Assembly: GCF_000011385.1 (NCBI RefSeq)
Contig: NC_005125.1
Location: 3,348,001-3,412,000, forward strand
Length of the DNA: 64,000 bases
Source: Gloeobacter violaceus PCC 7421
GTDB taxonomy: Bacteria; Cyanobacteriota; Cyanobacteriia; Gloeobacterales; Gloeobacteraceae
Direction of reading: 5' to 3'
Under the pieces are notes generated by a model. It made no database searches, was not told the DNA's origin, and saw nothing but the letters and a program-made list of their open reading frames with translations. Positions 1-64,000 of this stretch are shown in pieces; positions within the stretch are counted from its first letter, which is position 1; every line of letters starts with the position of its first letter. The position numbers and the translations under genes are program-made.

Positions 1-250
1 CCGCGGCCAAATTTTTCTGGGCTTCCGCCGCCAATGCCTCGGTGTCCCCGGTGATATACGTGGCGTTGACCCAACTGGCCCGGTTGGACTGCACCCCCAG
101 CGCCGCCAATTCGCCCTCGGCTTTTTGCATGAAGGCTTGCGCCTCGGCAATATTTTTAGTCGTGGCCACGCGCGGGGGAGGCGGCTCGGCGGCGACGGCA
201 TGGGCACCCAGGCTCAACAACAGCCCGGCCAGGCAGAAATGGCGTTTCAC
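1..250 (-). CDS. M2-family peptidyl-dipeptidase (ACE-like), N-terminal part
   Basis: The gene runs off the left edge, so only the first 83 codons are visible. The GTG start at 250 is chosen because GAGGAG lies about ten bases upstream and a signal peptide follows directly (basic MKRH, hydrophobic leucine run, AHAVAAEPP). The mature start has the pattern AQAFMQKAEGELAALG, then SWVNATYITGDTEALAAEA, which is how exported M2 zinc dipeptidases (angiotensin-converting-enzyme family) begin. The HEXXH zinc site would lie outside the window and cannot be checked. It sits downstream of psbA on the same strand but is separated from it by a terminator, so it is probably transcribed alone. The family call rests on the N-terminal pattern only. 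Confidence 0.7.
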   Translation of the reverse strand, partial: MKRHFCLAGLLLSLGAHAVAAEPPPPRVATTKNIAEAQAFMQKAEGELAALGVQSNRASWVNATYITGDTEALAAEAQKNLAA

Positions 251-332
251 AGCAGATGCTCCTCTTTTGACCGTTTCGACCATAGCATTTGGAATTACCA
301 GAGCCAGGCTCGAAAGCTACACGGTCGTTACC

Positions 333-358
333 AAAAAAAAAGGCCCCCGAAGGGGCCT
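333..358 (-). terminator. Rho-independent terminator of psbA
   Basis: On the minus strand a 7-bp perfect stem (AGGCCCC / GGGGCCT) with a 4-base loop is followed by nine T residues, 25 bases after the psbA stop codon. Confidence 0.85.
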
Positions 359-382
359 GCATTCACAGATCGAGAGAGAAAG

Positions 383-1465
383 TTAGCCGTTGAGGTCGGC
401 GTTGCCCACCGCCACCGGAGCCGACTCCGTTCCAGCCAAATCCAAGGGGAAGTTGTGAGCATTGCGCTCGTGCATCACTTCCATTCCCAAATTCGCTCGG
501 TTGACGATGTCCGCCCACGTGTATATCGCACGACCCTGAGAATCCACGATGCTGCTGTTGAAGTTGAAGCCGTTCAGGTTGAACGCCATCACACTGATGC
601 CCAGCGCCGTGAACCAAATCCCAATCACCGGCCACGCTGCCAAGAAAAAGTGCAAACTGCGGCTGTTGTTGAAGCTGGCGTACTGGAAAATCAAACGGCC
701 AAAGTAACCATGCGCCGCAATGATGTTGTACGTCTCCTCTTCCTGGCCAAACTTGTATCCGTAGTTCTGGGACTCTTCCATCGACGTCTCACGAATCAAT
801 GAAGAAGTCACCAGCGAACCGTGCATCGCACTGAACAGCGAACCGCCGAACACACCCGCCACCCCCAGCATGTGGAAGGGATGGTTCAGAATGTTGTGCT
901 CCGCCTGAAAAACAAACATGAAGTTGAACGTGCCCGAAATACCCAACGGCATACCGTCACTGAAGCTGCCCTGGCCAATCGGGTAAATCAAGAAGACCGC
1001 CGCCGCCGCCGCCACAGGAGCACTGTAGGCGATGCAGATCCACGGACGCAGGCCCAAACGGTAGCTGAGCTCCCACTCGCGGCCCAGGTAGCAAAACACC
1101 CCAATGAGAAAATGGAAGACCACCAGCTGGTAGGGGCCGCCGTTGTAGAGCCACTCGTCCATCGAAGCCGCTTCCCAAATTGGGTAGAAGTGCAGGCCGA
1201 TGGCGTTGGAAGACGGGATCACCGCCCCGGTGATGATGTTGTTGCCGTACAGCAGCGAACCGGAAATCGGCTCGCGGATGCCGTCCATGTCCACCGGCGG
1301 GGCGGCGACAAAAGCGACGACGAAGCAAATCGTCGCAGAAAGCAGGGTGGGGATCATCAGGACGCCGAACCAACCAACGTAGAAGCGGTTGTTGGTGGAG
1401 GTCACCCAATCGGCGAAGCGGTCCCACAGCCCTTGTGAAGAACGACGCTCGAGTGTTGCAGTCAT
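383..1465 (-). CDS. psbA: Photosystem II D1 protein
   Basis: This 360-residue protein is the D1 reaction-centre subunit, which binds P680, pheophytin, QB and the Mn4CaO5 cluster in the membrane. It keeps canonical numbering throughout: Tyr161 (YZ), Asp170, Glu189, His190, His198, His215, Ser264 (herbicide/QB site), His272, His332, Glu333, His337, Asp342 and the processing-site Ala344, after which a 16-residue tail is removed. Residue 130 is Glu, the state usual for high-light D1 isoforms in cyanobacteria that also have Gln130 copies. The gene is monocistronic, with its own terminator. Cyanobacteria normally carry several psbA copies; this is the only one in the window. The identification is certain. 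Confidence 0.99.
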
Positions 1466-1521
1466 GATTGGAAAAATCCGGTAAAGGAACTGTCTATGTA
1501 AAAGAATGTAACAAACATTAA

Positions 1522-1545
1522 GAAGGGCGGCACAGGCCGCCCTTC
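1522..1545 (-). terminator. Hairpin after the acyl-ACP reductase gene
   Basis: A perfect 10-bp stem (GAAGGGCGGC with its complement) and a 4-base loop lie 31 bases downstream of the reductase stop. On the minus strand it is followed by a T-rich but interrupted stretch. It probably ends the ADO/AAR transcript before the psbA promoter region. Confidence 0.65.
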
Positions 1546-1575
1546 TATGTTTCTGATGTGGGCGATGAGCTTTGC

Positions 1576-2628
1576 TTATCCGTGTACGAGTTCGCCGCTG
1601 CGCTGACTGGGTTCAAGCAGGGGACGAAAGCCATGTTTTTTAGACAGCGAGCCGATCTGGGCCATCTTCTCGACGGTGATGTGGTTGCGGCCCCAGGAAA
1701 AATTGAAGTGAAGCCCTTCGAATTCCAGCAGCATCGACTCGGCGAAGCAGGCGAAGAACTGGCGGGCGGGGTTGGGCACATTTAGAAACGACATGATCTG
1801 CCAGTCGATGTCGAGCGAGTGCTCGACCATGCCGCCGTCGAGGATATGGATGCCCGGGCGCTGCAGGGTGCCGGCCATGTTCTTGGGGTAGCCGCCGTCG
1901 ATGAGCAGGCAGGGGGTGCGCAGGCCGGCGGGGTCGATGGCCATGCCCTGGTTCATCGAGGCGACCCAGACGACGATGTCGGCTTTGGGAAGTGCTTCTT
2001 CGACCGGCAGGATCCGACCGGTGCCGAGTTCCTGCTGCAGCCGGTCGAGCCTTTCGGCGTCGCGGGCCACCAGCAAGAGTTCGTGGATGCCGGCGCGGTC
2101 GGTGAGCCATCGGCAGACGGCGCTACCGATGTCGCCGGTGGCCCCGACTACCGCCACGGTCGCTTTGGCCGGATCGATGCCGTAGCGTACCGCACCCTGC
2201 TCGACCTGCTGACAAAGGATGTAGGCCGTGTGGGTGTTGCCGGTGGTGAAGCGCTGGATGTCGAGGGTGATGTCGCGGACGTTGAGCAATTTATCGAGGC
2301 TGAAATTCTCGAAGATGATCGACGAGAAGCCTCCCAGGGCCGTAATGTCGATGCCGCGCTTCTGGACCAGGGCCATGGCATTGAGGATCTTGCGCATGGC
2401 GGTCTTGAAGCGGCCCTGGGCGAGCATCTCCGGCAGAAAGCACGATTCGACGTACTGACCGTGGATCACCTGACCGGTGACGCTGGTGATCGTGATTTCA
2501 TCGACCGCCTGGGGAGGGGCCATGCACCAGAATTCGAGGTCGTGGCTTGCATACTCGTCGTAGCCCAGGTCGCGGGCGACCCGCTGGGCATGGGAAAGAT
2601 TGGTCAAGTGTCCGATCAGGCCAAACAT
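1576..2628 (-). CDS. aar: Long-chain acyl-[acyl-carrier-protein] reductase
   Basis: The enzyme reduces acyl-ACP to fatty aldehyde with NADPH, the first step of cyanobacterial alkane synthesis. The ATG at 2628 gives 350 residues beginning [15 protein letters not shown], and with this start the catalytic Cys falls at position 294, as in characterised homologues; an upstream in-frame start at 2655 would overlap the preceding gene. The nucleotide-binding motif GATGDIGS is at about residues 162-169. It begins 4 bases after the stop of the ADO gene, so the two enzymes are almost certainly co-transcribed and hand the aldehyde from one to the other. A hairpin follows the gene. Confidence 0.96.
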
Positions 2629-2632
2629 GATT

Positions 2633-3340
2633 TCACTGGCGGGGGGCAGAGGCAAGGCCGCGGGCGGACATCTTCATCACGTCGCGCATCGAAAAACCGA
2701 TGTCGCCCAAGGCTTCACCGTAGGCGATCATAAAGTCTTCGACGATCGCTTCTTTATCCATCTGCAGCACTTCGGTGTCCGCTTCGACGGCGTTGAGCAT
2801 CCGCCAGACGATGGGCAGATTCTGGGCGTTGGCGCGCTCGATGCCCTCGCGCACGGTCACGAAGCGCTCTTTGAGCCACTGCTGCCCAAAGTTGAGGTGG
2901 GTGTACTCGTCCTTGACGACGCCCTCGGTCACCTTGCGGGCAAACGCGTCGGCCACCGGAATGTAGACGTTGTAGGCCGCAATTGCGAAGCACTCGATGA
3001 TCAGTGCCTGGATGACCATGCAGGTGGTAAGGTCACCTTCTGCCGCCGCCTGCTGAAAGTTGCCGTCGAGCTGTTCGAAGTAGGCCCTTGCAAACGGGTC
3101 GTCCGGCGTGACTTCGAGGTTGCGGGCGCAGGACTGGAAGCCTTTGAAGTGGCGATTTTCCATCGCGGCCAGTTTTTTGAGCGCCTCGGCATGGTCCGGC
3201 AGCATCTCAGCGAGGGTAAGGTAGTTGGCGTGGGCTTCCCGCTCGCCTTCAAGGACGATGGCATTGATGCGGGAGTACGCATCGCGGTAGGTGTCGGAGC
3301 GGTAATCAAGCGCGGCGCTGGACGGTGCGGTTCGGTTCAC
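2633..3340 (-). CDS. ado: Aldehyde-deformylating oxygenase (alkane-forming)
   Basis: This 235-residue di-iron protein converts fatty aldehydes into alkanes plus formate, using O2 and reduced ferredoxin. All six expected iron ligands are present: Glu33, Glu61, His64, Glu116, Glu145 and His148, in the contexts EGERE, MENRH, LIIE and KDEYTH. The length is normal for the family. It lies immediately upstream of the acyl-ACP reductase that supplies its substrate, and 92 bases downstream of a phytol-kinase-like gene on the same strand. In an organism without thylakoids the hydrocarbons would act in the cytoplasmic membrane; that is inference. Confidence 0.97.
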
Positions 3341-3386
3341 GTAGGTTGGCCCAAAGTGGGGACTGTTTCGAAGCTAAGGCGTATTT

Positions 3387-3414
3387 TACGTAAAAAATGT
3401 TCTCCATGGATCAA
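3387..3414 (-). promoter_or_regulatory. Possible promoter for the ADO-AAR operon
   Basis: On the minus strand TTGATC (-35-like) is followed after 16 bases by TACGTA (-10-like), ending 46 bases before the ADO start codon. The surrounding stretch is much more AT-rich than the flanking genes. It is a pattern match only. Confidence 0.35.
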
Positions 3415-3432
3415 CACTTTGGCAACAATCTG

Positions 3433-4116
3433 TTATAAAAATGCCTGAATAAGGCCCTGCGTCAGCAAAGCACTACCCAGAGGCACCGTCAAATTATCGA
3501 TGCCGCCCACTGAGATTACTTCCAGACCCGTGGCGGCACCGGCAATGGCGAGAGCACTCAGCACCATGGGCAGGCTCCACCCGCAAGTAAAACCCAGAAG
3601 CAACAGGCAAACGGCAAAGCTCACCACGGCCATCGCCAGCGATCCTTCCACGGTCTTGCGCATGCCCAGCACTTTGTATTCGCACCGCCCCCAGGTTTGA
3701 CCCACCAAAGCGGCCACGGCATCGCCCCAGGTCATCACGAGAATGCCCACCGCCGCCACCACCTGCAGATTCTGGGGCCAGTAAAAGGCGATCAGCAGCG
3801 TAATACTCAGTGAATAAAAGAACGTCCCCCAACTTTTGCGGTCCACCCCGCCGACGCTCCCCAAAAGCCGGTAGCGATAAGAAAGCAGCGTCACGGCACA
3901 AAAAGCCGCCCCAAAGGCCAGGGCGAGCCACAGGGGCACCGCGAGCCACCAGGCCAGCAAAATGATATTGCCGGTGGCGATGTGGACGAATTTGCGGGTG
4001 CGCTCGTCGGCTATCCCCCGAGAAGCAAGCCACTGGGCAATCCCCAGCACGCTGCCCACGTACAGGCCGATCGCGACAACCTGCCACCACCAAGCGATCA
4101 CCGCATCCTCGTCCAC
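3433..4116 (-). CDS. Phytol kinase / dolichol-kinase-family membrane protein
   Basis: The product is a 227-residue integral membrane protein with about six or seven hydrophobic segments. It carries the signature of the cyanobacterial and plastid phytol/farnesol kinase family (VTE5-like): RKFVHIATGNIILL near residues 42-55, the hydrophilic block DRKSWGTFFYSLS around 92-104, and MTWGDAVAALVGQTWG followed by GMRKTVEGSLAM around 128-158. The expected role is CTP-dependent phosphorylation of phytol from chlorophyll turnover, feeding tocopherol or chlorophyll resynthesis. It precedes the alkane genes on the same strand with a 92-base gap that contains a candidate promoter, so co-transcription is possible but not required. 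The exact polyprenol substrate cannot be told from sequence. Confidence 0.8.
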   Translation of the reverse strand: MDEDAVIAWWWQVVAIGLYVGSVLGIAQWLASRGIADERTRKFVHIATGNIILLAWWLAVPLWLALAFGAAFCAVTLLSYRYRLLGSVGGVDRKSWGTFFYSLSITLLIAFYWPQNLQVVAAVGILVMTWGDAVAALVGQTWGRCEYKVLGMRKTVEGSLAMAVVSFAVCLLLLGFTCGWSLPMVLSALAIAGAATGLEVISVGGIDNLTVPLGSALLTQGLIQAFL

Positions 4117-4170
4117 ATAAAATCCAATCTAAGCCCGCTGAGCTAGCTTAGAAAAAAAGACGACCCCACG

Positions 4171-4728
4171 ATGAGCACACCGACCGTCGGCGAACTCTTG
4201 AAGCAGCGCTTTGCTGAACACGGATTCGACAAGCCGGACAACGCCATCCCGATAACGCACATCCCGCCGGTCGATTGGGCGATTCGCTTTCACATTGACC
4301 GCCACGACGTCACCCATATCCTCATGGAAGCGCCCAACACCCCCCTGGGCGAAGCCTACGTAGGCGGGGCGGAGGCCGCGAGCCTCGGCATTCCTCGTCT
4401 GGCGGCGATTGTCGGGTTTGCCCTCATCTGCCGCCTCGACGCCGATTTTGACCGGGTACCGCGCCGGGCGATGCTGCTCAGCATGCTCCAGGGTTACGAC
4501 CGCCACCTGTACTGCCGCACCAAAATTGTCACCGGCCAGCCGGGGGTCTACCGCGTCGAGGATGTATTGCCCCTGACCCTTGCCGAAGCCAGGCGCCTGA
4601 CCGGGATTGTAGGGATGGATCCCCCCCGCTGCGCTGCCCCCCTTGGAAAGGGGGGGCAGGGGGGGATCCAGAGGGCTACTGCCCCCGCGCCTCCTCGACC
4701 TCGCTCGGGTGGATTCCCCGGCGGGTGA
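4171..4728 (+). CDS. Conserved-looking protein of unknown function
   Basis: I do not recognise this protein. The first ~150 residues look like a genuine soluble domain ([18 protein letters not shown], then [11 protein letters not shown], then [20 protein letters not shown]). The last ~37 residues ([15 protein letters not shown] onward) are translated from a GC-rich inverted repeat and then from the antisense of the 3' end of pnp, so the gene overlaps pnp by 53 bases. The natural C-terminus was probably close to residue 150 before the repeat removed the stop codon. It is transcribed divergently from the phytol kinase gene, 54 bases away. Confidence 0.7.
4617..4669. repeat. GC-rich imperfect palindrome (REP/MITE-like)
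   Basis: This 53-bp element is bounded by GGATCC-type ends. Two paired blocks, GGATCCCCCC with its complement and CTGCCCCCCTT with its complement, are separated on the left by an unpaired CGCTGCG-like bulge. It sits at the convergent junction of the unknown gene and pnp, inside the reading frame of the former. There is no T-run, so it is not a canonical terminator, although a transcript would fold strongly there. Confidence 0.75.
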
Positions 4729-6817
4729 GGTTGATGCGGCCTTTTTGATCGATCTCTTTGACTTTCACGACGACTTCGTCGCCGACGTTCAGTTCGTCTT
4801 CGACTTTGCGCACCCGGTGCTCAGCAAGCTGTGAGATATGCACTAAGCCCTCTTTGCCGGGCATGACTTCGACGAAAGCCCCCAGGTTGGGGATAATCCG
4901 GGTGACCGTACCCAGATAAACTTTGTCGACTTCGACGGTGCGGGTCATCCCCTCGATGATCTGCTTGGCAGCCAGAGCCTTCGCCCCGTCTATCGAAGAA
5001 ACCACCACGGTGCCGTCGTCTTCGATATCGACCTTGGCGCCGGTCTCCTCGACGATGCGCTTGATCGTCTTACCGCCGGGACCAATCACCAGACCGATCA
5101 TGTCGACCGGGATCTTGAGGGTGAGCAGGCGCGGCGCGTAGGGCGACAGTTCGACCCGCGGTTTGTCGATGGCGATCAGCATCTTCTCCAGGATGTGCAG
5201 TCGGCCCGCCTTGGACTGCTGGATGGCGGCTTCGAGGATCTGCAGGGTGATCCCCTGGATTTTAATGTCCATCTGCAGCGCGGTGATCCCGTCGCGGGTG
5301 CCCGCCACCTTGAAGTCCATGTCCCCCAGAAAATCCTCGATGCCCTGGATGTCGGTGAGGATGCGCACTTCGTCGCCTTCTTTAATTAGACCCATCGCCA
5401 CCCCGGAGACCGGTTCGCGGATGGGCACCCCGGCATCCATCAGGGCGAGGGTCGAGGCGCACACCGAGCCCATCGAGGTTGAACCGTTGGAGGAGAGCAC
5501 CTCGGAGACGACGCGGATCACGTAAGGAAACTGCTCGTGCTCGGGCAGGATCGGCACGATGGCGCGCTCGGCGAGGGCGCCGTGGCCCACTTCGCGGCGG
5601 CCGACGCCGCGCAGGGGCTTCACTTCGCCCACCGAAAAACCCGGAAAGTTGTAGTGGTGCATGTAGCGCTTGGAATCGTCCGGGTGCAGATCGTCGAGTT
5701 CCTGGGCGTCGGAGGCGGTGCCCAGGGTCACCACCGAGAGCACCTGGGTGGTGCCCCGGGTGAACAGGCCACAACCGTGCACCCGCGGGATCACCCGCAC
5801 GGCACTTGAGATGGGACGCACCTCGTCGAGGGAACGGCCGTCGACACGCTTGCCCTCCACCAGGATCTGCTTGCGCATCAGCTTTTTGGTGGTGGATTTG
5901 AAGAGCGCCGGCAACTTGCTGGCATTGGCGGCCGCTTTCTCGCGCAGGGGGTCTTCTTCGCCCAGACCTGCAAAGGTGGTCCCCAGTTCTGCCTCGATAG
6001 CGTCGAGCTTGGCGTCGCGCTCGTCTTTGCTCAGCTCGAAGCTGCGCAGCACCTCGGCGACCGCCTCGGAAGCTTTCTCTTCGACAAAGGAAACCAGCAC
6101 CGGGTCGTTGGCGGGGGCGACGAAGGCCATCGGCTCAATCTTCAGGTCGCGGATGAACTCCTCCTGGGCGGTGAGCATCGCCTGGACCGCCTCGTAGCCG
6201 TAGTCGATGGCATCGATGATGTCCTCCTCGGGCAGGCAGTTGGCCCCGGCCTCGACCATCATGATCCCGTTTTTGGTGCCCGCCACTACTAAGTCGAGTT
6301 CGCCCTCTTCGATCTCTTTGTAGGTGGGGTTGATGATGAAATCGTCGCCCATCAAACCGACGCGGGTAGCCGCCACCGGTCCGTCGAAGGGAATGCCCGC
6401 GAGCATGGTCGCCGTCGAGGCGCCGAGGATGGCAAGGATATCCGGCGGCACGTTCATATCGAGGGCAAGCACCGTCGCCACGATCTGCACGTCGTTGATG
6501 AAGCCCTTTGGAAAGAGGGGCCGCAGCGGCCGGTCAATCAGGCGGGCGGCAAGAATTGCTTTTTCGGGCGGGCGGCCTTCGCGGCGCACGAAACTGCCTG
6601 GAATGCGTCCGGCCGCGTACAGGCGTTCTTCGTAATCCACCAGCAATGGAAAGAAGTCGATCCCCTCCCGGGGTTTGCTGGCCATCGTGGCCGTCACCAA
6701 TACCGCAGTCTCCCCCGACTGCACCAACACCGAACCGCCCGCCAACTGCGCCAGGACGCCGGTACTCAACCCGATCTCGCGTCCGTGGACTGTGACAGAC
6801 TTTCTGTACTCGATCAT
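4676..6817 (-). CDS. pnp: Polyribonucleotide nucleotidyltransferase (PNPase)
   Basis: The 713-residue protein is a full-length PNPase, a phosphate-dependent 3'-5' exoribonuclease and RNA tailing enzyme. The order is RNase PH domain 1 (about 10-145), the alpha-helical linker domain (about 150-240), RNase PH domain 2 (about 320-545, with [12 protein letters not shown], the phosphate-binding region [11 protein letters not shown] and [13 protein letters not shown]), a KH domain ([14 protein letters not shown], about 577-590) and an S1 domain (about 620-690, [19 protein letters not shown]). Nothing is missing. AGAGAAGA a few bases upstream of the ATG is a reasonable ribosome binding site. It is probably monocistronic. 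Confidence 0.98.
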
Positions 6818-6962
6818 ATTCTTCTCTGTCTTTTGTACTCGTTAGAGTCTAACAAATGGGACCGGCGGTAGTGGACGGGCCGGGATCGCAAGCGAGCCGC
6901 CGCCGGCCGGGGCATGAACGATAAGATAGAAGGGCGCCAAGCTAGAACACAGGAAGCGATCC

Positions 6963-7310
6963 ATGGGTGAGAAGAACCGTTCGACAGCAGCCATCCTCGC
7001 CATGCTGCTCGGGTGGCTGGGGGCTCACAAGTTCTACCTTGGGCGCCCGGTCGCCGGGATAGTGTACCTGTTGTTTTTTTGGACCGGTCTGCCGGGGCTC
7101 ATCGGTTTTGTCGAAGGGGTGCTCTATCTGGTGCAGAGCGACAGCGAATTCAACCGCAAATTCAACCCGAAGCTGACCTACGAACCCCAAAAATTTCTAG
7201 GCGATCCGATCGACACGTTGCGGCGCCTGGAGGCCTTGCGCCAGGAGGGCCTCATCAGCGAGGAAGAATTTGAAGAAAAACGCCGCAAACTCATCGATCG
7301 GATCGGTTGA
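6963..7310 (+). CDS. TM2 domain membrane protein with C-terminal SHOCT-like segment
   Basis: The 115-residue protein starts with a TM2 domain (about residues 6-55): two hydrophobic helices separated by a short turn, with the family pattern WLGAHKFYLGRPVAGIVYLL and GLIGFVEGVLYL. The C-terminal 35 residues (DTLRRLEALRQEGLISEEEF EEKRRKL, shown with a break) form a short amphipathic SHOCT-like motif. TM2 proteins have no defined enzymatic role in bacteria. The stop codon overlaps the region just before the next gene, and a shared transcript with the helix-hairpin-helix gene is likely. Confidence 0.88.
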   Translation: MGEKNRSTAAILAMLLGWLGAHKFYLGRPVAGIVYLLFFWTGLPGLIGFVEGVLYLVQSDSEFNRKFNPKLTYEPQKFLGDPIDTLRRLEALRQEGLISEEEFEEKRRKLIDRIG

Positions 7311-7327
7311 CGCCGGAGGGGTGGGTC

Positions 7328-8053
7328 ATGGACAGCGCACGCAACTGGAGGTGGTTACTGGCGGTGCCGATCGTCAACTGGCTGGGGCTGATGCTCGCCG
7401 GACAGGAAGTGCGCAAGCCCTCCTGGGTGCGCTGGGCGGTGGTCTACGCCATTCTCAGCTCCCTCGGGGTGATCGCGGGCACGGTGGCGGGGGAGTGGTT
7501 TTTGTTCTGGACGGTCTGGGGGTTGGTGGCCGCCCACACCTTTCAAGTGCAAAGCGAATACCAGAACCGCCTGCTGCTGATGCAAGATTCTCAGCAGCGT
7601 CTGCAATCGGATCAGGATATGCGCCTGGCGCGGGAGTTGGGCATGGGCATCGACATCAACCGCTGCAGCATCGACGATCTGTTGCGCCTACCGGGCCTTT
7701 CGATCATCGAAGCGCGCCGCATTGTCGAGGCGCGGCGCAGCGGCGGGCCTTATCTCTCGGCGGACGAATTGATCGAGCGTGCCGATCTTTCGTCGATCAA
7801 AGTCCGCCGCCTCGAACCGCTGCTGCAGTTTTGCTATTACGAGCCGCCGGTGGCGTTGCCGGTTACCCTCGATGTCAACGAAGCTTCCGTCGTGCAGCTT
7901 GAACAACTGGAAGGCCTCGACACCCACCTGGCTGTGCGCATCGTGCGCGAGCGCGAGCAACACGGCGACTACCCAAGCCTGGGTGACCTGCGCGACCGCC
8001 TGAACCTCACCCCCAAGGTCGTGGCGCGCCTGCTCAACCGCCTGACGTTCTGA
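7328..8053 (+). CDS. Membrane-anchored helix-hairpin-helix (ComEA-like) protein
   Basis: The ATG at 7328 is preferred because GGAGGGG lies eight bases upstream. The N-terminus has two hydrophobic segments (about residues 8-60: NWRWLLAVPIVNWLGLML and a second ending FLFWTVWGLVAAHTF), then a coiled stretch and two HhH modules: IDINRCSIDDLLRLPGLS with IIEARRIVEAR, and LDVNEASVVQLEQLEGLD with AVRIVREREQ. HhH modules of this type bind DNA non-specifically in ComEA, but in this two-transmembrane architecture the ligand is unknown. The gene follows the TM2 gene directly, so both are likely one operon. Confidence 0.8.
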   Translation: MDSARNWRWLLAVPIVNWLGLMLAGQEVRKPSWVRWAVVYAILSSLGVIAGTVAGEWFLFWTVWGLVAAHTFQVQSEYQNRLLLMQDSQQRLQSDQDMRLARELGMGIDINRCSIDDLLRLPGLSIIEARRIVEARRSGGPYLSADELIERADLSSIKVRRLEPLLQFCYYEPPVALPVTLDVNEASVVQLEQLEGLDTHLAVRIVREREQHGDYPSLGDLRDRLNLTPKVVARLLNRLTF

Positions 8054-8083
8054 GCCGACACATCGGTGCTAGGATAAGTTCAT

Positions 8084-8422
8084 GTGAACACCTGTCCTTC
8101 TATGCCAAATGCCGCTGTGACTTCAGCCGAGCCGCCCCGGACCGTGCATGCGGCGGCGGATCTTTTTCCGCTGCCCGCCCTGGCCTATCTGCGGGCGAGC
8201 CAGGGTGAGCGCATCGCCCTGGTCTGCCGCGGTCTGGGGGGCTTGCTGCAGCGCGTCGAGGCTTTGGGTGGGCGGTTGGTCTGGTTTTTTGCGGAGGACG
8301 AGCGACCGGTGAGAGCGCTGCTTGCGGATGAGGCGGCTCCTTTCGATTTGGTGGTCGAATACCGCAGCAGGCGGCAAGCAGCCTCCGGCACCGATGCCAT
8401 AATGAACGGACAGTCGGATTGA
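8084..8422 (+). CDS. Small hypothetical protein
   Basis: I do not recognise this 112-residue protein. The GTG at 8084 has AGGATAA ten bases upstream; an alternative ATG is at 8102. The middle (LAYLRASQGERIALVCRGLG to LLADEAAPFDLVVEYRSRR) looks like a compact alpha/beta fold with hydrophobic strands, and codon use matches the neighbours. Its stop is six bases before the next start, and the following genes are equally tight, so it seems to be the first gene of a small operon ending in tldD. Confidence 0.6.
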   Translation: MNTCPSMPNAAVTSAEPPRTVHAAADLFPLPALAYLRASQGERIALVCRGLGGLLQRVEALGGRLVWFFAEDERPVRALLADEAAPFDLVVEYRSRRQAASGTDAIMNGQSD

Positions 8423-8427
8423 CCTCG

Positions 8428-8652
8428 ATGGGCGGCAGCAATCCTTACATCCAGCGAGTCGAGTACGAACTTCCCCAAATTGCTGATGCGATCCGCTTTT
8501 TGCCCAAGGGCCAAGCGCTCCGCGTCGACCCGGCCCGGAGCCCCCACGGCGACAACGGCCTGCCGGGCAGCGTGCTGGATATTGCCCTGGCCTACGGCAT
8601 CGACATCGTCATCGAAATTTCCGCCTGGAACCGCAACCTCGCCCGCGAGTGA
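8428..8652 (+). CDS. Small hypothetical protein upstream of tldD
   Basis: This gene encodes 74 residues from the ATG at 8428; a TTG nine bases earlier overlaps the previous stop and is less likely. The sequence RVEYELPQIADAIRFLPKGQ followed by LPGSVLDIALAYGIDIVIEI suggests a compact soluble domain with a hydrophobic C-terminal half. I do not recognise the family. It is packed between the preceding small gene and tldD with gaps of five bases on each side, which implies co-transcription. Confidence 0.6.
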   Translation: MGGSNPYIQRVEYELPQIADAIRFLPKGQALRVDPARSPHGDNGLPGSVLDIALAYGIDIVIEISAWNRNLARE

Positions 8653-8657
8653 ACCCC

Positions 8658-10034
8658 ATGCTAGATCTGCTCGACCACCTCGTTCACGCCTACGGCTCCA
8701 AAGTCGATTATTTGCAAATTCGCATCGAGCAGGCCCAGGGTACCGACATCGCCCTGCGCGGCGATCTGGTCGAGACGCTCAGCGAGACGCTCTCGGTGGG
8801 CGGTCACGTGCGCACTTGCCACAACGGCGGCTGGGGGTTCGCGAGCTTCAACCGCCTTGCGGACCTCGAAGCGCGCCTTGAAGAAGCGATCGCCGCCGCC
8901 CGGCTCACCGGCACCGAGCAAACGCTGCTGGCGCCGGTCGAACCGGTGCGCCGGGTCACGGGCCTGCGTCTGGTGGGACGCGATCCGCGCCTGGTGCCGC
9001 TGGCTGAAAAAAAGGCCCTTTGCGACCACTACAACGCAATCCTGCGCGCTGGATCGCCCCGGGTGGCAAGCACCACCGTCCGCTACGGCGACAGCCATCA
9101 AAAAGTGTTTATTGCCACCTCCGAGGGTACCCTGCTGGAGCAGGAGTGGGTGGACCTGGAGATGCGCTTTGCGGCAACCGCCCGCGACGGGGCCACCGTC
9201 CAGACCGGACGCGAGACCCACGGCTCGCGTCGGGGTTTCGACGATCTGTTGGATCTCGACGCCAAAGTACGCGCGGCGGCGGAGCGGGCGGTCGCCGCCT
9301 TGAGCCTGCCGCCGGTCAGAGGCGGTATCTACACCGTCGTCATCGACCCGATTCTCACGGGACTGTTCGTCCACGAGGCCTTCGGTCACCTCTCGGAGGC
9401 CGACATGGCCTACGAAAACCCCGATTTGCTTGAAGTGATGAGCCTCGGCCGCCGCTTCGGCCCCAGTTCCCTCAATATTCTCGACGGGGCACTGCCCGAT
9501 GGCCATCGGGGCAGTTACGCCTTCGACGACGAGGGGGTGCCCGCCACCACCACCCACTTGATTCGCAACGGCGAGCTGGTGGGCCGCCTGCACTCGCGCG
9601 AGACGGCGGGCAAACTTGAAGAAACCCCGACGGGCAACGCCCGCTGCCTCGATTACACCTACCCCCCGATCGTGCGCATGACCAATACCTGGATCGAGCG
9701 GGGCGACGTGTCGGTGGCCGACCTGCCCGTCGGCGTGCACGAGGGTGTCTACGCCCGCAACTGGCTGGGGGGCATGACCAACGGCGAGATGTTCACCTTT
9801 ACCGCCGGCGAAGCCTGGATGATTAGAGACGGCAAAATCGCCGAACCGGTGCGCGATGTCACCCTTTCGGGCAATGTTTTTCAGACCCTCGCGGATATCG
9901 AGGCGATTGGCGACGACTTCGAGTGGGACGAATCGGGCGGCTGCGGCAAAGGTGGCCAGGACGGCCTGGCGGTGGGCTGCGGCGGCCCCAGTCTGCGCAT
10001 CCGCAACGTCGTGGTAGGCGGTGCGGCGCCGTAG
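8658..10034 (+). CDS. tldD: TldD-type metalloprotease
   Basis: The 458-residue protein belongs to the TldD/PmbA family, whose TldD subunit is the zinc peptidase of a heterodimer that trims unfolded peptides. The zinc motif HEAFGH (HEXXXH) is at about residue 238, and the conserved C-terminal block CGKGGQDGLAVGCGGPSLRI contains the Cys typical of the TldD subunit. The ATG at 8658 is chosen over a GTG nine bases upstream because it leaves a normal spacing from the preceding gene. The partner subunit (TldE/PmbA) is not in this window. Substrates in cyanobacteria are not known. Confidence 0.93.
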   Translation: MLDLLDHLVHAYGSKVDYLQIRIEQAQGTDIALRGDLVETLSETLSVGGHVRTCHNGGWGFASFNRLADLEARLEEAIAAARLTGTEQTLLAPVEPVRRVTGLRLVGRDPRLVPLAEKKALCDHYNAILRAGSPRVASTTVRYGDSHQKVFIATSEGTLLEQEWVDLEMRFAATARDGATVQTGRETHGSRRGFDDLLDLDAKVRAAAERAVAALSLPPVRGGIYTVVIDPILTGLFVHEAFGHLSEADMAYENPDLLEVMSLGRRFGPSSLNILDGALPDGHRGSYAFDDEGVPATTTHLIRNGELVGRLHSRETAGKLEETPTGNARCLDYTYPPIVRMTNTWIERGDVSVADLPVGVHEGVYARNWLGGMTNGEMFTFTAGEAWMIRDGKIAEPVRDVTLSGNVFQTLADIEAIGDDFEWDESGGCGKGGQDGLAVGCGGPSLRIRNVVVGGAAP

Positions 10035-10193
10035 GGCCTCAAGTGCGGAAAGCAGGAGTTGGGCACCGCCGGTGCGCGGTGGTTTCGGCTTGGGGATTTC
10101 AAACCCCATCGTAAAAAAGTGAACTTTCTTCGTCGATTGCTTGAACGCAAAGTTCGGTGCGCTTAAGCGCATCGACCGCAGTACCAAGCGTGT

Positions 10194-10718
10194 TTAGGCA
10201 TTGCGATGGATCGGCAGAACAGCGTTCTGGGTACGGGTCGAAGGCATCTCGGCTGCAGGAGGAGCAGCTTTGTGGTTGCAGGCAACGGGTGAACCGGCCG
10301 AGGCACCCACCAGAACCGCCATTTCGACCAGACCGTCGCGGCCCAACTGCAGCCGGTCGCCGTCACCCAGGGCGTAGGCGATGCCGGGTGTCAGGGCGAA
10401 GCCGTTGAGGAGCGTACCGTTGCGGCTGTTGACATCGGTGACGGTGTAGGTGGAATAGTTGGCGTCCCAGCGGATAAAGGCGTGCGATCGGGAAACCACC
10501 TGGCTGTGGGTGAGTCCCGACAGATCGACACCCTCCGCTGCGCGGCCAATCAGCGTGTCTCGGGCAATCCAGAACTCCAGACCAAGATCGCGATCGACCA
10601 GCTTGAGGGCCAGGCGGTCGGCGCTGGGCAGCGGCTCCCCGCACACCGGGCAGAAAGGGTTAACTGACGCACAAAGATTGTCATACCCACACTGGGGATT
10701 CGCACATTGAGTAGCCAT
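10194..10718 (-). CDS. FHA-domain protein with N-terminal zinc-ribbon-like motif
   Basis: The ATG at 10718 gives 174 residues. Residues 1-30 carry Cys pairs (CANPQCGY and FCPVCGEPL) that resemble a zinc ribbon. An FHA domain follows (about 40-140) with the recognition elements LIGRA, SQVVSRSHAFIRW and VTDVNSRNGTLLNG; such domains bind phosphothreonine peptides. The last 30 residues are low-complexity. It is likely an adaptor in Ser/Thr kinase signalling, but no kinase gene is nearby. It is divergently transcribed from the phosphatase gene at 10888. Confidence 0.85.
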   Translation of the reverse strand: MATQCANPQCGYDNLCASVNPFCPVCGEPLPSADRLALKLVDRDLGLEFWIARDTLIGRAAEGVDLSGLTHSQVVSRSHAFIRWDANYSTYTVTDVNSRNGTLLNGFALTPGIAYALGDGDRLQLGRDGLVEMAVLVGASAGSPVACNHKAAPPAAEMPSTRTQNAVLPIHRNA

Positions 10719-10887
10719 CGCAACTTCCGAAGCAGGTAAACAGGGCGGACAAGGCGCCGCTAGGGATCGGGAAAATACGATCAGCAAAAATACGGATATT
10801 GAGGGCTGAGTACAGCATCTTGCTTATGGCACAATCGCAAAGGTCGGCACGGTATTGCAGGCGACGAAACCGAAGGAGCGGGTTTAC

Positions 10888-11484
10888 TTGACCATTGTTT
10901 ATCTGGTGCGGCACGGGCAAACCGTGTTGAGCGAAAAAAGACAATTTTGCGGGCGCACCGATCCCGATCTCAGCGCGGGGGGAGCCCAAAATGTCCGTGC
11001 TCTAGCGAGCTGGCTCGCGGGCGAATCGCTTCCTGTACAAGTATTTACCAGCCCCTTGCTGCGCGCCCGGCGGACGGCCCGTCTGCTCGAAGCGGCCTGG
11101 CCGTCGCCCGTGGTCGAGCCGCGCCTGCGCGAGAGCGATTTTGGCGATTGGGAAGGTCTGGATGGCGACACATTGCAGGCGAGCGACCCCGCCGGTTTTG
11201 CCGCCTGGATGGCCGATCCGGTGGGATTTCGGCCACCGGGGGGCGAATCGGTCGGTGAGCTTTGCGAGCGGGTGGCCGAGTTTTTCCAGGAGGCGCTTGA
11301 ACGCTTTGCGGACCAGACGATCGCCGCGGTCTGCCACGGAGGGCCAATTCGGGCCATGGTGCTGGCGGGACTCGGCTTGCCGCTGGAGTGCTTCTGGCAC
11401 TTCAACCCGCCCTGGGCTTCGGTGAGCCGCCTGGAAGTTCGCGGTCCGGTGCGGCAGTTGCGCTACTTCGGGCAGCGCGGCTAA
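10888..11484 (+). CDS. Histidine phosphatase / phosphoglycerate-mutase-like protein
   Basis: A TTG at 10888 is chosen as start because AAGGAG lies nine bases upstream and the protein then begins directly with strand one (TIVYLVRHGQT), as normal for the family. Catalytic elements are the RHG motif with the phosphorylated His, Arg in SPLLRARRTA, Glu in RLRESDFGDWEG and the second His in AAVCHGGPIRAM. The size (198 residues) fits small phosphatases such as alpha-ribazole phosphatase (cobalamin synthesis) or a general phosphomonoesterase. No cobalamin gene is nearby, so the substrate remains open. Confidence 0.88.
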   Translation: MTIVYLVRHGQTVLSEKRQFCGRTDPDLSAGGAQNVRALASWLAGESLPVQVFTSPLLRARRTARLLEAAWPSPVVEPRLRESDFGDWEGLDGDTLQASDPAGFAAWMADPVGFRPPGGESVGELCERVAEFFQEALERFADQTIAAVCHGGPIRAMVLAGLGLPLECFWHFNPPWASVSRLEVRGPVRQLRYFGQRG

Positions 11485-11497
11485 ATAGTCAAAACAA

Positions 11498-11521
11498 AAG
11501 GGCGCCGGAATCGGCGCCCTT
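11498..11521. terminator. Bidirectional hairpin between convergent genes
   Basis: A perfect 10-bp stem AAGGGCGCCG / CGGCGCCCTT with a 4-base loop lies between the stops of the phosphatase (11484) and the thioredoxin-like gene (11548). T-rich flanks are short, but it serves both transcripts by position. Confidence 0.7.
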
Positions 11522-11547
11522 CGCAACAACAGCACCGACCGAGGCGC

Positions 11548-12003
11548 TTACCCTTCAACCAGGCAGCGGTCGAGCGCCTTGGTGATGCGCTCGTAGCCTT
11601 TGCCGCCGGTCTGGAAGTGGCGCATTTCGCCTTTGCGGTCAAAGACGTAGTAACCGGGAACGTACTCGTTGGTGAAGCGCTCCACCAGCGTGTGCTCGCT
11701 GTCGATGGCGCACGGCTGGGTGAGCAACATCGCCTCAACGGCGTCCTTGGTGACCGCCCCGGTGTCGAGTTCCGCTTCGGAGCGGGGCTGATGGACGCTC
11801 AACACCACGACGCCCTTGGGCTGGTACTCGTCGCGGATGGCGTTGAACTGCGCGACCACGTCGTGGCAGATGTAGCAGCTGATCGACCAGAAGTGGACCA
11901 GCACCACCTTGCCCTGGTAATCCTCGGGCTTCGGTTCGCCGCCGTTAATCCAGGTGGGCACCCCCGCCAAAGAGGGCAGGGGAGCGCGCATGCGCAGTGC
12001 CAT
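11548..12003 (-). CDS. Thioredoxin-like (TlpA/redoxin family) protein
   Basis: This 151-residue protein has a thioredoxin fold of the TlpA/AhpC-TSA type. The redox pair is Cys43-Tyr-Ile-Cys46 in VLVHFWSISCYICHD, followed by the cis-Pro region and the strand VPGYYVFDRKGEMRHF. It has no signal peptide with the ATG at 12003, so it should be cytoplasmic. It begins two bases after the peroxiredoxin stop, so the two are co-transcribed and it may act as the reductant of that peroxiredoxin; the partnership is inference from position. Confidence 0.88.
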   Translation of the reverse strand: MALRMRAPLPSLAGVPTWINGGEPKPEDYQGKVVLVHFWSISCYICHDVVAQFNAIRDEYQPKGVVVLSVHQPRSEAELDTGAVTKDAVEAMLLTQPCAIDSEHTLVERFTNEYVPGYYVFDRKGEMRHFQTGGKGYERITKALDRCLVEG

Positions 12004-12005
12004 GG

Positions 12006-12560
12006 CTAGACGACTTCGAGGACTTTCTGGCCGGGCTTCCAGTCGCCCGGGCACAGGCCGCCGTTTTGCAGCGCCTGCAGCACGCGGATAGTCTCCTCGA
12101 CCGAGCGGCCGACGTTGTCGTCGGTGATCGTCGCGTACTTGAGGATGCCGTCGGGATCGATGATAAACAGCCCGCGCTGGGAGTAGCCTTCTTTTTCGTT
12201 GAGCACGCCGTAGGCTTCGGCGACATCTTTGGTGAAATCGGCGACCAGCGGGAACTTCAGTCCGGCAATGCCGTTTTTCTCGCGCGGGGTGCTGATCCAG
12301 GCCCAGTGGCTAAAGACGCTGTCGCAGGAGCAACCGAGCACTTCGGTGTCGAGATCTTGAAACTCTTCGTAACGATCGGAGAGGGCAAGAATTTCAGTCG
12401 GGCATACAAACGTAAAATCGAGCGGATAGAAAAAGAAGATCAACCACTTGCCCCGGTAGTCGGTGAGCGCGATGGGCTCACCAAGATTTTTGGGGCTGGT
12501 GGCACCCTTGGTGCTTTTCAGCGTGAAGCTCGGAGCCGGAAGTCCAACGGATGCGGTCAT
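12006..12560 (-). CDS. Typical 2-Cys peroxiredoxin
   Basis: The ATG at 12560 gives 184 residues; GGAG lies upstream. The peroxidatic Cys53 is in DFTFVCPTE and the resolving Cys170 in NGGLCPGDWKPG, the arrangement of 2-Cys peroxiredoxins that reduce H2O2 and organic hydroperoxides in the cytoplasm. Extra cysteines in EVLGCSCDS are common in the AhpC-like subgroup. The C-terminus lacks a recognisable YF motif (it ends KVLEVV), which usually means resistance to overoxidation. It forms a two-gene operon with the thioredoxin-like gene. Confidence 0.95.
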   Translation of the reverse strand: MTASVGLPAPSFTLKSTKGATSPKNLGEPIALTDYRGKWLIFFFYPLDFTFVCPTEILALSDRYEEFQDLDTEVLGCSCDSVFSHWAWISTPREKNGIAGLKFPLVADFTKDVAEAYGVLNEKEGYSQRGLFIIDPDGILKYATITDDNVGRSVEETIRVLQALQNGGLCPGDWKPGQKVLEVV

Positions 12561-12701
12561 GGTGGGCGGGTCTCCTCTGGGAATGGCCAATGCGTACAAA
12601 GTCTAATCTTAGAATTAATCAAGTTCGGGACGATGTCAACTTGAGCCCCCCGACCGCAAGACGTTAGGCTAGGGGCAGTAATTGCCCGAAATTCTGCCCC
12701 C

Positions 12702-14297
12702 ATGAGCAATCCCACCCTCGCCGCCGAAGTCGGCAGACGCCGCACCTTCGCCATTATCTCGCACCCCGACGCCGGCAAGACGACGCTCACCGAGAAGCTC
12801 CTGCTCTACGGAGGGGCGATCGACATGGCCGGTTCGGTGCGCGCCCGGCGCAACCAGCGCCACGCCACCTCCGACTGGATGGCCATGGAACAGCAGCGCG
12901 GCATCTCGATCACCTCGACGGTGCTGCAGTTTGTCTACCGCGACTGCCAGATCAATTTGCTGGATACCCCGGGCCACCAGGATTTTTCGGAGGATACCTA
13001 CCGGACCCTCGCCGCCGCCGACAACGCCGCGATGCTCATCGACGCCGCCAAAGGCATCGAAGCCCAGACGCGCAAGCTCTTCGACGTCTGCCGGATGCGC
13101 GGCATTCCGATTTTTACGTTTATCAACAAACTGGATCGGCCGGGGCGCGAGCCGCTCGAACTGTTGGACGAGATCGAAAAAGTGCTGGGCATCGACGTCT
13201 ACCCAGTCAACTGGCCGATCGGCATGGGCGATACCTTCCGGGGGGTCTTCGATCGCCTGGAGCATACGGTTCATCTGTTCGACCGCACGACCGGGGGCAA
13301 GAAGATGGCGCCGGTGACGGTGGGGGCGATTGGGGACGAGCGCATGCGCGTGCTGATGGACGAAGGCACCTACGCCCAGATTGTCGAAGAGATCGAGCTG
13401 TTGGATGGGGTTGGGGTACCTTTCGACATCGAGCGTGTAGCGCAGGGCAAACTCACCCCGGTCTTCTTCGGCAGTGCCGCCAACAACTTTGGGGTGCAGC
13501 TGTTTCTCGATGCGTTTATTCGCTTTGCCTCGCGGCCGGGGACGCGATCGGCCAATACCGGCGTGATTTCGCCGGTGGCTGAGGATTTTTCGGGTTTCGT
13601 CTTCAAGATCCAGGCCAACATGGACCCGCAGCACCGCGACCGGGTCGCGTTTATTCGCGTTTGCTCGGGCAAGTTTGAAAAGGACATGACCGTCCACCAC
13701 ACCCGTTCGGGCAAAAAGGTGCGCCTGTCGCGCTCGCTCAAACTCTTCGGCCAGGAGCGCGAGACGGTCGAAGAAGCCTACGCGGGCGACATCGTCGGGG
13801 TCATTAACCCCGGCACCTTCGCCATCGGCGACACGATCTGTCTGGGCAAACCGCTGGCTTTTGAAGGTATCCCGCTTTTTCCGCCCGAGCACTTCGCCAC
13901 CCTCCGAAACCCGAACCCTTCCAAGTACAAGCAGTTTCTCAAGGGCGTCACCCAATTGCGCGAGGAAGGCGCGGTGCAGGTACTCTTTCACCAGGACGAA
14001 GCGAAGCGCGATCCGATTCTGGCCGCGGTGGGCCAGCTGCAGTTCGACGTCGTGCGTTTTCGCCTCGAAAGCGAGTACCACGTCGAGACGATCCTCGAAC
14101 CGCTGCCCTGGACACTGGCGCGCTGGATCACCGCCAAGCAGCTGGAGGATCTCGAAACGATCGACTGGTACTTCGACAGTCTGGGCCTCAAGGACCACGA
14201 GGGTCGTCTGGTGATCCTCTTCAAGACCCCCTGGGGCTTTCAGCAGATGAGCGAGCGCAATCCGCATCTGCAATTTCACGAAATAGCGCCGCTCTAA
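12702..14297 (+). CDS. prfC: Peptide chain release factor 3
   Basis: The 531-residue protein is a translational GTPase that removes RF1/RF2 from the ribosome after termination. All G motifs are present: [10 protein letters not shown] (G1), [10 protein letters not shown] (G2), [14 protein letters not shown] (G3) and [12 protein letters not shown] (G4). The [11 protein letters not shown] segment just before switch I is typical of RF3 rather than EF-G. Domain II and the C-terminal domain are full length. It is divergent from the peroxiredoxin gene and probably monocistronic. Confidence 0.97.
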
Positions 14298-14370
14298 ATC
14301 GCCTTTTTGTAGGCAGCTGCACAATGTAGCACTGCACAATATGCTGTTTTCTTTATTAAGGAATTCCAGC

Positions 14371-14400
14371 TTGTGATGGAGCGCTCGGAGCCACTATAAT
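14371..14400 (+). promoter_or_regulatory. Promoter of the first subtilase-like gene
   Basis: TTGTGA and a perfect TATAAT are spaced by 18 bases, and the -10 ends 28 bases before the ATG at 14429. The bases after the -10 (CCGGCGGTTTCTG) resemble those after the TATAAT of the paralogue at 17352. Confidence 0.65.
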
Positions 14401-14428
14401 CCGGCGGTTTCTGTCTTGTGTGGTGTAG

Positions 14429-17215
14429 ATGCTTCTTACCAACCGACCCTCCCCATTGCCGGTCGCGCGCTCGACGGCTTTTGCCGCTTCCTTGCTGGCG
14501 CTCGGCCTGGGCATCGCCTGTGCCGCCGCTCCCGCCGCCGCCCGTCCCGGCGGTGTGCCCGCCAATCTCGGCGGCGGCCTCGGCCAACTTGTCGAGCGCT
14601 ACAACGTCAACCGCGGCGCCCTTGATCGCACCGCTCCCCGCTTCGGTGCCGATTACACCAGGCTCGCCATCTTCGACAAGCAGCAGCGCGTGCAGGTGGC
14701 GATTCACCTGAAGCGCGGCTGGCCGTTGGCTGAATTCAAGCGCACCGTACAGGGCAGGAACGATCTCAAAGATCTGCGCATCACCGCCGAGAGTGATCGC
14801 ACGCGTGCCGCGATCGTCGAAGCGTTCGTGCCGGTAGCGGCGGTCTCCAAACTAGCCGGATTGCGGTCGGTCTCAGCAGTGCACCTGGTACCCCGGCCGG
14901 TCACCGATGTGGGGGCCACCACCAGCCAGGGCGTCGTCCAACACCGGGTGGATCAGCTCCCCGCCGGTATCGACGGCAGCGGCATCACCGTCGGTGTGCT
15001 CTCCGACAGCTACAACACCTCCACCAACCCGGTCAAAGCAGCCAACGACATCGCCACCGGCGATCTGCCCGGTCCCGGTAACCCGCTGGGCAACACCGAG
15101 CCGGTGGTGATCCTCGAAGAACTGGATGATGTGGGTATCGACGAGGGCCGGGCGATGCTGCAGATTATCCACGACCTCGCTCCCAAGGCGAAGCTGTGCT
15201 TTGCCACCGCCTTCACTGGCCAGGTGGGCTTCGCCAACAACATCCGGGGCCTTGCCGATCCGACCCTGGGTTGTGGTGCCAGCGTGATCGTCGATGACAT
15301 CATCTACCTGGATGAACCGTTTTTCACCGACGGGATCATCGCCCAGGCGGTGGACGATGTGGCAGCTTTGGGGGTGCCCTACTTCTCCTCGGCCGGTAAC
15401 CGGCCCTCCACCCAGGCCTATCTGTCGGATCTGAAGCTGGTGGCACCCACGACCAGTTCGCTCGCCGGTACCAACATCAAGCTCACCGGTGTCGATCCAG
15501 CGCTCTACGCAGGGGGCTTCCACAACTTCAACCCGCGCGGCCTCGATATCGCCCAGCCGATTTCGCTGAGCGGCGGCGGCACGATCAGCTTCCAGTGGGA
15601 CGACCCTTACGACGCGCCCATCGAAGAAGGCCCGGAACTGCTCAGTACCGCCGGTGAAATCACCACAGCCCAACCGGTGGCAGATATTCCCTTTGCCGGT
15701 ACCGCCGGACAGGCGATTAAAATCACCGCCGACGGCGTGCCCTCGGGCGATCTCGACATTGTTCTGACGTTCATCGCCCCCGACGGCACGGTGCTTGCCA
15801 CCATCGACACCGGCACCAGCCCGGAAACTTACGCCGCCACCCTCGCCCAGACGGGCACCTACACCATCCGGATTACCGGTTTTGAAGGCGACACCGGACC
15901 GTTCACGGTCGTGGTCAACGAAGTATCCGGTTCGGTCCCGGTCACCTCCGACTTCAACTTGCTGTTCTTTGACACCAACGGCAACTTCCTGTTCGCCTCG
16001 GCCACCGACAACATCGCCGGCAACCGACCGCTGGAACTGTTTGACATCGGCGGCACCGGGACGTTGCAGATGGTGATTGCCCGGGCCAATACCCCGCCCC
16101 CTTCGCCCACCCCGGCGAGTAAGTTGCGCTACGTCTGGTTTACTTCCGGTTCGCCCACCGAGTACTTTGCCTACGACTACCCGGTCACCTTCGGCCACAA
16201 CTCGGCGGCGGGCGGCAACGGGGTGGCAGCCTACGCCTTCTATGCGCCGTTTATTCCCGAAGGCTTCACCTCGCCGGGTCCGGTGACGATCTTCTTTGAC
16301 ACCGAGGGCAATCGCCTGCCCACCCCCGAAGTGCGCCAGAAACCGGACATGGCCGCCATGGACGGCGCGAACACGACGTTTTTCACCTCCGACACCAGCG
16401 CCGATCCGGACACCTTCCCGAACTTCTTCGGCACCAGCGCCGCCGCCCCCCACGCCGCAGCCATTGCCGCGCTGGTGCTGCAGAAAAACGGCGGACCTTT
16501 CTCGCTCACCCCGGCTCAGATGCGCACGATCTTGCAGCAGAGCGCCTTCCCCCACGACCTCGACCCGTACCTGGCAAGCGGTGTGGCCGTGGCGGGCGCT
16601 ACGCGCATCTCGTTTAGGGCCGTGGGCGACGGCAGCTTCACCTCCCAGGTCGATCCGAATTTCTTCCGCGTCGGGGTCGCGGGCCTGGGCACTGTGAGCG
16701 GCTTTACCCTGGACGGCACCACCGGCAATCCCACCGGCGCTTCCGCCGATCCGGGCCTGGTCTTCGATTCGCGCACGGCGGCCACCTCGCCTCCCGGCTT
16801 TCCCTTCACCGTCGGCAACGTCCGGGGACTCAGCGCGTCCGACGTCACCGGCACCCTCGGACCGACGCCGCCCTCCCCGGCGGTGGCGGGCCAATCGAGC
16901 ACCCTCGCGGTCACCCTCACCCCCGGCGTGTTCGGCGGCGGCGACTTCTTCACCTTCGGGATCGACCGCGACGAGTTGCCGACCGCCTTCAGCCCCCCTT
17001 CAGCGGCGGGCGGCAACTCCGCCGACTTGTTGGGCGACGGGGTGTTGATTCCGCAGGGGACCGTCGCCGCCGGCGGGGTCACCTTCAGCGGCAGCCTCGG
17101 CTCCGGCCAGAGCTTCAGCGGTGTCTTCACCAACCAGATCGGCGCCGGCTACACGCCCCTCGACGGCTTCGGCTTCATCAACGCCGAGGCGGCGGTGAAC
17201 GCGCCGCTGCCGTAG
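14429..17215 (+). CDS. Secreted subtilase-like protein with altered catalytic triad (paralogue 1)
   Basis: The protein has 928 residues. A signal peptide ends near AAARP (about residue 39). A pro-region (about 40-180) is followed by a subtilisin-like core: Asp193 in VGVLSDSY, the oxyanion Asn324 in YFSSAGN, and Ser670 in FGTSAAAPHAAA. Where subtilases have HGT, this protein has DEGRAML with Glu239, so the classical catalytic His is absent. A PPC-like beta domain (about 425-500, GDLDIVLTFIAPDGTVL) is inserted between Asn and Ser. The C-terminal ~200 residues form a beta-rich domain ending VNAPLP. It may be an active variant protease or a binding protein. The next gene is a close paralogue. Family call is firm, activity is not. 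Confidence 0.85.
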   Translation: MLLTNRPSPLPVARSTAFAASLLALGLGIACAAAPAAARPGGVPANLGGGLGQLVERYNVNRGALDRTAPRFGADYTRLAIFDKQQRVQVAIHLKRGWPLAEFKRTVQGRNDLKDLRITAESDRTRAAIVEAFVPVAAVSKLAGLRSVSAVHLVPRPVTDVGATTSQGVVQHRVDQLPAGIDGSGITVGVLSDSYNTSTNPVKAANDIATGDLPGPGNPLGNTEPVVILEELDDVGIDEGRAMLQIIHDLAPKAKLCFATAFTGQVGFANNIRGLADPTLGCGASVIVDDIIYLDEPFFTDGIIAQAVDDVAALGVPYFSSAGNRPSTQAYLSDLKLVAPTTSSLAGTNIKLTGVDPALYAGGFHNFNPRGLDIAQPISLSGGGTISFQWDDPYDAPIEEGPELLSTAGEITTAQPVADIPFAGTAGQAIKITADGVPSGDLDIVLTFIAPDGTVLATIDTGTSPETYAATLAQTGTYTIRITGFEGDTGPFTVVVNEVSGSVPVTSDFNLLFFDTNGNFLFASATDNIAGNRPLELFDIGGTGTLQMVIARANTPPPSPTPASKLRYVWFTSGSPTEYFAYDYPVTFGHNSAAGGNGVAAYAFYAPFIPEGFTSPGPVTIFFDTEGNRLPTPEVRQKPDMAAMDGANTTFFTSDTSADPDTFPNFFGTSAAAPHAAAIAALVLQKNGGPFSLTPAQMRTILQQSAFPHDLDPYLASGVAVAGATRISFRAVGDGSFTSQVDPNFFRVGVAGLGTVSGFTLDGTTGNPTGASADPGLVFDSRTAATSPPGFPFTVGNVRGLSASDVTGTLGPTPPSPAVAGQSSTLAVTLTPGVFGGGDFFTFGIDRDELPTAFSPPSAAGGNSADLLGDGVLIPQGTVAAGGVTFSGSLGSGQSFSGVFTNQIGAGYTPLDGFGFINAEAAVNAPLP

Positions 17216-17255
17216 TTCACCTTTTCACGCAACGCGAGGAAAATTCACATTGACC

Positions 17256-17290
17256 CGGGCCACCGTCCAAAGCGGTGGCCCGCCTTCTTT
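17256..17290 (+). terminator. Terminator of the first subtilase-like gene
   Basis: A perfect 10-bp stem CGGGCCACCG / CGGTGGCCCG with a 7-base loop is followed by CCTTCTTT, 40 bases after the stop at 17215. Confidence 0.7.
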
Positions 17291-17351
17291 GCACGGGCCG
17301 AGCCGACCTCGTGGTAATAGAGCCCACTAGATTTCGGCTGGAGGCGGCCTA

Positions 17352-17357
17352 TATAAT
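17352..17357 (+). promoter_or_regulatory. -10 box of the second subtilase-like gene
   Basis: A perfect TATAAT lies 34 bases before the ATG at 17392. It is followed by CCTGCGGTTCTG, close to the CCGGCGGTTTCTG after the -10 box of the first paralogue. No clear -35 box is visible at the usual distance. Confidence 0.5.
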
Positions 17358-17391
17358 CCTGCGGTTCTGCCCAAAGCGTGGAATCACCTGT

Positions 17392-20193
17392 ATGCATCGA
17401 CTTTTTCTACCCTCCAGCACCCGCCGCACGAGCTTTGTCGCATCGTGTCTGGCCCTCGGCCTCGGCGTGGCGGTGTCGCCTGCCCTGGCCAAACCCTCTG
17501 GCCTGCCTGCCAATCTGGGCGCCGGTCTCGCCCCGCTTCTCCAGCAGTTCGAGGCGCAGAAGGGGCAGCTCAATCGGACCGCCGTCCGGCGCGGCTTGAA
17601 TTTCACCAAACTGGCCCAGTTCGACAAACAAAACCGGGTGCTGGTCTCGGTGCACCTCAACCGCAGGCAGTCGCTCTCCGGGATCAAACGCACCCTGCAG
17701 GGCAGAACCGACTGGAAAGATCTGCGCATCACCGCCGAGAGCGACCGCTACCGCGCCGGGGTCTTCGAGGCGTTCGTGCCGCCCGCCCTGGTCGCGAAGC
17801 TGGCGGGGCTACCGGGGGTTTCGGCGGTGCACCTGGTGCCCAAACCGGTGACCGATGTGGGGGCCACCACCAGCCAGGGCGTCGTCCAGCACCGGGTGGA
17901 CAAGCTCCCTGCCGGTATCGACGGCGGCGGCATCACCGTGGGCGCCCTCTCCGACAGCTACGACACGGCCGCAGTGGATCTGGGCGGTTTTCCGCTCACT
18001 ATCCGGGCGGCGGACGACGTCGCCTCGGGCGACCTGCCCGGCCCGGGCAATCCGAACAACGCCCAACCGGTGGTGGTGCTCCAGGACGGCGCCTCCGATG
18101 ACATCGACGAGGGCCGGGCGATGCTGCAGATTATCCACGACCTCGCTCCCAAGGCGAAGCTGTGCTTTGCCACCGCCACCGGCGGCGAGGTGAATTTCGC
18201 CAACAACATCCGCAATCTCGCCGATCCGACCCTGGGGTGTGGTGCCAGCGTGATTGTGGACGACATCATCTATCTGTCTGAACCGTTCTTTACCGACGGC
18301 ATCATCGCCCAGGCGGTGGACGAGGTGGCCGCCCAGGGTGTGGCCTACTTCTCCTCGGCCGGCAACCGGCCTTCCACCCAGGCGTACTTCTCGGACTTGA
18401 GGCTGGTACCGGCCGCCCCCGCCGCCCTGGCGGGCACCAACATCAAGCTCGCGGGCATTCCCAGTGCGCTGTACGCCGGGGGCTTCCACAACTTCAACCC
18501 CCAAGGACTCGATATCGCCCAGTCGATCCGGCTCGACCCGGCCGCGGGCGGTACGCTGGTGCTGCAGTGGGACGACCCCTACGACGCGGAAATTCCCCTG
18601 GGCGAGACGCTGCTCGATAGCAGCGGCACGATCACCGCCGCCCAGCCGGTGGCCAGTTTCCCGATTGCCGTGAGTGCCGGACAATCCGTGCAGGTCTTCG
18701 CGGACGGCGTGCCCTCGGGCGATCTCGACATCGTGCTGACGCTTAGAGATCCTGCGGGTACCGTCCTGCAGACCATCGACACCGGCACCAGCCCCGAGGT
18801 GCTGGGCTTCACCGCCGATGTCGCCGGTACCTACACCGTAGAAGTTTCGGGCTTCCAGGGCGACACCGGGCCGTTTACGATCACCGCCAACGAGATTACC
18901 GGTGCGCTACCGGTCACCTCCGATTTCAATGCCCTGTTTTTTGACGCGGACGGCAACTTCATCGGGGCGGCGGCCACCGACAATATCGGCGCCAACCGCC
19001 CCCTGGAACTAGCCGGGCTCTCGGGCCTCGACACACTGCAACTGGTGATCGCCCGCGCCAATACCCCGGCCCCTTCACCCACCCCGGCGAGCAAACTGCG
19101 CTACGTCTGGTTCACCACGGGCGAGCCGACCGAGTACTTCGCCTACGACTACCCGGTCACCTTCGGCCACAACTCGGCGGCGGGCGGCAACGGCGTGGCG
19201 GCCTACGCCTTCTTCCCGCCGTTTATTCCCGAAAGCTTCACCTCGCCGGGGCCGGTGACGATCTTCTTCGACACCGAGGGCAATCGTCTCCCGGTTCCCG
19301 AGGTGCGCCTCAAACCCGACATGGCCGCGATGGACGGTGCCAACAACACCTTCTTCCCCTCGCCGGTGCCCTCGGTGGGCGACAGCACCGCCGACCCGGA
19401 CCGCTTCGCCAACTTCTTCGGCACCAGCGCCGCTGCCCCCCACGCCGCGGCCATCGCCGCGCTGGTGCTTGACAAAAACGGCGGACCTTTCTCGGTCACT
19501 CCGGCTCAGATGCGCACGATCCTCCAGCAGAGCGCCTTCCCCCACGACCTCGACCCGTACTTCGCCAGCGGCCTTGTGCGCCTGGGCGGTGCGCGGGTCA
19601 CCTTCAAGGCGGTGGGCGACGGCAGCCTCACCTCCCAGACCGATCCGAACTTCTTCCGGGTCACTTTCACCGGCGCGGGCAGCCTGGAGCGCTTCACCCT
19701 GGACGGCACCACCGGCAATCCGACCGGGGCCACCAGCGATCCAGGTCTGGTCTTCGACTCGCGCGACGGCTCCGGTTTGCCGTTTACGGTCGGGATCACC
19801 CGCGGCCTGAGTGCCTCCGACGTCACCGGCACCCTCGGGCCGACGCCGCCCTCACCGGGTGCGGCAGGCCAATCGAGCACGCTGGCCGTTACCCTCACCC
19901 CCGGCGTGTTCGGCCCCGGCAGCCTGCTTACCTTCGGGATCGACCGCGACGAGTTTCCGACCGCCTTCAATCCGCCCTCGGCGGCGGGCGGCAACTCCGC
20001 CGACCTGTTGGGCGACGGGGTGCTGATTCCGCAGGGGACCGTCGCCACCGGCGGGGTCACCTTCACCGGCACCCTCGCCTCGGGCGCTCAGATCACCGGG
20101 GTGTTCACCAACAAAATCGGCAAGGGCTATTCGATTCTGGACGGCTTCGGCTTTATCAACGCCGAGGCGGCCGTGAACGCGCCGCTGCCGTAG
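17392..20193 (+). CDS. Secreted subtilase-like protein with altered catalytic triad (paralogue 2)
   Basis: The ATG at 17392 gives 933 residues with a signal peptide ending near SPALA (about residue 33); longer in-frame starts upstream would run through the promoter. The layout equals that of its neighbour at 14429: Asp in VGALSDSYDT, Glu in DIDEGRAMLQ in place of the catalytic His, Asn in YFSSAGNRPS, Ser in FGTSAAAPHAA, a PPC-like insert (GDLDIVLTLRDPAGTVL) and the same C-terminal domain. Differences cluster in loops, for example a longer PSPVPSVGDS loop before the Ser. The two genes arose by tandem duplication and each has its own -10 box and terminator. Confidence 0.85.
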   Translation: MHRLFLPSSTRRTSFVASCLALGLGVAVSPALAKPSGLPANLGAGLAPLLQQFEAQKGQLNRTAVRRGLNFTKLAQFDKQNRVLVSVHLNRRQSLSGIKRTLQGRTDWKDLRITAESDRYRAGVFEAFVPPALVAKLAGLPGVSAVHLVPKPVTDVGATTSQGVVQHRVDKLPAGIDGGGITVGALSDSYDTAAVDLGGFPLTIRAADDVASGDLPGPGNPNNAQPVVVLQDGASDDIDEGRAMLQIIHDLAPKAKLCFATATGGEVNFANNIRNLADPTLGCGASVIVDDIIYLSEPFFTDGIIAQAVDEVAAQGVAYFSSAGNRPSTQAYFSDLRLVPAAPAALAGTNIKLAGIPSALYAGGFHNFNPQGLDIAQSIRLDPAAGGTLVLQWDDPYDAEIPLGETLLDSSGTITAAQPVASFPIAVSAGQSVQVFADGVPSGDLDIVLTLRDPAGTVLQTIDTGTSPEVLGFTADVAGTYTVEVSGFQGDTGPFTITANEITGALPVTSDFNALFFDADGNFIGAAATDNIGANRPLELAGLSGLDTLQLVIARANTPAPSPTPASKLRYVWFTTGEPTEYFAYDYPVTFGHNSAAGGNGVAAYAFFPPFIPESFTSPGPVTIFFDTEGNRLPVPEVRLKPDMAAMDGANNTFFPSPVPSVGDSTADPDRFANFFGTSAAAPHAAAIAALVLDKNGGPFSVTPAQMRTILQQSAFPHDLDPYFASGLVRLGGARVTFKAVGDGSLTSQTDPNFFRVTFTGAGSLERFTLDGTTGNPTGATSDPGLVFDSRDGSGLPFTVGITRGLSASDVTGTLGPTPPSPGAAGQSSTLAVTLTPGVFGPGSLLTFGIDRDEFPTAFNPPSAAGGNSADLLGDGVLIPQGTVATGGVTFTGTLASGAQITGVFTNKIGKGYSILDGFGFINAEAAVNAPLP

Positions 20194-20214
20194 CAACCGG
20201 TTGCAAAGTCACCA

Positions 20215-20246
20215 AAGCGGCGCACCGGTCGGTGCGCCGCTTTTTT
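20215..20246. terminator. Strong bidirectional terminator
   Basis: A perfect 12-bp stem AAGCGGCGCACC with its complement and a 4-base loop is followed by six T on the plus strand; on the minus strand it is flanked by an A-rich/T-rich run as well. It lies between the second protease gene and the stop (20251) of the convergent adenylate-forming gene. Confidence 0.9.
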
Positions 20247-20250
20247 GGGT

Positions 20251-21312
20251 TCAAAACCCGGCCCCGGCCGCCCCACCCCGGCCGATGTCGCGGATGCGCG
20301 GGGTCGTGAGCCCGCAGGTACAAGCTGTATCCACCAAAAGCGCTTCGTCGCCGTTGTCGAGGCGCAACAGTTGCGAGCCCGCCTGGGGAACAGCCCCCCG
20401 CTCCTGGTCGTACCCGAGCAGGCGGGTGATGACCACCCGGCCCCTGTGTCCCGCCGTCACCGGTCGCCCCCGGACATCGACGATCTCGACGTAGACGTGT
20501 CCCAAAGCCAGGTGAAATTCCTCCGGGTGCTCTCGGCAGGCGATCCCGAGGGTACCGAATTCAGAAGAGCCGTACAGGTTGGTGACGGTTGCCCCCTGCT
20601 CGCAGGCATGCTCGCGCAACTCGGGAGTAAACGTGCTGCTCGAACCTATCCACCAGCGGATGCCGTGGCGGCGGAACAGCTCCGGCTCGTGGCGCAACAA
20701 ATCTTCGACCGTTTTGCCGCTTTTTTTGAGGCCCGAGCGCTGGGCAAGTACCAGGGTGTTGCACCCGAACGTTTCGATTTGCTGGACTGTCGAAGCTTCG
20801 TCGTCGGCCAGATAGTGGCGGGGGATGACGGTGGCTCCCATCTGCCGCAGACCGTCGTCGTAGGCCGGCCCCATCAGGTGGCCCTGGTGGTAGCCGTTGA
20901 AGGCGACCAGTTGCAGGAGGGTCCGTGGCCTGTGGGTTTCGAGCAACGCCGCCAGGGTCATCGCGAGGGCCTGCCAGTCGGGCCGGGTCCAAAAAAACGA
21001 AGCGGGAACGCCAGTCGTGCCGCTCGTGGCGCGGCATAGATACAAACGGCTCCGACTGGCGTCCGGCAGCAAATCCCACGGCGAAAGCACCCGCAGTTCC
21101 GCCTTGGTCATCGGCGGTAGGGCGGCAAATTCTTCGAGGCTGTCGAGGGTGGGGGGGAGGCCGTGTTTTTGCAGCCGATCGGCCCAGAAGGGCACATGCC
21201 GGTGGGCAAAGGCGACCTGGGCGCGCACCGCCTCCAGCAGCAAGGCGGCCCGCTGTTCGGTGGAGACCGCGTTCGGGTGACCTGGCTCGAAGAATAGACT
21301 GTGCTTTTCCAT
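20251..21312 (-). CDS. PaaK-like adenylate-forming enzyme lacking the C-terminal lid domain
   Basis: The ATG at 21312 gives 353 residues. The protein resembles phenylacetate-CoA-ligase-type adenylating enzymes: the P-loop-like CRATSGTTGVPASFFWT (about 95-111), the hairpin strand VTNLYGSSEFG (about 248-258) that binds AMP, and DTACTCGLTTPRIRDIGR near the end, which matches the hinge before the mobile lid. It stops right there, so the ~100-residue C-terminal lid of PaaK is absent and a terminator follows the stop directly. The upstream gene, a di-iron-oxidase-like fusion, ends eight bases before, so both are one operon. The acid substrate is unknown. A real, possibly half-reaction-only or degenerate enzyme is the best reading. 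Confidence 0.8.
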   Translation of the reverse strand: MEKHSLFFEPGHPNAVSTEQRAALLLEAVRAQVAFAHRHVPFWADRLQKHGLPPTLDSLEEFAALPPMTKAELRVLSPWDLLPDASRSRLYLCRATSGTTGVPASFFWTRPDWQALAMTLAALLETHRPRTLLQLVAFNGYHQGHLMGPAYDDGLRQMGATVIPRHYLADDEASTVQQIETFGCNTLVLAQRSGLKKSGKTVEDLLRHEPELFRRHGIRWWIGSSSTFTPELREHACEQGATVTNLYGSSEFGTLGIACREHPEEFHLALGHVYVEIVDVRGRPVTAGHRGRVVITRLLGYDQERGAVPQAGSQLLRLDNGDEALLVDTACTCGLTTPRIRDIGRGGAAGAGF

Positions 21313-21319
21313 AGCATTC

Positions 21320-22243
21320 CTAAGGGCGCGGGACGGGTTTGAGGGTGGTATCGAAGAAATCGTAGAGCAGTCCGCTCGCTTCGACCGCGACTTCGAGCGC
21401 CTCTTCCCATTTGCGTGGGCTGTCGCACGCCCCAAACAGTGCGAAGCGCAGCTGTTCGGCGTGATCGACATCCACTTCGGAGTGGACATCGAAGAAGCGA
21501 ACGGCATCCTCGTCGAGTTCCAGTCGGCGCAACCCAGCGGCAAGCAGCGTGCAGATCGGGCTGAACTGTTTTTCAAATCCGTAGAGCATCGCAAGGGCGC
21601 GGTGATCAGGCCCTTCGGCGCAAACTGCGTTGTAGCGTTCGACAACCGCGGCGGCGGGCGCATTGTCGAGATTGACAAACGCATCCGGGTTCAAGTCGAG
21701 GGCGCGAATATAGTTGCGAAATAGCTCAGGATGGGTCTGGCTGGCATCGAGATTACCGTGCTCCTCATAGAGGTTGCCCACCAGCAGCAGGCGTGCATTC
21801 TCGTCGCGGACATGTCCAATCGCCCTGGCCAAAAAAATCGGAAAGTCGAGCGAAATTGGGTAATAGTGCGCGAGTGCCGCCGGATCGACGGCCACTTTGC
21901 CCTCGGCAAAAAGACGCACCACGGCGCTATTGTTGATAGCATACTTCGAAACGCGACTTGCGATTTCTTCACGTCGAAGCAGCTCTTCCGCCTGCTCCAG
22001 CGTAGGGCAGCCTGTATAAACCGTCCTTTGGCCGAAGGCAATCACAGGCAATTCGTCGGCCTCGCCCAACGGGGCGCTTGGATCAAGGGGCAACTCGAGC
22101 ACCTGCACAGAACCGCTGCGCCTGGCCGCCACCTGCCGCATCACCTCGGCAGCTTGCAGGCAAAGGGTGTCGCCGCTACCGTGAACGCTCACCACCAATT
22201 GCGCGCTATGGCGCTCTTTCGTTGAAGCATCAAGCGTCTGCAT
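21320..22243 (-). CDS. Thioredoxin-like domain fused to a haem-oxygenase-like di-iron oxidase (HDO)
   Basis: The ATG at 22243, with GGAG six bases upstream, gives 307 residues. The first ~95 residues have a thioredoxin/glutaredoxin-like pattern (QLVVSVHGSGDTLCLQAAEV, then ELPVIAFGQRTVYTGCP). The rest is a helical domain of the PqqC/TENA/CADD-like superfamily. Putative iron ligands, numbered on this start, are a Glu in NLYEEHG (about 161), His171 in THPELF, Glu224 in YGFEKQF, His254, Asp258 and His261 in DVHSEVDVDH; the H-x3-D-x2-H spacing equals that of CADD-type oxidases. Such enzymes use O2 to cleave or hydroxylate amino- or fatty-acid substrates. The downstream gene encodes a PaaK-like adenylating protein, suggesting a two-step modification of one acid. 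The substrate is unknown. Confidence 0.75.
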   Translation of the reverse strand: MQTLDASTKERHSAQLVVSVHGSGDTLCLQAAEVMRQVAARRSGSVQVLELPLDPSAPLGEADELPVIAFGQRTVYTGCPTLEQAEELLRREEIASRVSKYAINNSAVVRLFAEGKVAVDPAALAHYYPISLDFPIFLARAIGHVRDENARLLLVGNLYEEHGNLDASQTHPELFRNYIRALDLNPDAFVNLDNAPAAAVVERYNAVCAEGPDHRALAMLYGFEKQFSPICTLLAAGLRRLELDEDAVRFFDVHSEVDVDHAEQLRFALFGACDSPRKWEEALEVAVEASGLLYDFFDTTLKPVPRP

Positions 22244-22779
22244 ATTCCACTCCAAATACGCTTATTTTCAATCACACAACAACGACAAACCAAGTTACTA
22301 TTTGTCGTCAACAGCAAACCCTGTTCGTTCCCTTCGATGCCATAATAGTATCGCTCTCGCAAAAGAATAAGAACAGCAAATGAAAGGCATTTGCATTCGT
22401 TTTCAACGCGATCTCACAAAATCATCAAATAACAGAGAGCCTTTCATTGCAATAGCAAAGCAGTTCAACATACATCAGAGATCAATGGATCTAGATCGGG
22501 ATTTATCAGTGGAGCTGATAGCATTCGAGCATCTATTGCGTGGGTAGGAGTCTCCAGAGTGTTTGGTTTGTAGTAATCACGGATACTGGATGCACACGAC
22601 TGCATCGCAGGCTCTAGTGAGTGAAAATCGCACGACAACCGTTTTGCGGCCGTGCGTTACAGAGCATTCTTAGGGAAGAGATTCTTAGAATATTGGCATC
22701 AAAAATTTGAGGGCGGTCCGACCCTTGGGTTGACGGCAGTGCCGGCCGTCTTAGCCTCAACCCAGTAAAGCCCACCGAT
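22244..22779. other. AT-richer intergenic stretch without a recognisable gene
   Basis: This part of the gap between the HDO gene and the glycosyltransferase gene is clearly more AT-rich than its surroundings. I see no coding frame with a plausible start and codon use, no tRNA and no long repeat. It should contain the promoter of the HDO-PaaK operon, but no unambiguous -35/-10 pair stands out. Confidence 0.5.
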
Positions 22780-22817
22780 AGGCGAAGCCCCGGCCGCGTG
22801 CGGCCGGGGCTTCGCCT
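22780..22817 (-). terminator. Very stable hairpin after the decayed small gene
   Basis: An 18-bp perfect inverted repeat (AGGCGAAGCCCCGGCCGC and its complement) with a 2-base loop lies 16 bases beyond the stop of the frameshifted gene at 22833. No T-run follows on the minus strand, so termination efficiency is uncertain. Confidence 0.6.
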
Positions 22818-22832
22818 GGGATATAAAAACGC

Positions 22833-23010
22833 TCAAACGCGCTCGGGTTGTTTCTCGGCTTCGCCCTCCGACCGCGGCTCGCCGCTGTCACCCAGTCTGT
22901 CCGGGAGCAGCTTTTCGAGCCCTTGGCGATCAGGGGCAAAAACCCGATCGCCGCCACCACGCCGATCACAATGCAATGATTTTTTGGTCTTCATGGGTAA
23001 GTTTGTCCAC
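22833..23010 (-). pseudogene. Small membrane-protein gene broken by two single-base deletions
   Basis: GTG at 23010 is preceded by a strong GGAAGGAG seven bases upstream and starts VDKLTHEDQKIIAL before a TGA at 22966. In the -1 frame the sequence continues at once with VIGVVAAIGFLPLIAKG, a transmembrane helix, and a second shift near 22917 leads into LEKLLPDRLGDSG and ends PERV at the TGA at 22833, just before a strong hairpin. Restoring one base at each point gives an intact protein of about 59 residues with one membrane helix and a charged tail. It is either a recently decayed gene or a gene hit by sequencing errors. I do not recognise the family. Confidence 0.6.
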
Positions 23011-23161
23011 AGCCTTGCTCCTTCCCAGGGCAGATGCGCTGCAGCGGCTGAATGCCCCTATACTTGCGCAGAACAGGATTTTCCGTACTTGACGACCGCC
23101 GTGCACAAGCGGTGCAGAGTAACTGCAGCGGTCATCCGGTAAACAGCAATGGAGAAAATAG

Positions 23162-24220
23162 ATGCGCATTGCACAGGTGGCTCCTCTATACGAGCGCGTA
23201 CCCCCTCCCGGTTACGGTGGCATTGAACTGGTGGTGGGCTTGGTGACCGACGAGCTGGTGAGGCGGGGCCACGAGGTGACGCTTTTTGCTTCGGGGGATT
23301 CCCAGACCCTGGCGGCGCTCCACTCGGTCCACGACCGCGCCCTGAGGCTCGATGATCGCATCCGTGAGCCCGGCATCTACGAGATGATGCAGATGAGCCG
23401 GGTCTACGAGATGGCCGAAGCGTTCGATGTCATCCACTCCCACATCGGCTGCGCAGCCTTGCCTTATTCGGGCTTGGTGAAGACACCGACCGTCCATACC
23501 CTCCACGGGATTTTTACCGCCGACAACAGCAAAATTTATCGCCAGTGCTGCCAACAGCCCTATATCAGCATCAGCGAGGCCCAGCGCGACTACAGTCTGG
23601 GCCTCAATTACCTGAGTACTGTTTACAACGGTATCGATTCGAACCTCTATCGCTTTCAAGCCGAGCCCGACGCCGAGGAGCCCTACCTGGCTTTTGTGGG
23701 GCGCATCTCCCCGGAAAAAGGGCCGCTGCAGGCCATCGAAGTGGCCCGCCGCACCGGCTGGACGCTCAAGATGGCAGGCAAAGTCGACCCGGTGGATCGC
23801 GAGTTCTACCAGGAGCAGGTCAAACCCCAAATCGACGGCAAGCAAATCCAGTACCTGGGCGAAGTGAGCCATCTAGAAAAAGCGTCCTTGCTCGCCGGGG
23901 CGGTGGCGACGCTCTTTTCGATCACCTGGCGCGAGCCTTTCGGCCTGGTGATGATCGAGTCGATGGCTTGCGGGACGCCGGTTTTGGCCATGGCGATGGG
24001 AGCGGCTCCCGAGGTGGTTGTCGACGGTCGGACCGGCTACCTGGTGAACAGCATCGAGGAAATGGTGGAGCGGGTCGGTCGGATCGAGACGATTCGCCGC
24101 CAGGACTGCCGCGACCACGTCATGCGCCAATTTACCGTCGAGCGCATGACCGACGGCTACGAAGCGGCCTACCGGGCGGTGCTCGCAAGCCGCAACGGCG
24201 CCCTCTCCCATCGGGTCTAG
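23162..24220 (+). CDS. GT4-family glycosyltransferase
   Basis: The 352-residue protein has a GT-B fold of family 4. The N-terminal domain starts MRIAQVAPLYERVPPPGYGG with the glycine-rich loop for the acceptor side; the C-terminal domain has LAFVGRISPEKGPLQAIEVA and the nucleotide-sugar signature EPFGLVMIESMACGTPVLAM (E-x7-E). GGAGAAAA precedes the ATG. It is followed 48 bases later by a glycogen-debranching-type enzyme on the same strand, so a role in alpha-glucan or sucrose/trehalose-type carbohydrate metabolism is plausible, but donor and acceptor cannot be read from the sequence. Confidence 0.9.
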   Translation: MRIAQVAPLYERVPPPGYGGIELVVGLVTDELVRRGHEVTLFASGDSQTLAALHSVHDRALRLDDRIREPGIYEMMQMSRVYEMAEAFDVIHSHIGCAALPYSGLVKTPTVHTLHGIFTADNSKIYRQCCQQPYISISEAQRDYSLGLNYLSTVYNGIDSNLYRFQAEPDAEEPYLAFVGRISPEKGPLQAIEVARRTGWTLKMAGKVDPVDREFYQEQVKPQIDGKQIQYLGEVSHLEKASLLAGAVATLFSITWREPFGLVMIESMACGTPVLAMAMGAAPEVVVDGRTGYLVNSIEEMVERVGRIETIRRQDCRDHVMRQFTVERMTDGYEAAYRAVLASRNGALSHRV

Positions 24221-24268
24221 CCTGCCTGCCCTGCCGACCGCCCCGCGGGGATGATCCCCGCGTAGGCT

Positions 24269-26521
24269 ATGTTTGGTACGGGCGAAAAGCGTCGGAGGCG
24301 GCCTTCGTCCACTCCTACACCAACCACCCGTCAGTTGTTCATGGAACGCTTCGCACTCGACGAGCAGGCCACCGATGGCTGGTCCTGCAGCTATACCGAT
24401 GCTTTGACACCGCTTCGCACTATCAAGCACAACGATCTGTTTCTCGTTTGCGACGCGCTGGGCAATGTTCCGGGAAGCTGCCGCACCACGAGCATGGGGC
24501 TGTTTTGCGCAGACACGCGCTATCTGTCGCGATTGGAGATGCGTCTCAACGGCGAGCCGCCGGTCTTGCTGTCCGGCAGTGCCGATGCCGGGTTTGCCGC
24601 TGCGATGCTGCTGACCAACGGTTCCCAAAACGCCCTGAAGCCCGACACGATCGGCATCCGCCGCCACATTGTGCTGTACGGGGCGCTGTTCGAATCCATC
24701 GAGCTGACCAATTATGCGGTCACTCCCGCGGAGGCGACCCTCAGCCTCAGTTTCGGCTCCGACTTCGCGGATCTATTCGAGGTGCGCGGCTTCCACCGCG
24801 GCAAGCGGGGCGAATTTTTGCGCACCAAGGGCGCGTTGCCCGCCGATACGCTTATTCTTGCCTACCGGGGGCGGGACGGGAGCGTCATGGAGGGGCGCAT
24901 CCAGTTTGCCCATCCCCCCGATCGGCTCACCGACCACACCGCCGAGTGGACTTTTATCCTCAAAGCCCACCAGCGCGTGGAGATGCAGTACCGGATGCTG
25001 CTGCTGCTGAATGGCGAGTCGGCTTCGTTCACCCCGCCGCCCGCCACCTTCGAGCAGGCCCGCGCCACCGCCCACAGCGAGCAGCAGGGCTGGCGAACGG
25101 GCATCACCCAGATCAGTTCCGACAACGATCTGTTCGACCAAGCCCTGGAGCGCTCGACTAGAGATCTGTTTTTGCTGCGCCTCACGATGCCGGAGGGCCG
25201 CTCGCTCGCGGCGGGGGTGCCCTGGTTCTCGACCTTGTTCGGCCGCGACGCGCTCATCACCGCCTCCCAGACGCTTCTGCTGGACCCGACTATCGCCCGC
25301 GAGACGCTCAAGCTGCTCGCCCACTTCCAGGGCAAGCAGGACAACCCCTGGCGCGACGAACAACCGGGCAAGATTCTGCACGAAGTTCGTCGCGGCGAAC
25401 TGGCCCGCTGCCGGGAAGTACCCCACACCCCCTACTACGGCACCATCGACGCGACGCCGCTGTGGCTGATGCTGCTGGCCGAATACTATGCCTGGACCGC
25501 CGACATCGCCCTGCTGCGCGAAATGTGGCCCCATGCCCTCGCGGCGATGGGCTGGATCGACCGCGTCTGTGCCGGGCAAACCGGGCCGCTCGCGGGCTAT
25601 CTGGCCTACAGCCGCCAATCGGAGCGCGGCCTTGCCAACCAGGGCTGGAAAGATTCCGACGACTGCATCGTGCATGCCGACGGCCGGCTTGCCACAGGCC
25701 CGATCGCCCTGTGCGAAGTGCAGGGCTACGTCTACGCAGGCAAGATGCGCCTTGCCCAACTCGCTCCGCTTTTTGGTGAAGAGGAACACGCCAAGACCTG
25801 GTACCAGCAGGCGCAACGGCTCAAGGAGCGCTTCAACGAAGATTTTTGGCTCGACGAACAGGATTACTGCGCCCTTGCCCTGGACGGCTCCGGCCTGCCG
25901 GTGGACGGCATCGCCTCCAACCCCGGCCACTGCCTGCACACGGGTATATTCACCCGCGAGCATCGCCGGGAAGTGGCAGAGCGCCTCACCGCCCCGGACT
26001 TGTTCTCAGGCTGGGGGATTCGCACCCTCCACAGCCTCTCGCCCGCCTTCAATCCGATCGGCTACCACACCGGTTCGGTCTGGCCCCACGACAACTCGCT
26101 CATCGCCCTGGGTCTGCGCTCGGTGGGGGCGGTGCCCCAGATGCTCGAAATCGGCTCGGTGCTTTTCGAAGTCGCCCAGAGCCAGCCTTCCTTCCGGTTG
26201 CCGGAGCTGTTTTGCGGCTTTACCCGCAGCGAGTACGATACTCTGCTGGCGAGCTACCCGGTGGCCTGCTCTCCCCAGGCCTGGGCGGCGGGCAGCCTCT
26301 TTCAGATTCTGCAGGCGATGGTCAACCTGGTCCCCGACGCGCCGGGCAACTGCTTGCGGATTATCGAGCCGATTCTACCCACCTGGCTTAGCCACTTGGA
26401 GTTCAAAAACCTGCGCGTCGGCACCTCGGTGCTCGACTTGCGCTTCGAAACCTCCGGGTCGGCCACCAGTTGCCGGGTGGCCAACAAGCGCGGCAATCTG
26501 CGGGTGATCGTCGAAGCCTAG
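24269..26521 (+). CDS. Amylo-alpha-1,6-glucosidase / glycogen-debranching-type protein
   Basis: The protein has up to 750 residues; a second ATG at 24341 starts MERFALDEQATDGW and may be the true start, since the first 24 residues are low-complexity. Residues about 35-250 are the N-terminal beta-sandwich of bacterial debranching enzymes (HNDLFLVCDALGNV, CADTRYLSRLEM). The remainder is an (alpha/alpha)6 barrel with VPWFSTLFGRDALIT, YGTIDATPLWLML, GWKDSDDCIV and SVWPHDNSL, blocks that hold the catalytic acids of the GDE C-terminal/GH63-like fold. It should hydrolyse alpha-1,6 branches or related alpha-glucosides and probably works with the preceding glycosyltransferase. Confidence 0.9.
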   Translation: MFGTGEKRRRRPSSTPTPTTRQLFMERFALDEQATDGWSCSYTDALTPLRTIKHNDLFLVCDALGNVPGSCRTTSMGLFCADTRYLSRLEMRLNGEPPVLLSGSADAGFAAAMLLTNGSQNALKPDTIGIRRHIVLYGALFESIELTNYAVTPAEATLSLSFGSDFADLFEVRGFHRGKRGEFLRTKGALPADTLILAYRGRDGSVMEGRIQFAHPPDRLTDHTAEWTFILKAHQRVEMQYRMLLLLNGESASFTPPPATFEQARATAHSEQQGWRTGITQISSDNDLFDQALERSTRDLFLLRLTMPEGRSLAAGVPWFSTLFGRDALITASQTLLLDPTIARETLKLLAHFQGKQDNPWRDEQPGKILHEVRRGELARCREVPHTPYYGTIDATPLWLMLLAEYYAWTADIALLREMWPHALAAMGWIDRVCAGQTGPLAGYLAYSRQSERGLANQGWKDSDDCIVHADGRLATGPIALCEVQGYVYAGKMRLAQLAPLFGEEEHAKTWYQQAQRLKERFNEDFWLDEQDYCALALDGSGLPVDGIASNPGHCLHTGIFTREHRREVAERLTAPDLFSGWGIRTLHSLSPAFNPIGYHTGSVWPHDNSLIALGLRSVGAVPQMLEIGSVLFEVAQSQPSFRLPELFCGFTRSEYDTLLASYPVACSPQAWAAGSLFQILQAMVNLVPDAPGNCLRIIEPILPTWLSHLEFKNLRVGTSVLDLRFETSGSATSCRVANKRGNLRVIVEA

Positions 26522-26666
26522 TACCCCTTGCTGGGGGCGGATCAAAGCGGGCAAATCGCGGTAGGCTTTTGAAGTGCACGCCCACTTTTAAAGTGAATGT
26601 CTTGGCGAGCCTCACCCAAGCAGGCAGCCTGTGCATCCGGTTACTCTATCGTGGAGATTTGGCGGG

Positions 26667-27590
26667 ATGAAGCTTTCTTTGCCTCTCGGCATCGCCCTTG
26701 CCGCTTTGCTGTCGGCGTCGAGTCCCCCCAGTGGGCTTTTGGCCCAGAGCGCGCCGCTGCAAGCCCGATTCAAAGAAGCCTACACCCTGCAACAAAGCAA
26801 AGACTACAGCCGGGCCAGGCAAGTATGGGACCAACTGCTCAAAGAATACCCGAACGAGGCGGCCGCCTACGTCAACCGGGCGCTGACGCGCTACTACCTC
26901 AACGACCCGCGCGGGGCGGTGGGCGATCTGACCCTTGCCATTGAGAAAAAAGCAGACTACGCCGATGCTTACTACAACCGCGCCGCCATTCTCAACGCCC
27001 TCAAAGACTACGAACCGGCCCTGCGGGACTACGAAAAATACGTCACTCTTGTGCCCAAAGAGCAAGACACCTCCCAGGTCAGCAAAATCGTCGAAGACCT
27101 CAAAAAGAAAGTAGCCGTCGCCCCACCGGCCCCGCCACCCACCGTCGCCCGCGCTGCCGCCCCGGACACCCCGCCACCCACCGCGAGCGCCGCCGCCGAA
27201 TCCAAGCCCGCACCACCCACCCCGGCCCCGCCACCGCCCCCGGCCCCGGCCACCGCCGCCGCGCCCGAAACCGCTACTAATGCCGCCGCGCCCCTCGAAG
27301 CGTCGAGCGCACCCACCGAGTTGCCGCCCGGGGTCTATTCGCTGGGCCGCATCGCGGGCTACGACGCAACCACCGAAGATCTGTTGCTCGGGCTGAAGCT
27401 CAGCGTCGATCGCAAGTTGCTCAAGCCCACCGACGCCGTCTTCCAGCAGGCCCAGAACCTGGTGGTGCAGATGAAGCGGGGGGCCACCGTCGATCAGGCC
27501 ACCCGCCGCTCGGGCCTCGGCAAGCAGAGCATGATTCGGCTCGCCTGGCGCGGTGCGGCCTGGCGCAGCTACCGGGTATTCATCAAATAA
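26667..27590 (+). CDS. Secreted TPR protein with Pro/Ala-rich linker
   Basis: The ATG at 26667 (GGAG 11 bases upstream) gives 307 residues with a signal peptide ending near LLAQS (about residue 27). About three tetratricopeptide repeats follow (residues ~30-130; [40 protein letters not shown] in the typical spacing). A Pro/Ala-rich linker (~140-210) joins them to a C-terminal helical domain of about 85 residues ([20 protein letters not shown]). It is probably a periplasmic scaffold. Its last eight bases overlap the 3' end of the convergent ilvD gene. Confidence 0.82.
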
Positions 27591-29265
27591 AGGCGTCGGT
27601 GACCGCCCCGAGGCTGCTGCTGTTCACCTGACGGGCGTACTTGGCGAGCACCCCGCGGATGTAACGGGGGGCAGGCGGCCGCCAGGCGGCGCGTCGGCGC
27701 TCCAGTTCGTCTGTGGTCACCAATAGCTCGATCTTGCGCGCCGGGGCGTCGATGGTGATCAGATCTCCTGCTTCGACCAGGGCGATGGTGCCGCCCACGA
27801 AGGCTTCCGGGGCGACGTGGCCCACGACCATGCCGTAGGTGCCCCCCGAGAAGCGGCCGTCGGTGATCAGTCCCACCGCATCGCCCAGACCCGCGCCGAT
27901 GATGGCCGAAGTGGGCGAGAGCATCTCCCGCATGCCGGGACCGCCCTTGGGGCCTTCGTAGCGAATGACGATCACATCGCCCGGCTGGATGGCGCCCGCC
28001 AGAATTGCTTCCATGCAGCTTTCTTCGGAGTCGAAGACGCGGGCAGGACCAGTGATCTGGGGCTTTTTGACGCCGGTAATCTTGGCGACCGCCCCTTCGC
28101 TCGCCAGGTTGCCGCGCAAAATGGCCAGGTGCCCCGAACTGTAGAGAGGCCGGTCCCAGGGACGGATCACCTCCTGGTCGGTGCGCGGTTCTGTGGGTAC
28201 GTCGCGCAGCACCTCGGCGACCGTCTGGCCGGTTACCGTGAGGGCGTCGCCGTGGAGGAGCCCGCGCACGAGCAACATTTTCATCACCTGGGGAATACCC
28301 CCGGCTCTGTGCAGATCGGTGGCGACAAAGCGACCGCTGGGCTTGAGATCGCACAGCACCGGCACCCGCGCGCGGATGCACTCGAAGTCATCCAGTGCGA
28401 GTGGCACCCGGGCGCTGTGGGCGATGGCAAGCAGGTGCAGCACGGCGTTGGTCGAGCCGCCGATGGCCATGATCACAGCGATGGCGTTCTCGAAAGCTTT
28501 TCGCGTCAGGATGGCGCTCGGCAGGATTTGCGCTTGGATCGCTTCAACCAGCACCTTGGCCGACAGGGCGGTGCTGTCCGCTTTTTCGGGATCCTCGGCG
28601 GCCATCGTCGAGGAGTACACCAAGCTCATGCCCATCGCCTCGAAGGCCGAACTCATCGTATTGGCGGTGTACATGCCGCCGCAGGAGCCCGCCCCCGGGC
28701 AGGCGCGCCGCTCGATTTCGACGAGGGTCGTCTGGTCAATTTTGCCGGCGCTGTACTGGCCCACCGCTTCGAAGGCGCTCACGACCGTGAGGTCCTGATC
28801 CTGGTAGCGGCCGGGTTTGATCGTGCCGCCGTAGACGAAGACCGCCGGGATATTGAGTCTGGCAATGGCGATCATCGCACCCGGCATGTTCTTGTCGCAG
28901 CCGCCGATAGCGAGCACCCCGTCCAGGCTCTGACCGTTGCAGACCGTCTCGATGCTGTCGGCGATCACCTCGCGGGACACCAGCGAGTACTTCATCCCCT
29001 CGGTACCCATCGAGATGCCGTCGCTGATCGTGATCGTTCCGAATAGTTGGGGCATCGCCCCGCCGGCGCGCAACGCCGCCTCCGCCCGCTCCGCCAAAGC
29101 TCCCAGGCCCAGATTGCAGGGGGTAATCGTGCTGAAGCCGTTGGCCACCCCCACGATGGGCCGCTCGAAATCACCGTCGCCAAAACCCACCGCCCGCAGC
29201 ATGGCGCGGTTGGGGGAGCGCTGCACCCCCTGGGTGACGATGCGGCTGCGCAGATTGCCGGACAT
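27583..29265 (-). CDS. ilvD: Dihydroxy-acid dehydratase
   Basis: The 560-residue enzyme catalyses the third common step of isoleucine and valine synthesis, dehydrating 2,3-dihydroxy acids to 2-oxo acids with an Fe-S cluster. Signature blocks are [40 protein letters not shown] and [19 protein letters not shown]; the three cluster cysteines are present (in TPCNLG, GGCDKN and GSCGG contexts). The length is normal. It is transcribed alone; the next upstream gene is 200 bases away. Confidence 0.97.
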
Positions 29266-29473
29266 GGCCTTTCCTCAAATCCCTCTTGGACTCGTAGGCT
29301 AACAGGATCGGCTGTGGAGCGCAAATCCCCGGTTGGTGCACTCAGTTTCAGCAGCTTGCGAACATCAGGAATCCGACGCGCAATCATTCGGTGCAATGGG
29401 CACGCGATCCTTCGAGCCGGAAATTTCTCCTACGTGGAAACTTGGGCTTCTGTTTGGGTCGGTGGCATGGGGG

Positions 29474-30535
29474 CTACAAATCACGGGGCAACACCAGCAC
29501 TTCGTGTATGGCTGTGGCTGCATTGCCGCCGGTTCTGGTTCCGCCGCCAAAAACAAAAATTCGGTCTCCAACGGCCGACGCCCCCAATCCGTGTCGCGGG
29601 GTTGGCAAGGGCGGCAATGCTTTCCAGACGTCGATTTTTGGGTCGTACACCCAACTTTCGGCAAAAACTTTCTGCTCCGGAACCCATTGTTCGCCGCCAA
29701 AAACGTAAAGCTTGCCGCCCAGCGAGGTCGCAGCAAGACCACCTCGGGCTTGGGGCATCGGCGAGCGCGTCTGCCAACGATCAAGTTTCGGATCGTAGAC
29801 CTCAAGATTTGGCACATTGACTTGCCGCGTGGTGCCATCGGCATTCTTGAAAAACTGGCGACCACCGACCACGTAGATCTTTCCATCAATGACTGCCGAT
29901 GCTGCACTGTTTCGTGGTGTCGGTGCATCGGCACGGGCCAACCAGCGCCCGGTCGCCGGATCAAATACTTCGTTTCGCACACTGTCAATGTGGTCATCGA
30001 AAAGCCGAGCGTTCTCAGCGGCCCGAACGCGCCCGCCAACCAGGTATATTTTGTGGTCGATCACCGCGGAAATGCCCTCCGCACGGGCCACCGGCAGGTC
30101 GGTGCCTCTGGTCCAAGTGTTGGAGGAAGGATTGTATATAAACACCGTACTTTGTGCGCGCCAGTCCGGAAACCCACCCGTGAAACCGCCGACGCCGTAG
30201 AGCGAACCCTTCACCGCCGATAGCGTGATGTGATGGCGTGCTTCGGGTAGCGGTCTTAATACGGTCCATGCATCGTTAAGAGGATCATAAGACTCGAAAT
30301 GGGCCGAGAATCCGGTGTTTGGACTGAGTAGACCGCCAACCACGTAAATTTTTCTGTTCAATACTTCCGGATACAGTTCCTGCCGAGCCACCGTCGGCGG
30401 TGCGGCTTTGGTCCAATAGGGCGGCTGGCTTTGCGCTTGACTTTGCACCGGCGACAATAGTGTGCCGAGCGAAAATATCATGATCAACGTGGAAAGCAGA
30501 TGTCTGGGCGGCACAATACAGGCTCCATTGCTCAA
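29474..30535 (-). CDS. Secreted kelch-repeat beta-propeller protein
   Basis: The 353-residue protein has an N-terminal hydrophobic segment (HLLSTLIMIFSLGTLLSPV) ending near QSQAQ, consistent with a signal peptide. Six kelch blades follow, each with a diglycine strand: IYVVGGLL, LYGVGGFT, IYLVGGRV, IYVVGGRQ, LYVFGGEQ and IFVFGGGT, with W in the last strand of each repeat (NDAWTVL, SNTWTRG, TGRWLAR, LDRWQTR, IDVWKAL). Six repeats make one complete propeller. Codon use is less GC-biased than in neighbours. It is divergent from a TetR regulator gene with an operator between them, so it may belong to that regulon. Ligand unknown. Confidence 0.85.
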   Translation of the reverse strand: MSNGACIVPPRHLLSTLIMIFSLGTLLSPVQSQAQSQPPYWTKAAPPTVARQELYPEVLNRKIYVVGGLLSPNTGFSAHFESYDPLNDAWTVLRPLPEARHHITLSAVKGSLYGVGGFTGGFPDWRAQSTVFIYNPSSNTWTRGTDLPVARAEGISAVIDHKIYLVGGRVRAAENARLFDDHIDSVRNEVFDPATGRWLARADAPTPRNSAASAVIDGKIYVVGGRQFFKNADGTTRQVNVPNLEVYDPKLDRWQTRSPMPQARGGLAATSLGGKLYVFGGEQWVPEQKVFAESWVYDPKIDVWKALPPLPTPRHGLGASAVGDRIFVFGGGTRTGGNAATAIHEVLVLPRDL

Positions 30536-30767
30536 ATATCTTTATTTGTGGGTGAGTTAAGTCACTCGGAGCGACCCGAGTCGCGGCGGGCAGACTCTTA
30601 GCAGAATTGATCTGGTTCACTTGCAGTGACAATGGCGCATGCGACTGCCTTCAAAATGGTTTCGGCCGATGTTCGACCGGCTCCGGTTGAACCGCCGACG
30701 ACGAGCCAAACCTGCGGATTCCATCCGTCCATTTTGGAGCCGCCTCGTCCCGTGTCATTGATTTATG

Positions 30768-30780
30768 ATACGAATCGTAT
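30768..30780. promoter_or_regulatory. TetR-type operator
   Basis: A perfect 13-bp palindrome ATACGA-A-TCGTAT lies 38 bases before the ATG of the TetR-family gene and about 230 bases before the divergent kelch gene. It resembles operators of TetR repressors and lies where an autoregulatory site is expected. Confidence 0.7.
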
Positions 30781-30818
30781 TAGAATAAAAACTAGATGTC
30801 AAGCGCTGATTCTGAAAA

Positions 30819-31409
30819 ATGCCTCAAGACCCTGAAAAACGAGTTGGGCGACCTCGGTCTGCAGAATCGAGGGCAGCAATCCTTAACGCAACCTGGACAT
30901 TGCTCAAAACAACCACCCTCAGAGATCTGTCGATCGAGGCGATTGCCCACGAGTCCGGTGTCGGGAAAGCCACGATCTACCGCTGGTGGCCCAGCAAAGC
31001 GGCGGTGGCCATCGATGCCTTTTTGGAGAATGTACTGCTTGTCACGCCTTACCCAGAGGGACTGTCGGCCACAGAAGCCATCGCACGGCAAATGGCTTCC
31101 CTGGTGCAAGCCTGGTCGGGGGAGTACGGGCGTATCCTGGCACAAGTGATCGCCGAGGGGCAGGCCGATCCAGAGGCACTGAACAACTACCGCGCTCGCT
31201 ATCTCAATCACCGCCGTGCCGAGGCGAAAGCCGTCATCCAGCGGGGCATCAAGGATGGCGAGTTCGCCCCCGATCTCGACCCGGACCTGGCGATCGATAT
31301 TCTTTATGGCCCCATCTACTATCGGCTTTTGGTCGGGCACTTACCTCTCGACCAGCGGTTTGCGACAGAGCTCTCTCAATGGGCCCTGCAGGCGCTCAGG
31401 GGCAATTGA
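30819..31409 (+). CDS. TetR-family transcriptional regulator
   Basis: The 196-residue protein has an N-terminal TetR helix-turn-helix domain (about 15-65): SRAAILNATWTLLKTTTLRD, then SIEAIAHESGVGKATIYRWW with the usual YRWWPSK recognition helix ending. The C-terminal helical domain (TetR_C-like) has the pattern GYRARYLNHRRAEAKAV-like helices and would bind an unknown ligand. The palindrome at 30768 makes autoregulation likely. The divergent kelch gene and the convergent amidohydrolase are candidate targets; nothing more specific can be said. Confidence 0.92.
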   Translation: MPQDPEKRVGRPRSAESRAAILNATWTLLKTTTLRDLSIEAIAHESGVGKATIYRWWPSKAAVAIDAFLENVLLVTPYPEGLSATEAIARQMASLVQAWSGEYGRILAQVIAEGQADPEALNNYRARYLNHRRAEAKAVIQRGIKDGEFAPDLDPDLAIDILYGPIYYRLLVGHLPLDQRFATELSQWALQALRGN

Positions 31410-31468
31410 CCACACACCCGACACCCGCTCGCTCTCAGTACCCGGCACGCTTGAGGAAGAATTCCGAC

Positions 31469-32806
31469 TCAATGCGCGTGGCTCGGTGCGGCTTCGGAGC
31501 GCTTTTCGCCGCCTGCAGCCGACAGTTCCACCCAGCGGCCCTGCTTGAAGCGGCGGGCAATTTTTTTGACGTTGCCAAAGTCGACGAGCGGATCCGCTTC
31601 GAGCACTAGAAAACTTGCCTCGTACCCTTCAGCGATGACCCCAATCTTTCGCCTGGGAAAGATGTTCTGCGGCGTCGATTCGCACAGCGATTTGAGCAGT
31701 TCCAGCCGATCGAAGCTGCCCAGGGTGTTCAGTTTGAGCGCCTCCTGCAAACTGGTGGCGCCAAAGGCGTCCGATCCGATGACCAGTGGGACGCCCGCTT
31801 CTTTGAGCAGGCGCAGATTGCGCTTTTGAACGGCCTGGATCTGCTCTGCCTGCGCTTTGTCTTTGACTAGGCCGTCGGTCACCAGGGTGGTGGTGACCAC
31901 GGCGACGTTGTTGCGGCGGGCCAGTTGCGCGTCTTCGCGGGTGAGTTCGAAGGCCGCAGGCGGCATCGGCCACTCGGGGGGACCGAACCAGTAGCCGGGC
32001 AGGTGGGCGATTTCGTCGACCCCCGCCGCCACAGCGCTACGAAAATCGGCGGCCGTCTCGATGTGGGTCACCACCTGCAGCCCTGCGCGGTGGGCCTTCT
32101 CCACGATGCGGCCCAACAACCGGGGGTCGAGTCCTTTGGCCCCAAAGTAGCGCTTGTCGTCTTTGCGTTTGTTGAATTCTTCGGAGTAGAGCAGATAAGT
32201 CTTGATAAAATCCGGTTTCCCCGCCAGGATCTGCGGCCACTTGCGCTCGAGATCCGCTTCGCTGTCGACGACATGGTAAGCCTGCCCGTCCAGCTTTTTA
32301 GGCTCGGTGATTTCGATGTATTTGCTCTGGGCGAGGAAGGCATACAGGCGCATCGGGTGGCCGCCCGTAGCCGTAAGCCCCCCGTGGGCGTACACCGCAT
32401 CGACGCTGTCGGGCCGGTTGAGCCGCTCGCGGGCCGCCGCCGAAGAGAGGGGAATGTCGTTGGGGATCTTCGCGTAAAAGATCCCGTCGCGCAGATAATC
32501 GGCGATTCCCGCTTCTACCTCCCGCGGATCCGAAAGCCGGTGGGTGTGCGCTTCGCCAAAGGGCGGCACGACGTAGCGGTTTTGCAGGTCCACGGTGCTG
32601 TCGACTTTCGCTGGGCGTTCGAAGGTGAAGCGACCCCCCACCGCGTACACCGTTTTTTTCTCGAACCCGCGGCCGTTGAACCACCGGCCGCCGACAAACG
32701 CATAATTTTGATCCGGACCTTGCGCCGCCACCGGCCCGCTTGCCAAAACCAGCCCCAGTAGCGGTCCCAACAACCATCGACCCCACGGCAACACCGCTTT
32801 ATCCAT
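31469..32806 (-). CDS. Exported amidohydrolase-family protein
   Basis: The 445-residue protein begins with a signal peptide (LLGPLLGLVLASGPVAAQ). It has the amidohydrolase fold: an N-terminal beta-sandwich strand set (YAFVGGRWFNGRGFEKK), the metal motif GEAHTHRL, further metal His residues in VVTHIETAADF and EIAHLPGYWF, and the catalytic Asp in LVIGSDAFGAT. The C-terminus (EGYEASFLVLEADPLVDFGN) is the typical closing sandwich. The enzyme should hydrolyse an amide or ester of a small molecule or dipeptide in the periplasm. It is convergent to the TetR gene. The substrate is not inferable. Confidence 0.88.
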   Translation of the reverse strand: MDKAVLPWGRWLLGPLLGLVLASGPVAAQGPDQNYAFVGGRWFNGRGFEKKTVYAVGGRFTFERPAKVDSTVDLQNRYVVPPFGEAHTHRLSDPREVEAGIADYLRDGIFYAKIPNDIPLSSAAARERLNRPDSVDAVYAHGGLTATGGHPMRLYAFLAQSKYIEITEPKKLDGQAYHVVDSEADLERKWPQILAGKPDFIKTYLLYSEEFNKRKDDKRYFGAKGLDPRLLGRIVEKAHRAGLQVVTHIETAADFRSAVAAGVDEIAHLPGYWFGPPEWPMPPAAFELTREDAQLARRNNVAVVTTTLVTDGLVKDKAQAEQIQAVQKRNLRLLKEAGVPLVIGSDAFGATSLQEALKLNTLGSFDRLELLKSLCESTPQNIFPRRKIGVIAEGYEASFLVLEADPLVDFGNVKKIARRFKQGRWVELSAAGGEKRSEAAPSHAH

Positions 32807-32929
32807 CGAAGCTCCTTACTTGGCACTGTCTTTTTCTGCGCCGTTCCGGACGTGCCGGGGTGCCGCGCGGTTCCCCTTGCCGATGGGATAGGGGGGTGCC
32901 ACAGTGGGGGAAAACGCCATCCCACCTCC

Positions 32930-33772
32930 ATGAAACTTTCCGTAGGTTGCACCCTGGGCTACCGCTGCGACGGGCCCGCTACTCTGATGCTCACCATCCG
33001 CCCGCAAGACGGCGGCAACCAGCAGGTGATGAGCGAGCATTTCCGCATCGAGCCCGACTTGCCCAAAGAACACTTCGAAGACAGCTTCGGCAACCGCACG
33101 GTGCGCCTGCGCCCCAGCGGCGGGCGGGTGCAGATCGACTACCAGGCCCTGGTGCACCTGCAGCCGCCTTTTGCAGGCTCCTGGGAGGAGGCCCGCCAGG
33201 TCGATCCGGGCGAACTGCCCCCGGAGGTCGTGCCGTATTTGTTTCCAAGCCGCTACTGCCAGTCCGACCGGATGGTGCCCTTGGCCAATAGCCTCGTGGG
33301 CCATCTCGAACCGGGCTACGCCCGCATCGACGGTCTGTGCGACTGGATTTACGAGAATATCGCCTACAGCTACGGCACCTCCGACGTGCACACCTCCGCC
33401 CCCGACACGGTGATCGAGCGCATCGGCGTCTGCCGCGACTTCGCCCACCTGGGCATCGCCCTCAGCCGTGCCTTGGGCATCCCGGCCCGCTTCGTGGCGG
33501 GCTACGCCTTCAAGCTCGATCCGCCCGATTTTCATGCCTACTTCGAAACCTACCTGGGCGGCAACTGGTACCTGTTCGACGCCACCCGCAAAGCCCACCG
33601 CGAGGGCCTGGTGCGCATCGCCACCGGCCGCGACGCCGCCGACACCTCCTTTGCCAATCTCTTCGGAGAGGTCACCCCCGACGGCATGGCCGTCTGGGCG
33701 CGCGAGGTTTCGGACGACTCACCCTCCGAACCCGCTCCCGTCGAGACGCCGCTTTCCAATCAGGTTGCTTGA
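32930..33772 (+). CDS. Transglutaminase-like cysteine peptidase
   Basis: The ATG at 32930 gives 280 residues without a signal peptide. An N-terminal beta domain (about 1-120, with YQALVHLQPP) precedes a transglutaminase-like core. The catalytic triad is visible: Cys in ERIGVCRDFAHLGIALSRAL, His in DPPDFHAYFETYLGG and Asp in WYLFDATRKA. Proteins of this layout in bacteria are thought to be cytoplasmic peptidases or amidases. The last 30 residues are hydrophilic. It is divergent from the amidohydrolase, with 123 bases between the starts. The family is clear, the role is not. Confidence 0.88.
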   Translation: MKLSVGCTLGYRCDGPATLMLTIRPQDGGNQQVMSEHFRIEPDLPKEHFEDSFGNRTVRLRPSGGRVQIDYQALVHLQPPFAGSWEEARQVDPGELPPEVVPYLFPSRYCQSDRMVPLANSLVGHLEPGYARIDGLCDWIYENIAYSYGTSDVHTSAPDTVIERIGVCRDFAHLGIALSRALGIPARFVAGYAFKLDPPDFHAYFETYLGGNWYLFDATRKAHREGLVRIATGRDAADTSFANLFGEVTPDGMAVWAREVSDDSPSEPAPVETPLSNQVA

Positions 33773-33854
33773 TTCTCCACAGATAACCGGCTGCGCATAT
33801 GGACTTTTGTCCTCAAATAAGATAAAATTCCCATATGTGGACAGCGAGGATTTT

Positions 33855-34490
33855 ATGGTGCGCGGAGTGAGAGACGATGCCCTACGCCGGGAAGTGATTC
33901 GGCTCCGGGTCGAAAAGCGCATGTCGCTTCGTCAAATTTCGGATGTTACAGGTGCAGCAAAAGGTTCCCTGAGCGCTTGGCTCAAAGATTATCCGCTCAC
34001 TCCATCAGAAATAAAGGAACGCCAGTCGAGAGCCCATTATGTTCCCCCCAAAAAGGACCGAGGAGAGCTGTCCAAACATTGGACCGATAAAGTTGCAGAA
34101 TACACAAGAGCGCAAAAAGGTAGAATTGCTGAATCCGCTATTCTTTTCCGGTTGCATCTTCACCGTTTCGACGTCTATAAGGCACCTGATGATCGAGACA
34201 AAACAGTTTGGTTAGTAAGAGTTCCAGCAACTGGCAAAATTTTTCGTATTGAAGTTCGCTGGACAAGGATAAACAAAAAAGGAGGTCTTCCTTCAATTTC
34301 CCTTCATTGCCGAGCGGGTGTAGGCAAATACAGGCGCTATGCCGACGATGAGTTCGATTTTATTGTGGGATACAACCTTTACTCGGATACCGCCTATGTA
34401 TTTTCTAGTAAAGAGATCTCGCATCTATCATCCATGGTTGCAATCCGTTCCGAGGCAGCTGAAAGATGGGACAAGCTATTTCAAAGATGA
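33855..34490 (+). CDS. HTH protein with a PD-(D/E)XK-like nuclease fold, catalytic motif altered
   Basis: The ATG at 33855 (GAGGA directly upstream) gives 211 residues. Residues ~5-45 are a helix-turn-helix (REVIRLRVEKRMSLRQISDV, then GAAKGSLSAWLKDYPLT). After a linker, residues ~95-200 resemble the PD-(D/E)XK endonuclease domain seen in group-I-intron-associated proteins: KGRIAESAILFRLHLHRFDV, then RDKTVWLVRVPATGKIFRIE, then DEFDFIVGYNLYSDTAYVF. The usual Y-D-L-I-V and Q-V-K core is here T-V-W-L-V and E-V-R, so the catalytic Asp and Lys are replaced. Codon use is clearly AT-richer than all neighbours and tRNA-Val lies 49 bases on, which fits horizontal transfer. Confidence 0.65.
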   Translation: MVRGVRDDALRREVIRLRVEKRMSLRQISDVTGAAKGSLSAWLKDYPLTPSEIKERQSRAHYVPPKKDRGELSKHWTDKVAEYTRAQKGRIAESAILFRLHLHRFDVYKAPDDRDKTVWLVRVPATGKIFRIEVRWTRINKKGGLPSISLHCRAGVGKYRRYADDEFDFIVGYNLYSDTAYVFSSKEISHLSSMVAIRSEAAERWDKLFQR

Positions 34491-34538
34491 CAAAGTATTT
34501 GGCTTAGATACTTGCTTGCATTCGTCTTGTTGAGATGA

Positions 34539-34610
34539 TGGGCGTAGCAGGACTTGAACCTGCGGCTTCGACCGTGTGAAGATCGCACTCTACCGCTGAG
34601 TTATACGCCC
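34539..34610 (-). tRNA. tRNA-Val (CAC)
   Basis: The 72-nt minus-strand sequence folds into a full cloverleaf: acceptor GGGCGTA/TACGCCC with discriminator A, D arm AGCGGTAGA, anticodon stem CGATC/GGTCG with loop TTCACAC (anticodon CAC, reads GUG) and T arm GCAGGTTCAAGTCCTGC. The CCA end is not encoded. Its presence suits a GC-rich genome that uses GTG often. Confidence 0.93.
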
Positions 34611-34645
34611 GTGAAACACTACGATAAGCCAGGAAACCCCAAACG

Positions 34646-35512
34646 TCAATCCGACTGGATAAGTAATTGCCGGATCATGCGGTTGGCCTGGGAGGCGTAG
34701 CCGCCGCCGAACAGATTGTAGTGGTTGAGAACATGGTAGAGGTTGTAGAGCACTTTGCGCCGCTCGTAGCCGGGAGCAAGCGGCCAGGCCCGCCGGTAGC
34801 CGCGGTAGAAGCTTTCCGGGAAGCCGTCGAATAATTCGCTCATGGCCAGATCCGTTTCTCGATCGCCGTAGTAAGTGGCCGGGTCGAAGATGACGGGCTC
34901 CCCCGCGGCGGTGAAATCGGCGTTGCCCAACCACAGATCACCGTGCAACAGCGATGGTTCGGGGCAGTGACCGGCAAGCAGGTTGGGGATGCGTTCGACC
35001 AGCTCCTGAGCGGTAGCACGGTCGATGGCGGAGCCGCGGGCGAGGGCGAGCTGGTGGCCGATGCGGTGGCGGGCAAAAAAGGCGGCCCAATCGGCGGTCC
35101 AGGGATTGGGCTGGGGGGTGGAGCCGATCGTGTTGTCGCGCCGCCAGCCGAATCCTTTGGAACTGATGGTCCGGTGCAGGCGGGCCAACTGCTCGCCCAA
35201 TTGCTCCCAATCGCCCCGGCCCCCCAAGGGCAGCCACTCGATGACCAGGTAGGCCGAGTCGGCGGCAACTCCTGAGCAAATCGGGCGGGGAACGCGGAGG
35301 GCTCCAGCGCGGTGCAACGCTTCGAGGCCATCCGCCTCGGCTTCGAACATGGCGAGGGTGTCCGGGGTGTTGAGCTTCACAAAGTAGCGCCGGCCAGAGC
35401 CTGAGAGGACGCAGGTGCGGTTGATGCTGCCACCGCCCACTGCACTCCGGCCCTCGGCCGCGAACGCCTCGCCGGTGCTCTGGGCGATGTGCCTAGCGAT
35501 TGCGGTCCACAT
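34646..35512 (-). CDS. Fructosamine-3-kinase-family phosphotransferase
   Basis: The ATG at 35512 gives 288 residues, the normal length. The protein has the aminoglycoside-phosphotransferase-like kinase fold of the fructosamine kinase family: GRRYFVKLNTPDTLAMFEAE (ATP-binding Lys), AYLVIEWLPLGG hinge, LHGDLWLGNADF catalytic loop and VIFDPATYYGDRETDLAMSE metal loop. These kinases phosphorylate sugar adducts on proteins and so trigger deglycation. Its start overlaps the end of the phosphatase gene by 20 bases, and the kinase/LMW-phosphatase pairing recurs in cyanobacteria (recalled, not checked). The exact ketosamine substrate is inferred. Confidence 0.9.
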   Translation of the reverse strand: MWTAIARHIAQSTGEAFAAEGRSAVGGGSINRTCVLSGSGRRYFVKLNTPDTLAMFEAEADGLEALHRAGALRVPRPICSGVAADSAYLVIEWLPLGGRGDWEQLGEQLARLHRTISSKGFGWRRDNTIGSTPQPNPWTADWAAFFARHRIGHQLALARGSAIDRATAQELVERIPNLLAGHCPEPSLLHGDLWLGNADFTAAGEPVIFDPATYYGDRETDLAMSELFDGFPESFYRGYRRAWPLAPGYERRKVLYNLYHVLNHYNLFGGGYASQANRMIRQLLIQSD

Positions 35513-35981
35513 GGCCGCTGCGGATGGCGTCGAGCAGACCCGAGCAGGCGTCGAGCAACAGATCCAAGACATGCTCGAAACCGGCGTCACCGCCGTAGTA
35601 CGGATCGGGGACTTCCCGATCCGGGTACACGCGGCAATATTCGCAGACGAGTTTGACTTTGGGGCGACGGCGGCCGGAGGGGTCGAGATCGAGGATGTCC
35701 TCGTAATTGGCCCGGTCCATCACCAGGATGCGGTCGAAGTGGTCGAAATCGGCGGGCGAAAATTTGCGGGCGGTGCCGCGCAGCGCAATGCCCCGGCGGG
35801 TGGCGGCGGCGCGCATGCGCCGGTCGGGGGGTTCTCCCACGTGGTAGGCGATCGTCCCTGCGGAGTCGCAAACCACCTGACCACCCAGCCCGGCCTTTTC
35901 GAGCAGATAGACCATGATCCCCTCGGCGGCCGGCGAGCGGCAAATGTTTCCCATGCAGACGAACAGCAGTTTTTCGTCCAT
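35493..35981 (-). CDS. Low-molecular-weight protein-tyrosine phosphatase
   Basis: The 162-residue protein starts MDEKLLFVCMGNICRSPAAE, which is the P-loop C-x5-R-S with catalytic Cys9 and Arg15. The general acid Asp126 is in VPDPYYGG. All of these are intact. The enzyme dephosphorylates tyrosine in proteins, or the phospho-sugar/phospho-ribulosamine products linked to the downstream kinase. The gene overlaps the fructosamine-kinase gene and precedes it, so they are translated together. Confidence 0.95.
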   Translation of the reverse strand: MDEKLLFVCMGNICRSPAAEGIMVYLLEKAGLGGQVVCDSAGTIAYHVGEPPDRRMRAAATRRGIALRGTARKFSPADFDHFDRILVMDRANYEDILDLDPSGRRRPKVKLVCEYCRVYPDREVPDPYYGGDAGFEHVLDLLLDACSGLLDAIRSGHVDRNR

Positions 35982-36018
35982 GCGCTGGCGGCGGTGACTT
36001 CGAGGCTATCCTACCGCT

Positions 36019-37377
36019 TTAACCGCTCAGCACCGTGAGAAACAAAAATGTCGAACCGTTCCACAGCGAGTGCAGCAGGATGCACGGCGCCAAGGAGCGG
36101 GTGTAGTGATAGACGGTGGCGAGCACCACGCCCAGGGCAAAGAGCGGAAAAAATTCGAGGGCGCTGAAGTGGGCAATCCCAAAAAGGGCGGCGGAGGCGA
36201 CCACCCCCGCCGGGGCACCCAGGCGGCTTGCCAGCGATGGAAAGACAAAGCCGCGAAAGAGCGTCTCTTCAAAGAGCGGGGCTGCGACCGCGACGCTCAA
36301 AAAGAGTACGATCCGCACCGGCCATGCGTCGGCGCCGCCGATGCCGGTGAGCAGCGAGTTGCCGCCGCCGCCTTCGCCCACCAGGCGCTGGGCGAGCAGC
36401 GAGGTGGCAAGCACCAACGGCACCGCCGCAAGCCAGCCGCCGATTCCCCAGCGCTCCCAGCCGGCGACCAGCCGGTAGCTAAATAGAGCGCGGCTTTCGG
36501 GATGGGGCTTCCAGACCAGCGACCACAGCAACCCCAGACCCGCCCCGGCGATCAGGCCGTAGACCAGCAGCGTGAAGAGCGCCTGAAAGAGCGGATCGGC
36601 TTGCTCCGGCCGCAACCCCGCGACCAAGGCGCTCACGAGAAACCCGGCGCTGAAAAAAGCGGCAAACCAGTAGACCATCACTTCCCAGACGGTCTGGACA
36701 TTCCAGGGCACCTGCCACCCGGGCGGATCGGGCCTGCGGTTGCGCCAGACGACCCAGCTCACCAAAACGACCAGGCCCGCCACCAGCGCGGCCAGCGGCA
36801 GAAGGTTGAGCACCCCGAGGCGCACCAGGGTGCGGGTGGCTTTGGCGCTCGCGTCGGCCTGCAAAGTCCGCAGGGCGTCGGAGCGCTGCTGCAGTTGGTA
36901 GAGGCGGGTGAGGGCGGCGGTGCGGTACCAGCCGGCCAGCTTGCTTTCGAGAATGTTTTCGGCCTCGGGGGGCAAGATCGGCGGGCGAGCCCACAGATCG
37001 GCCAGCACTGCGGCCGTCGGTCCCAGGGGCGAGCGGACCTCCACCTGCTTCCAGGCCGTCCGGGCGGGCTCGGTGTTGCCCCGGGCCGCCTCCAGCAGAC
37101 CGAGTTTGACCAGTTGGGCGGGGCGGGCGGGCGCTTCCAGCTTCGCCTCGCGGTAAGCTTCGACTGCTTCGGACAGCAGTTGCCGCTCATCGAGCGGGGC
37201 CATCGCCTCGCGCCAGTCGGGGTCGGTCTTGAGGGTGAGCAGCTGCAATTGCAGGTCGGTCCCTTCAAGGGCGATTTGGGCGCGGGGCTGGGGCTCCTGG
37301 AGGGTCTGCACGAAGCGGGTCCCCCCCAGGAGCAACACCAGAACCGTCGTCACCACCAGCAGCGCTCGGCGCATCAT
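36019..37377 (-). CDS. CPBP-family intramembrane metalloprotease
   Basis: Start is taken at the ATG-ATG pair at 37377/37374, which puts the first membrane helix (LLVVTTVLVLLLGGTRFV) at the N-terminus. Residues ~25-175 form a soluble helical domain, then about eight transmembrane helices follow. The CPBP signature is complete: EETLFRGFVFPSL (EExxxR), FGIAHFSALEFFPLFALG (His) and CILLHSLWNGSTF (His/Asn). Such proteins are CAAX-protease-like and, in cyanobacteria, unassigned. The large N-terminal domain is characteristic of the cyanobacterial/plastid branch. Confidence 0.87.
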   Translation of the reverse strand: MMRRALLVVTTVLVLLLGGTRFVQTLQEPQPRAQIALEGTDLQLQLLTLKTDPDWREAMAPLDERQLLSEAVEAYREAKLEAPARPAQLVKLGLLEAARGNTEPARTAWKQVEVRSPLGPTAAVLADLWARPPILPPEAENILESKLAGWYRTAALTRLYQLQQRSDALRTLQADASAKATRTLVRLGVLNLLPLAALVAGLVVLVSWVVWRNRRPDPPGWQVPWNVQTVWEVMVYWFAAFFSAGFLVSALVAGLRPEQADPLFQALFTLLVYGLIAGAGLGLLWSLVWKPHPESRALFSYRLVAGWERWGIGGWLAAVPLVLATSLLAQRLVGEGGGGNSLLTGIGGADAWPVRIVLFLSVAVAAPLFEETLFRGFVFPSLASRLGAPAGVVASAALFGIAHFSALEFFPLFALGVVLATVYHYTRSLAPCILLHSLWNGSTFLFLTVLSG

Positions 37378-37484
37378 TCGTTTGTCCGGATAGCTTGTTC
37401 CCAGCATCGGCGAGGACGCACCATCCGGCAACGGCCCGCCGGACTGATACGATCGGGGCGCGTTGCTCTCCTGCGGGTTGGACT

Positions 37485-38192
37485 GTGGCTTTGCGGGCGG
37501 TTCTGTTTGATTTCAACGGCGTGCTGGTCGACGACGAGCCGCTGCACCGGGCTTTGACCCTGCAGGTGCTGGGCGAAGCGTTCAACCTGGAAGTCAGCCG
37601 TGCCGAGTACCGGCGCCATTGCCTGGGCCGCCCCGATCGCGAAGCGTTTCGCGCCGTGCTCGAAGCGCGCGGTCTGGCGGTGGGCGACGGCGCCCTTGCC
37701 GCCCTGATGCGGCGCAAAACCGAGCTGTACCGCGAGCGGGCGGCGCCCAAGGACTTGCTCGTGGTCGGGGTGCAGGCGTTGCTTGCGGATCTCGTGGGCC
37801 GGGGGATGCATCTGGCCGTGGTCACCGGCAGCGGCGGCGAAGAAGTGAGCTGGTTGCTCGAGAACACCGGCCTGAGAGAGTACTTTGCTCTGATTGTGGC
37901 CGCCGAGGACATCCAGCGCGGCAAACCGGACCCGGAGGGCTACCGCACGGCGCTGGGGCGCCTCGGCCGTGAACCCGAGGAAGCCCTGGCGGTGGAGGAT
38001 AGCCTGGCGGGGATCGAAGCGGCGCGGCGTGCCGGGCTGCGGGTGCTTGCCCTGACGACGGCGGTGCCGATGCACCTGCTGCAGCGGCGCACCCAGTGGG
38101 TGGTGGATCGCTACGAACAGCTCGATCTCGACGCCGTGGTGCAGTTTTACGGGCGCGCCGCCCCCCTGCCCCCCTCCGGGGGTTCCGCCTAG
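37485..38192 (+). CDS. HAD-superfamily hydrolase with DFNG motif
   Basis: The start is uncertain; GTG at 37485 places the protein close to strand one, while longer starts up to 37395 are open but unlike the family. Motif I is LFDFNGVLVDDEPLH: the nucleophile Asp is present, but the second Asp (general acid/base) is Asn. Motif II is VVTGSG, motif III Lys in GKPDPEGY, and motif IV VEDSLAGIEAARRAG. The rest matches the beta-phosphoglucomutase-like subgroup with a cap domain. I recall DFNG as frequent in one cyanobacterial HAD group, so it may be a group feature. The substrate is unknown. Confidence 0.85.
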   Translation: MALRAVLFDFNGVLVDDEPLHRALTLQVLGEAFNLEVSRAEYRRHCLGRPDREAFRAVLEARGLAVGDGALAALMRRKTELYRERAAPKDLLVVGVQALLADLVGRGMHLAVVTGSGGEEVSWLLENTGLREYFALIVAAEDIQRGKPDPEGYRTALGRLGREPEEALAVEDSLAGIEAARRAGLRVLALTTAVPMHLLQRRTQWVVDRYEQLDLDAVVQFYGRAAPLPPSGGSA

Positions 38193-38219
38193 AATAGGGT
38201 GTTGGACTTTGAGAAATTC

Positions 38220-38501
38220 ATGTTTACGATCGAATTGATTTTGCGCGGCAACCCCGTCGCCCTCGCGGTGCAGCGCAAGGACCAGACGGCCGCGGGCGAT
38301 CTATATGCCAAAATTCGCGACGCAATGAACGCCAGCCCGCCCCGGGTGATCGAGCTTACCTGCGACAAGGTGCCGGAGAAACACCTCGCGGTGATGAGTT
38401 CCGATGTCGTGGCTGTGCAACTGACCGCCGCCAAGTCGGGGAGCGGCGCGCCCATGGGCATGCGGGCCGGTTTCTTCGCCGGTGAGAGCGAGGACGAATA
38501 A
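38220..38501 (+). CDS. UPF0367 family protein
   Basis: The ATG at 38220 gives 93 residues beginning MFTIELILRGNPVALAVQRK, followed by LYAKIRDAMNASPPRVIELT and VMSSDVVAVQLTAAKSG. This pattern is the small cyanobacterial UPF0367 family, of unknown function. It is not obviously in an operon: the HAD gene ends 27 bases upstream on the same strand and could be co-transcribed, while the next gene starts about 160 bases downstream. Confidence 0.85.
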   Translation: MFTIELILRGNPVALAVQRKDQTAAGDLYAKIRDAMNASPPRVIELTCDKVPEKHLAVMSSDVVAVQLTAAKSGSGAPMGMRAGFFAGESEDE

Positions 38502-38663
38502 CCCGCGGCTTCCGAAGTGCTTTTGCTGGAGCCTTCGGGGCCGTTTCTCAATTGTTAATTTGTTCCGACGATTTTGCGCGGCGACAAAGCGAAGCCGCCT
38601 AGTCTGGGGTAACACCCGGCGGTGTTGCACAGATCCTTGCTTGAGTTTCGAGGCCGCTACCGT

Positions 38664-40202
38664 ATGACCGCATCGTTGACTGGAGGATTGAGCGCCAATC
38701 CGTTGCGCCAGGGGCTGCGCCTGGAGCGCACGCCCAAGCCTGCCATTTTGACTATCTTCGGGGCCTCCGGAGATTTGACCGTCCGCAAGCTGATCCCAGC
38801 CCTTTACGACCTGGCCCGCGACCGGCGATTGCCCCCTGAATTCACGGTCGTGGGCTATGCCCGTCGCCCCTACAGCCACGAAGAATTTCGCGAAATGATG
38901 AAGGAAGGGGTAGCCAAGTATTCGCGCAGCAAGCTGGGCAACCTCTGGGAAAGTTTCTCCAAGGGCATCTATTACTTCCAGGGGGACCTCGACAATCTCC
39001 AGAATTTTAAGGACCTCGGCGAATTTTTGCAGACTCTAGATAGCGAGCGCGGCACCCTCGGCAACCGGGCCTTCTACATGGCTACCGCCCCGAGTTTCTT
39101 TGCGCCCATCATCGAGAATCTGGGCGGAGCGGGCCTGGCGGGCGACGTGCGCAACACGCGCCTGGTGATCGAAAAACCCTTCGGCCACGACCTGGAGTCG
39201 GCTCAAAATCTCAACAAAGTCGTCCAGCAAGTCTTTCACGAAAAGCAGGTCTACCGCATCGATCACTACCTGGGCAAAGAGACCGTTCAGAATATCCTGG
39301 TCTTCCGCTTTGCCAATTCGATCTGGGAACCGCTCTGGAACAACCGCTACGTCGATCACGTGCAGATCACGGTAGCAGAGACGGTGGGGGTCGAAAACCG
39401 CGGGCCGTACTACGACGAAGCCGGCGGCGCGCTGCGCGACATGATCCAGAATCACCTGGTACAGCTGTTGGCTCTCACCGCCATGGAGCCGCCCTCCGCC
39501 TTCGAGGCCGACACCGTGCGCGACGAAAAAGTGAAAGTCCTGCGCGCCACCCAGGTCGGCCAGGGGCCGAACGGCCTTGCGGCAGTCCGCGCCCAGTACG
39601 CCAACGGCTGGATTTCAGGCGAACCGGTGCACGCCTACCGCGACGAACCCCGGGTCAACCCCGACGTTCAGACTGCGAGCTATATTGCCGCCAAATTCAT
39701 GATCAACAATTGGCGCTGGAAGGGCGTGCCGTTTTTGCTGCGCACCGGCAAACGCCTCGCCAAGCGCGTCACCGAAATTGCCCTGCAATTTCGGGAAGTG
39801 CCGCACCTGCTCTTTCCGTCGAGCAGCGCGGGCCAGCTCAGCCCGAACATGCTGGTGCTGCGCATCCAACCGGACGAAGGCATTTCGCTGCGCTTCGAGG
39901 CCAAGCGGCCGGTGGCCGACATCGCCATGCGCTCGGTGAACATGGACTTTCACTACGGCGGCACCTTCGAGGTCGCCTCGCCCGAAGCCTACGAGCGGTT
40001 GCTGCTCGATTTTCTGCTCGGGGATCAGACGCTGTTTACCCGCGCGGACGAAGTCGAGGCGGCCTGGAAGATCGTCACACCGCTCATCGAGCGCTGGGAA
40101 ATCCAGAAAGCCGGCGATCTCAATTACTACGACGCCGGTTCCTGGGGGCCGAGTGCCGCGAGTAAGCTGATGGACAACGGCCGCCGCTGGCGGCGCCTAT
40201 AG
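38664..40202 (+). CDS. zwf: Glucose-6-phosphate 1-dehydrogenase
   Basis: With the ATG at 38664 the protein has 512 residues, normal for the family; an upstream TTG at 38622 is also in frame. The NADP-binding motif is [19 protein letters not shown], the active-site signature [19 protein letters not shown], and the substrate Lys is in [12 protein letters not shown]. It catalyses the entry step of the oxidative pentose phosphate pathway, which supplies NADPH in the dark. opcA and pgl follow on the same strand with gaps of 32 and 2 bases, so zwf-opcA-pgl is one operon. In cyanobacteria Zwf activity depends on OpcA and thioredoxin. Confidence 0.97.
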
Positions 40203-40234
40203 CCTGTGTTTTCTTCTTAACTGGTGAGTGAATC

Positions 40235-41362
40235 ATGACCGAGAATGCCTCCGTCGTCGCGATTGCCGAGCCCTTCCGGGTGCAAGTCAGCCAGATCGAC
40301 AAGCAGCTCAAGACCATCTGGAGCTCGCAGGAGGGTGCCACCCGCGCTTCGACCTTCAACTTGCTCGTCTACGAGAGCGAACTGCAAGATCCCAACAGCA
40401 TCGGCGAGGCGATTGGTGCCATTGCCGTGCAGCACCCCTGTCGGGCCATTGCCCTGCTTGCGAGCACCGATGGACCCCAGGATAACCTCGAAGCTTATGT
40501 CGCCGCCTACTGCCCGGTGAGCGAAGGCGGCGGGCGCGAGTCGATCTGCTGCGAGTACATCACGCTGCGCGCGAGCGGCAAAGCCCTCAACGAACTGGAC
40601 ACCACCGCCGCGGCCTTGCTGTTGCCCGAGCTTGAGACGTTTTTGTGGTGGAAGGGACCGCTCAATACCCACCTGGAACTGTTCACGAACTTGCAGCACA
40701 TTGTCGATCGCACCGTGGTCGATTCGTCACTGTTCGAAGCACCCGAGAAGGCGCTCGAAAGCTATACCTCCCTCGCCCTGGGGCACGAAAGAAACCGTTC
40801 CTTCGGCGATCTCAACTGGTCACGGCTCACCCCCTGGCGCGAAGAAACCGCGGTTGCCTTCGACAGCGAAGGCCGGGCCGCCTGCCTGGGCGCACTCGAC
40901 CGCGTGATCATCGAGTACGGCCAGAGCGAGGGCATTCCCCTCAACCCCTGCCAGGCGTACCTGTTTTTGGGTTGGCTCGCCAGCCGCCTGGGCTGGCAGC
41001 CTCTGTCGCTGCACAACAAAGATCTCACCAAGCAGATCATCATGCGCGACAGCACCCAGCGGCCCATTCAGGTGACCCTGCGCGCCGTGGCAGGCGAGGC
41101 GCACCTGGCCGGTCAGATCACCTCGGTGGGTTTGCGCTCCGAGGAGATGGGAGCCGCCTGCTCGACGGTGCTCTGCAGCAGCGATTCTTCCAGTTGCATC
41201 CGTATGCAGATGAACGTGGGTGAAGCCACCCTGTCGCTGGTGAGCGACATCGACACCCTCACCACCGAACAGTTGCTCAGCGAAGCGCTCAGAACCCCCG
41301 ATCGCGACCCCATCTATGAGGAATCGCTCGAAGTGATCCACGATCTGATGCAGCTGAAGTAG
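40235..41362 (+). CDS. opcA: Glucose-6-phosphate dehydrogenase assembly protein
   Basis: The 375-residue protein matches OpcA, the activator that promotes oligomerisation of glucose-6-phosphate dehydrogenase. Recognisable blocks are STFNLLVYESELQDPNSIGE, CCEYITLRASGKALNELDTT and LPELETFLWWKGPL, then GDLNWSRLTPWREETAVAFD. Cysteines near the middle and the end could carry thioredoxin control. It lies between zwf and pgl, the standard arrangement, which supports the call strongly. Confidence 0.94.
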   Translation: MTENASVVAIAEPFRVQVSQIDKQLKTIWSSQEGATRASTFNLLVYESELQDPNSIGEAIGAIAVQHPCRAIALLASTDGPQDNLEAYVAAYCPVSEGGGRESICCEYITLRASGKALNELDTTAAALLLPELETFLWWKGPLNTHLELFTNLQHIVDRTVVDSSLFEAPEKALESYTSLALGHERNRSFGDLNWSRLTPWREETAVAFDSEGRAACLGALDRVIIEYGQSEGIPLNPCQAYLFLGWLASRLGWQPLSLHNKDLTKQIIMRDSTQRPIQVTLRAVAGEAHLAGQITSVGLRSEEMGAACSTVLCSSDSSSCIRMQMNVGEATLSLVSDIDTLTTEQLLSEALRTPDRDPIYEESLEVIHDLMQLK

Positions 41363-41364
41363 CT

Positions 41365-42093
41365 ATGCGCGGCGCCATCACCATCTTTCCGGATCTGGAG
41401 AGCCTGTCGCTGGAAGCGGCACAGCTATTCGAGGAGGCAGCCCACGCTGCCATCGCCCTGCACAACCGCTTTTGCGTGTCGCTCGCGGGCGGTTCGACGC
41501 CCAAACGGCTCTACCAGTTGCTCGCCACCGAGCCGCACCGCTCCAAGTTGCCCTGGAATCAGATTCATCTATTCTGGGGCGACGAACGCTTCGTGCCGCC
41601 CGATGACCCGCAGAGCAACTACCGGATGGTCAAAGAGGCGCTGCTGGACCATGTCGCCATCCCCGTGGCGAACGTGCACGCGATGCCCGTGGGCAGCGAC
41701 GATATCGAGGAAGCGGCCCGCCTGCACTCGGCCCAGTTGTCCGAGTTTTTTGGCGGCGACATTCGCCTTGACCTGGCATTGATGGGTATGGGCGCCGACG
41801 GGCACACCGCCTCGCTCTTTCCAGGCGATGGCGCTCTGACCGTGGACGATCGGCCGGTGGCGGCGGCCCGCCCCGCCTCCCAACCGACGGCCCGCCTGAC
41901 CCTTACCTACCCGGTCTTCAACCGCAGCCGCAAGGTGCTTTTTCTGGTGGCCGGTGCCGACAAAGCCGAGGTGCTGACCCGGGTGCTCGCCGGCGACACC
42001 ACCTACCCGAGTGCCCTTATCGATCCCGCCGACGGCGAACGCTTCTGGATGCTCGATCAAGCCGCCGCCGCCAAGCTGCCACTTCCTAGCTAA
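41365..42093 (+). CDS. pgl: 6-Phosphogluconolactonase
   Basis: The 242-residue enzyme hydrolyses 6-phosphogluconolactone, the product of glucose-6-phosphate dehydrogenase. It has the SOL/DevB-type signatures FCVSLAGGSTPKRLYQLLAT, WNQIHLFWGDERFVPPDDPQ SNYRM (shown with a break) and LMGMGADGHTASLFPG. It begins two bases after opcA and completes the operon. Its stop overlaps the end of the convergent tlyA gene by four bases. Confidence 0.96.
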   Translation: MRGAITIFPDLESLSLEAAQLFEEAAHAAIALHNRFCVSLAGGSTPKRLYQLLATEPHRSKLPWNQIHLFWGDERFVPPDDPQSNYRMVKEALLDHVAIPVANVHAMPVGSDDIEEAARLHSAQLSEFFGGDIRLDLALMGMGADGHTASLFPGDGALTVDDRPVAAARPASQPTARLTLTYPVFNRSRKVLFLVAGADKAEVLTRVLAGDTTYPSALIDPADGERFWMLDQAAAAKLPLPS

Positions 42094-42908
42094 CGCGTCG
42101 CTGCCACTTCGCGCACGACCGCCTCGATCGTCTCCGGAGCCAGGAAGTGGCCTGCCTCCATTGACAACCACAGCCAGTACTCGCGATTGCCGGCAGGTCC
42201 GGTGATCGGAGACGGGCAGAGCCCTCGAAAACCCCAACCGAGGGCTTGTGAGACAGACCAGACATCGGCTATCACCTCTCGGTGGACAGCCGGATCGCGC
42301 ACGACGCCGTTCTTGCCGACGCGCTCCCGTCCTGCTTCGAACTGCGGCTTGACGAGGAGCAGCACTTCGCGCGGCACCAGCAGCAATTGCCAGATGGGGC
42401 CGAGCACCAGCTTGAGCGAGATGAACGACAGATCCGCCGTCGCCAGATCCGGCCAGGGATCGCCCGGGCCGTAGAGTTCGGCAGGCCTTAAATGGCGCAG
42501 GTTGGTACGTTCTTTGAGCACGACGCGCGGGTCGGTGCGCAGTTTCCAGGCCACCTGACCGTAACCCACGTCGATACCGTAGACCCGCGCTGCCCCCCGC
42601 TGCAGCAGACAATCGGCAAATCCGCCGGTGGAGATGCCGCCATCCAGGCAGACGCGGCCCTCGATATGCACATCAAAGCGGGCGAGCGCCCCCGTGAGCT
42701 TCTCGCCGCCGCGCGAGACGAAGGGCGAACCGGCTGCCACCGACACTTCGCTATCGACCGGGCACAGCGAACCGGGCTTGTCGAACCGCTCGCCGCCCAC
42801 GCGCACCTGTCCGGCCCGGATCAGAGCCTGGGCTTTCTGGCGGCTTTCGGCCAGGCCCCGTTCGACCAGGATCTGATCGAGCCTGAGGCGCGCCGGTCGC
42901 TCGGCCAT
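42090..42908 (-). CDS. tlyA: TlyA-family RNA 2'-O-methyltransferase
   Basis: The 272-residue protein has an N-terminal S4 RNA-binding domain (RLDQILVERGLAESRQKAQA, then IRAGQVRVGGE) and a C-terminal FtsJ-like methyltransferase (VCLDGGISTGGFADCLLQRG, VYGIDVGYGQVAWKLR, ADLSFISLKLVL, LLVKPQFEAG). The K-D-K-type catalytic set is consistent with SAM-dependent ribose methylation of rRNA; older names call it haemolysin. It is followed by nothing on its strand, and a ferredoxin gene ends three bases before it starts, so the two are co-transcribed. Confidence 0.9.
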   Translation of the reverse strand: MAERPARLRLDQILVERGLAESRQKAQALIRAGQVRVGGERFDKPGSLCPVDSEVSVAAGSPFVSRGGEKLTGALARFDVHIEGRVCLDGGISTGGFADCLLQRGAARVYGIDVGYGQVAWKLRTDPRVVLKERTNLRHLRPAELYGPGDPWPDLATADLSFISLKLVLGPIWQLLLVPREVLLLVKPQFEAGRERVGKNGVVRDPAVHREVIADVWSVSQALGWGFRGLCPSPITGPAGNREYWLWLSMEAGHFLAPETIEAVVREVAATR

Positions 42909-42911
42909 GGT

Positions 42912-43280
42912 CTAGTCCCCTTCCAGGGGCAGACCGGCGGCGACCTGGCCCTGGGCAAAGTTTTGCCCAAACTGGAGCATGTACACTTCGTCCTCGTTCT
43001 GCAGTTCGACTTCAAGGTTCGATTGGGCGTAGGAAACGCACAACAGCGCGTAACCCTGGGCCTGCAGTTCGCCGGAAAGGCCCATCGCCTCGGGCTGGCG
43101 CAAGCGGCCGGTGAGCACCCGGGCGGCACAGGTGGTGCACGCACCGTTGCGGCAGGAGAAGGGCAGGGCAACGCCCTGGGCCTCGGCCTCGCGCAAAATA
43201 TATTGATCTTCGCGGGCGCGCAGGCGGTAGACCCGGCCGCGGGCAGGATCGCGGATCTCGACGGTGTAGCGCTGAGGCAT
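42912..43280 (-). CDS. [2Fe-2S] plant-type ferredoxin with C-terminal extension
   Basis: The ATG at 43280 gives 122 residues; a second ATG at 43289 is possible. The cluster cysteines are Cys43, Cys48, Cys51 and Cys81 (FSCRNGACTTCAARV and ALLCVSYAQ), the normal plant-type spacing. The core is like PetF, but about 30 residues follow after the last cluster Cys region (EVYMLQFGQNFAQGQVAAGL), a tail that photosynthetic ferredoxin I lacks. It is therefore a paralogue with an unknown partner. It precedes tlyA by three bases. Confidence 0.9.
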   Translation of the reverse strand: MPQRYTVEIRDPARGRVYRLRAREDQYILREAEAQGVALPFSCRNGACTTCAARVLTGRLRQPEAMGLSGELQAQGYALLCVSYAQSNLEVELQNEDEVYMLQFGQNFAQGQVAAGLPLEGD

Positions 43281-43344
43281 TGAAGTCATCTCGGCCGCCC
43301 GCGCTCCGGGCGCAAACGGCAATAAGGTATCCTAGTTTGAGTGA

Positions 43345-44700
<1,356 letters not shown>

Positions 44701-44737
44701 TCCAAATCTCCAAGTGCTACCATCGGTTGGTAGCCTT

Positions 44738-44810
44738 GGGCACGTAGCTCAGCGGATAGAGCGTTCGCCTCCGGAGCGAAAGGTCGTGGGTTCGATCCCC
44801 GCCGTGCCCA
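44738..44810 (+). tRNA. tRNA-Arg (CCG)
   Basis: The 73-nt sequence forms a standard cloverleaf: acceptor GGGCACG/CGTGCCC with discriminator A, D arm GCTC...GAGC, anticodon stem TTCGC/GCGAA with loop CTCCGGA (anticodon CCG, reads CGG) and T arm GTGGGTTCGATCCCCGC. CCA is not encoded. Accessory genes begin seven bases after it. Confidence 0.95.
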
Positions 44811-44816
44811 TGAATT

Positions 44817-45479
44817 CTAGAGCATCGGTCCAGTTATACCGAAAGGTGTCACAGAGCTCTTCCCGAGCCAAGTCGTATGGGTCAGTACCCACCCGTCTTC
44901 GTCATGGCTGAGTGCGTCGCCTTCAACTCGGAATCCCAGCGAGCCCAAGCGGCTAGCCACATCTAACGCTGCCCTTCCGGTACGACGGCTGCTGTAGCTG
45001 CTGACTATCAATCGCCCTCCCCCTAAGACAGCTTGTCTCAGCAGTCTGTCCAGGTATTCTTGCTGCAGTGCCTCGGGTACGTATTCCAAAAGCGTGTGTA
45101 CATAATCGAAAGCCCTTTGTGGTTGCCAGTCGTGGGCGTTGGCGACCGCGAGATTGTCCGCAAAAGCAGGCAGCCTGGTGCGCGCCAACTCCACCAACGC
45201 CTCCGAAAAATCGATGCCGTGGGGCTCCAACCGCACTCCTTGCTCGTTCGCCCACTGTACCAAGCACTCCAACAGCAACCCGTTCGCACAGCCGATGTCG
45301 AAGAATGACCCCGAGTGGGGCACGGCCTTCAAGATGACCCGCCTCGCCCAGAGCCAGCGCTCGGGGGTGCTTGCCCAGCCCGACTGCAAGTACGGGTCGT
45401 CGCCGACCAGGTAGGACCGCTCGATTGCTTCTTTGTGCCGGTCGAACCAGCTGGACAGGTCCTCATCACTTCCCTGCAT
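44817..45479 (-). CDS. Class I SAM-dependent methyltransferase
   Basis: The 220-residue protein has the Rossmann methyltransferase motif I GSFFDIGCANGLLLECL (about 58-74), motif II acid in HGIDFSEALVELAR, motif III VANAHDWQPQRAFDYVHTLL and the post-I strand GGGRLIVSSYSSR. The substrate cannot be told. It ends seven bases from tRNA-Arg and is the first gene of the accessory stretch; its codon use is slightly less GC-rich than in the core genes. Confidence 0.82.
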   Translation of the reverse strand: MQGSDEDLSSWFDRHKEAIERSYLVGDDPYLQSGWASTPERWLWARRVILKAVPHSGSFFDIGCANGLLLECLVQWANEQGVRLEPHGIDFSEALVELARTRLPAFADNLAVANAHDWQPQRAFDYVHTLLEYVPEALQQEYLDRLLRQAVLGGGRLIVSSYSSRRTGRAALDVASRLGSLGFRVEGDALSHDEDGWVLTHTTWLGKSSVTPFGITGPML

Positions 45480-45548
45480 CCATGCCTCTCCGGGCGTTTT
45501 GCTTGAACTTGAATGGGAGCAAGCCCGCAGACGACCTGGAGCAAAACC

Positions 45549-45703
45549 GTGCGACTACAAACCTGGCACCCTCCCATCGAACTGTCACAGGCGGAGAAGC
45601 GCATCGTCAAGCGCATCGCCGCGCCAAGCTGTTCGTTTTCCTGCGCCGCATCCGCCATCAACTGTTCGACTCGGCCTTCCAAGCTGAGTTGTCCGGCATG
45701 TAC
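45549..45703 (+). pseudogene. N-terminal remnant of an IS1182-like transposase
   Basis: Translation from GTG at 45549, preceded by GGAG, gives LQTWHPPIELSQAEKRIVKR; after a one-base deletion near 45613 the next frame continues RRAKLFVFLRRIRHQLFDSA FQAEL and SGMY before homology stops. The pattern is that of the start of DUF772-type (IS1182/IS5-group) transposases. Only about 52 codons are left, the catalytic part is absent and no terminal inverted repeats were seen. Confidence 0.6.
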
Positions 45704-45864
45704 ATCGGTATCGTTATACCTATTTTGACCAAAAGAAAACGGCACAGGAAACGGAAATTTTTCAGGGCTTCCAAGGTTGTAGCTTAGAAATGAAGAGGTT
45801 TTGAGCCTTGCTTGTTAACGGAAGCAGAAACGGAAATTTTGGAGCTTTTTGCAGGAAAGACTGT
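45704..45864. other. Short AT-rich spacer before the Fic gene
   Basis: Between the transposase remnant and the Fic gene there is an AT-rich stretch containing two near-copies of GGAAATTTT (around 45749 and 45833). I see no gene in it; it presumably holds the Fic promoter. Confidence 0.45.
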
Positions 45865-47085
45865 ATGGCAACCTGGCCGGTGGAATTGATGGAGCCGATG
45901 CGCGTTTCCGAGGGGCGCGACGGCGGCAGGTTCGTCGAACTCGCGGCCAGACTGCAGAAACTGGACACTGCCTTCGAAGCGTCCGTTCCCCAGAGTATCC
46001 GCGCCGCTCTGGCTGACTTGGTCCGCTCTATGAACTGCTACTACTCAAACCTCATCGAAGGTCACAACACGCGCCCTCGGGATATCGACAGGGCTTTGGC
46101 GCAGGACTACTCGGACGAGCCCGCCAAACGCGAGTTGCAGGAGGAGGCGAAGGCGCACATCGAGGTGCAACGCCTCATCGACCGTGGCGAGATGCCTGCG
46201 GTGCCTGTGACTGCCGCCGAGTGGTTGTACTGGTGCCACCGGGAGTTCTACGAGCGTATCGGAGCCGAATTTCGGGTGCTCAAGAACCAGAGCGGCAAGG
46301 TCATCGGCCGCGTCACTCCAGGCGAGTTGCGTACTGTCGAGATCAGCGTCGGGGCGCACCAGCCTCCCCCCGCCGCCGATCTGCCCCGGTTCCTCGCCCG
46401 GTTCCATGAAGCGTACCAGCCCGATCCCGAACGGCCCATCCACGGTCTTTTGGCCCTCGGCGCCTCCCACCACCGGTTGCTGTGGATTCACCCGTTCACG
46501 GACGGCAACGGCAGGGTGGCCCGGTTGTTCTCGCACGCCTACTTGCAGGCGTTGGGCCTATGCAAAGACTCGCTGTGGTCCGTCTCTCGGGGACTCGCCC
46601 GCAAACGGAACCGTTATAGAAATTTGCTTGCCCATGCCGACGCCGACCGCCGCAGTGACCTTGACGGCAGGGGCCACCTCAGCGAGATTGCCTTACTGGA
46701 TTTCTCGAACTTTTTCTTGCAGGAAGTGGCGATCGACCAGGTGGAATTCATGCAAGGGCTGATGCAGACAAACTCGCTGCGGGAGCGTGTGCTGGCCTAC
46801 GTCAGAGCAGACATGGCCCAAAAAAAGCTCCCTTCCGGCAGCGACCGGCTCATCAACCACGCCTTGACCTACGGCAGCCTTGCGCGCGGTGAAGCCGCGA
46901 CGATCTCCGGTTACAGCGACCGCCAGGCCCGCGAAGCGGTGGCCGCACTCTCAGGCAAGGGGCTCCTGGCCTCCGATTCCCCGAGGGGCAAACAGGTCCG
47001 CCTCAACTTCTCGGCCTCGCTCGCCGAGGCGTGGTTCCCAGAACTGTTCGCGGCCGGTGCCGCCGAAAGTGCAGAGGATCCGTAA
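45865..47085 (+). CDS. Fic-domain protein, class II (N-terminal inhibitory helix)
   Basis: The ATG at 45865, with AGGAAA upstream, gives 406 residues. The Fic motif is intact, HPFTDGNGRVARL, with catalytic His209 in this numbering. The inhibitory motif [S/T]-x3-E-[G/N] is present in the N-terminal helix as SNLIEG (Ser61, Glu65), which marks class II Fic enzymes that AMPylate or transfer NMP to proteins under autoinhibition. The C-terminal ~90 residues are a winged-helix domain (EAATISGYSDRQAREAVAAL, then LSGKGLL). No separate antitoxin is needed. It lies in the accessory stretch after tRNA-Arg. The target protein is unknown. Confidence 0.93.
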   Translation: MATWPVELMEPMRVSEGRDGGRFVELAARLQKLDTAFEASVPQSIRAALADLVRSMNCYYSNLIEGHNTRPRDIDRALAQDYSDEPAKRELQEEAKAHIEVQRLIDRGEMPAVPVTAAEWLYWCHREFYERIGAEFRVLKNQSGKVIGRVTPGELRTVEISVGAHQPPPAADLPRFLARFHEAYQPDPERPIHGLLALGASHHRLLWIHPFTDGNGRVARLFSHAYLQALGLCKDSLWSVSRGLARKRNRYRNLLAHADADRRSDLDGRGHLSEIALLDFSNFFLQEVAIDQVEFMQGLMQTNSLRERVLAYVRADMAQKKLPSGSDRLINHALTYGSLARGEAATISGYSDRQAREAVAALSGKGLLASDSPRGKQVRLNFSASLAEAWFPELFAAGAAESAEDP

Positions 47086-47205
47086 CCTACTTTTCAGCGT
47101 TACCGATTTGCGATCAGCCCTTTTGCTGTGCGAGCCCCGCGCCCGCCCGGCTCGCTATTGCTGTTAACCCTGCCCGGGGCTGTTCGGCGTCAATTAGATT
47201 GGCCA

Positions 47206-47264
47206 CTCGATGCGGTCGAGCCGGTCATTGCTGCGGGCGGTTGGCCGTTGCTGGAGGTCACGGT
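47206..47264 (-). repeat. Partial duplicate of the coiled-coil gene 5' end
   Basis: This stretch is a near-copy of 49699-49760, the first codons of the coiled-coil gene. The run CTCGATGCGGTCGAGCCGGT and the run GGGCGGTTGGCCGTTGCT are identical in both; between them are small differences and a deletion. The rest of the gene is absent here. Confidence 0.75.
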
Positions 47265-47362
47265 GCCAAGAGTGAGTCGAACTGCTTTCAATTTACCCGG
47301 AAGCCACTCCGGCAATCTCCGGAATGAACCATGAATAGACTTTACTCGGGTCGGCCCAGTAG

Positions 47363-47593
47363 CTAAAACTGCTCTCCAGGTTCACCATGGCGATTTCTCG
47401 CGTCATGGTTGCGGACAATCTCTGCTATGGCTTGAGTGAGTTCTTCACCCGTCACCTCGGCGGGGATTGTCTTCATCGGCATTTGGCGCAATCGGTCCAT
47501 GTAGGCAAAAAAGGCAGATTGCTCATCTCGGTGACCCAGCATATACTCACGCAGCTGGTCGATTGTCATCGTCGAATACTTCGATTCATTCAT
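47363..47593 (-). CDS. DUF6887-like small protein
   Basis: The 76-residue protein has the pattern SKYSTMTIDQLREYMLGHRD, then EQSAFFAYMDRLRQMPM, which matches the small cyanobacterial family I know as DUF6887 (an N-terminal 'ML..L..YVL.HR.D..AF..Y.D' block). Function is unknown. The ATG overlaps the stop of the upstream DUF6888-like gene by four bases, so the two are translationally coupled. Confidence 0.68.
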   Translation of the reverse strand: MNESKYSTMTIDQLREYMLGHRDEQSAFFAYMDRLRQMPMKTIPAEVTGEELTQAIAEIVRNHDARNRHGEPGEQF

Positions 47594-47793
47594 AGCGGCA
47601 GGTACCTTGCATCGCCGGTTGGGCTTATCAGGACTTCCAAATTGCCGGAGGTCAAGATGTAGACCTCATTATAACGGGGGTCGAGGGTGAGCAAGTTGAT
47701 ACTGCGGTAGAAGCGGGTGAGGTTGCAGCACACTTCGTAGCACTTGCGCAGTTGGGCTGGTGTCGGCACGGATGTCTGGGGTGGTTCGTGCAT
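47590..47793 (-). CDS. DUF6888-like small protein
   Basis: The 67-residue protein contains TPAQLRKCYEVCCNLTRFYR, then INLLTLDPRYNEVYILTSGN and LEVLISPTGDARYL, the layout of the small cyanobacterial DUF6888 family, which is typically encoded directly upstream of a DUF6887 gene. AGGAC precedes the ATG. The pair behaves like a mobile two-gene cassette; a toxin-antitoxin-like role is possible but there is no direct evidence. Confidence 0.68.
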   Translation of the reverse strand: MHEPPQTSVPTPAQLRKCYEVCCNLTRFYRSINLLTLDPRYNEVYILTSGNLEVLISPTGDARYLPL

Positions 47794-47828
47794 GTCCTGC
47801 GAAAAGAAACGACAAACAGAAATTGTAG

Positions 47829-47970
47829 CCAGACCGCATCGAGGAGCGTACCCACCAGACAGGCTCCCTCGAAGTCTGCCAGGCAGGTATAGCTTCCGCT
47901 AAGGTCCGCGCACACCAGATCGGCCCCGGCGAAACTGACCCCGGCCACAGCGGCGCTGCTGTTGAGGTCG
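47829..47970 (-). pseudogene. 3' fragment of a second pentapeptide-repeat gene
   Basis: The minus strand reads SSAAVAGVSFAGADLVCADL and LADFEGACLVGTLLDAV, almost identical to the C-terminus of the intact pentapeptide gene (49799-50377). At the position of that gene's stop codon TGA there is TGG, so the frame runs on into unrelated sequence. The first ~145 codons are missing. Confidence 0.75.
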
Positions 47971-48083
47971 CGCATGATGACAATTTCGCGATTCTGACAA
48001 CGAAGAGAGCACGCAATGGCAGCTTGAGTTGACGAGGTTGCACAACTTCGTTAACTTTGAAGTAATGAATGGGATAGTTCACC

Positions 48084-48782
48084 ATGACAGCCCGGCTTCT
48101 AGAGCAGCAGTTACGGGAAGCGCCCGCCGTGGAGCGTGCAGCCGTTCAGCGTTTTCTTTCAGCACCGGAGCCTGTGAAGCTGGCGCTCTCCAAGGTGTTG
48201 CTCGAAAGCGCCCGCCATCCTGAGCGCAGTGACATTCTGGCGCGTGTGATGCAGCTTGTCGGCTCGCCGGCCGGTCGGACCGACGAGCCATCCCTGCAGC
48301 CACTGTCGGATGTGCCTTCAGCTTTCGATGCGCTTCTGGAAATTCTCGGTCGTCCTGAGGTACTGCAAGAAGCCGTCCAAATGGATCCGCCGGCCGCTGC
48401 CCGCCTGCGGGGGGTAGCCCTGAAGCGCGATTTGCTTGTAGCCGGGGGAGGCACATTGACCAGCGAACAGGTGGCCGCTCATCTACACCTGACGCGCCAG
48501 GCAGTGGACAAGCGCCGCCGCAAAGGCCAACTGCTTGCGTTTTCCCTGGGGCGTCGCGGGTATGCCTATCCCACCTGGCAGTTTCACGAAGGCCGGGTGC
48601 TCGCCGGTCTGGAGCAGGTGCTGGCCGCCCTCGCGGAGTATTCACCCTGGACCCAGGCCATGTTTCTGACTACCGGTGACATTCGCTTGGGAGATAAAAC
48701 GCCGCTTGAGTGCCTGCGCGACGGGCACATTGACGCCGTCGTGGCGGCAGCGGCAGCTCACGGAGAACAGGGTGCCGCCTGA
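48084..48782 (+). CDS. Xre/MbcA/ParS-type antitoxin (partner of RES toxin)
   Basis: The 232-residue protein ends in an MbcA/ParS/Xre antitoxin toxin-binding domain: SPWTQAMFLTTGDIRLGDKT and PLECLRDGHIDAVVAAAAAHG. A helix-turn-helix with LTSEQVAAHLHLTRQAVDKR lies at about 128-150. The N-terminal ~100 residues are helical. Antitoxins of this type normally sit directly upstream of a RES-domain toxin that degrades NAD+. Here the sequence directly after the stop is only the C-terminal half of a RES domain, so the antitoxin is intact but its toxin is not. Confidence 0.85.
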   Translation: MTARLLEQQLREAPAVERAAVQRFLSAPEPVKLALSKVLLESARHPERSDILARVMQLVGSPAGRTDEPSLQPLSDVPSAFDALLEILGRPEVLQEAVQMDPPAAARLRGVALKRDLLVAGGGTLTSEQVAAHLHLTRQAVDKRRRKGQLLAFSLGRRGYAYPTWQFHEGRVLAGLEQVLAALAEYSPWTQAMFLTTGDIRLGDKTPLECLRDGHIDAVVAAAAAHGEQGAA

Positions 48783-48794
48783 GTCTGTCTGTAG

Positions 48795-49073
48795 AGCAGC
48801 CGGCTCCCCTTCCCGATCCACCACCAGATTTTCACCCGGCTGTCCAGCGGTCAATACCGGACGGCTCGCCGCTGGGCCAGGGCTATCTGGGCGCACCCGG
48901 CCCGGCCCGATGGAATGCTCTACCGCTTACGGCACGACGACGAACGTTATTGCTGCGGCCTGTTCGATCGCACGGCCGATGCACTTCGGGAGAACAGTCT
49001 GGGTTCTTTGCCGGAAAAACATGCCGAACTACTGGGCAAAATTCTCGAGCACTACGGCTTCGGGTTGATATAG
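48795..49073 (+). pseudogene. RES-domain toxin, 5'-truncated remnant
   Basis: In the same frame as the antitoxin, after TGA (48780) and TAG (48792), the sequence reads TARRWARAIWAHPARPDGML, then YRLRHDDERYCCGLFDRTAD and LLGKILEHYGFGLI, ending at TAG 49071. This is the C-terminal half of a RES domain in good condition. The N-terminal half with the ADP-ribosyl-binding residues is missing and no start codon with ribosome binding site precedes it. The toxin is therefore inactive. Confidence 0.8.
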
Positions 49074-49125
49074 CTATCTGGGCTCGATGGACCAGTGTGA
49101 TCAAAAGAGGGTCAACACAATTCCG

Positions 49126-49755
49126 TCAAGCCCGGCCGCCGTTGCGGCGCTCAAGAATCTCCAGAATGCGGCGGTTCTCTGTTTGGAGACCGACAATTTG
49201 GGATGAGTTTGCATCGATACGCGCCATGATGTCGCCGATGCGCGCCATGATGTCGTCGATGCGCGCCAGAATATTGTCGGCCACATCCACCAAGCCGGTG
49301 ATGGCGTTGGTGGCCGTAGCGGCTGCATCGGCGGTCGTCCGGTTCACCCCGGCTACTTCCTCGCTCAACCTTGAAATGGCCTCGGTGTTTCGCTCCTGCT
49401 GCTGAGCAATGGTGGCGAGGCGTTGATCCAGGCTGACGAGGCGCAGATCGAAAGCCTCTGTCCGTTGATCAAAAGCCTCCATCCGCCGTTCGAGAACTTC
49501 CGTGTGCTGATCGAGAGCCTCCATCCGCCGGTCAAGGACCTCCGTCCGCCAATTGAAAGCCTCAAGCTGTCTTTCGAGAACTTCCGTGCGCCGTTCGAAG
49601 GCGTCCATCCGCTGTTCATAAACAGCATCTCGGCTGAGGAGAACCCCGATTTGCCGGTCGTGCTCCGCTGAACTGGCCGCCACCGCAGCAAGAATACGCT
49701 CGATGCGGTCGAGCCGGTCGCTGCTGCTGGGCGGTTGGCCGTTGCTCGGGGTCAT
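49126..49755 (-). CDS. Coiled-coil protein with 14-residue tandem repeats
   Basis: The ATG at 49755 gives 209 residues. From about residue 50 to 110 there are four 14-residue repeats of the form RTEVLERQLEAFNW, RTEVLDRRMEALDQ, HTEVLERRMEAFDQ, RTEAFDLRLVSLDQ, i.e. two heptads each, encoded by 42-bp near-repeats. A second run of heptads near the end (DDIMARIGDIMARIDA) follows a small-residue segment (TTADAAATATNAITGLVDVA). The whole chain should be a long parallel coiled coil with no membrane segment. Function unknown; it is paired with the pentapeptide gene upstream on the same strand and both have decayed copies near 47.2-48 kb. Confidence 0.78.
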   Translation of the reverse strand: MTPSNGQPPSSSDRLDRIERILAAVAASSAEHDRQIGVLLSRDAVYEQRMDAFERRTEVLERQLEAFNWRTEVLDRRMEALDQHTEVLERRMEAFDQRTEAFDLRLVSLDQRLATIAQQQERNTEAISRLSEEVAGVNRTTADAAATATNAITGLVDVADNILARIDDIMARIGDIMARIDANSSQIVGLQTENRRILEILERRNGGRA

Positions 49756-49798
49756 CGGTGAAAAGCGTAAAATCGCACGAATTTGTGTACAGCCTACC

Positions 49799-50377
49799 TC
49801 AGACCGCATCGAGAAGCGTACCCACCAGGCAGGCCCCCTCAAAATCGGCCAGACGGGTGTCGATCCCGCTTAGATCCGCACACAGCAGATTGGCCCCGGC
49901 GAAACTGGCCCCGGCCACGGCGGCGCTGCTGAGGTTGGCTTCCTCCAGGTCGGCGCCGCGCAGGTCCGCCCCTGCCAGATTCGCTCCCGAAAGATCCGCC
50001 CCCGCCAGGTTCGCCCCGCTCAGCCGCGCTCCGCGCAGATCCGCGTGGCGCAAGTCGGCCCCGATGCCGTTGAGGCCCATCAGGTTGGTTCCCTCCAGAT
50101 TGGCGCCGCCCAGGCTGGCATTTTGAAGATTGGCCGACATCAAGTTGGCACCGCGCAGGTTGGCGCCGCGCAGGTCGGATTCGCTCAGGTTGGCCCCCAT
50201 CAGGTTGGCTCCCCACAGGTCGCAATGCAGGACAGCACCCGCCAGGTGGGCGCCGGTGAGATTGGCCCCGGCCAGGTTGTGGCGCTCCAGGCGCACCCCC
50301 GCCAGATCGATGCCTTCGAGGCCGGCGCCGCGCAGGTCTTCAACTTCACCCTGTTTGATCTTTTCTGCTTCGATCAT
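49799..50377 (-). CDS. Pentapeptide-repeat protein
   Basis: The 192-residue protein consists of about 30 A(D/N)LxG-type pentapeptides from residue ~15 to 165 (ANLTGAHLAG, ANLMGANLSE, ADLSGANLAG), predicting a right-handed quadrilateral beta helix of about seven coils. There is no signal peptide. Some family members mimic DNA and protect gyrase, but most cyanobacterial ones are unassigned. Its stop is 43 bases before the coiled-coil gene start, so the two form an operon. A 3' fragment of a duplicate is at 47829. Confidence 0.9.
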   Translation of the reverse strand: MIEAEKIKQGEVEDLRGAGLEGIDLAGVRLERHNLAGANLTGAHLAGAVLHCDLWGANLMGANLSESDLRGANLRGANLMSANLQNASLGGANLEGTNLMGLNGIGADLRHADLRGARLSGANLAGADLSGANLAGADLRGADLEEANLSSAAVAGASFAGANLLCADLSGIDTRLADFEGACLVGTLLDAV

Positions 50378-50395
50378 CGCTCGTTAACAACACAC

Positions 50396-51760
50396 TCAAC
50401 GGACTGTCGATTCCTCGGAGGCGTCCATCGCCGCCGCGTGCAGCAACCACTGGCCGGTACCAACTTTAGGCTGGAGCGGATCGAGGAGGATGCCCGCCTG
50501 CATCAGGCGGACCATGTTGGCCAGCTGCTCCAATAGCTGTGGATCCCATCGCCCGCCCGCGCCCGTCTCGCACAGCGAGAGCGCCTCGCTCGGGGTGCAC
50601 ACCGGCCGCTCGCCCCGGGCGACCAGCCACTCCTGAAAGTAAGCGGCAAGACCCAGGATACGCGCTTCGAGCGGAATCGCTTCGCCCGCCAATCCCTCCG
50701 GCAGGCCCTCGCCGTTCCACCACTCGTACTGGCGCTCGACGATGCGGGCCACCGAGCGCAATTCCGGCATCGAGCGCAACAGCTCCCCGGCAAACCCGGC
50801 GGCCTCGGCGAGTACTTTGAGCGTGTCCGGGCTGTCGGGATCGATCAGCGTGCCGGGAATCTCCGATAGGCCGACGCGGTGCAACAGAGCCGCGAGGCGC
50901 AAGCGCCGGAGGCGCCCGAAAGGCAGGTTCATCAGTTGGCCGATCACCTCCACCAGACTGCTCACCTGCAGCGAAGCCTGGGGATTGCTCACATCGCCCG
51001 CGTCGATGCGCTGGGCCATGCGCAGGAACGCCTGCAACCGGTTGGCGGTCAGGTTGGTGCCCAGTTTGTCGGGCTCCTCCCAGGTGGGCGGGGCAGGGCG
51101 GGTGAGGGAGACCAGTTGCTGCTGGCTGCTCTGCAAATAGGTGACGACCCGGGCGACCACGCCGCTCAGGTCCGAGCGGCTGCCGGCCGGTTCTGCGTCG
51201 ATGCGCTCCAGTTCGTTCTCCAGCTTTTCGGTGAGCTTCGCGTCGTAACCGCGGATGTGATCGAGGGTCAGATCGACGGCCGCGCGCACCAGCGGCTCCT
51301 CAAACGTCCAGAACCCGTAAAACTTGCGCTCGACATCCTGCTGGGGCCTTCCCCCCGGCCCGTACTCCGCTTCCCCCAACTCCTGGCACATCACCATCGC
51401 CGCATAGTTGGGGGCCAGAATCATCAGATGCCACTCCACCGAGACCGGGTCGGTCTCGCTGAGGGCCAACTGGGTGAGGTTGGCAGGGTTGTCCGGCTGC
51501 AAAAATCCCGAATCGGGTACCGCCATGATCAGCACCTGGCGGCTGTGCATCGCGAGTTGGCGATAGCGCTTCGCCTCCTGGGCATACCATTTGCCGCGCT
51601 GAAAGGCGGTCAATACCAACGGCGGACTGCCGCAGGTCAGGATGTGATCTTCGAGAGCGTGGCAGAGGGCTACCAGCGTGTTTTTGTAGTACACACCAAA
51701 GGAAGGTGGGTCCGCACCCAGTTGCTTGCGCAGTTTATACAGGATCGAACCCTCGAGCAT
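50396..51760 (-). CDS. DICT sensory domain protein with degenerate HD domain
   Basis: The ATG at 51760 gives 454 residues. Residues ~1-130 match the DICT domain (GVYYKNTLVALCHALEDHIL, then LVLTAFQRGKWYAQE, EWHLMILAPNYAAMVM), found with diguanylate cyclase and HD-type output in cyanobacteria. The C-terminal half (~255-430) is an HD-GYP-like helical domain: LRRLRLAALLHRVGLSEIPG and QYEWWNGEGLPEGLAGEAIP. The HD pair is HR and the GYP motif is GLP, so phosphodiesterase activity is doubtful. It is likely a signalling protein that senses light or another cue through DICT. Confidence 0.82.
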   Translation of the reverse strand: MLEGSILYKLRKQLGADPPSFGVYYKNTLVALCHALEDHILTCGSPPLVLTAFQRGKWYAQEAKRYRQLAMHSRQVLIMAVPDSGFLQPDNPANLTQLALSETDPVSVEWHLMILAPNYAAMVMCQELGEAEYGPGGRPQQDVERKFYGFWTFEEPLVRAAVDLTLDHIRGYDAKLTEKLENELERIDAEPAGSRSDLSGVVARVVTYLQSSQQQLVSLTRPAPPTWEEPDKLGTNLTANRLQAFLRMAQRIDAGDVSNPQASLQVSSLVEVIGQLMNLPFGRLRRLRLAALLHRVGLSEIPGTLIDPDSPDTLKVLAEAAGFAGELLRSMPELRSVARIVERQYEWWNGEGLPEGLAGEAIPLEARILGLAAYFQEWLVARGERPVCTPSEALSLCETGAGGRWDPQLLEQLANMVRLMQAGILLDPLQPKVGTGQWLLHAAAMDASEESTVR

Positions 51761-51837
51761 CACCCCTCCGAAAAACCCACTGCCGGCCTTGCTCCCCGGA
51801 CTGTGCTCAATTATGGCTGAAAATCGGCAAGAAAACT

Positions 51838-52239
51838 TTACCCGCAACCAAGCAGTCGGGCCGCCTCCGGTGTGCGGGGCGCCAGAAATTCAAAGGTGTT
51901 GCCGTCGAGATCCTTGGCATAAAAGGAACTGGTGCCGTCGCGATGGGCATGGATGGTGGTGGCGGTGGCCCCTTGTTCTTGGAGTTGGGCGTAGTAATGG
52001 GCCAGGGCCGCCTCGTCTTCGAGTACAAAGCCGAAGTGCGGTCCGGCCGCCGAGTACTTGGGTCCAAGCAACGCCAGCCCGTCGCCGCCGGCTTTGACAA
52101 AGGCCCAGTCCTCGTCCTGCCAGGCCACTTCCATCCCGAGGGTCCGATAAAATGTGACGGCGCGTGGGACATCCTGCACGCAGACGGCTACATGCCCCAG
52201 GCGGGTCAGACGGGTGCGCAACGGTGTAACAGAGGACAT
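51838..52239 (-). CDS. VOC-superfamily (glyoxalase-like) protein
   Basis: The ATG at 52239, with GGAG upstream, gives 133 residues forming one VOC module: RLGHVAVCVQDVPRAVTFYR TLGMEV (with a break), WAFVKAGGDGLALLG, PHFGFVLEDEAAL and SSFYAKDLDGNTFEFLAPRT. Metal-ligand positions His (LGHVAV), His (AGPHFGF) and Glu (FEFLA) are present, so it may be a lyase, dioxygenase or resistance-type binding protein. The substrate is not known. Confidence 0.87.
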   Translation of the reverse strand: MSSVTPLRTRLTRLGHVAVCVQDVPRAVTFYRTLGMEVAWQDEDWAFVKAGGDGLALLGPKYSAAGPHFGFVLEDEAALAHYYAQLQEQGATATTIHAHRDGTSSFYAKDLDGNTFEFLAPRTPEAARLLGCG

Positions 52240-52346
52240 AAAAACTTCTCCAAAAAGTAGCGTCGTCCGGCCCGCAGGCGCAATCACAACCGCGCACCGG
52301 CTTCTCCAGGATAACCCTTCACAACCGGGCCAAACTTACCAAAGCC

Positions 52347-52378
52347 AAGCCCCCGGACTGGAGACAATCCGGGGGCTT
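52347..52378 (-). terminator. Hairpin after the small gene at 52394
   Basis: An 11-bp perfect stem AAGCCCCCGGA / TCCGGGGGCTT with a 10-base loop lies 16 bases beyond the stop of the minus-strand gene. The following bases (GGCTTTGG) are only moderately T-rich. Confidence 0.6.
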
Positions 52379-52393
52379 GGGGTGAAGTCGTTG

Positions 52394-52603
52394 CTACGAG
52401 AGCGGCGGCAAACCGGGGCATCGATCTTGCCCGTCCTGGTAACCCATTGCATAGGCAATCTCCACGGTCTGACGAACGAGTTGAACAAGCTTCAGGGCAA
52501 GTAGTTGATCGAGCGGTTCGGTCGTATCGAGCCACAGACGCTCAAAGCTGCTTTGCAGCGGCTCCGGCGCGTGCAGCGGCAAATCGTGGCTGTCCGAAGG
52601 CAT
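52394..52603 (-). CDS. Small hypothetical protein
   Basis: This gene encodes 69 residues: a polar N-terminus, then an amphipathic helical stretch EPLDQLLALKLVQLVRQTVE followed by IAYAMGYQDGQDRC. The helix and the terminator behind the gene argue for a real product. I do not recognise the family. The ribosome binding site is weak (a run of G about ten bases upstream). Confidence 0.5.
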   Translation of the reverse strand: MPSDSHDLPLHAPEPLQSSFERLWLDTTEPLDQLLALKLVQLVRQTVEIAYAMGYQDGQDRCPGLPPLS

Positions 52604-52770
52604 AGCATTGCCCCCTACAGAGGATTGGGCTTACAAGCACTCCCCACGCGGGCGGCCGGTTTCAACCTGATTGCAGACAGTTATTCAAACCGAAGTGCAC
52701 AGTTTCGCTACCTCTATTGTAGAAAAAACCGGCAGCAACCGCCATGGGGATCACTGGGCAAGCGCTGCAC

Positions 52771-53388
52771 TCAACGCAGCAATTCGCGCAGCCCGTCGAC
52801 CATAAACTGCAGGGCGATGGCCAGGATCAAAAATCCCAAAATCTGGTTGAGGGCGCGGGTGCCCGCCCGGCCCAACCGCTTGAGCAAAGGCTCCCCGAGC
52901 ATCAGACACAGATAGAGCACGCCGGCCACCAGGGCGATACCCACCAGGCTGCCAAAGTAGTCGGGCCAGCCGGACGCCTTCGAGGACAACCCAATTACCA
53001 CACCGATGGCCCCCGGACCGCTGACCAGCGGCATCGCCATCGGCGCAAAGGCAATGTCCCCCGAGGTGTTCGCCGCCAGGGCGGTGTCGCCCTCGTGGCG
53101 GTGGGAGTTGACCATCTCCCAGCCGGTCTGGGCAATGAGCAACCCGCCGGCGATGCGCAGCACCGCAAAGGAAATCCCAAAAAATTCGAGCACCACCTTG
53201 CCCACCAGCAAAAAACCTGCCAGCAGCCAGAGCACATGAATGGTCGTCAACCGCGCCTGCCGGCGACGGTAACTGTCGCTTCCCGAACTGGTAAGACTAT
53301 AAAAAATCGGCACCGCCCCCAACGGATCGGTCACCGGCAACAGCGCCAGAAAAGTTCCAGCGGCAGAACCGAGCACACTCTCCCACAT
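52771..53388 (-). CDS. MarC-family integral membrane protein
   Basis: The ATG at 53388 gives 205 residues with six hydrophobic segments. It carries MarC/NAAT signatures: GTFLALLPVTDPLGAVPIFY at the N-terminus and FAPMAMPLVSGPGAIGVVIG in the middle, each with the conserved P in helix 1 and helix 4. Proteins of this family were once linked to antibiotic resistance and some transport neutral amino acids; the role here is unknown. No obvious operon partner lies beside it. Confidence 0.92.
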   Translation of the reverse strand: MWESVLGSAAGTFLALLPVTDPLGAVPIFYSLTSSGSDSYRRRQARLTTIHVLWLLAGFLLVGKVVLEFFGISFAVLRIAGGLLIAQTGWEMVNSHRHEGDTALAANTSGDIAFAPMAMPLVSGPGAIGVVIGLSSKASGWPDYFGSLVGIALVAGVLYLCLMLGEPLLKRLGRAGTRALNQILGFLILAIALQFMVDGLRELLR

Positions 53389-53476
53389 CGGCCGCACCCT
53401 TAGCCTTTACATTTTGATACACTATCCAGACAACTGTAGCTTTTGCTACACATTTTCGTCAACGGTGCCGGGAAGT

Positions 53477-53695
53477 TCAGTGCTTGCGGTTGGCACCTTT
53501 GAGCTGTTCGTAGGTCTCGACGGTCTCGGGCGACGGGGGACCCAGTGGGTCACGGCCGCCGCCCAACAGCCACAGGCCGCCGCTCACCCCCGCGAAGACG
53601 GCAGCGGCCCACAGCAAGGCCACCGGTGTTGTCGACCGATACCCTTTGGCGACGGCAAATGCGGCTACCGCTGCGATCGAAGCTGTCACGAACAT
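53477..53695 (-). CDS. Small membrane protein
   Basis: The ATG at 53695 has GGAAGGGG eight bases upstream, which decides the start over a GTG at 53710. The 72-residue product has two transmembrane helices (FVTASIAAVAAFAVAKGY and VALLWAAAVFAGVSGGLWLL) and a hydrophilic tail PSPETVETYEQLKGANRKH. I do not recognise the family. Confidence 0.65.
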   Translation of the reverse strand: MFVTASIAAVAAFAVAKGYRSTTPVALLWAAAVFAGVSGGLWLLGGGRDPLGPPSPETVETYEQLKGANRKH

Positions 53696-53741
53696 GCCGA
53701 CCCCTTCCACACCGACGCGTATGCGCCGATCCTAGCCTCGC

Positions 53742-53996
53742 CTAGATCGGCCGAAACCACAGTTCGCTGCAGTCGCAGTCGCGGGCCAAGTTAAGGGCTA
53801 CCAATTGGATTTGCGTACGAAATCCGGCACTTTCTTCAACCAGGCCCGCCGGAAATTGCCGTTCGTCGTCCGTGACAAATACGTATCTTCGTTCTTGAAT
53901 CGTATGTTTGTTTTGCACTACCCAGGTTCCGCTGATCAAGGCTTGTCCTGTGGCTTTATCAAAAAATACGCCCCTTACCAAAGTCTCAATTTGCAT
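53742..53996 (-). CDS. Small hypothetical protein
   Basis: The 84-residue protein is soluble and looks like a compact beta-rich domain (MQIETLVRGVFFDKATGQAL, then GTWVVQNKHTIQERRYVFVT). The codon use is less GC-rich than in the neighbours. I do not recognise it. A ribosome binding site is not clear. Confidence 0.5.
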   Translation of the reverse strand: MQIETLVRGVFFDKATGQALISGTWVVQNKHTIQERRYVFVTDDERQFPAGLVEESAGFRTQIQLVALNLARDCDCSELWFRPI

Positions 53997-54504
53997 AAAT
54001 TCGCATATGCCTCTATTAAAATCGAAGCGAGGATAAATCCAAGGTCGTCTCCTTCAAGGTTCCTCTTGCAGCGATAGAAAAGCAACTACTGCGGGTTATA
54101 GAGAAGACTCTACCTGCGGAAGGAAGCCTCGGCGAATACTCCAGGCGGCAACCGCAACTACAGTTCGACGGCGAGCGTTTCGAGGGTGGGGGCGTCCGGG
54201 GAGCCGAAGCGGTGCGGACCAAAGTGCAGCGCTGCTGGAGTGGTTGCCGGTCGATGCCCAAAAAGTGGCCGAGGTAGTAGGCTTCGCTCCAGTCGAGTTG
54301 TCGGCGCAACCCTAATAGGGGAGCGGCTGTGGTGCTGACGGCGGCGGTTGCGCCCCCGGCTTAAAAGTCGCTGGAACCGGGGTAGGATGCTCGCCCGCTC
54401 CCGGAGCGGCTAAGCTGTGGGCAACCCCCCATCCGCCCCGGACGGCCCCGGCTTCCCGAGGCGGACGATGGACGGTCTGTCTTGCCACCTCGTATGTTGA
54501 GCGT
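53997..54504. other. Intergenic region before topA with a possible decayed gene
   Basis: This 0.5 kb gap holds one possible remnant on the minus strand (54158-54309) and, near topA, presumably its promoter. I see no tRNA, no strong terminator and no repeat. The 150 bases upstream of topA are very GC-rich. Confidence 0.45.
54158..54309 (-). pseudogene. Possible small gene with a one-base deletion
   Basis: From TTG at 54309 the minus strand reads LRRQLDWSEAYYLGHFLGID followed by RQPLQQ. Restoring one G in CAGCA-GCGCTG lets it continue ALHFGPHRFGSPDAPTLETL to AVEL and TAG at 54158, a sensible C-terminus. Without the repair the frame runs on with unlikely composition. The product would have about 50 residues. 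Unrecognised; the upstream part may be missing. Confidence 0.35.
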
Positions 54505-56802
54505 ATGAGCAAATCGCTAGTCATCGTCGAATCCCCCGCCAAGGCCAAAACGATCAGCAAGATCCTCGGCAAGAACTTTGTCGTCAAGGCCTCCGCCGGG
54601 CACATCCGCGACCTTCCCCAAAAAGAGATGGGCGTGAATGTCAAAAATGACTTCGAGCCCAAGTACGTGATCATTCCCAAAAAAGAAGAGGTGGTCGAGG
54701 AACTCAAAGGGGCCGCCCGCAATGCCGACCGAGTCTATCTGGCCCCCGACCCCGACCGCGAGGGAGAAGCGATCGCCTGGCATCTGGCGCAGATTCTGGA
54801 TATTCCCGGCGACAGGCTGCAGCGCATTGAGTTTCACGAGATCACCAAGCAGGCCATCCAGAACGCCGTCGCCCATCCCCGCGACATCGATATCAACCGG
54901 GTCGATGCCCAGCAGGCGCGGCGCATCCTCGATCGGCTGGTGGGCTACAAGCTCAGCCCGCTGCTGTGGAAAAAAGTGCAGCGCGGCCTGTCCGCCGGGC
55001 GGGTGCAGTCGGTGGCGGTGCGCCTGCTGTGCGACCGCGAAAAAGAAATCCAGGCGTTCGTGAGCGAAGAGTACTGGACCGTCCACGGCCGCTTCCGCCA
55101 GAGTGCTCAGGTTGAAGCCACCCCGTTCAGCGCCGATCTGGTTCGCTGGTCGGGCAAAAAACCGGATCTAGGCAACGAGACGGCGGCGCGGGCGGTGGTC
55201 GAAGTCCTGACGGGAGCTGCCTCGCGGGTCGATTCGGTCAAGACCCGCGAGCGGCAAAAAGAACCCCAACCGCCCTTCATCACCAGCACCCTGCAGCGCG
55301 AAGGCGCTTCGGCATTGGGCCTCACCGTCAAGCGCACAATGGCCATCGCCCAGCAACTCTACGAAGGCATCGATTTGGGTGAAGAGGGGCCGGTGGGGCT
55401 GATCACCTATATGCGCACCGACAGCACCCGGGTGGCCGAAGAAGCCCAGGAAGCGGCGCGCGAATTTATCTTGGCCGCCTACGGCAAATCGTACTACCCG
55501 AGCCGCCGCCGCCAGTACGGCGCCAAAAAAGGCGCCCAGGACGCCCACGAGTGCGTCCGGCCCACCGACATCAACCGCCCCCCCGACGCAATCAAAAAAT
55601 CGCTCACCCCGGACCAGTTCAAGCTCTACCGCCTGATCTGGCAGCGCTTTACGGCCTCGCAGATGACCGCGGCCACCCTGGAGACGCGCACGGTCGAAAT
55701 CGCCGCCACCCCCACAGCCGGCCGCCCCGACGCCCTGTTTCGCGTCTCGGTCACCCGCACGATCTTCGACGGCTACACCCGCGTCTACGAAGAAGCGCGC
55801 GAGGAAGCAGCCACGGGCGACGAAGAAGCGGCCGGTGCCGCGCCGGTGCTCGAAGAGGGCGAGGCGCTCACCTTGCTCACGGTCGACCCCAAGCAGCACT
55901 TTACCCAGCCGCCCGCGCGCTTCTCCGAGGCCACTCTCGTCAAGGCCCTCGAAGAGCAGGGGATCGGCAGACCGAGTACCTACGCCCCCACCATCGGCAC
56001 GATCCAGGAGCGCGGCTACGTCAATAAAGATGGCCGCACGCTCATCCCCACCGACCTGGGCATGAAAGTGAACGACCAACTGGTCCAGCACTTTCCCAAC
56101 ATCGTCGATACCGAATTTACCGCCAACATGGAAGCGCAGCTCGACGAAGTCGAAAAGGGTTCCCAGCGCTGGACCCAGTTGCTTGCGGATTTTTATGGGC
56201 CGTTTGTGGAGACGCTCAAGGCCGCCGACGAGGAGATGAAGCGGGTGGTGATCGTCACCGATCACCTGTGCGAGAGCTGCGGTCGGCCGCTGCTCAACCG
56301 CTACGGCCGCTTCGGCAACTTCTTGGGCTGCTCGGGCTATCCGGAGTGCGACTTTACCCACCAGCTCACCCGCGACAACAAACCGGTCCCCAAGGACCGC
56401 CCCGCCGAGGGGATTTCCTGCAACCAGTGCGGCCACGCGCCGATGCTCATCACCTACGGCCGCTACGGCGAGTACCTCAAGTGCCCCGCCTGCGGCAAGA
56501 GCCAGCCCAAATCGACGGGGATCACCTGCCCCAAGTGCAGCAAAGGCCAGATCGTCGAGCGCCGCTCGAAGATGGGCAAGAATTTTTACGGCTGCGACCA
56601 GTATCCCGATTGCGACTTCGTGCTGTGGAGTCGGCCCATCGACAAACCCGCCTGTCCCGAGTGCGGCTCGATCTTGCTCTACAAACCCCGCAAGCGCGGC
56701 GACGACATGGTGGCTTGTTCAGCCTGCAAATTCACCGCCCCCGCCCAGGAGATGGTGGGCGAGGAGGAAGTGGAGCGGCAGGCTGAATTGCTTACCGGTT
56801 GA
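54505..56802 (+). CDS. topA: DNA topoisomerase I
   Basis: The 765-residue enzyme relaxes negative supercoils by a type IA mechanism. The TOPRIM domain has Glu9 in VESPAKAKTI and Asp82/Asp84 in APDPDREGEAIAWH; the active-site Tyr302 is in TYMRTDSTRVAEEA. Four C-terminal zinc-ribbon-like modules follow (from about residue 585: CESCGRPLL, CNQCGHAPM, CPKCSKGQI, CPECGSILL), with their second Cys pairs mostly intact. The length is normal for cyanobacteria. The lipoprotein gene downstream overlaps its stop codon. Confidence 0.98.
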   Translation: MSKSLVIVESPAKAKTISKILGKNFVVKASAGHIRDLPQKEMGVNVKNDFEPKYVIIPKKEEVVEELKGAARNADRVYLAPDPDREGEAIAWHLAQILDIPGDRLQRIEFHEITKQAIQNAVAHPRDIDINRVDAQQARRILDRLVGYKLSPLLWKKVQRGLSAGRVQSVAVRLLCDREKEIQAFVSEEYWTVHGRFRQSAQVEATPFSADLVRWSGKKPDLGNETAARAVVEVLTGAASRVDSVKTRERQKEPQPPFITSTLQREGASALGLTVKRTMAIAQQLYEGIDLGEEGPVGLITYMRTDSTRVAEEAQEAAREFILAAYGKSYYPSRRRQYGAKKGAQDAHECVRPTDINRPPDAIKKSLTPDQFKLYRLIWQRFTASQMTAATLETRTVEIAATPTAGRPDALFRVSVTRTIFDGYTRVYEEAREEAATGDEEAAGAAPVLEEGEALTLLTVDPKQHFTQPPARFSEATLVKALEEQGIGRPSTYAPTIGTIQERGYVNKDGRTLIPTDLGMKVNDQLVQHFPNIVDTEFTANMEAQLDEVEKGSQRWTQLLADFYGPFVETLKAADEEMKRVVIVTDHLCESCGRPLLNRYGRFGNFLGCSGYPECDFTHQLTRDNKPVPKDRPAEGISCNQCGHAPMLITYGRYGEYLKCPACGKSQPKSTGITCPKCSKGQIVERRSKMGKNFYGCDQYPDCDFVLWSRPIDKPACPECGSILLYKPRKRGDDMVACSACKFTAPAQEMVGEEEVERQAELLTG

Positions 56803-58124
56803 GCGGACCGGTGCGCGCGCCAGGGAAGCTGTACGGACTGTGGGCAAAACCGTTGTTGCTGGTGCTGTCGAGTGCGGCGCTTGTCGCCTGCGCCGGGTCA
56901 CCCGAACCTTCCGGTCCCATCGAGCTGACATTCTGGCACGGTGCCGACCCGCCTCCCAACCGGGTGGTACTCGACAAGCTCGTGGAGCGCTTTAATTTTC
57001 AGCACCCGGATATCCGCGTGCGTGCCATTTACGCGGGCCAGCAGGATCAGCAGATCCCCAAAATTTTGGCGGCGGTGATCGGCGGCTCGCCCCCGGATTT
57101 GCTCTGGTACAACGCCACGCTCACCGGCCAGTTGGTCAAGGCCGACGCCGTCGTTCCCCTCGACGGCTACTTGCAAAAAGAAAACCTGCTCGAGCGGGTC
57201 TATCCGAATTTGATCCCCGCCACCCGCTACCGGGGCAAGACCTGGTCGCTTCCTTTTGACACCAACAACCTGGCGGTCTTCTACAACAAAAAGATCTTTG
57301 CAAAAGCCGGGGTGCAGACTTTTCCCACCACCTGGGCCGAATTTCTGAGCCTCGCCGAGCGGCTCACCGTCGATCGCAATGGCGACGGCCGCCCGGAGCG
57401 CCACGGCCTGCGGCTGCCCTTGGGCAAGGGCGAATGGACCGTTTTCAACTGGTTACCCTTTTTCTGGCAGGCTGGGGGTGAACTGCTCGTAGGCGGCCAA
57501 CCGCAGATCGATTCGCCTGCGGGGGTACGCGCCCTCACTTACTGGCAGAGTTTGCTCGTCCGTTCCGCCGCGAGCCTCTCCCAGCCCGAGCAGGGCTACA
57601 TGTTCGACGATTTTTTTGCCGGACGGGTGGCGATGCAGGTGAGCGGTCCCTGGACCCTGGGAGAAATTGGCGAAAACGGCATGGATTACGGCGTATTTCC
57701 CTTGCCGCGCGGCGAGGTGCGGGCCACCGCCATCGGCGGCGAGCAGTTGTTTTTGATGAAGACGACGCCCAAGCGCGAGCAGGCCGGCTGGCACTTCGCG
57801 CGTTATATTCTCAGTGCCGAATTTCAGAGCGCCTGGGCCACCGGCACGGGCTACTTGCCCGTCACCCCCGAGGCGACCCGCACCCCCGCCTACCAGACGT
57901 TTTTACAGCGCAATCCGCAACTAAAAATCTTCCTCGACCAGTTGCCTTCGGGCCGCAACCGCCCCCTCGACCCGACCTACCCGCAAATTTCTGACGCCAT
58001 TGGCCGTGCGGTCGAGCAGGTGCTTCTGGGAGCACGCACCCCCACTGCGGCCCTCAACGCCGCCCAACGCGAAGCGGCACTGATTGTGCGCACCCAGCCA
58101 GGGGATATCGACACCGGGCCTTAG
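56799..58124 (+). CDS. ABC-transporter sugar-binding lipoprotein (family 1)
   Basis: The start is either TTG at 56799, overlapping the topA stop, or GTG at 56811. A lipoprotein signal with lipobox LVAC ends at about Cys31. The mature protein is a family-1 solute-binding protein: IELTFWHGADPPPNRVVLDK, IPKILAAVIGGSPPDLLWYN, NNLAVFYNKKIFAKAG and YGVFPLPRGE, in the order usual for maltose- or glycerol-phosphate-type binders. It should deliver a sugar or polyol to a membrane permease, but no permease gene is adjacent, so the system is split in the genome. Confidence 0.9.
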   Translation: MSGPVRAPGKLYGLWAKPLLLVLSSAALVACAGSPEPSGPIELTFWHGADPPPNRVVLDKLVERFNFQHPDIRVRAIYAGQQDQQIPKILAAVIGGSPPDLLWYNATLTGQLVKADAVVPLDGYLQKENLLERVYPNLIPATRYRGKTWSLPFDTNNLAVFYNKKIFAKAGVQTFPTTWAEFLSLAERLTVDRNGDGRPERHGLRLPLGKGEWTVFNWLPFFWQAGGELLVGGQPQIDSPAGVRALTYWQSLLVRSAASLSQPEQGYMFDDFFAGRVAMQVSGPWTLGEIGENGMDYGVFPLPRGEVRATAIGGEQLFLMKTTPKREQAGWHFARYILSAEFQSAWATGTGYLPVTPEATRTPAYQTFLQRNPQLKIFLDQLPSGRNRPLDPTYPQISDAIGRAVEQVLLGARTPTAALNAAQREAALIVRTQPGDIDTGP

Positions 58125-58218
58125 AACCTGCGTGTAACGGTAAGAAAACCACCTTTGGAAAAAGCCTTGTGTCATGTGCGATAAAATGCTGTCCGTGAGC
58201 AACGGCTGAAAAATCGTT

Positions 58219-58857
58219 ATGTACGCCCTGATTTCAAGCCAGAAGATTCAGCTGCCGCCTGGGACCGTCGTCCGGATGTTGGGCTCCTGGGAGGACTACC
58301 GCGCCCTTCAAGACAGCCGGGGCGATGCTTCCATTCCCCGCATCAAGTACCGGGTCGAAGAGGTTTTGCTGATGTCCCCCCTGCCAAAGCATGGGCGCGA
58401 CGCCCATTTGGTCGCGGGTATCGTCACCGCTTTGCTTGATGCTCAAAACCGCAACTACGAAGCCTTTACGCCAATCACGATGGAACTGCCGGAACAAGGC
58501 GGCATCGAGCCGGACTATTGTTTCTACATCGACAATTGGCAGGGGGTAGTCGGGCGAGATCGTTTGAATTGGGGGATCGACCCCTGGCCCGACCTTGCAA
58601 TTGAAATCGACGTCACCAACTACACCGATGTGAACGATTACTTGTTGTACCGGCTGCCGGAAGTGTGGTTGTGCCGTCGCAGCCGTCTCGCCATTTACCG
58701 GCTACAAGACAACGAGTACCGACTTCAAGAAACGAGTCCTTACTTTCCGGGCATAGACTTGTCGGCGCTGTTTGAACAATGTGTGCGGGCTGCGGGCGAG
58801 CGCGGCACAGGTGCGGCCACGCGCGAGTTGCGTCGGCAAATTGCAGCGCGAACTTGA
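58219..58857 (+). CDS. Uma2-family (DUF820) putative nuclease
   Basis: The 212-residue protein belongs to the large cyanobacterial Uma2 family with a PD-(D/E)XK-like fold. Visible blocks are VRMLGSWEDYRALQDSRGDA, KYRVEEVLLMSPLPKHGRDA, GIEPDYCFYIDN and WPDLAIEIDVTNYTDVNDY, then LPEVWLCRRSRLAIYRL. The third core position has Asp/Thr instead of the usual Ser-Pro-Ser, a frequent variation. Function is unproven and the family is often mobile. The ATG has no strong ribosome binding site. Confidence 0.85.
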   Translation: MYALISSQKIQLPPGTVVRMLGSWEDYRALQDSRGDASIPRIKYRVEEVLLMSPLPKHGRDAHLVAGIVTALLDAQNRNYEAFTPITMELPEQGGIEPDYCFYIDNWQGVVGRDRLNWGIDPWPDLAIEIDVTNYTDVNDYLLYRLPEVWLCRRSRLAIYRLQDNEYRLQETSPYFPGIDLSALFEQCVRAAGERGTGAATRELRRQIAART

Positions 58858-58968
58858 GTAATTCGACTTGAAACTCAAGCAGAGCTTTGATAGTTCTGGA
58901 CATTCTCGGAGTCCTTTGCCGAGAGCCCCAGCCGTTTGGATCAGTTTTGCGGGGACAGGCGATTGTTT

Positions 58969-59008
58969 GTTCATGCGCCGTTAACAATATGTTCACCGCC
59001 TGTTAATG
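58969..59008 (+). promoter_or_regulatory. Four tandem Pho-box-like repeats
   Basis: GTTCATG, GTTAACA, GTTCACC and GTTAATG begin at 58969, 58980, 58991 and 59002, exactly 11 bases apart. That is the 7-plus-4 spacing of PhoB/SphR half-sites. The array lies 107 bases before the ATG of a secreted phosphoesterase-family gene, so regulation by phosphate limitation is likely. Confidence 0.7.
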
Positions 59009-59114
59009 CCATTCATCTACCGTGATGAGCAACTGCATTCCCATGGTGTTGACGCACAACTTCTTCTAAACGTCAGTGACCATATGACCCAGTTCTGTCG
59101 TAAGGAGCCAGCTT

Positions 59115-62084
59115 ATGAAACTCGGGCATCGGATTTTCTGGTCGGTATTAGCGACCTCCACCGCACTTGTCTGCTTTCAGCCGTTCGCCCGCACCGCGGC
59201 TCAACAACAGGACCGCTCAGTAAATGACAGGCCGGCAGGGTTGCAGTCGGGAGAAATCCTACCGACCGGCCAGAAGATCACACCGACGGCATCGAGGGGT
59301 TCTACCTTTCAACATCTGAAGCCGGACACATCAACAAGTCCAGACCTCGCCGCGGGTCATGCCGTTTCAACGGCGACCAGCCCGGACGGCAACACGCTGC
59401 TCGTCCTGACCAGCGGCTACAACTTCTACGCCACACCAACGGGTTCCATCGCTGACGAGTACGTTTTTGTTTACGACATTCGCGGCAGCTCGCCCAAGAA
59501 AATCCAGGTACTGCAAGTACCCAACACCTTCAACGGCATTGCCTGGAACCCGAACGGCAAAGCGTTCTACGTCGCGGGCGGTGCAGACGACAACGTGCAC
59601 ATCTACGAGCAGGTGGGTGGAGCGTGGACGGAAGCGACACCGGCGATACCCCTGGGGCACGCCGAGGGCGTTGGCTTGAACGTCGGCGCGATCGCGGCGG
59701 GACTGGCGGTGAACCAGCGCGGCGACCGCCTGGTGGTGGCCAACTTCTACAACGACTCGCTGAGCATCGTCGACTTGACCGCCCGCGCGAAGGTGGCCGA
59801 GGTGGAACTGCGGCCAGGCAAGATCGATCCCAGCCGGTCCGGCGTTCCCGGCGGCGACTATCCCTTCTGGGTGGCAATCAAAGGCGACCGCAAAGCTTAC
59901 GTGTCCAGCCCGCGCAGCCGGGAGATCGTCGTGGTCGATCTCGGATCCGATGCCGCGACGGTCGCAGGCCGGATCCCGGTCGAAGGGCAGCCTAATAAAA
60001 TGATCTTGAACCGGCGGCAAGACCGGCTGTACGTGGCACTGGACAACAGCGACACCGTCGGGGTGATCGACACGCTCAACGACCGGGTAATCGAAAAAAT
60101 CGGGACCACCGCGCCGCAGTTTTTGCTCAGTAACCGCAAAGGCTACAAAGGCAGCAACCCGAACAGCCTCGCTTTGTCTGCGGACGAGCGGACACTGTAC
60201 GTCACCAACGGCGGCACCAACTCGGTCGCGGTAATCCGACTGGGAGTCGGCGCGCGCTCGCCGGAGCGCGACGGTTCGCGGGAACTTCTTGCCGCAGAAT
60301 CTTCCGAAGCGGCCCGCGCGCCAGAGAGCCGGGTGATCGCGCTGATACCGACGGGCTGGTACCCGAATTCGGTCAGCTTGAATAAGGACGGCTCGCGCCT
60401 GTACGTGGTCAACGGCAAGAGCAAGGCGGGACCGAACCCTGCCTACAGCAACCCGGAGGCCAATCAGTATGTGCTGCAACTGATGAAAGCGGGTCTTCTG
60501 ACCCTGCCGGTGCCAAGCGGACAGGAGCTCGTGAAGCTCACCTGGCAAGTCGCCTCTAACAACAACTTTATGCCGGTTGCCGACCATCGTCGCCAGGCGA
60601 GGGTAATGGCCTCGCTGCGCGAGAAGATCCAGCACGTCATCTACGTCGTCAAGGAGAACCGCACCTACGACCAGGTGCTCGGCGACCTGGAAAAAGGCAA
60701 CGGCGATCCTGCGCTCACCTCATTGCCGGAGCCGATCACGCCGAACCACCATCGGCTCGCCCGTCGGTTCGTGACCCTCGACAACTTTTACGATAGCGGC
60801 GGCGTCAGCGGCGACGGCTGGAACTGGACCACCGCCGCCCGCACCACCGACTTTACAGAGAAGGCCATGCCGCCCAGCTACGCCGGGCGCGGTCCGAGCT
60901 ATGACTTTCAGGGCATCAACCGCAACATCAACGTCGGGTATCCGACCCTCGAGCAACGCATCGAAGCCAAACCGCAGACCCCGAACGACCCGGACATCCT
61001 GCCGGGTCTGGCGGATGTCGCCGCGCCCGACGGCTCCGGCGGTCAAATCGGAAACGGTTATCTGTGGGATGCCGCCCTCCGCGCCCAGCGGACGGTGCGC
61101 CATTACGGCCATTTCACCGATTACGATCGTTACTCTTTGCCGACCACCGATCCGGCCTTCATTCCGCCGGTGCGGCGCCCGTTCGCCGAAGGCGTCGTGG
61201 TCTCGTTTGCCACAAAGCGCACGCTGCAGGCCGTCAACGACCCGTACTACCGCGGGTACGACATGAAGTATCCGGATTTTTGGTTGTTCAAGGAGTGGGA
61301 GCGCGAGTTCGACGGCTACGTCCAGAAGCGCAATCTGCCCGCGCTCTCCCTGGTGGCGCTGCCCCACGACCACTTCGGCAGTTTCGCCGAGGCGATCGAC
61401 GGCGTCGACACCGTCGAGACGCAAATGGCCGACAACGACTATGCCCTCGGTTTGCTGGTCGAGAAGGTGTCAAAAAGCCCCTACAAAGACAACACGCTCA
61501 TCTTCGTCATCGAGGACGACGCCCAGGACGGTCCCGATCACGTCGACGCCCAGCGCAGCATCGCCTTTGTCGTCGGTCCCTACGTCAAGCAGGGACCGGT
61601 CGTGTCGACCCATTACACGACGGTCAGTATGGTCCGCACCATCGCAGACGTGCTGGGCATCGAGCCGCTCGGCCTCTACGACGGTTTCGCAGCGCCGATG
61701 GCCGATGTTTTTGATTTGCAACAAAAAACCTGGACCTACACAGCGGTGGTTCCGGAAGTGCTGCGCACCACCGGGCTGCCGCTGCCGCCGCGTACCGCCG
61801 GCAACAGCCTCCCGCTCACAAAATACGCGGCGGCCTACGCCAAACCGCGGCGCACTGCGGCTTACTGGGCCGAGAAGACTAAGAATCACAATTTCACGGA
61901 GCGCGACAACCTCGACACCGCAAACTTCAACCGCACTCTGTGGACCGGGTTGATGGGCGATACCGCGGCGTATCCGACGGTTCGCCATCGTCGGGATATG
62001 CGTCACGACCGGCAGCGCTTGCTGGCCGCATGGCGCCAAAGCAAATCCGCACCGGTGCGCGCCGATGTGCAAAGTAGCCGTTGA
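59115..62084 (+). CDS. Secreted beta-propeller / phosphoesterase bifunctional protein
   Basis: AAGGAG precedes the ATG. The 989-residue protein has a signal peptide (FWSVLATSTALVCFQPFA, ending near AAQQQ). Residues ~80-440 form a YVTN/YncE-type beta-propeller (RDRLYVALDN-like strands: RLVVANFYNDSLSIVDL, TLYVTNGGTNSVAVIRL, RLYVVNGKSKAG). The second half (~500-900) is an alkaline-phosphatase-superfamily domain: HVIYVVKENRTYDQVLGDLE at its start, NFYDSGGVSGDGWNW, LPHDHFGSF and LIFVIEDDAQDGPDHVDAQR, which supply metal Asp/His residues. It resembles secreted phospholipase C/acid-phosphatase-like enzymes. Four Pho-box repeats upstream suggest it is made under phosphate starvation. Confidence 0.9.
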   Translation: MKLGHRIFWSVLATSTALVCFQPFARTAAQQQDRSVNDRPAGLQSGEILPTGQKITPTASRGSTFQHLKPDTSTSPDLAAGHAVSTATSPDGNTLLVLTSGYNFYATPTGSIADEYVFVYDIRGSSPKKIQVLQVPNTFNGIAWNPNGKAFYVAGGADDNVHIYEQVGGAWTEATPAIPLGHAEGVGLNVGAIAAGLAVNQRGDRLVVANFYNDSLSIVDLTARAKVAEVELRPGKIDPSRSGVPGGDYPFWVAIKGDRKAYVSSPRSREIVVVDLGSDAATVAGRIPVEGQPNKMILNRRQDRLYVALDNSDTVGVIDTLNDRVIEKIGTTAPQFLLSNRKGYKGSNPNSLALSADERTLYVTNGGTNSVAVIRLGVGARSPERDGSRELLAAESSEAARAPESRVIALIPTGWYPNSVSLNKDGSRLYVVNGKSKAGPNPAYSNPEANQYVLQLMKAGLLTLPVPSGQELVKLTWQVASNNNFMPVADHRRQARVMASLREKIQHVIYVVKENRTYDQVLGDLEKGNGDPALTSLPEPITPNHHRLARRFVTLDNFYDSGGVSGDGWNWTTAARTTDFTEKAMPPSYAGRGPSYDFQGINRNINVGYPTLEQRIEAKPQTPNDPDILPGLADVAAPDGSGGQIGNGYLWDAALRAQRTVRHYGHFTDYDRYSLPTTDPAFIPPVRRPFAEGVVVSFATKRTLQAVNDPYYRGYDMKYPDFWLFKEWEREFDGYVQKRNLPALSLVALPHDHFGSFAEAIDGVDTVETQMADNDYALGLLVEKVSKSPYKDNTLIFVIEDDAQDGPDHVDAQRSIAFVVGPYVKQGPVVSTHYTTVSMVRTIADVLGIEPLGLYDGFAAPMADVFDLQQKTWTYTAVVPEVLRTTGLPLPPRTAGNSLPLTKYAAAYAKPRRTAAYWAEKTKNHNFTERDNLDTANFNRTLWTGLMGDTAAYPTVRHRRDMRHDRQRLLAAWRQSKSAPVRADVQSSR

Positions 62085-62145
62085 TCCGCAATAAAGTCGC
62101 TCCCCGAATGTGCCACCACACCCGAGCCGCGGGCCGCAACCGCGC

Positions 62146-62550
62146 TCAAAAGGCGCTGGTGTCGGTGTCGGGGCAGCTTTCGGGATCGATGTCATCCAGG
62201 AAAGAGTCCCCCCACTCGAGGACGGTACCGCGGGTCGTCTCGTTCACGCTGTCTTCGAGTTCCCCGGCCAAGCGCTCGGCGGCGTCGATCAGTTGCTCAG
62301 TGTAACCGGAGCCTCTCAGGCAAGTTTGCTGTTCGGGGTCTCCGTAAAATAGGGCCTCCTGGGCGTCGGAGGTAAAGTCGGTGCTGCCGTCCTGATTGAC
62401 GTTGTGACCGTCGTAGGGCAGCGTCTCGCCCTGCCAATACCCGACATCCGTTTGCACCGGTCTTGCCTGGGCCAGAAAGAGCTGTTGATCGTCCTCGTCC
62501 GCTACAAGGTCGGTAGGCTCCGGCACCTCGAATTCCGGCTGTTCTGTCAT
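62146..62550 (-). CDS. Acidic hypothetical protein
   Basis: The 134-residue protein is strongly acidic (DSFLDDIDPESCPDTDTSAF at the end) with no signal peptide or membrane segment. GGAGAAAG lies upstream of the ATG. Aromatic and acidic residues alternate in the middle (VGYWQGETLPYDGHNVNQDG, STDFTSDAQEALFYGD). Two cysteines are present. I do not recognise the family. It is separated from the phosphotransferase remnant by 79 bases. Confidence 0.65.
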   Translation of the reverse strand: MTEQPEFEVPEPTDLVADEDDQQLFLAQARPVQTDVGYWQGETLPYDGHNVNQDGSTDFTSDAQEALFYGDPEQQTCLRGSGYTEQLIDAAERLAGELEDSVNETTRGTVLEWGDSFLDDIDPESCPDTDTSAF

Positions 62551-62629
62551 ATCAATACTTTCTCCATAAAGTAGAGTGCGATGAGACCGGCTAGGGACGC
62601 TCTTCTACACTTGAAAATGAAAGACAGCA

Positions 62630-62911
62630 TCAACGGGAGGTTGAAAAGATTATGGAGGCGGTGACTAAGTCGCCTTGTACGCTGGTCACCGGTGTCGGAA
62701 CGTACAGATCGGTGTCTCTTTTGAGCGCTTGGAGCCCATCGAGTTCCGTCTGTAATTGTGCTGCGCTCACCTGCGGTTCGCAAACGCGCAAAGCGTACCG
62801 CCTCGCATCTGCTTCCACCCGAACCACCAGATTCCCCAAGTGCCGCAGCACTGTGCACTCGGCATTCTCCAGAGCATATTGCTCAAGAATTTCCTTGACC
62901 TGCTTGTTCAT
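62630..62911 (-). pseudogene. N-terminal fragment of an APH-type phosphotransferase
   Basis: The 93 codons encode the first strand-rich part of an aminoglycoside/homoserine-kinase-type phosphotransferase: ECTVLRHLGNLVVRVEADAR, YALRVCEPQVSAAQLQTELD and ALKRDTDLYVPTPVTS. After GDLVT the frame leaves the family and stops. The hinge, catalytic HxDxxxxN loop and metal Asp are all missing, against about 330 residues in intact members, so the gene is a remnant. Confidence 0.65.
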
Positions 62912-62935
62912 ACACAGGTTCAGACCTGCTTTGCT

Positions 62936-63361
62936 CTAGAGATTGCGTTCAGGATTGGCCAGTAATCCGCCCAGTACCGCCACCGGCACGACAGCCAACA
63001 AACCTAGCACCAGCGGCCAGGAGAGCAGTCCTCCGGGAGCATCCAGATTGAAGAAGATTGAAACCGCCAGCGAAATGATCCCAGTCAGCAGCGCGTGGCG
63101 CAGCGGCAGGGAACGGGCAGTGCGAGAAGCCATATAGCCCCCGAGGCCAGTAAAAAACAGTCCGCGCAAAAAATTGAAGACAAAAAAGGCGGCCGTGCCC
63201 TCGACGGGATACCCGCTCAGCATCACCACCAGACCCGCCGCCATGTACGTAACCAGTTCGGAGTGCAGCGTACCGGCGACATCGACCAGCGAACCAGTAA
63301 ATACGGCTCGCGACTCGAGGGGGCGGGGGGCCAGATCGGCGCTGTTGCGGGGTTCGAGCAT
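62936..63361 (-). CDS. Hypothetical membrane protein
   Basis: The ATG at 63361 gives 141 residues. After about 30 polar residues there are three or four hydrophobic helices (LVTYMAAGLVVMLSGYPVEG, AAFFVFNFLRGLFFTGLGGY, LLTGIISLAVSIFF, VLGLLAVVPVAVLGGLL). I do not recognise the family. The open frame extends upstream to about 63970 but that part is opposite the following plus-strand gene. The start has no clear ribosome binding site. Confidence 0.65.
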   Translation of the reverse strand: MLEPRNSADLAPRPLESRAVFTGSLVDVAGTLHSELVTYMAAGLVVMLSGYPVEGTAAFFVFNFLRGLFFTGLGGYMASRTARSLPLRHALLTGIISLAVSIFFNLDAPGGLLSWPLVLGLLAVVPVAVLGGLLANPERNL

Positions 63362-63472
63362 GGTGATCGCCGGGAAGAGGGAAGATACGAAAATTATAGG
63401 CCGCCCGAAGCTTTCGGGTGGGTGGGCGCTTCCATGGCTAGGACGGCGGCGAGTGTGATAAGTTTCCTGCTG

Positions 63473-64000
63473 ATGGCTAGGATTTTTGCGTTTGCCGCCG
63501 CCTTGCTGCTCGCAGGCTGCACCTCCACCTCCCTGCCGCTTACACCCAAACCGGTGACGGGCGGCGTCCTCTCCGGGACCCTCATCGGCGATCCAGGCAC
63601 CTTCAACCCGGCCCTCGCCCGGCGCGGCAGCGCCCTGGAGGTTAGTCGGCTGATGTTTGCCGGGTTGCTGATGCCCGATAAAGCCGGTGGTTTCTCCCCC
63701 GACCTGGCTGCCGACTTTCAGCAGGCCGAGGACGGCCGCCGCTACCGCGTCCGACTCAAACCCGCACTGGTCTGGTCCAATGGCCAACCGCTCGGCGCGA
63801 ACGATGTCGTGTTCTCCTTCGAGCGGGTCTACGGCGACGGGCGATCTCCAGGCAGTCTGCCCCGGGGACTGAAGGTGAGCGCCCCGGACGAGCAAACGGT
63901 CGAATTTGTCCTGCCGGCCCCCGATTTCGATTTTGCCGCCTACCTGACGCTGCCGATTCTGCCCGCCCACGCCCTGGCCGAAGGCGATCCCCTCGCCCGG
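63473..64000 (+). CDS. Peptide/solute-binding lipoprotein (ABC family 5), N-terminal part
   Basis: The frame is open to the right edge. From the ATG at 63473 it starts MARIFAFAAALLLAGCTSTS, a lipoprotein signal with lipobox LAGC; in-frame starts at 63434 and 63455 would only lengthen the signal. The mature start is a family-5 substrate-binding protein (DppA/OppA type): GGVLSGTLIGDPGTFNPALA, LEVSRLMFAGLLMPDKAGGF, SPDLAADFQQAEDGRRYRVR and LVWSNGQPLGANDVVFSFER. It would deliver peptides or similar solutes to a permease encoded elsewhere. The C-terminal two thirds are outside the window. Confidence 0.9.
   Translation, partial: MARIFAFAAALLLAGCTSTSLPLTPKPVTGGVLSGTLIGDPGTFNPALARRGSALEVSRLMFAGLLMPDKAGGFSPDLAADFQQAEDGRRYRVRLKPALVWSNGQPLGANDVVFSFERVYGDGRSPGSLPRGLKVSAPDEQTVEFVLPAPDFDFAAYLTLPILPAHALAEGDPLAR

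Follow-up and report, generated by a model that had tools for sequence, protein, structure and literature searches.

A two-gene locus on the minus strand of the Gloeobacter violaceus PCC 7421 genome (positions 20251-22243 of the window, by which we mean the whole 64,000-nucleotide stretch of DNA analysed) joins a heme-oxygenase-like dimetal oxidase (HDO) with an additional N-terminal domain (gene 1) to a PaaK-like core that has no lid (gene 2), which is an unusual combination. The reading that we favour, with about as much doubt as conviction, is that the pair forms a dispensable, lineage-restricted metabolic operon, in which an accessory oxidase works with an acid-binding or acid-activating partner. 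Comparisons at the sequence level establish the identity of the domains, the ligand set of the oxidase, the absence of the lid, the gene order and selection on both genes.

Layout and signals of the gene pair

The window is harboured by a single-contig genome of 4,659,019 bases, and the records nearest to it are the MAG Aphanocapsa lilacina and genomes of the same genus. Both open reading frames have the position and strand that the original prediction gave them. Gene 1 (21320..22243, minus strand) encodes 307 amino acids, made up of an N-terminal domain of ~95 residues and an HDO (Haem_oxygenas_2) domain, and starts at an ATG at 22243 that is preceded by a GGAG ribosome-binding sequence. Gene 2 (20251..21312, minus strand) encodes 353 amino acids, a PaaK-like adenylating core without the C-terminal lid. 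Its ATG lies at 21312 and the gene 1 stop at 21320, leaving an intergenic gap of 7 bases (21313..21319, minus strand); the genes do lie close together on one strand, though the spacing had been given as eight bases. A TAGGA sequence overlapping the gene 1 stop codon, as read by eye, can act as a putative ribosome-binding site for gene 2.

Upstream of the pair, the presumed promoter region (22244..22748, minus strand) is A+T-rich (44.6% GC) and belongs to a block that is 95% identical to the second species carrying the module (G003). A search for sigma-70-type promoters gave zero matches for the gene pair. As for the terminator that the two genes were thought to share, a hairpin of 13 pairs (20214..20243, no strand assigned) is indeed present between the convergent genes. 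It begins 7 bases past the end of gene 2, whose neighbour ends only 57 bases away, and because its clear T-run sits on the opposite (plus) strand only, it more plausibly terminates the convergent gene and may act in both directions.

Other features of the surroundings were also recorded. At 22749-22975 of the window, a 227-base segment with a 38-base inverted repeat (22780-22817) is missing from the otherwise collinear G003 and is possibly a small mobile element or a remnant of one. Two large tandem proteins of 928 and 972 aa are encoded at 14429-20193, with DNA ~75-77% alike and a subtilisin-like GTSAAAPHAA motif that was spotted by eye. PHROGs and PADLOC searches gave zero matches.

Domains of the two proteins

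The HDO domain of gene 1 (residues ~95-300; 21344..21961, minus strand) was recognised by Pfam Haem_oxygenas_2 (PF14518), which matches residues 124-287 at 108.8 bits (cut-off 28.9; E 3.6e-31). Its six metal ligands (E161, H171, E224, H254, D258 and H261) make up a complete 3H/3C set, the one used by most HDOs (PMC13108848), and the expected H-x3-D-x2-H motif is intact as H254-x3-D258-x2-H261. All six fall in invariant columns of an 11-row alignment with cyanobacterial HDOs, and they also line up with those of 26 cyanobacterial relatives (27-row alignment). With a domain score over the curated cut-off and the full ligand set, gene 1 resembles the HDO superfamily, from which it differs by its additional N-terminal domain and a very long branch. 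This branch, of 4.5 changes per site in a maximum-likelihood tree, lies outside the CADD clade, and its length makes the exact position unsure. Between the two species with intact copies, 12 of 15 differences in gene 1 fall at residues 8-116 and the other three at 295-307, while residues 117-294 show none, which marks the HDO core as the strongly constrained part of the protein. Single-sequence structure models of both proteins were poor (pLDDT 41 for gene 1 and 48 for gene 2).

The closest family match of gene 1, and its best in NCBIfam, is the CADD family of self-sacrificing pABA synthases (TIGR04305), which together with NePabS also includes its best solved relatives; the score, 62 bits, falls short of the cut-off of 200. 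In a search of PDB sequences, the nearest solved proteins were 4-aminobenzoate synthases, BesC and HrmI, and gene 1 aligns only weakly with each of BesC, CADD and HrmI. In NePabS, a sacrificial Tyr and Lys have been experimentally confirmed, and its peptides place the Tyr in HPFY and the Lys in the segment AVAKIDGL (PMC11965152). Both are retained in 16/16 cyanobacterial CADD-like proteins that we aligned, whereas gene 1 has Val109 and Leu234 at these sites.

The N-terminal domain (gene 1 residues ~10-93; 21965..22216, minus strand) had been described as thioredoxin-like, for which the evidence is weak. Comparison with Pfam, NCBIfam and PDB sequences brought up no meaningful match, and what speaks for the description is an hhalign alignment to a cyanobacterial Thioredoxin_3 profile, which covers 72 columns end to end with a marginal P of 0.0098 and has the cis-Pro position in register. 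Five control pieces gave P of 0.35-0.86 against the same profile, and 2 of 150 column shuffles reached the score, neither with an alignment that long. Against a Glrx-like family, the domain gave P 0.037 and controls 0.053-0.73. A thioredoxin fold is plausible but unproven on these alignments. The position of the CxxC motif reads D25-T-L-C28 in gene 1 and DAPC in the second species, leaving a dithiol redox role unsupported; with the fold weakly indicated and the CxxC missing, the suggestion that a built-in thioredoxin-like domain supplies electrons or a thiol finds no support. We also considered the domain as a transplanted lid and rejected this, as its hhalign scores against lid sequences were no better than those of controls.

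Gene 2 retains in alignment the AMP-binding core of PaaK-type ligases (P-loop, A5, A7/A8), with the P-loop SGTTG from residue 97, YGSSE from 247, D322 and the hinge G344-R345. It scores 30.5 bits against PF00501 (cut-off 29.9), and its NCBIfam matches are PaaK-type, all of them below the NCBIfam cut-offs. The nearest solved protein is AjiA1 (6wuq, E 3e-13), a PaaK-family enzyme of benzoxazole biosynthesis that reportedly acts without domain alternation (PMC8388817). As originally predicted, gene 2 is of the PaaK type and comes to an end at the GR hinge; in the relatives examined the lid domain (PF14535) starts just past it, and stand-alone PaaK relatives mostly have 433-456 residues. PF14535 was not found in gene 2, although its relatives carry it. 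Genome-wide it had zero matches over the cut-off, and a lid encoded as a separate gene elsewhere was rejected, the sole match in the genome being below the cut-off and within a 587-aa frame. Nor is there a lid downstream, given where gene 2, the hairpin and the convergent gene end. Because the lid is absent, so is the A10 lysine, the key catalytic residue for adenylation (PMC8388817), and without it gene 2 may be incapable of adenylation. Gene 2 is therefore like PaaK-type ligases, AjiA1 included, in its core, P-loop, A5 motif, D322 and GR hinge, and unlike them in having neither the lid nor the A10 lysine.

That such a protein may work in a new way for want of a lid was an overstatement, as lid-less PaaK-like proteins are already catalogued. 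The best NCBIfam match of gene 2 is the DVU_1553 family of AMP-dependent CoA ligases (NF045666), which describes PaaK-like proteins of such length; its 331-position model aligns with gene 2 over almost the full length, although the score of 92 bits is well under the cut-off of 300. The PaaK-related LuxE (PF04443) appears similar, partial Pfam matches to two PaaK relatives suggesting that it ends near the hinge, though gene 2 itself gave zero LuxE matches at E up to 10. AjiA1, with its described lack of domain alternation, points the same way.

Distribution, proposed function and rival explanations

Our survey of distribution covered 39 relatives and 386 genomes of the same phylum, among which both genes were intact only in the source genome and G003. 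The proteins of these two are 95% and 97% identical, and the pair has the same place, orientation and 7-base gap in both. The dN/dS values between the two intact copies are 0.158 and 0.170 (the latter for gene 2), compared with 0.065 for the neighbouring glycosyltransferase, which indicates purifying selection on both genes that is weaker than on a core gene. In a MAG (G001), a deletion remnant of the module (L060:18380-18842) keeps the 3'-terminal 23 codons of gene 2 and has two internal deletions, both clean; as it lies near a contig end, an assembly fault is possible. Another relative (G002) has neither gene but retains the glycosyltransferase ortholog together with the genes that follow. 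The remnant and this absence make the module look dispensable, and the lid-less state predates the divergence of the three genomes in which it occurs.

Conserved adjacency across cyanobacteria was not seen, the genomes searched holding two near-identical intact copies and one remnant. No PaaK-like neighbour was found within ~1.5 kb of 26 other cyanobacterial HDO relatives, or within ~8 kb at 8 of the 26 loci. A full-length PaaK beside the same oxidase, which the original prediction had named as evidence against itself, was present in none of the genomes examined. Searches of viral contigs found no relatives, and those of plasmids none of gene 1; the plasmid matches of gene 2 were distant (~23-31% identity, mostly named PaaK), and 4/4 examined were full length. 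No paper combining HDO, PaaK and thioredoxin was found in the literature.

In the operon proposed here, the HDO domain of gene 1 would bind two iron ions (or Fe/Mn) and oxidise a small carboxylic or amino acid using O2. Most characterised HDO substrates are fatty acids or amino acids, and only about a dozen members of the superfamily are functionally validated (PMC13108848). Gene 2 would bind the acid, as substrate or product, together with ATP in a pocket of the PaaK/AjiA1 type, and would present it or slowly activate it by forming the adenylate, with no domain rotation of the kind seen in normal acyl-CoA ligases. For the N-terminal domain of gene 1, a docking or structural role is most likely; it is not a classical dithiol reductase. 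We infer the O2 chemistry, the metal identity and a common pathway for the pair. The idea that an HDO and an adenylating partner act on one acid keeps its support from co-orientation and purifying selection and loses its thioredoxin component. Joint function is supported by the 7-base gap and co-orientation in both intact species and by purifying selection on both genes; against it, this evidence comes from two close genomes, and no independent lineage among the genomes searched has the pair. Among the adjoining genes there are no other obviously biosynthetic ones.

Of the competing explanations, the one we take most seriously, while still considering it unlikely, treats gene 2 as a catalytically dead relic of an ancestral full-length PaaK-like ligase that lost its lid, at most ligand-binding or even decaying. 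The PaaK relatives examined have a lid that begins where gene 2 ends, the A10 lysine is gone, the module is deleted in one relative and absent from another, and its dN/dS exceeds that of the neighbouring glycosyltransferase. Such a relic fits poorly, however, with a lid-less form common to three genomes (counting the C-terminus in the remnant), with the gene 2 dN/dS of 0.17 and zero stops or frameshifts in two intact copies, and with the retained core nucleotide-site positions. It is less probable that the two genes are mere neighbours, acquired together and serving unrelated processes. This would explain why adjacency is not repeated outside Gloeobacter in the genomes sampled and why the 26 HDO relatives have no PaaK-like neighbour, but the 7-base spacing, the overlapping ribosome-binding site and the retention of the pair in two species under purifying selection on both genes argue against it.

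LuxE is an acyl-protein synthetase with its acceptor cysteine located in LuxE itself. A LuxE-like gene 2 could form an acyl-adenylate and pass the acyl group to a protein thiol, perhaps C28 or C79 of gene 1, and not to CoA, which we think somewhat less probable again. The apparent end of LuxE near the PaaK hinge and the presence of C28 in both intact copies, and of C79 in both and in the remnant, are in its favour; however, gene 2 fails to match the LuxE model, the LuxE acceptor is internal, and cysteine conservation among such close species means little. It is very unlikely that a substitute for the missing lid is supplied in trans, with gene 1 docking on gene 2, its N-terminal domain or a cysteine within it serving as lid or acyl acceptor, and the HDO oxidising the acid as adenylate or thioester; if true, this would be an adenylation-oxidation complex without CoA or a carrier protein. 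We find it hardly credible that gene 1 encodes a self-sacrificing p-aminobenzoate synthase of the CADD/PabS type. CADD is its best NCBIfam match and its top PDB sequences are annotated as 4-aminobenzoate synthases, yet the score is far under the cut-off, Val109 and Leu234 replace both sacrificial residues, and gene 1 lies outside the CADD clade, albeit on a very long branch.

Read as an operon of oxidase and acid-binding partner, the pair adds to the fast-growing HDO superfamily a self-contained two-gene cyanobacterial case from a complete genome, easy to express and test, and able to reveal whether acids can still be activated by a PaaK core that has no lid. Its importance would grow if it occurred in independent lineages, of which none was seen in the genomes searched.

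Related HDO loci in cyanobacteria

The best pairwise matches of gene 1 (E to 4e-18) are HDOs of cyanobacterial H-NOX operons (L063-L070). They have in common with it an indel before the HPELF motif and the lack of both sacrificial residues, and differ in having no N-terminal domain, in being only 24-26% identical and in their setting beside a methyltransferase, H-NOX and a sensor kinase. The order of methyltransferase, HDO, H-NOX (PF07700) and HNOBA sensor histidine kinase genes was seen in 8/8 cyanobacterial genomes examined, with domains named in one of them (L063:5145-8850) and assigned by similarity in L064-L070. Encoded next to an NO/O2 sensor, such an O2-using oxidase may produce or alter the signal of that sensor; we found no paper on the HDO/H-NOX gene group.

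Sixteen cyanobacterial loci (L020:1354-2052 and 15 similar ones) encode CADD-family proteins with the sacrificial Tyr and Lys, which makes them candidate self-sacrificing pABA synthases; the one protein scanned scored 287 bits, over the TIGR04305 cut-off of 200. At two loci (L011:967-2358 and L031:970-2349), an HDO is joined to a C-terminal domain that by eye looks like a cupin, in proteins of ~460 aa.
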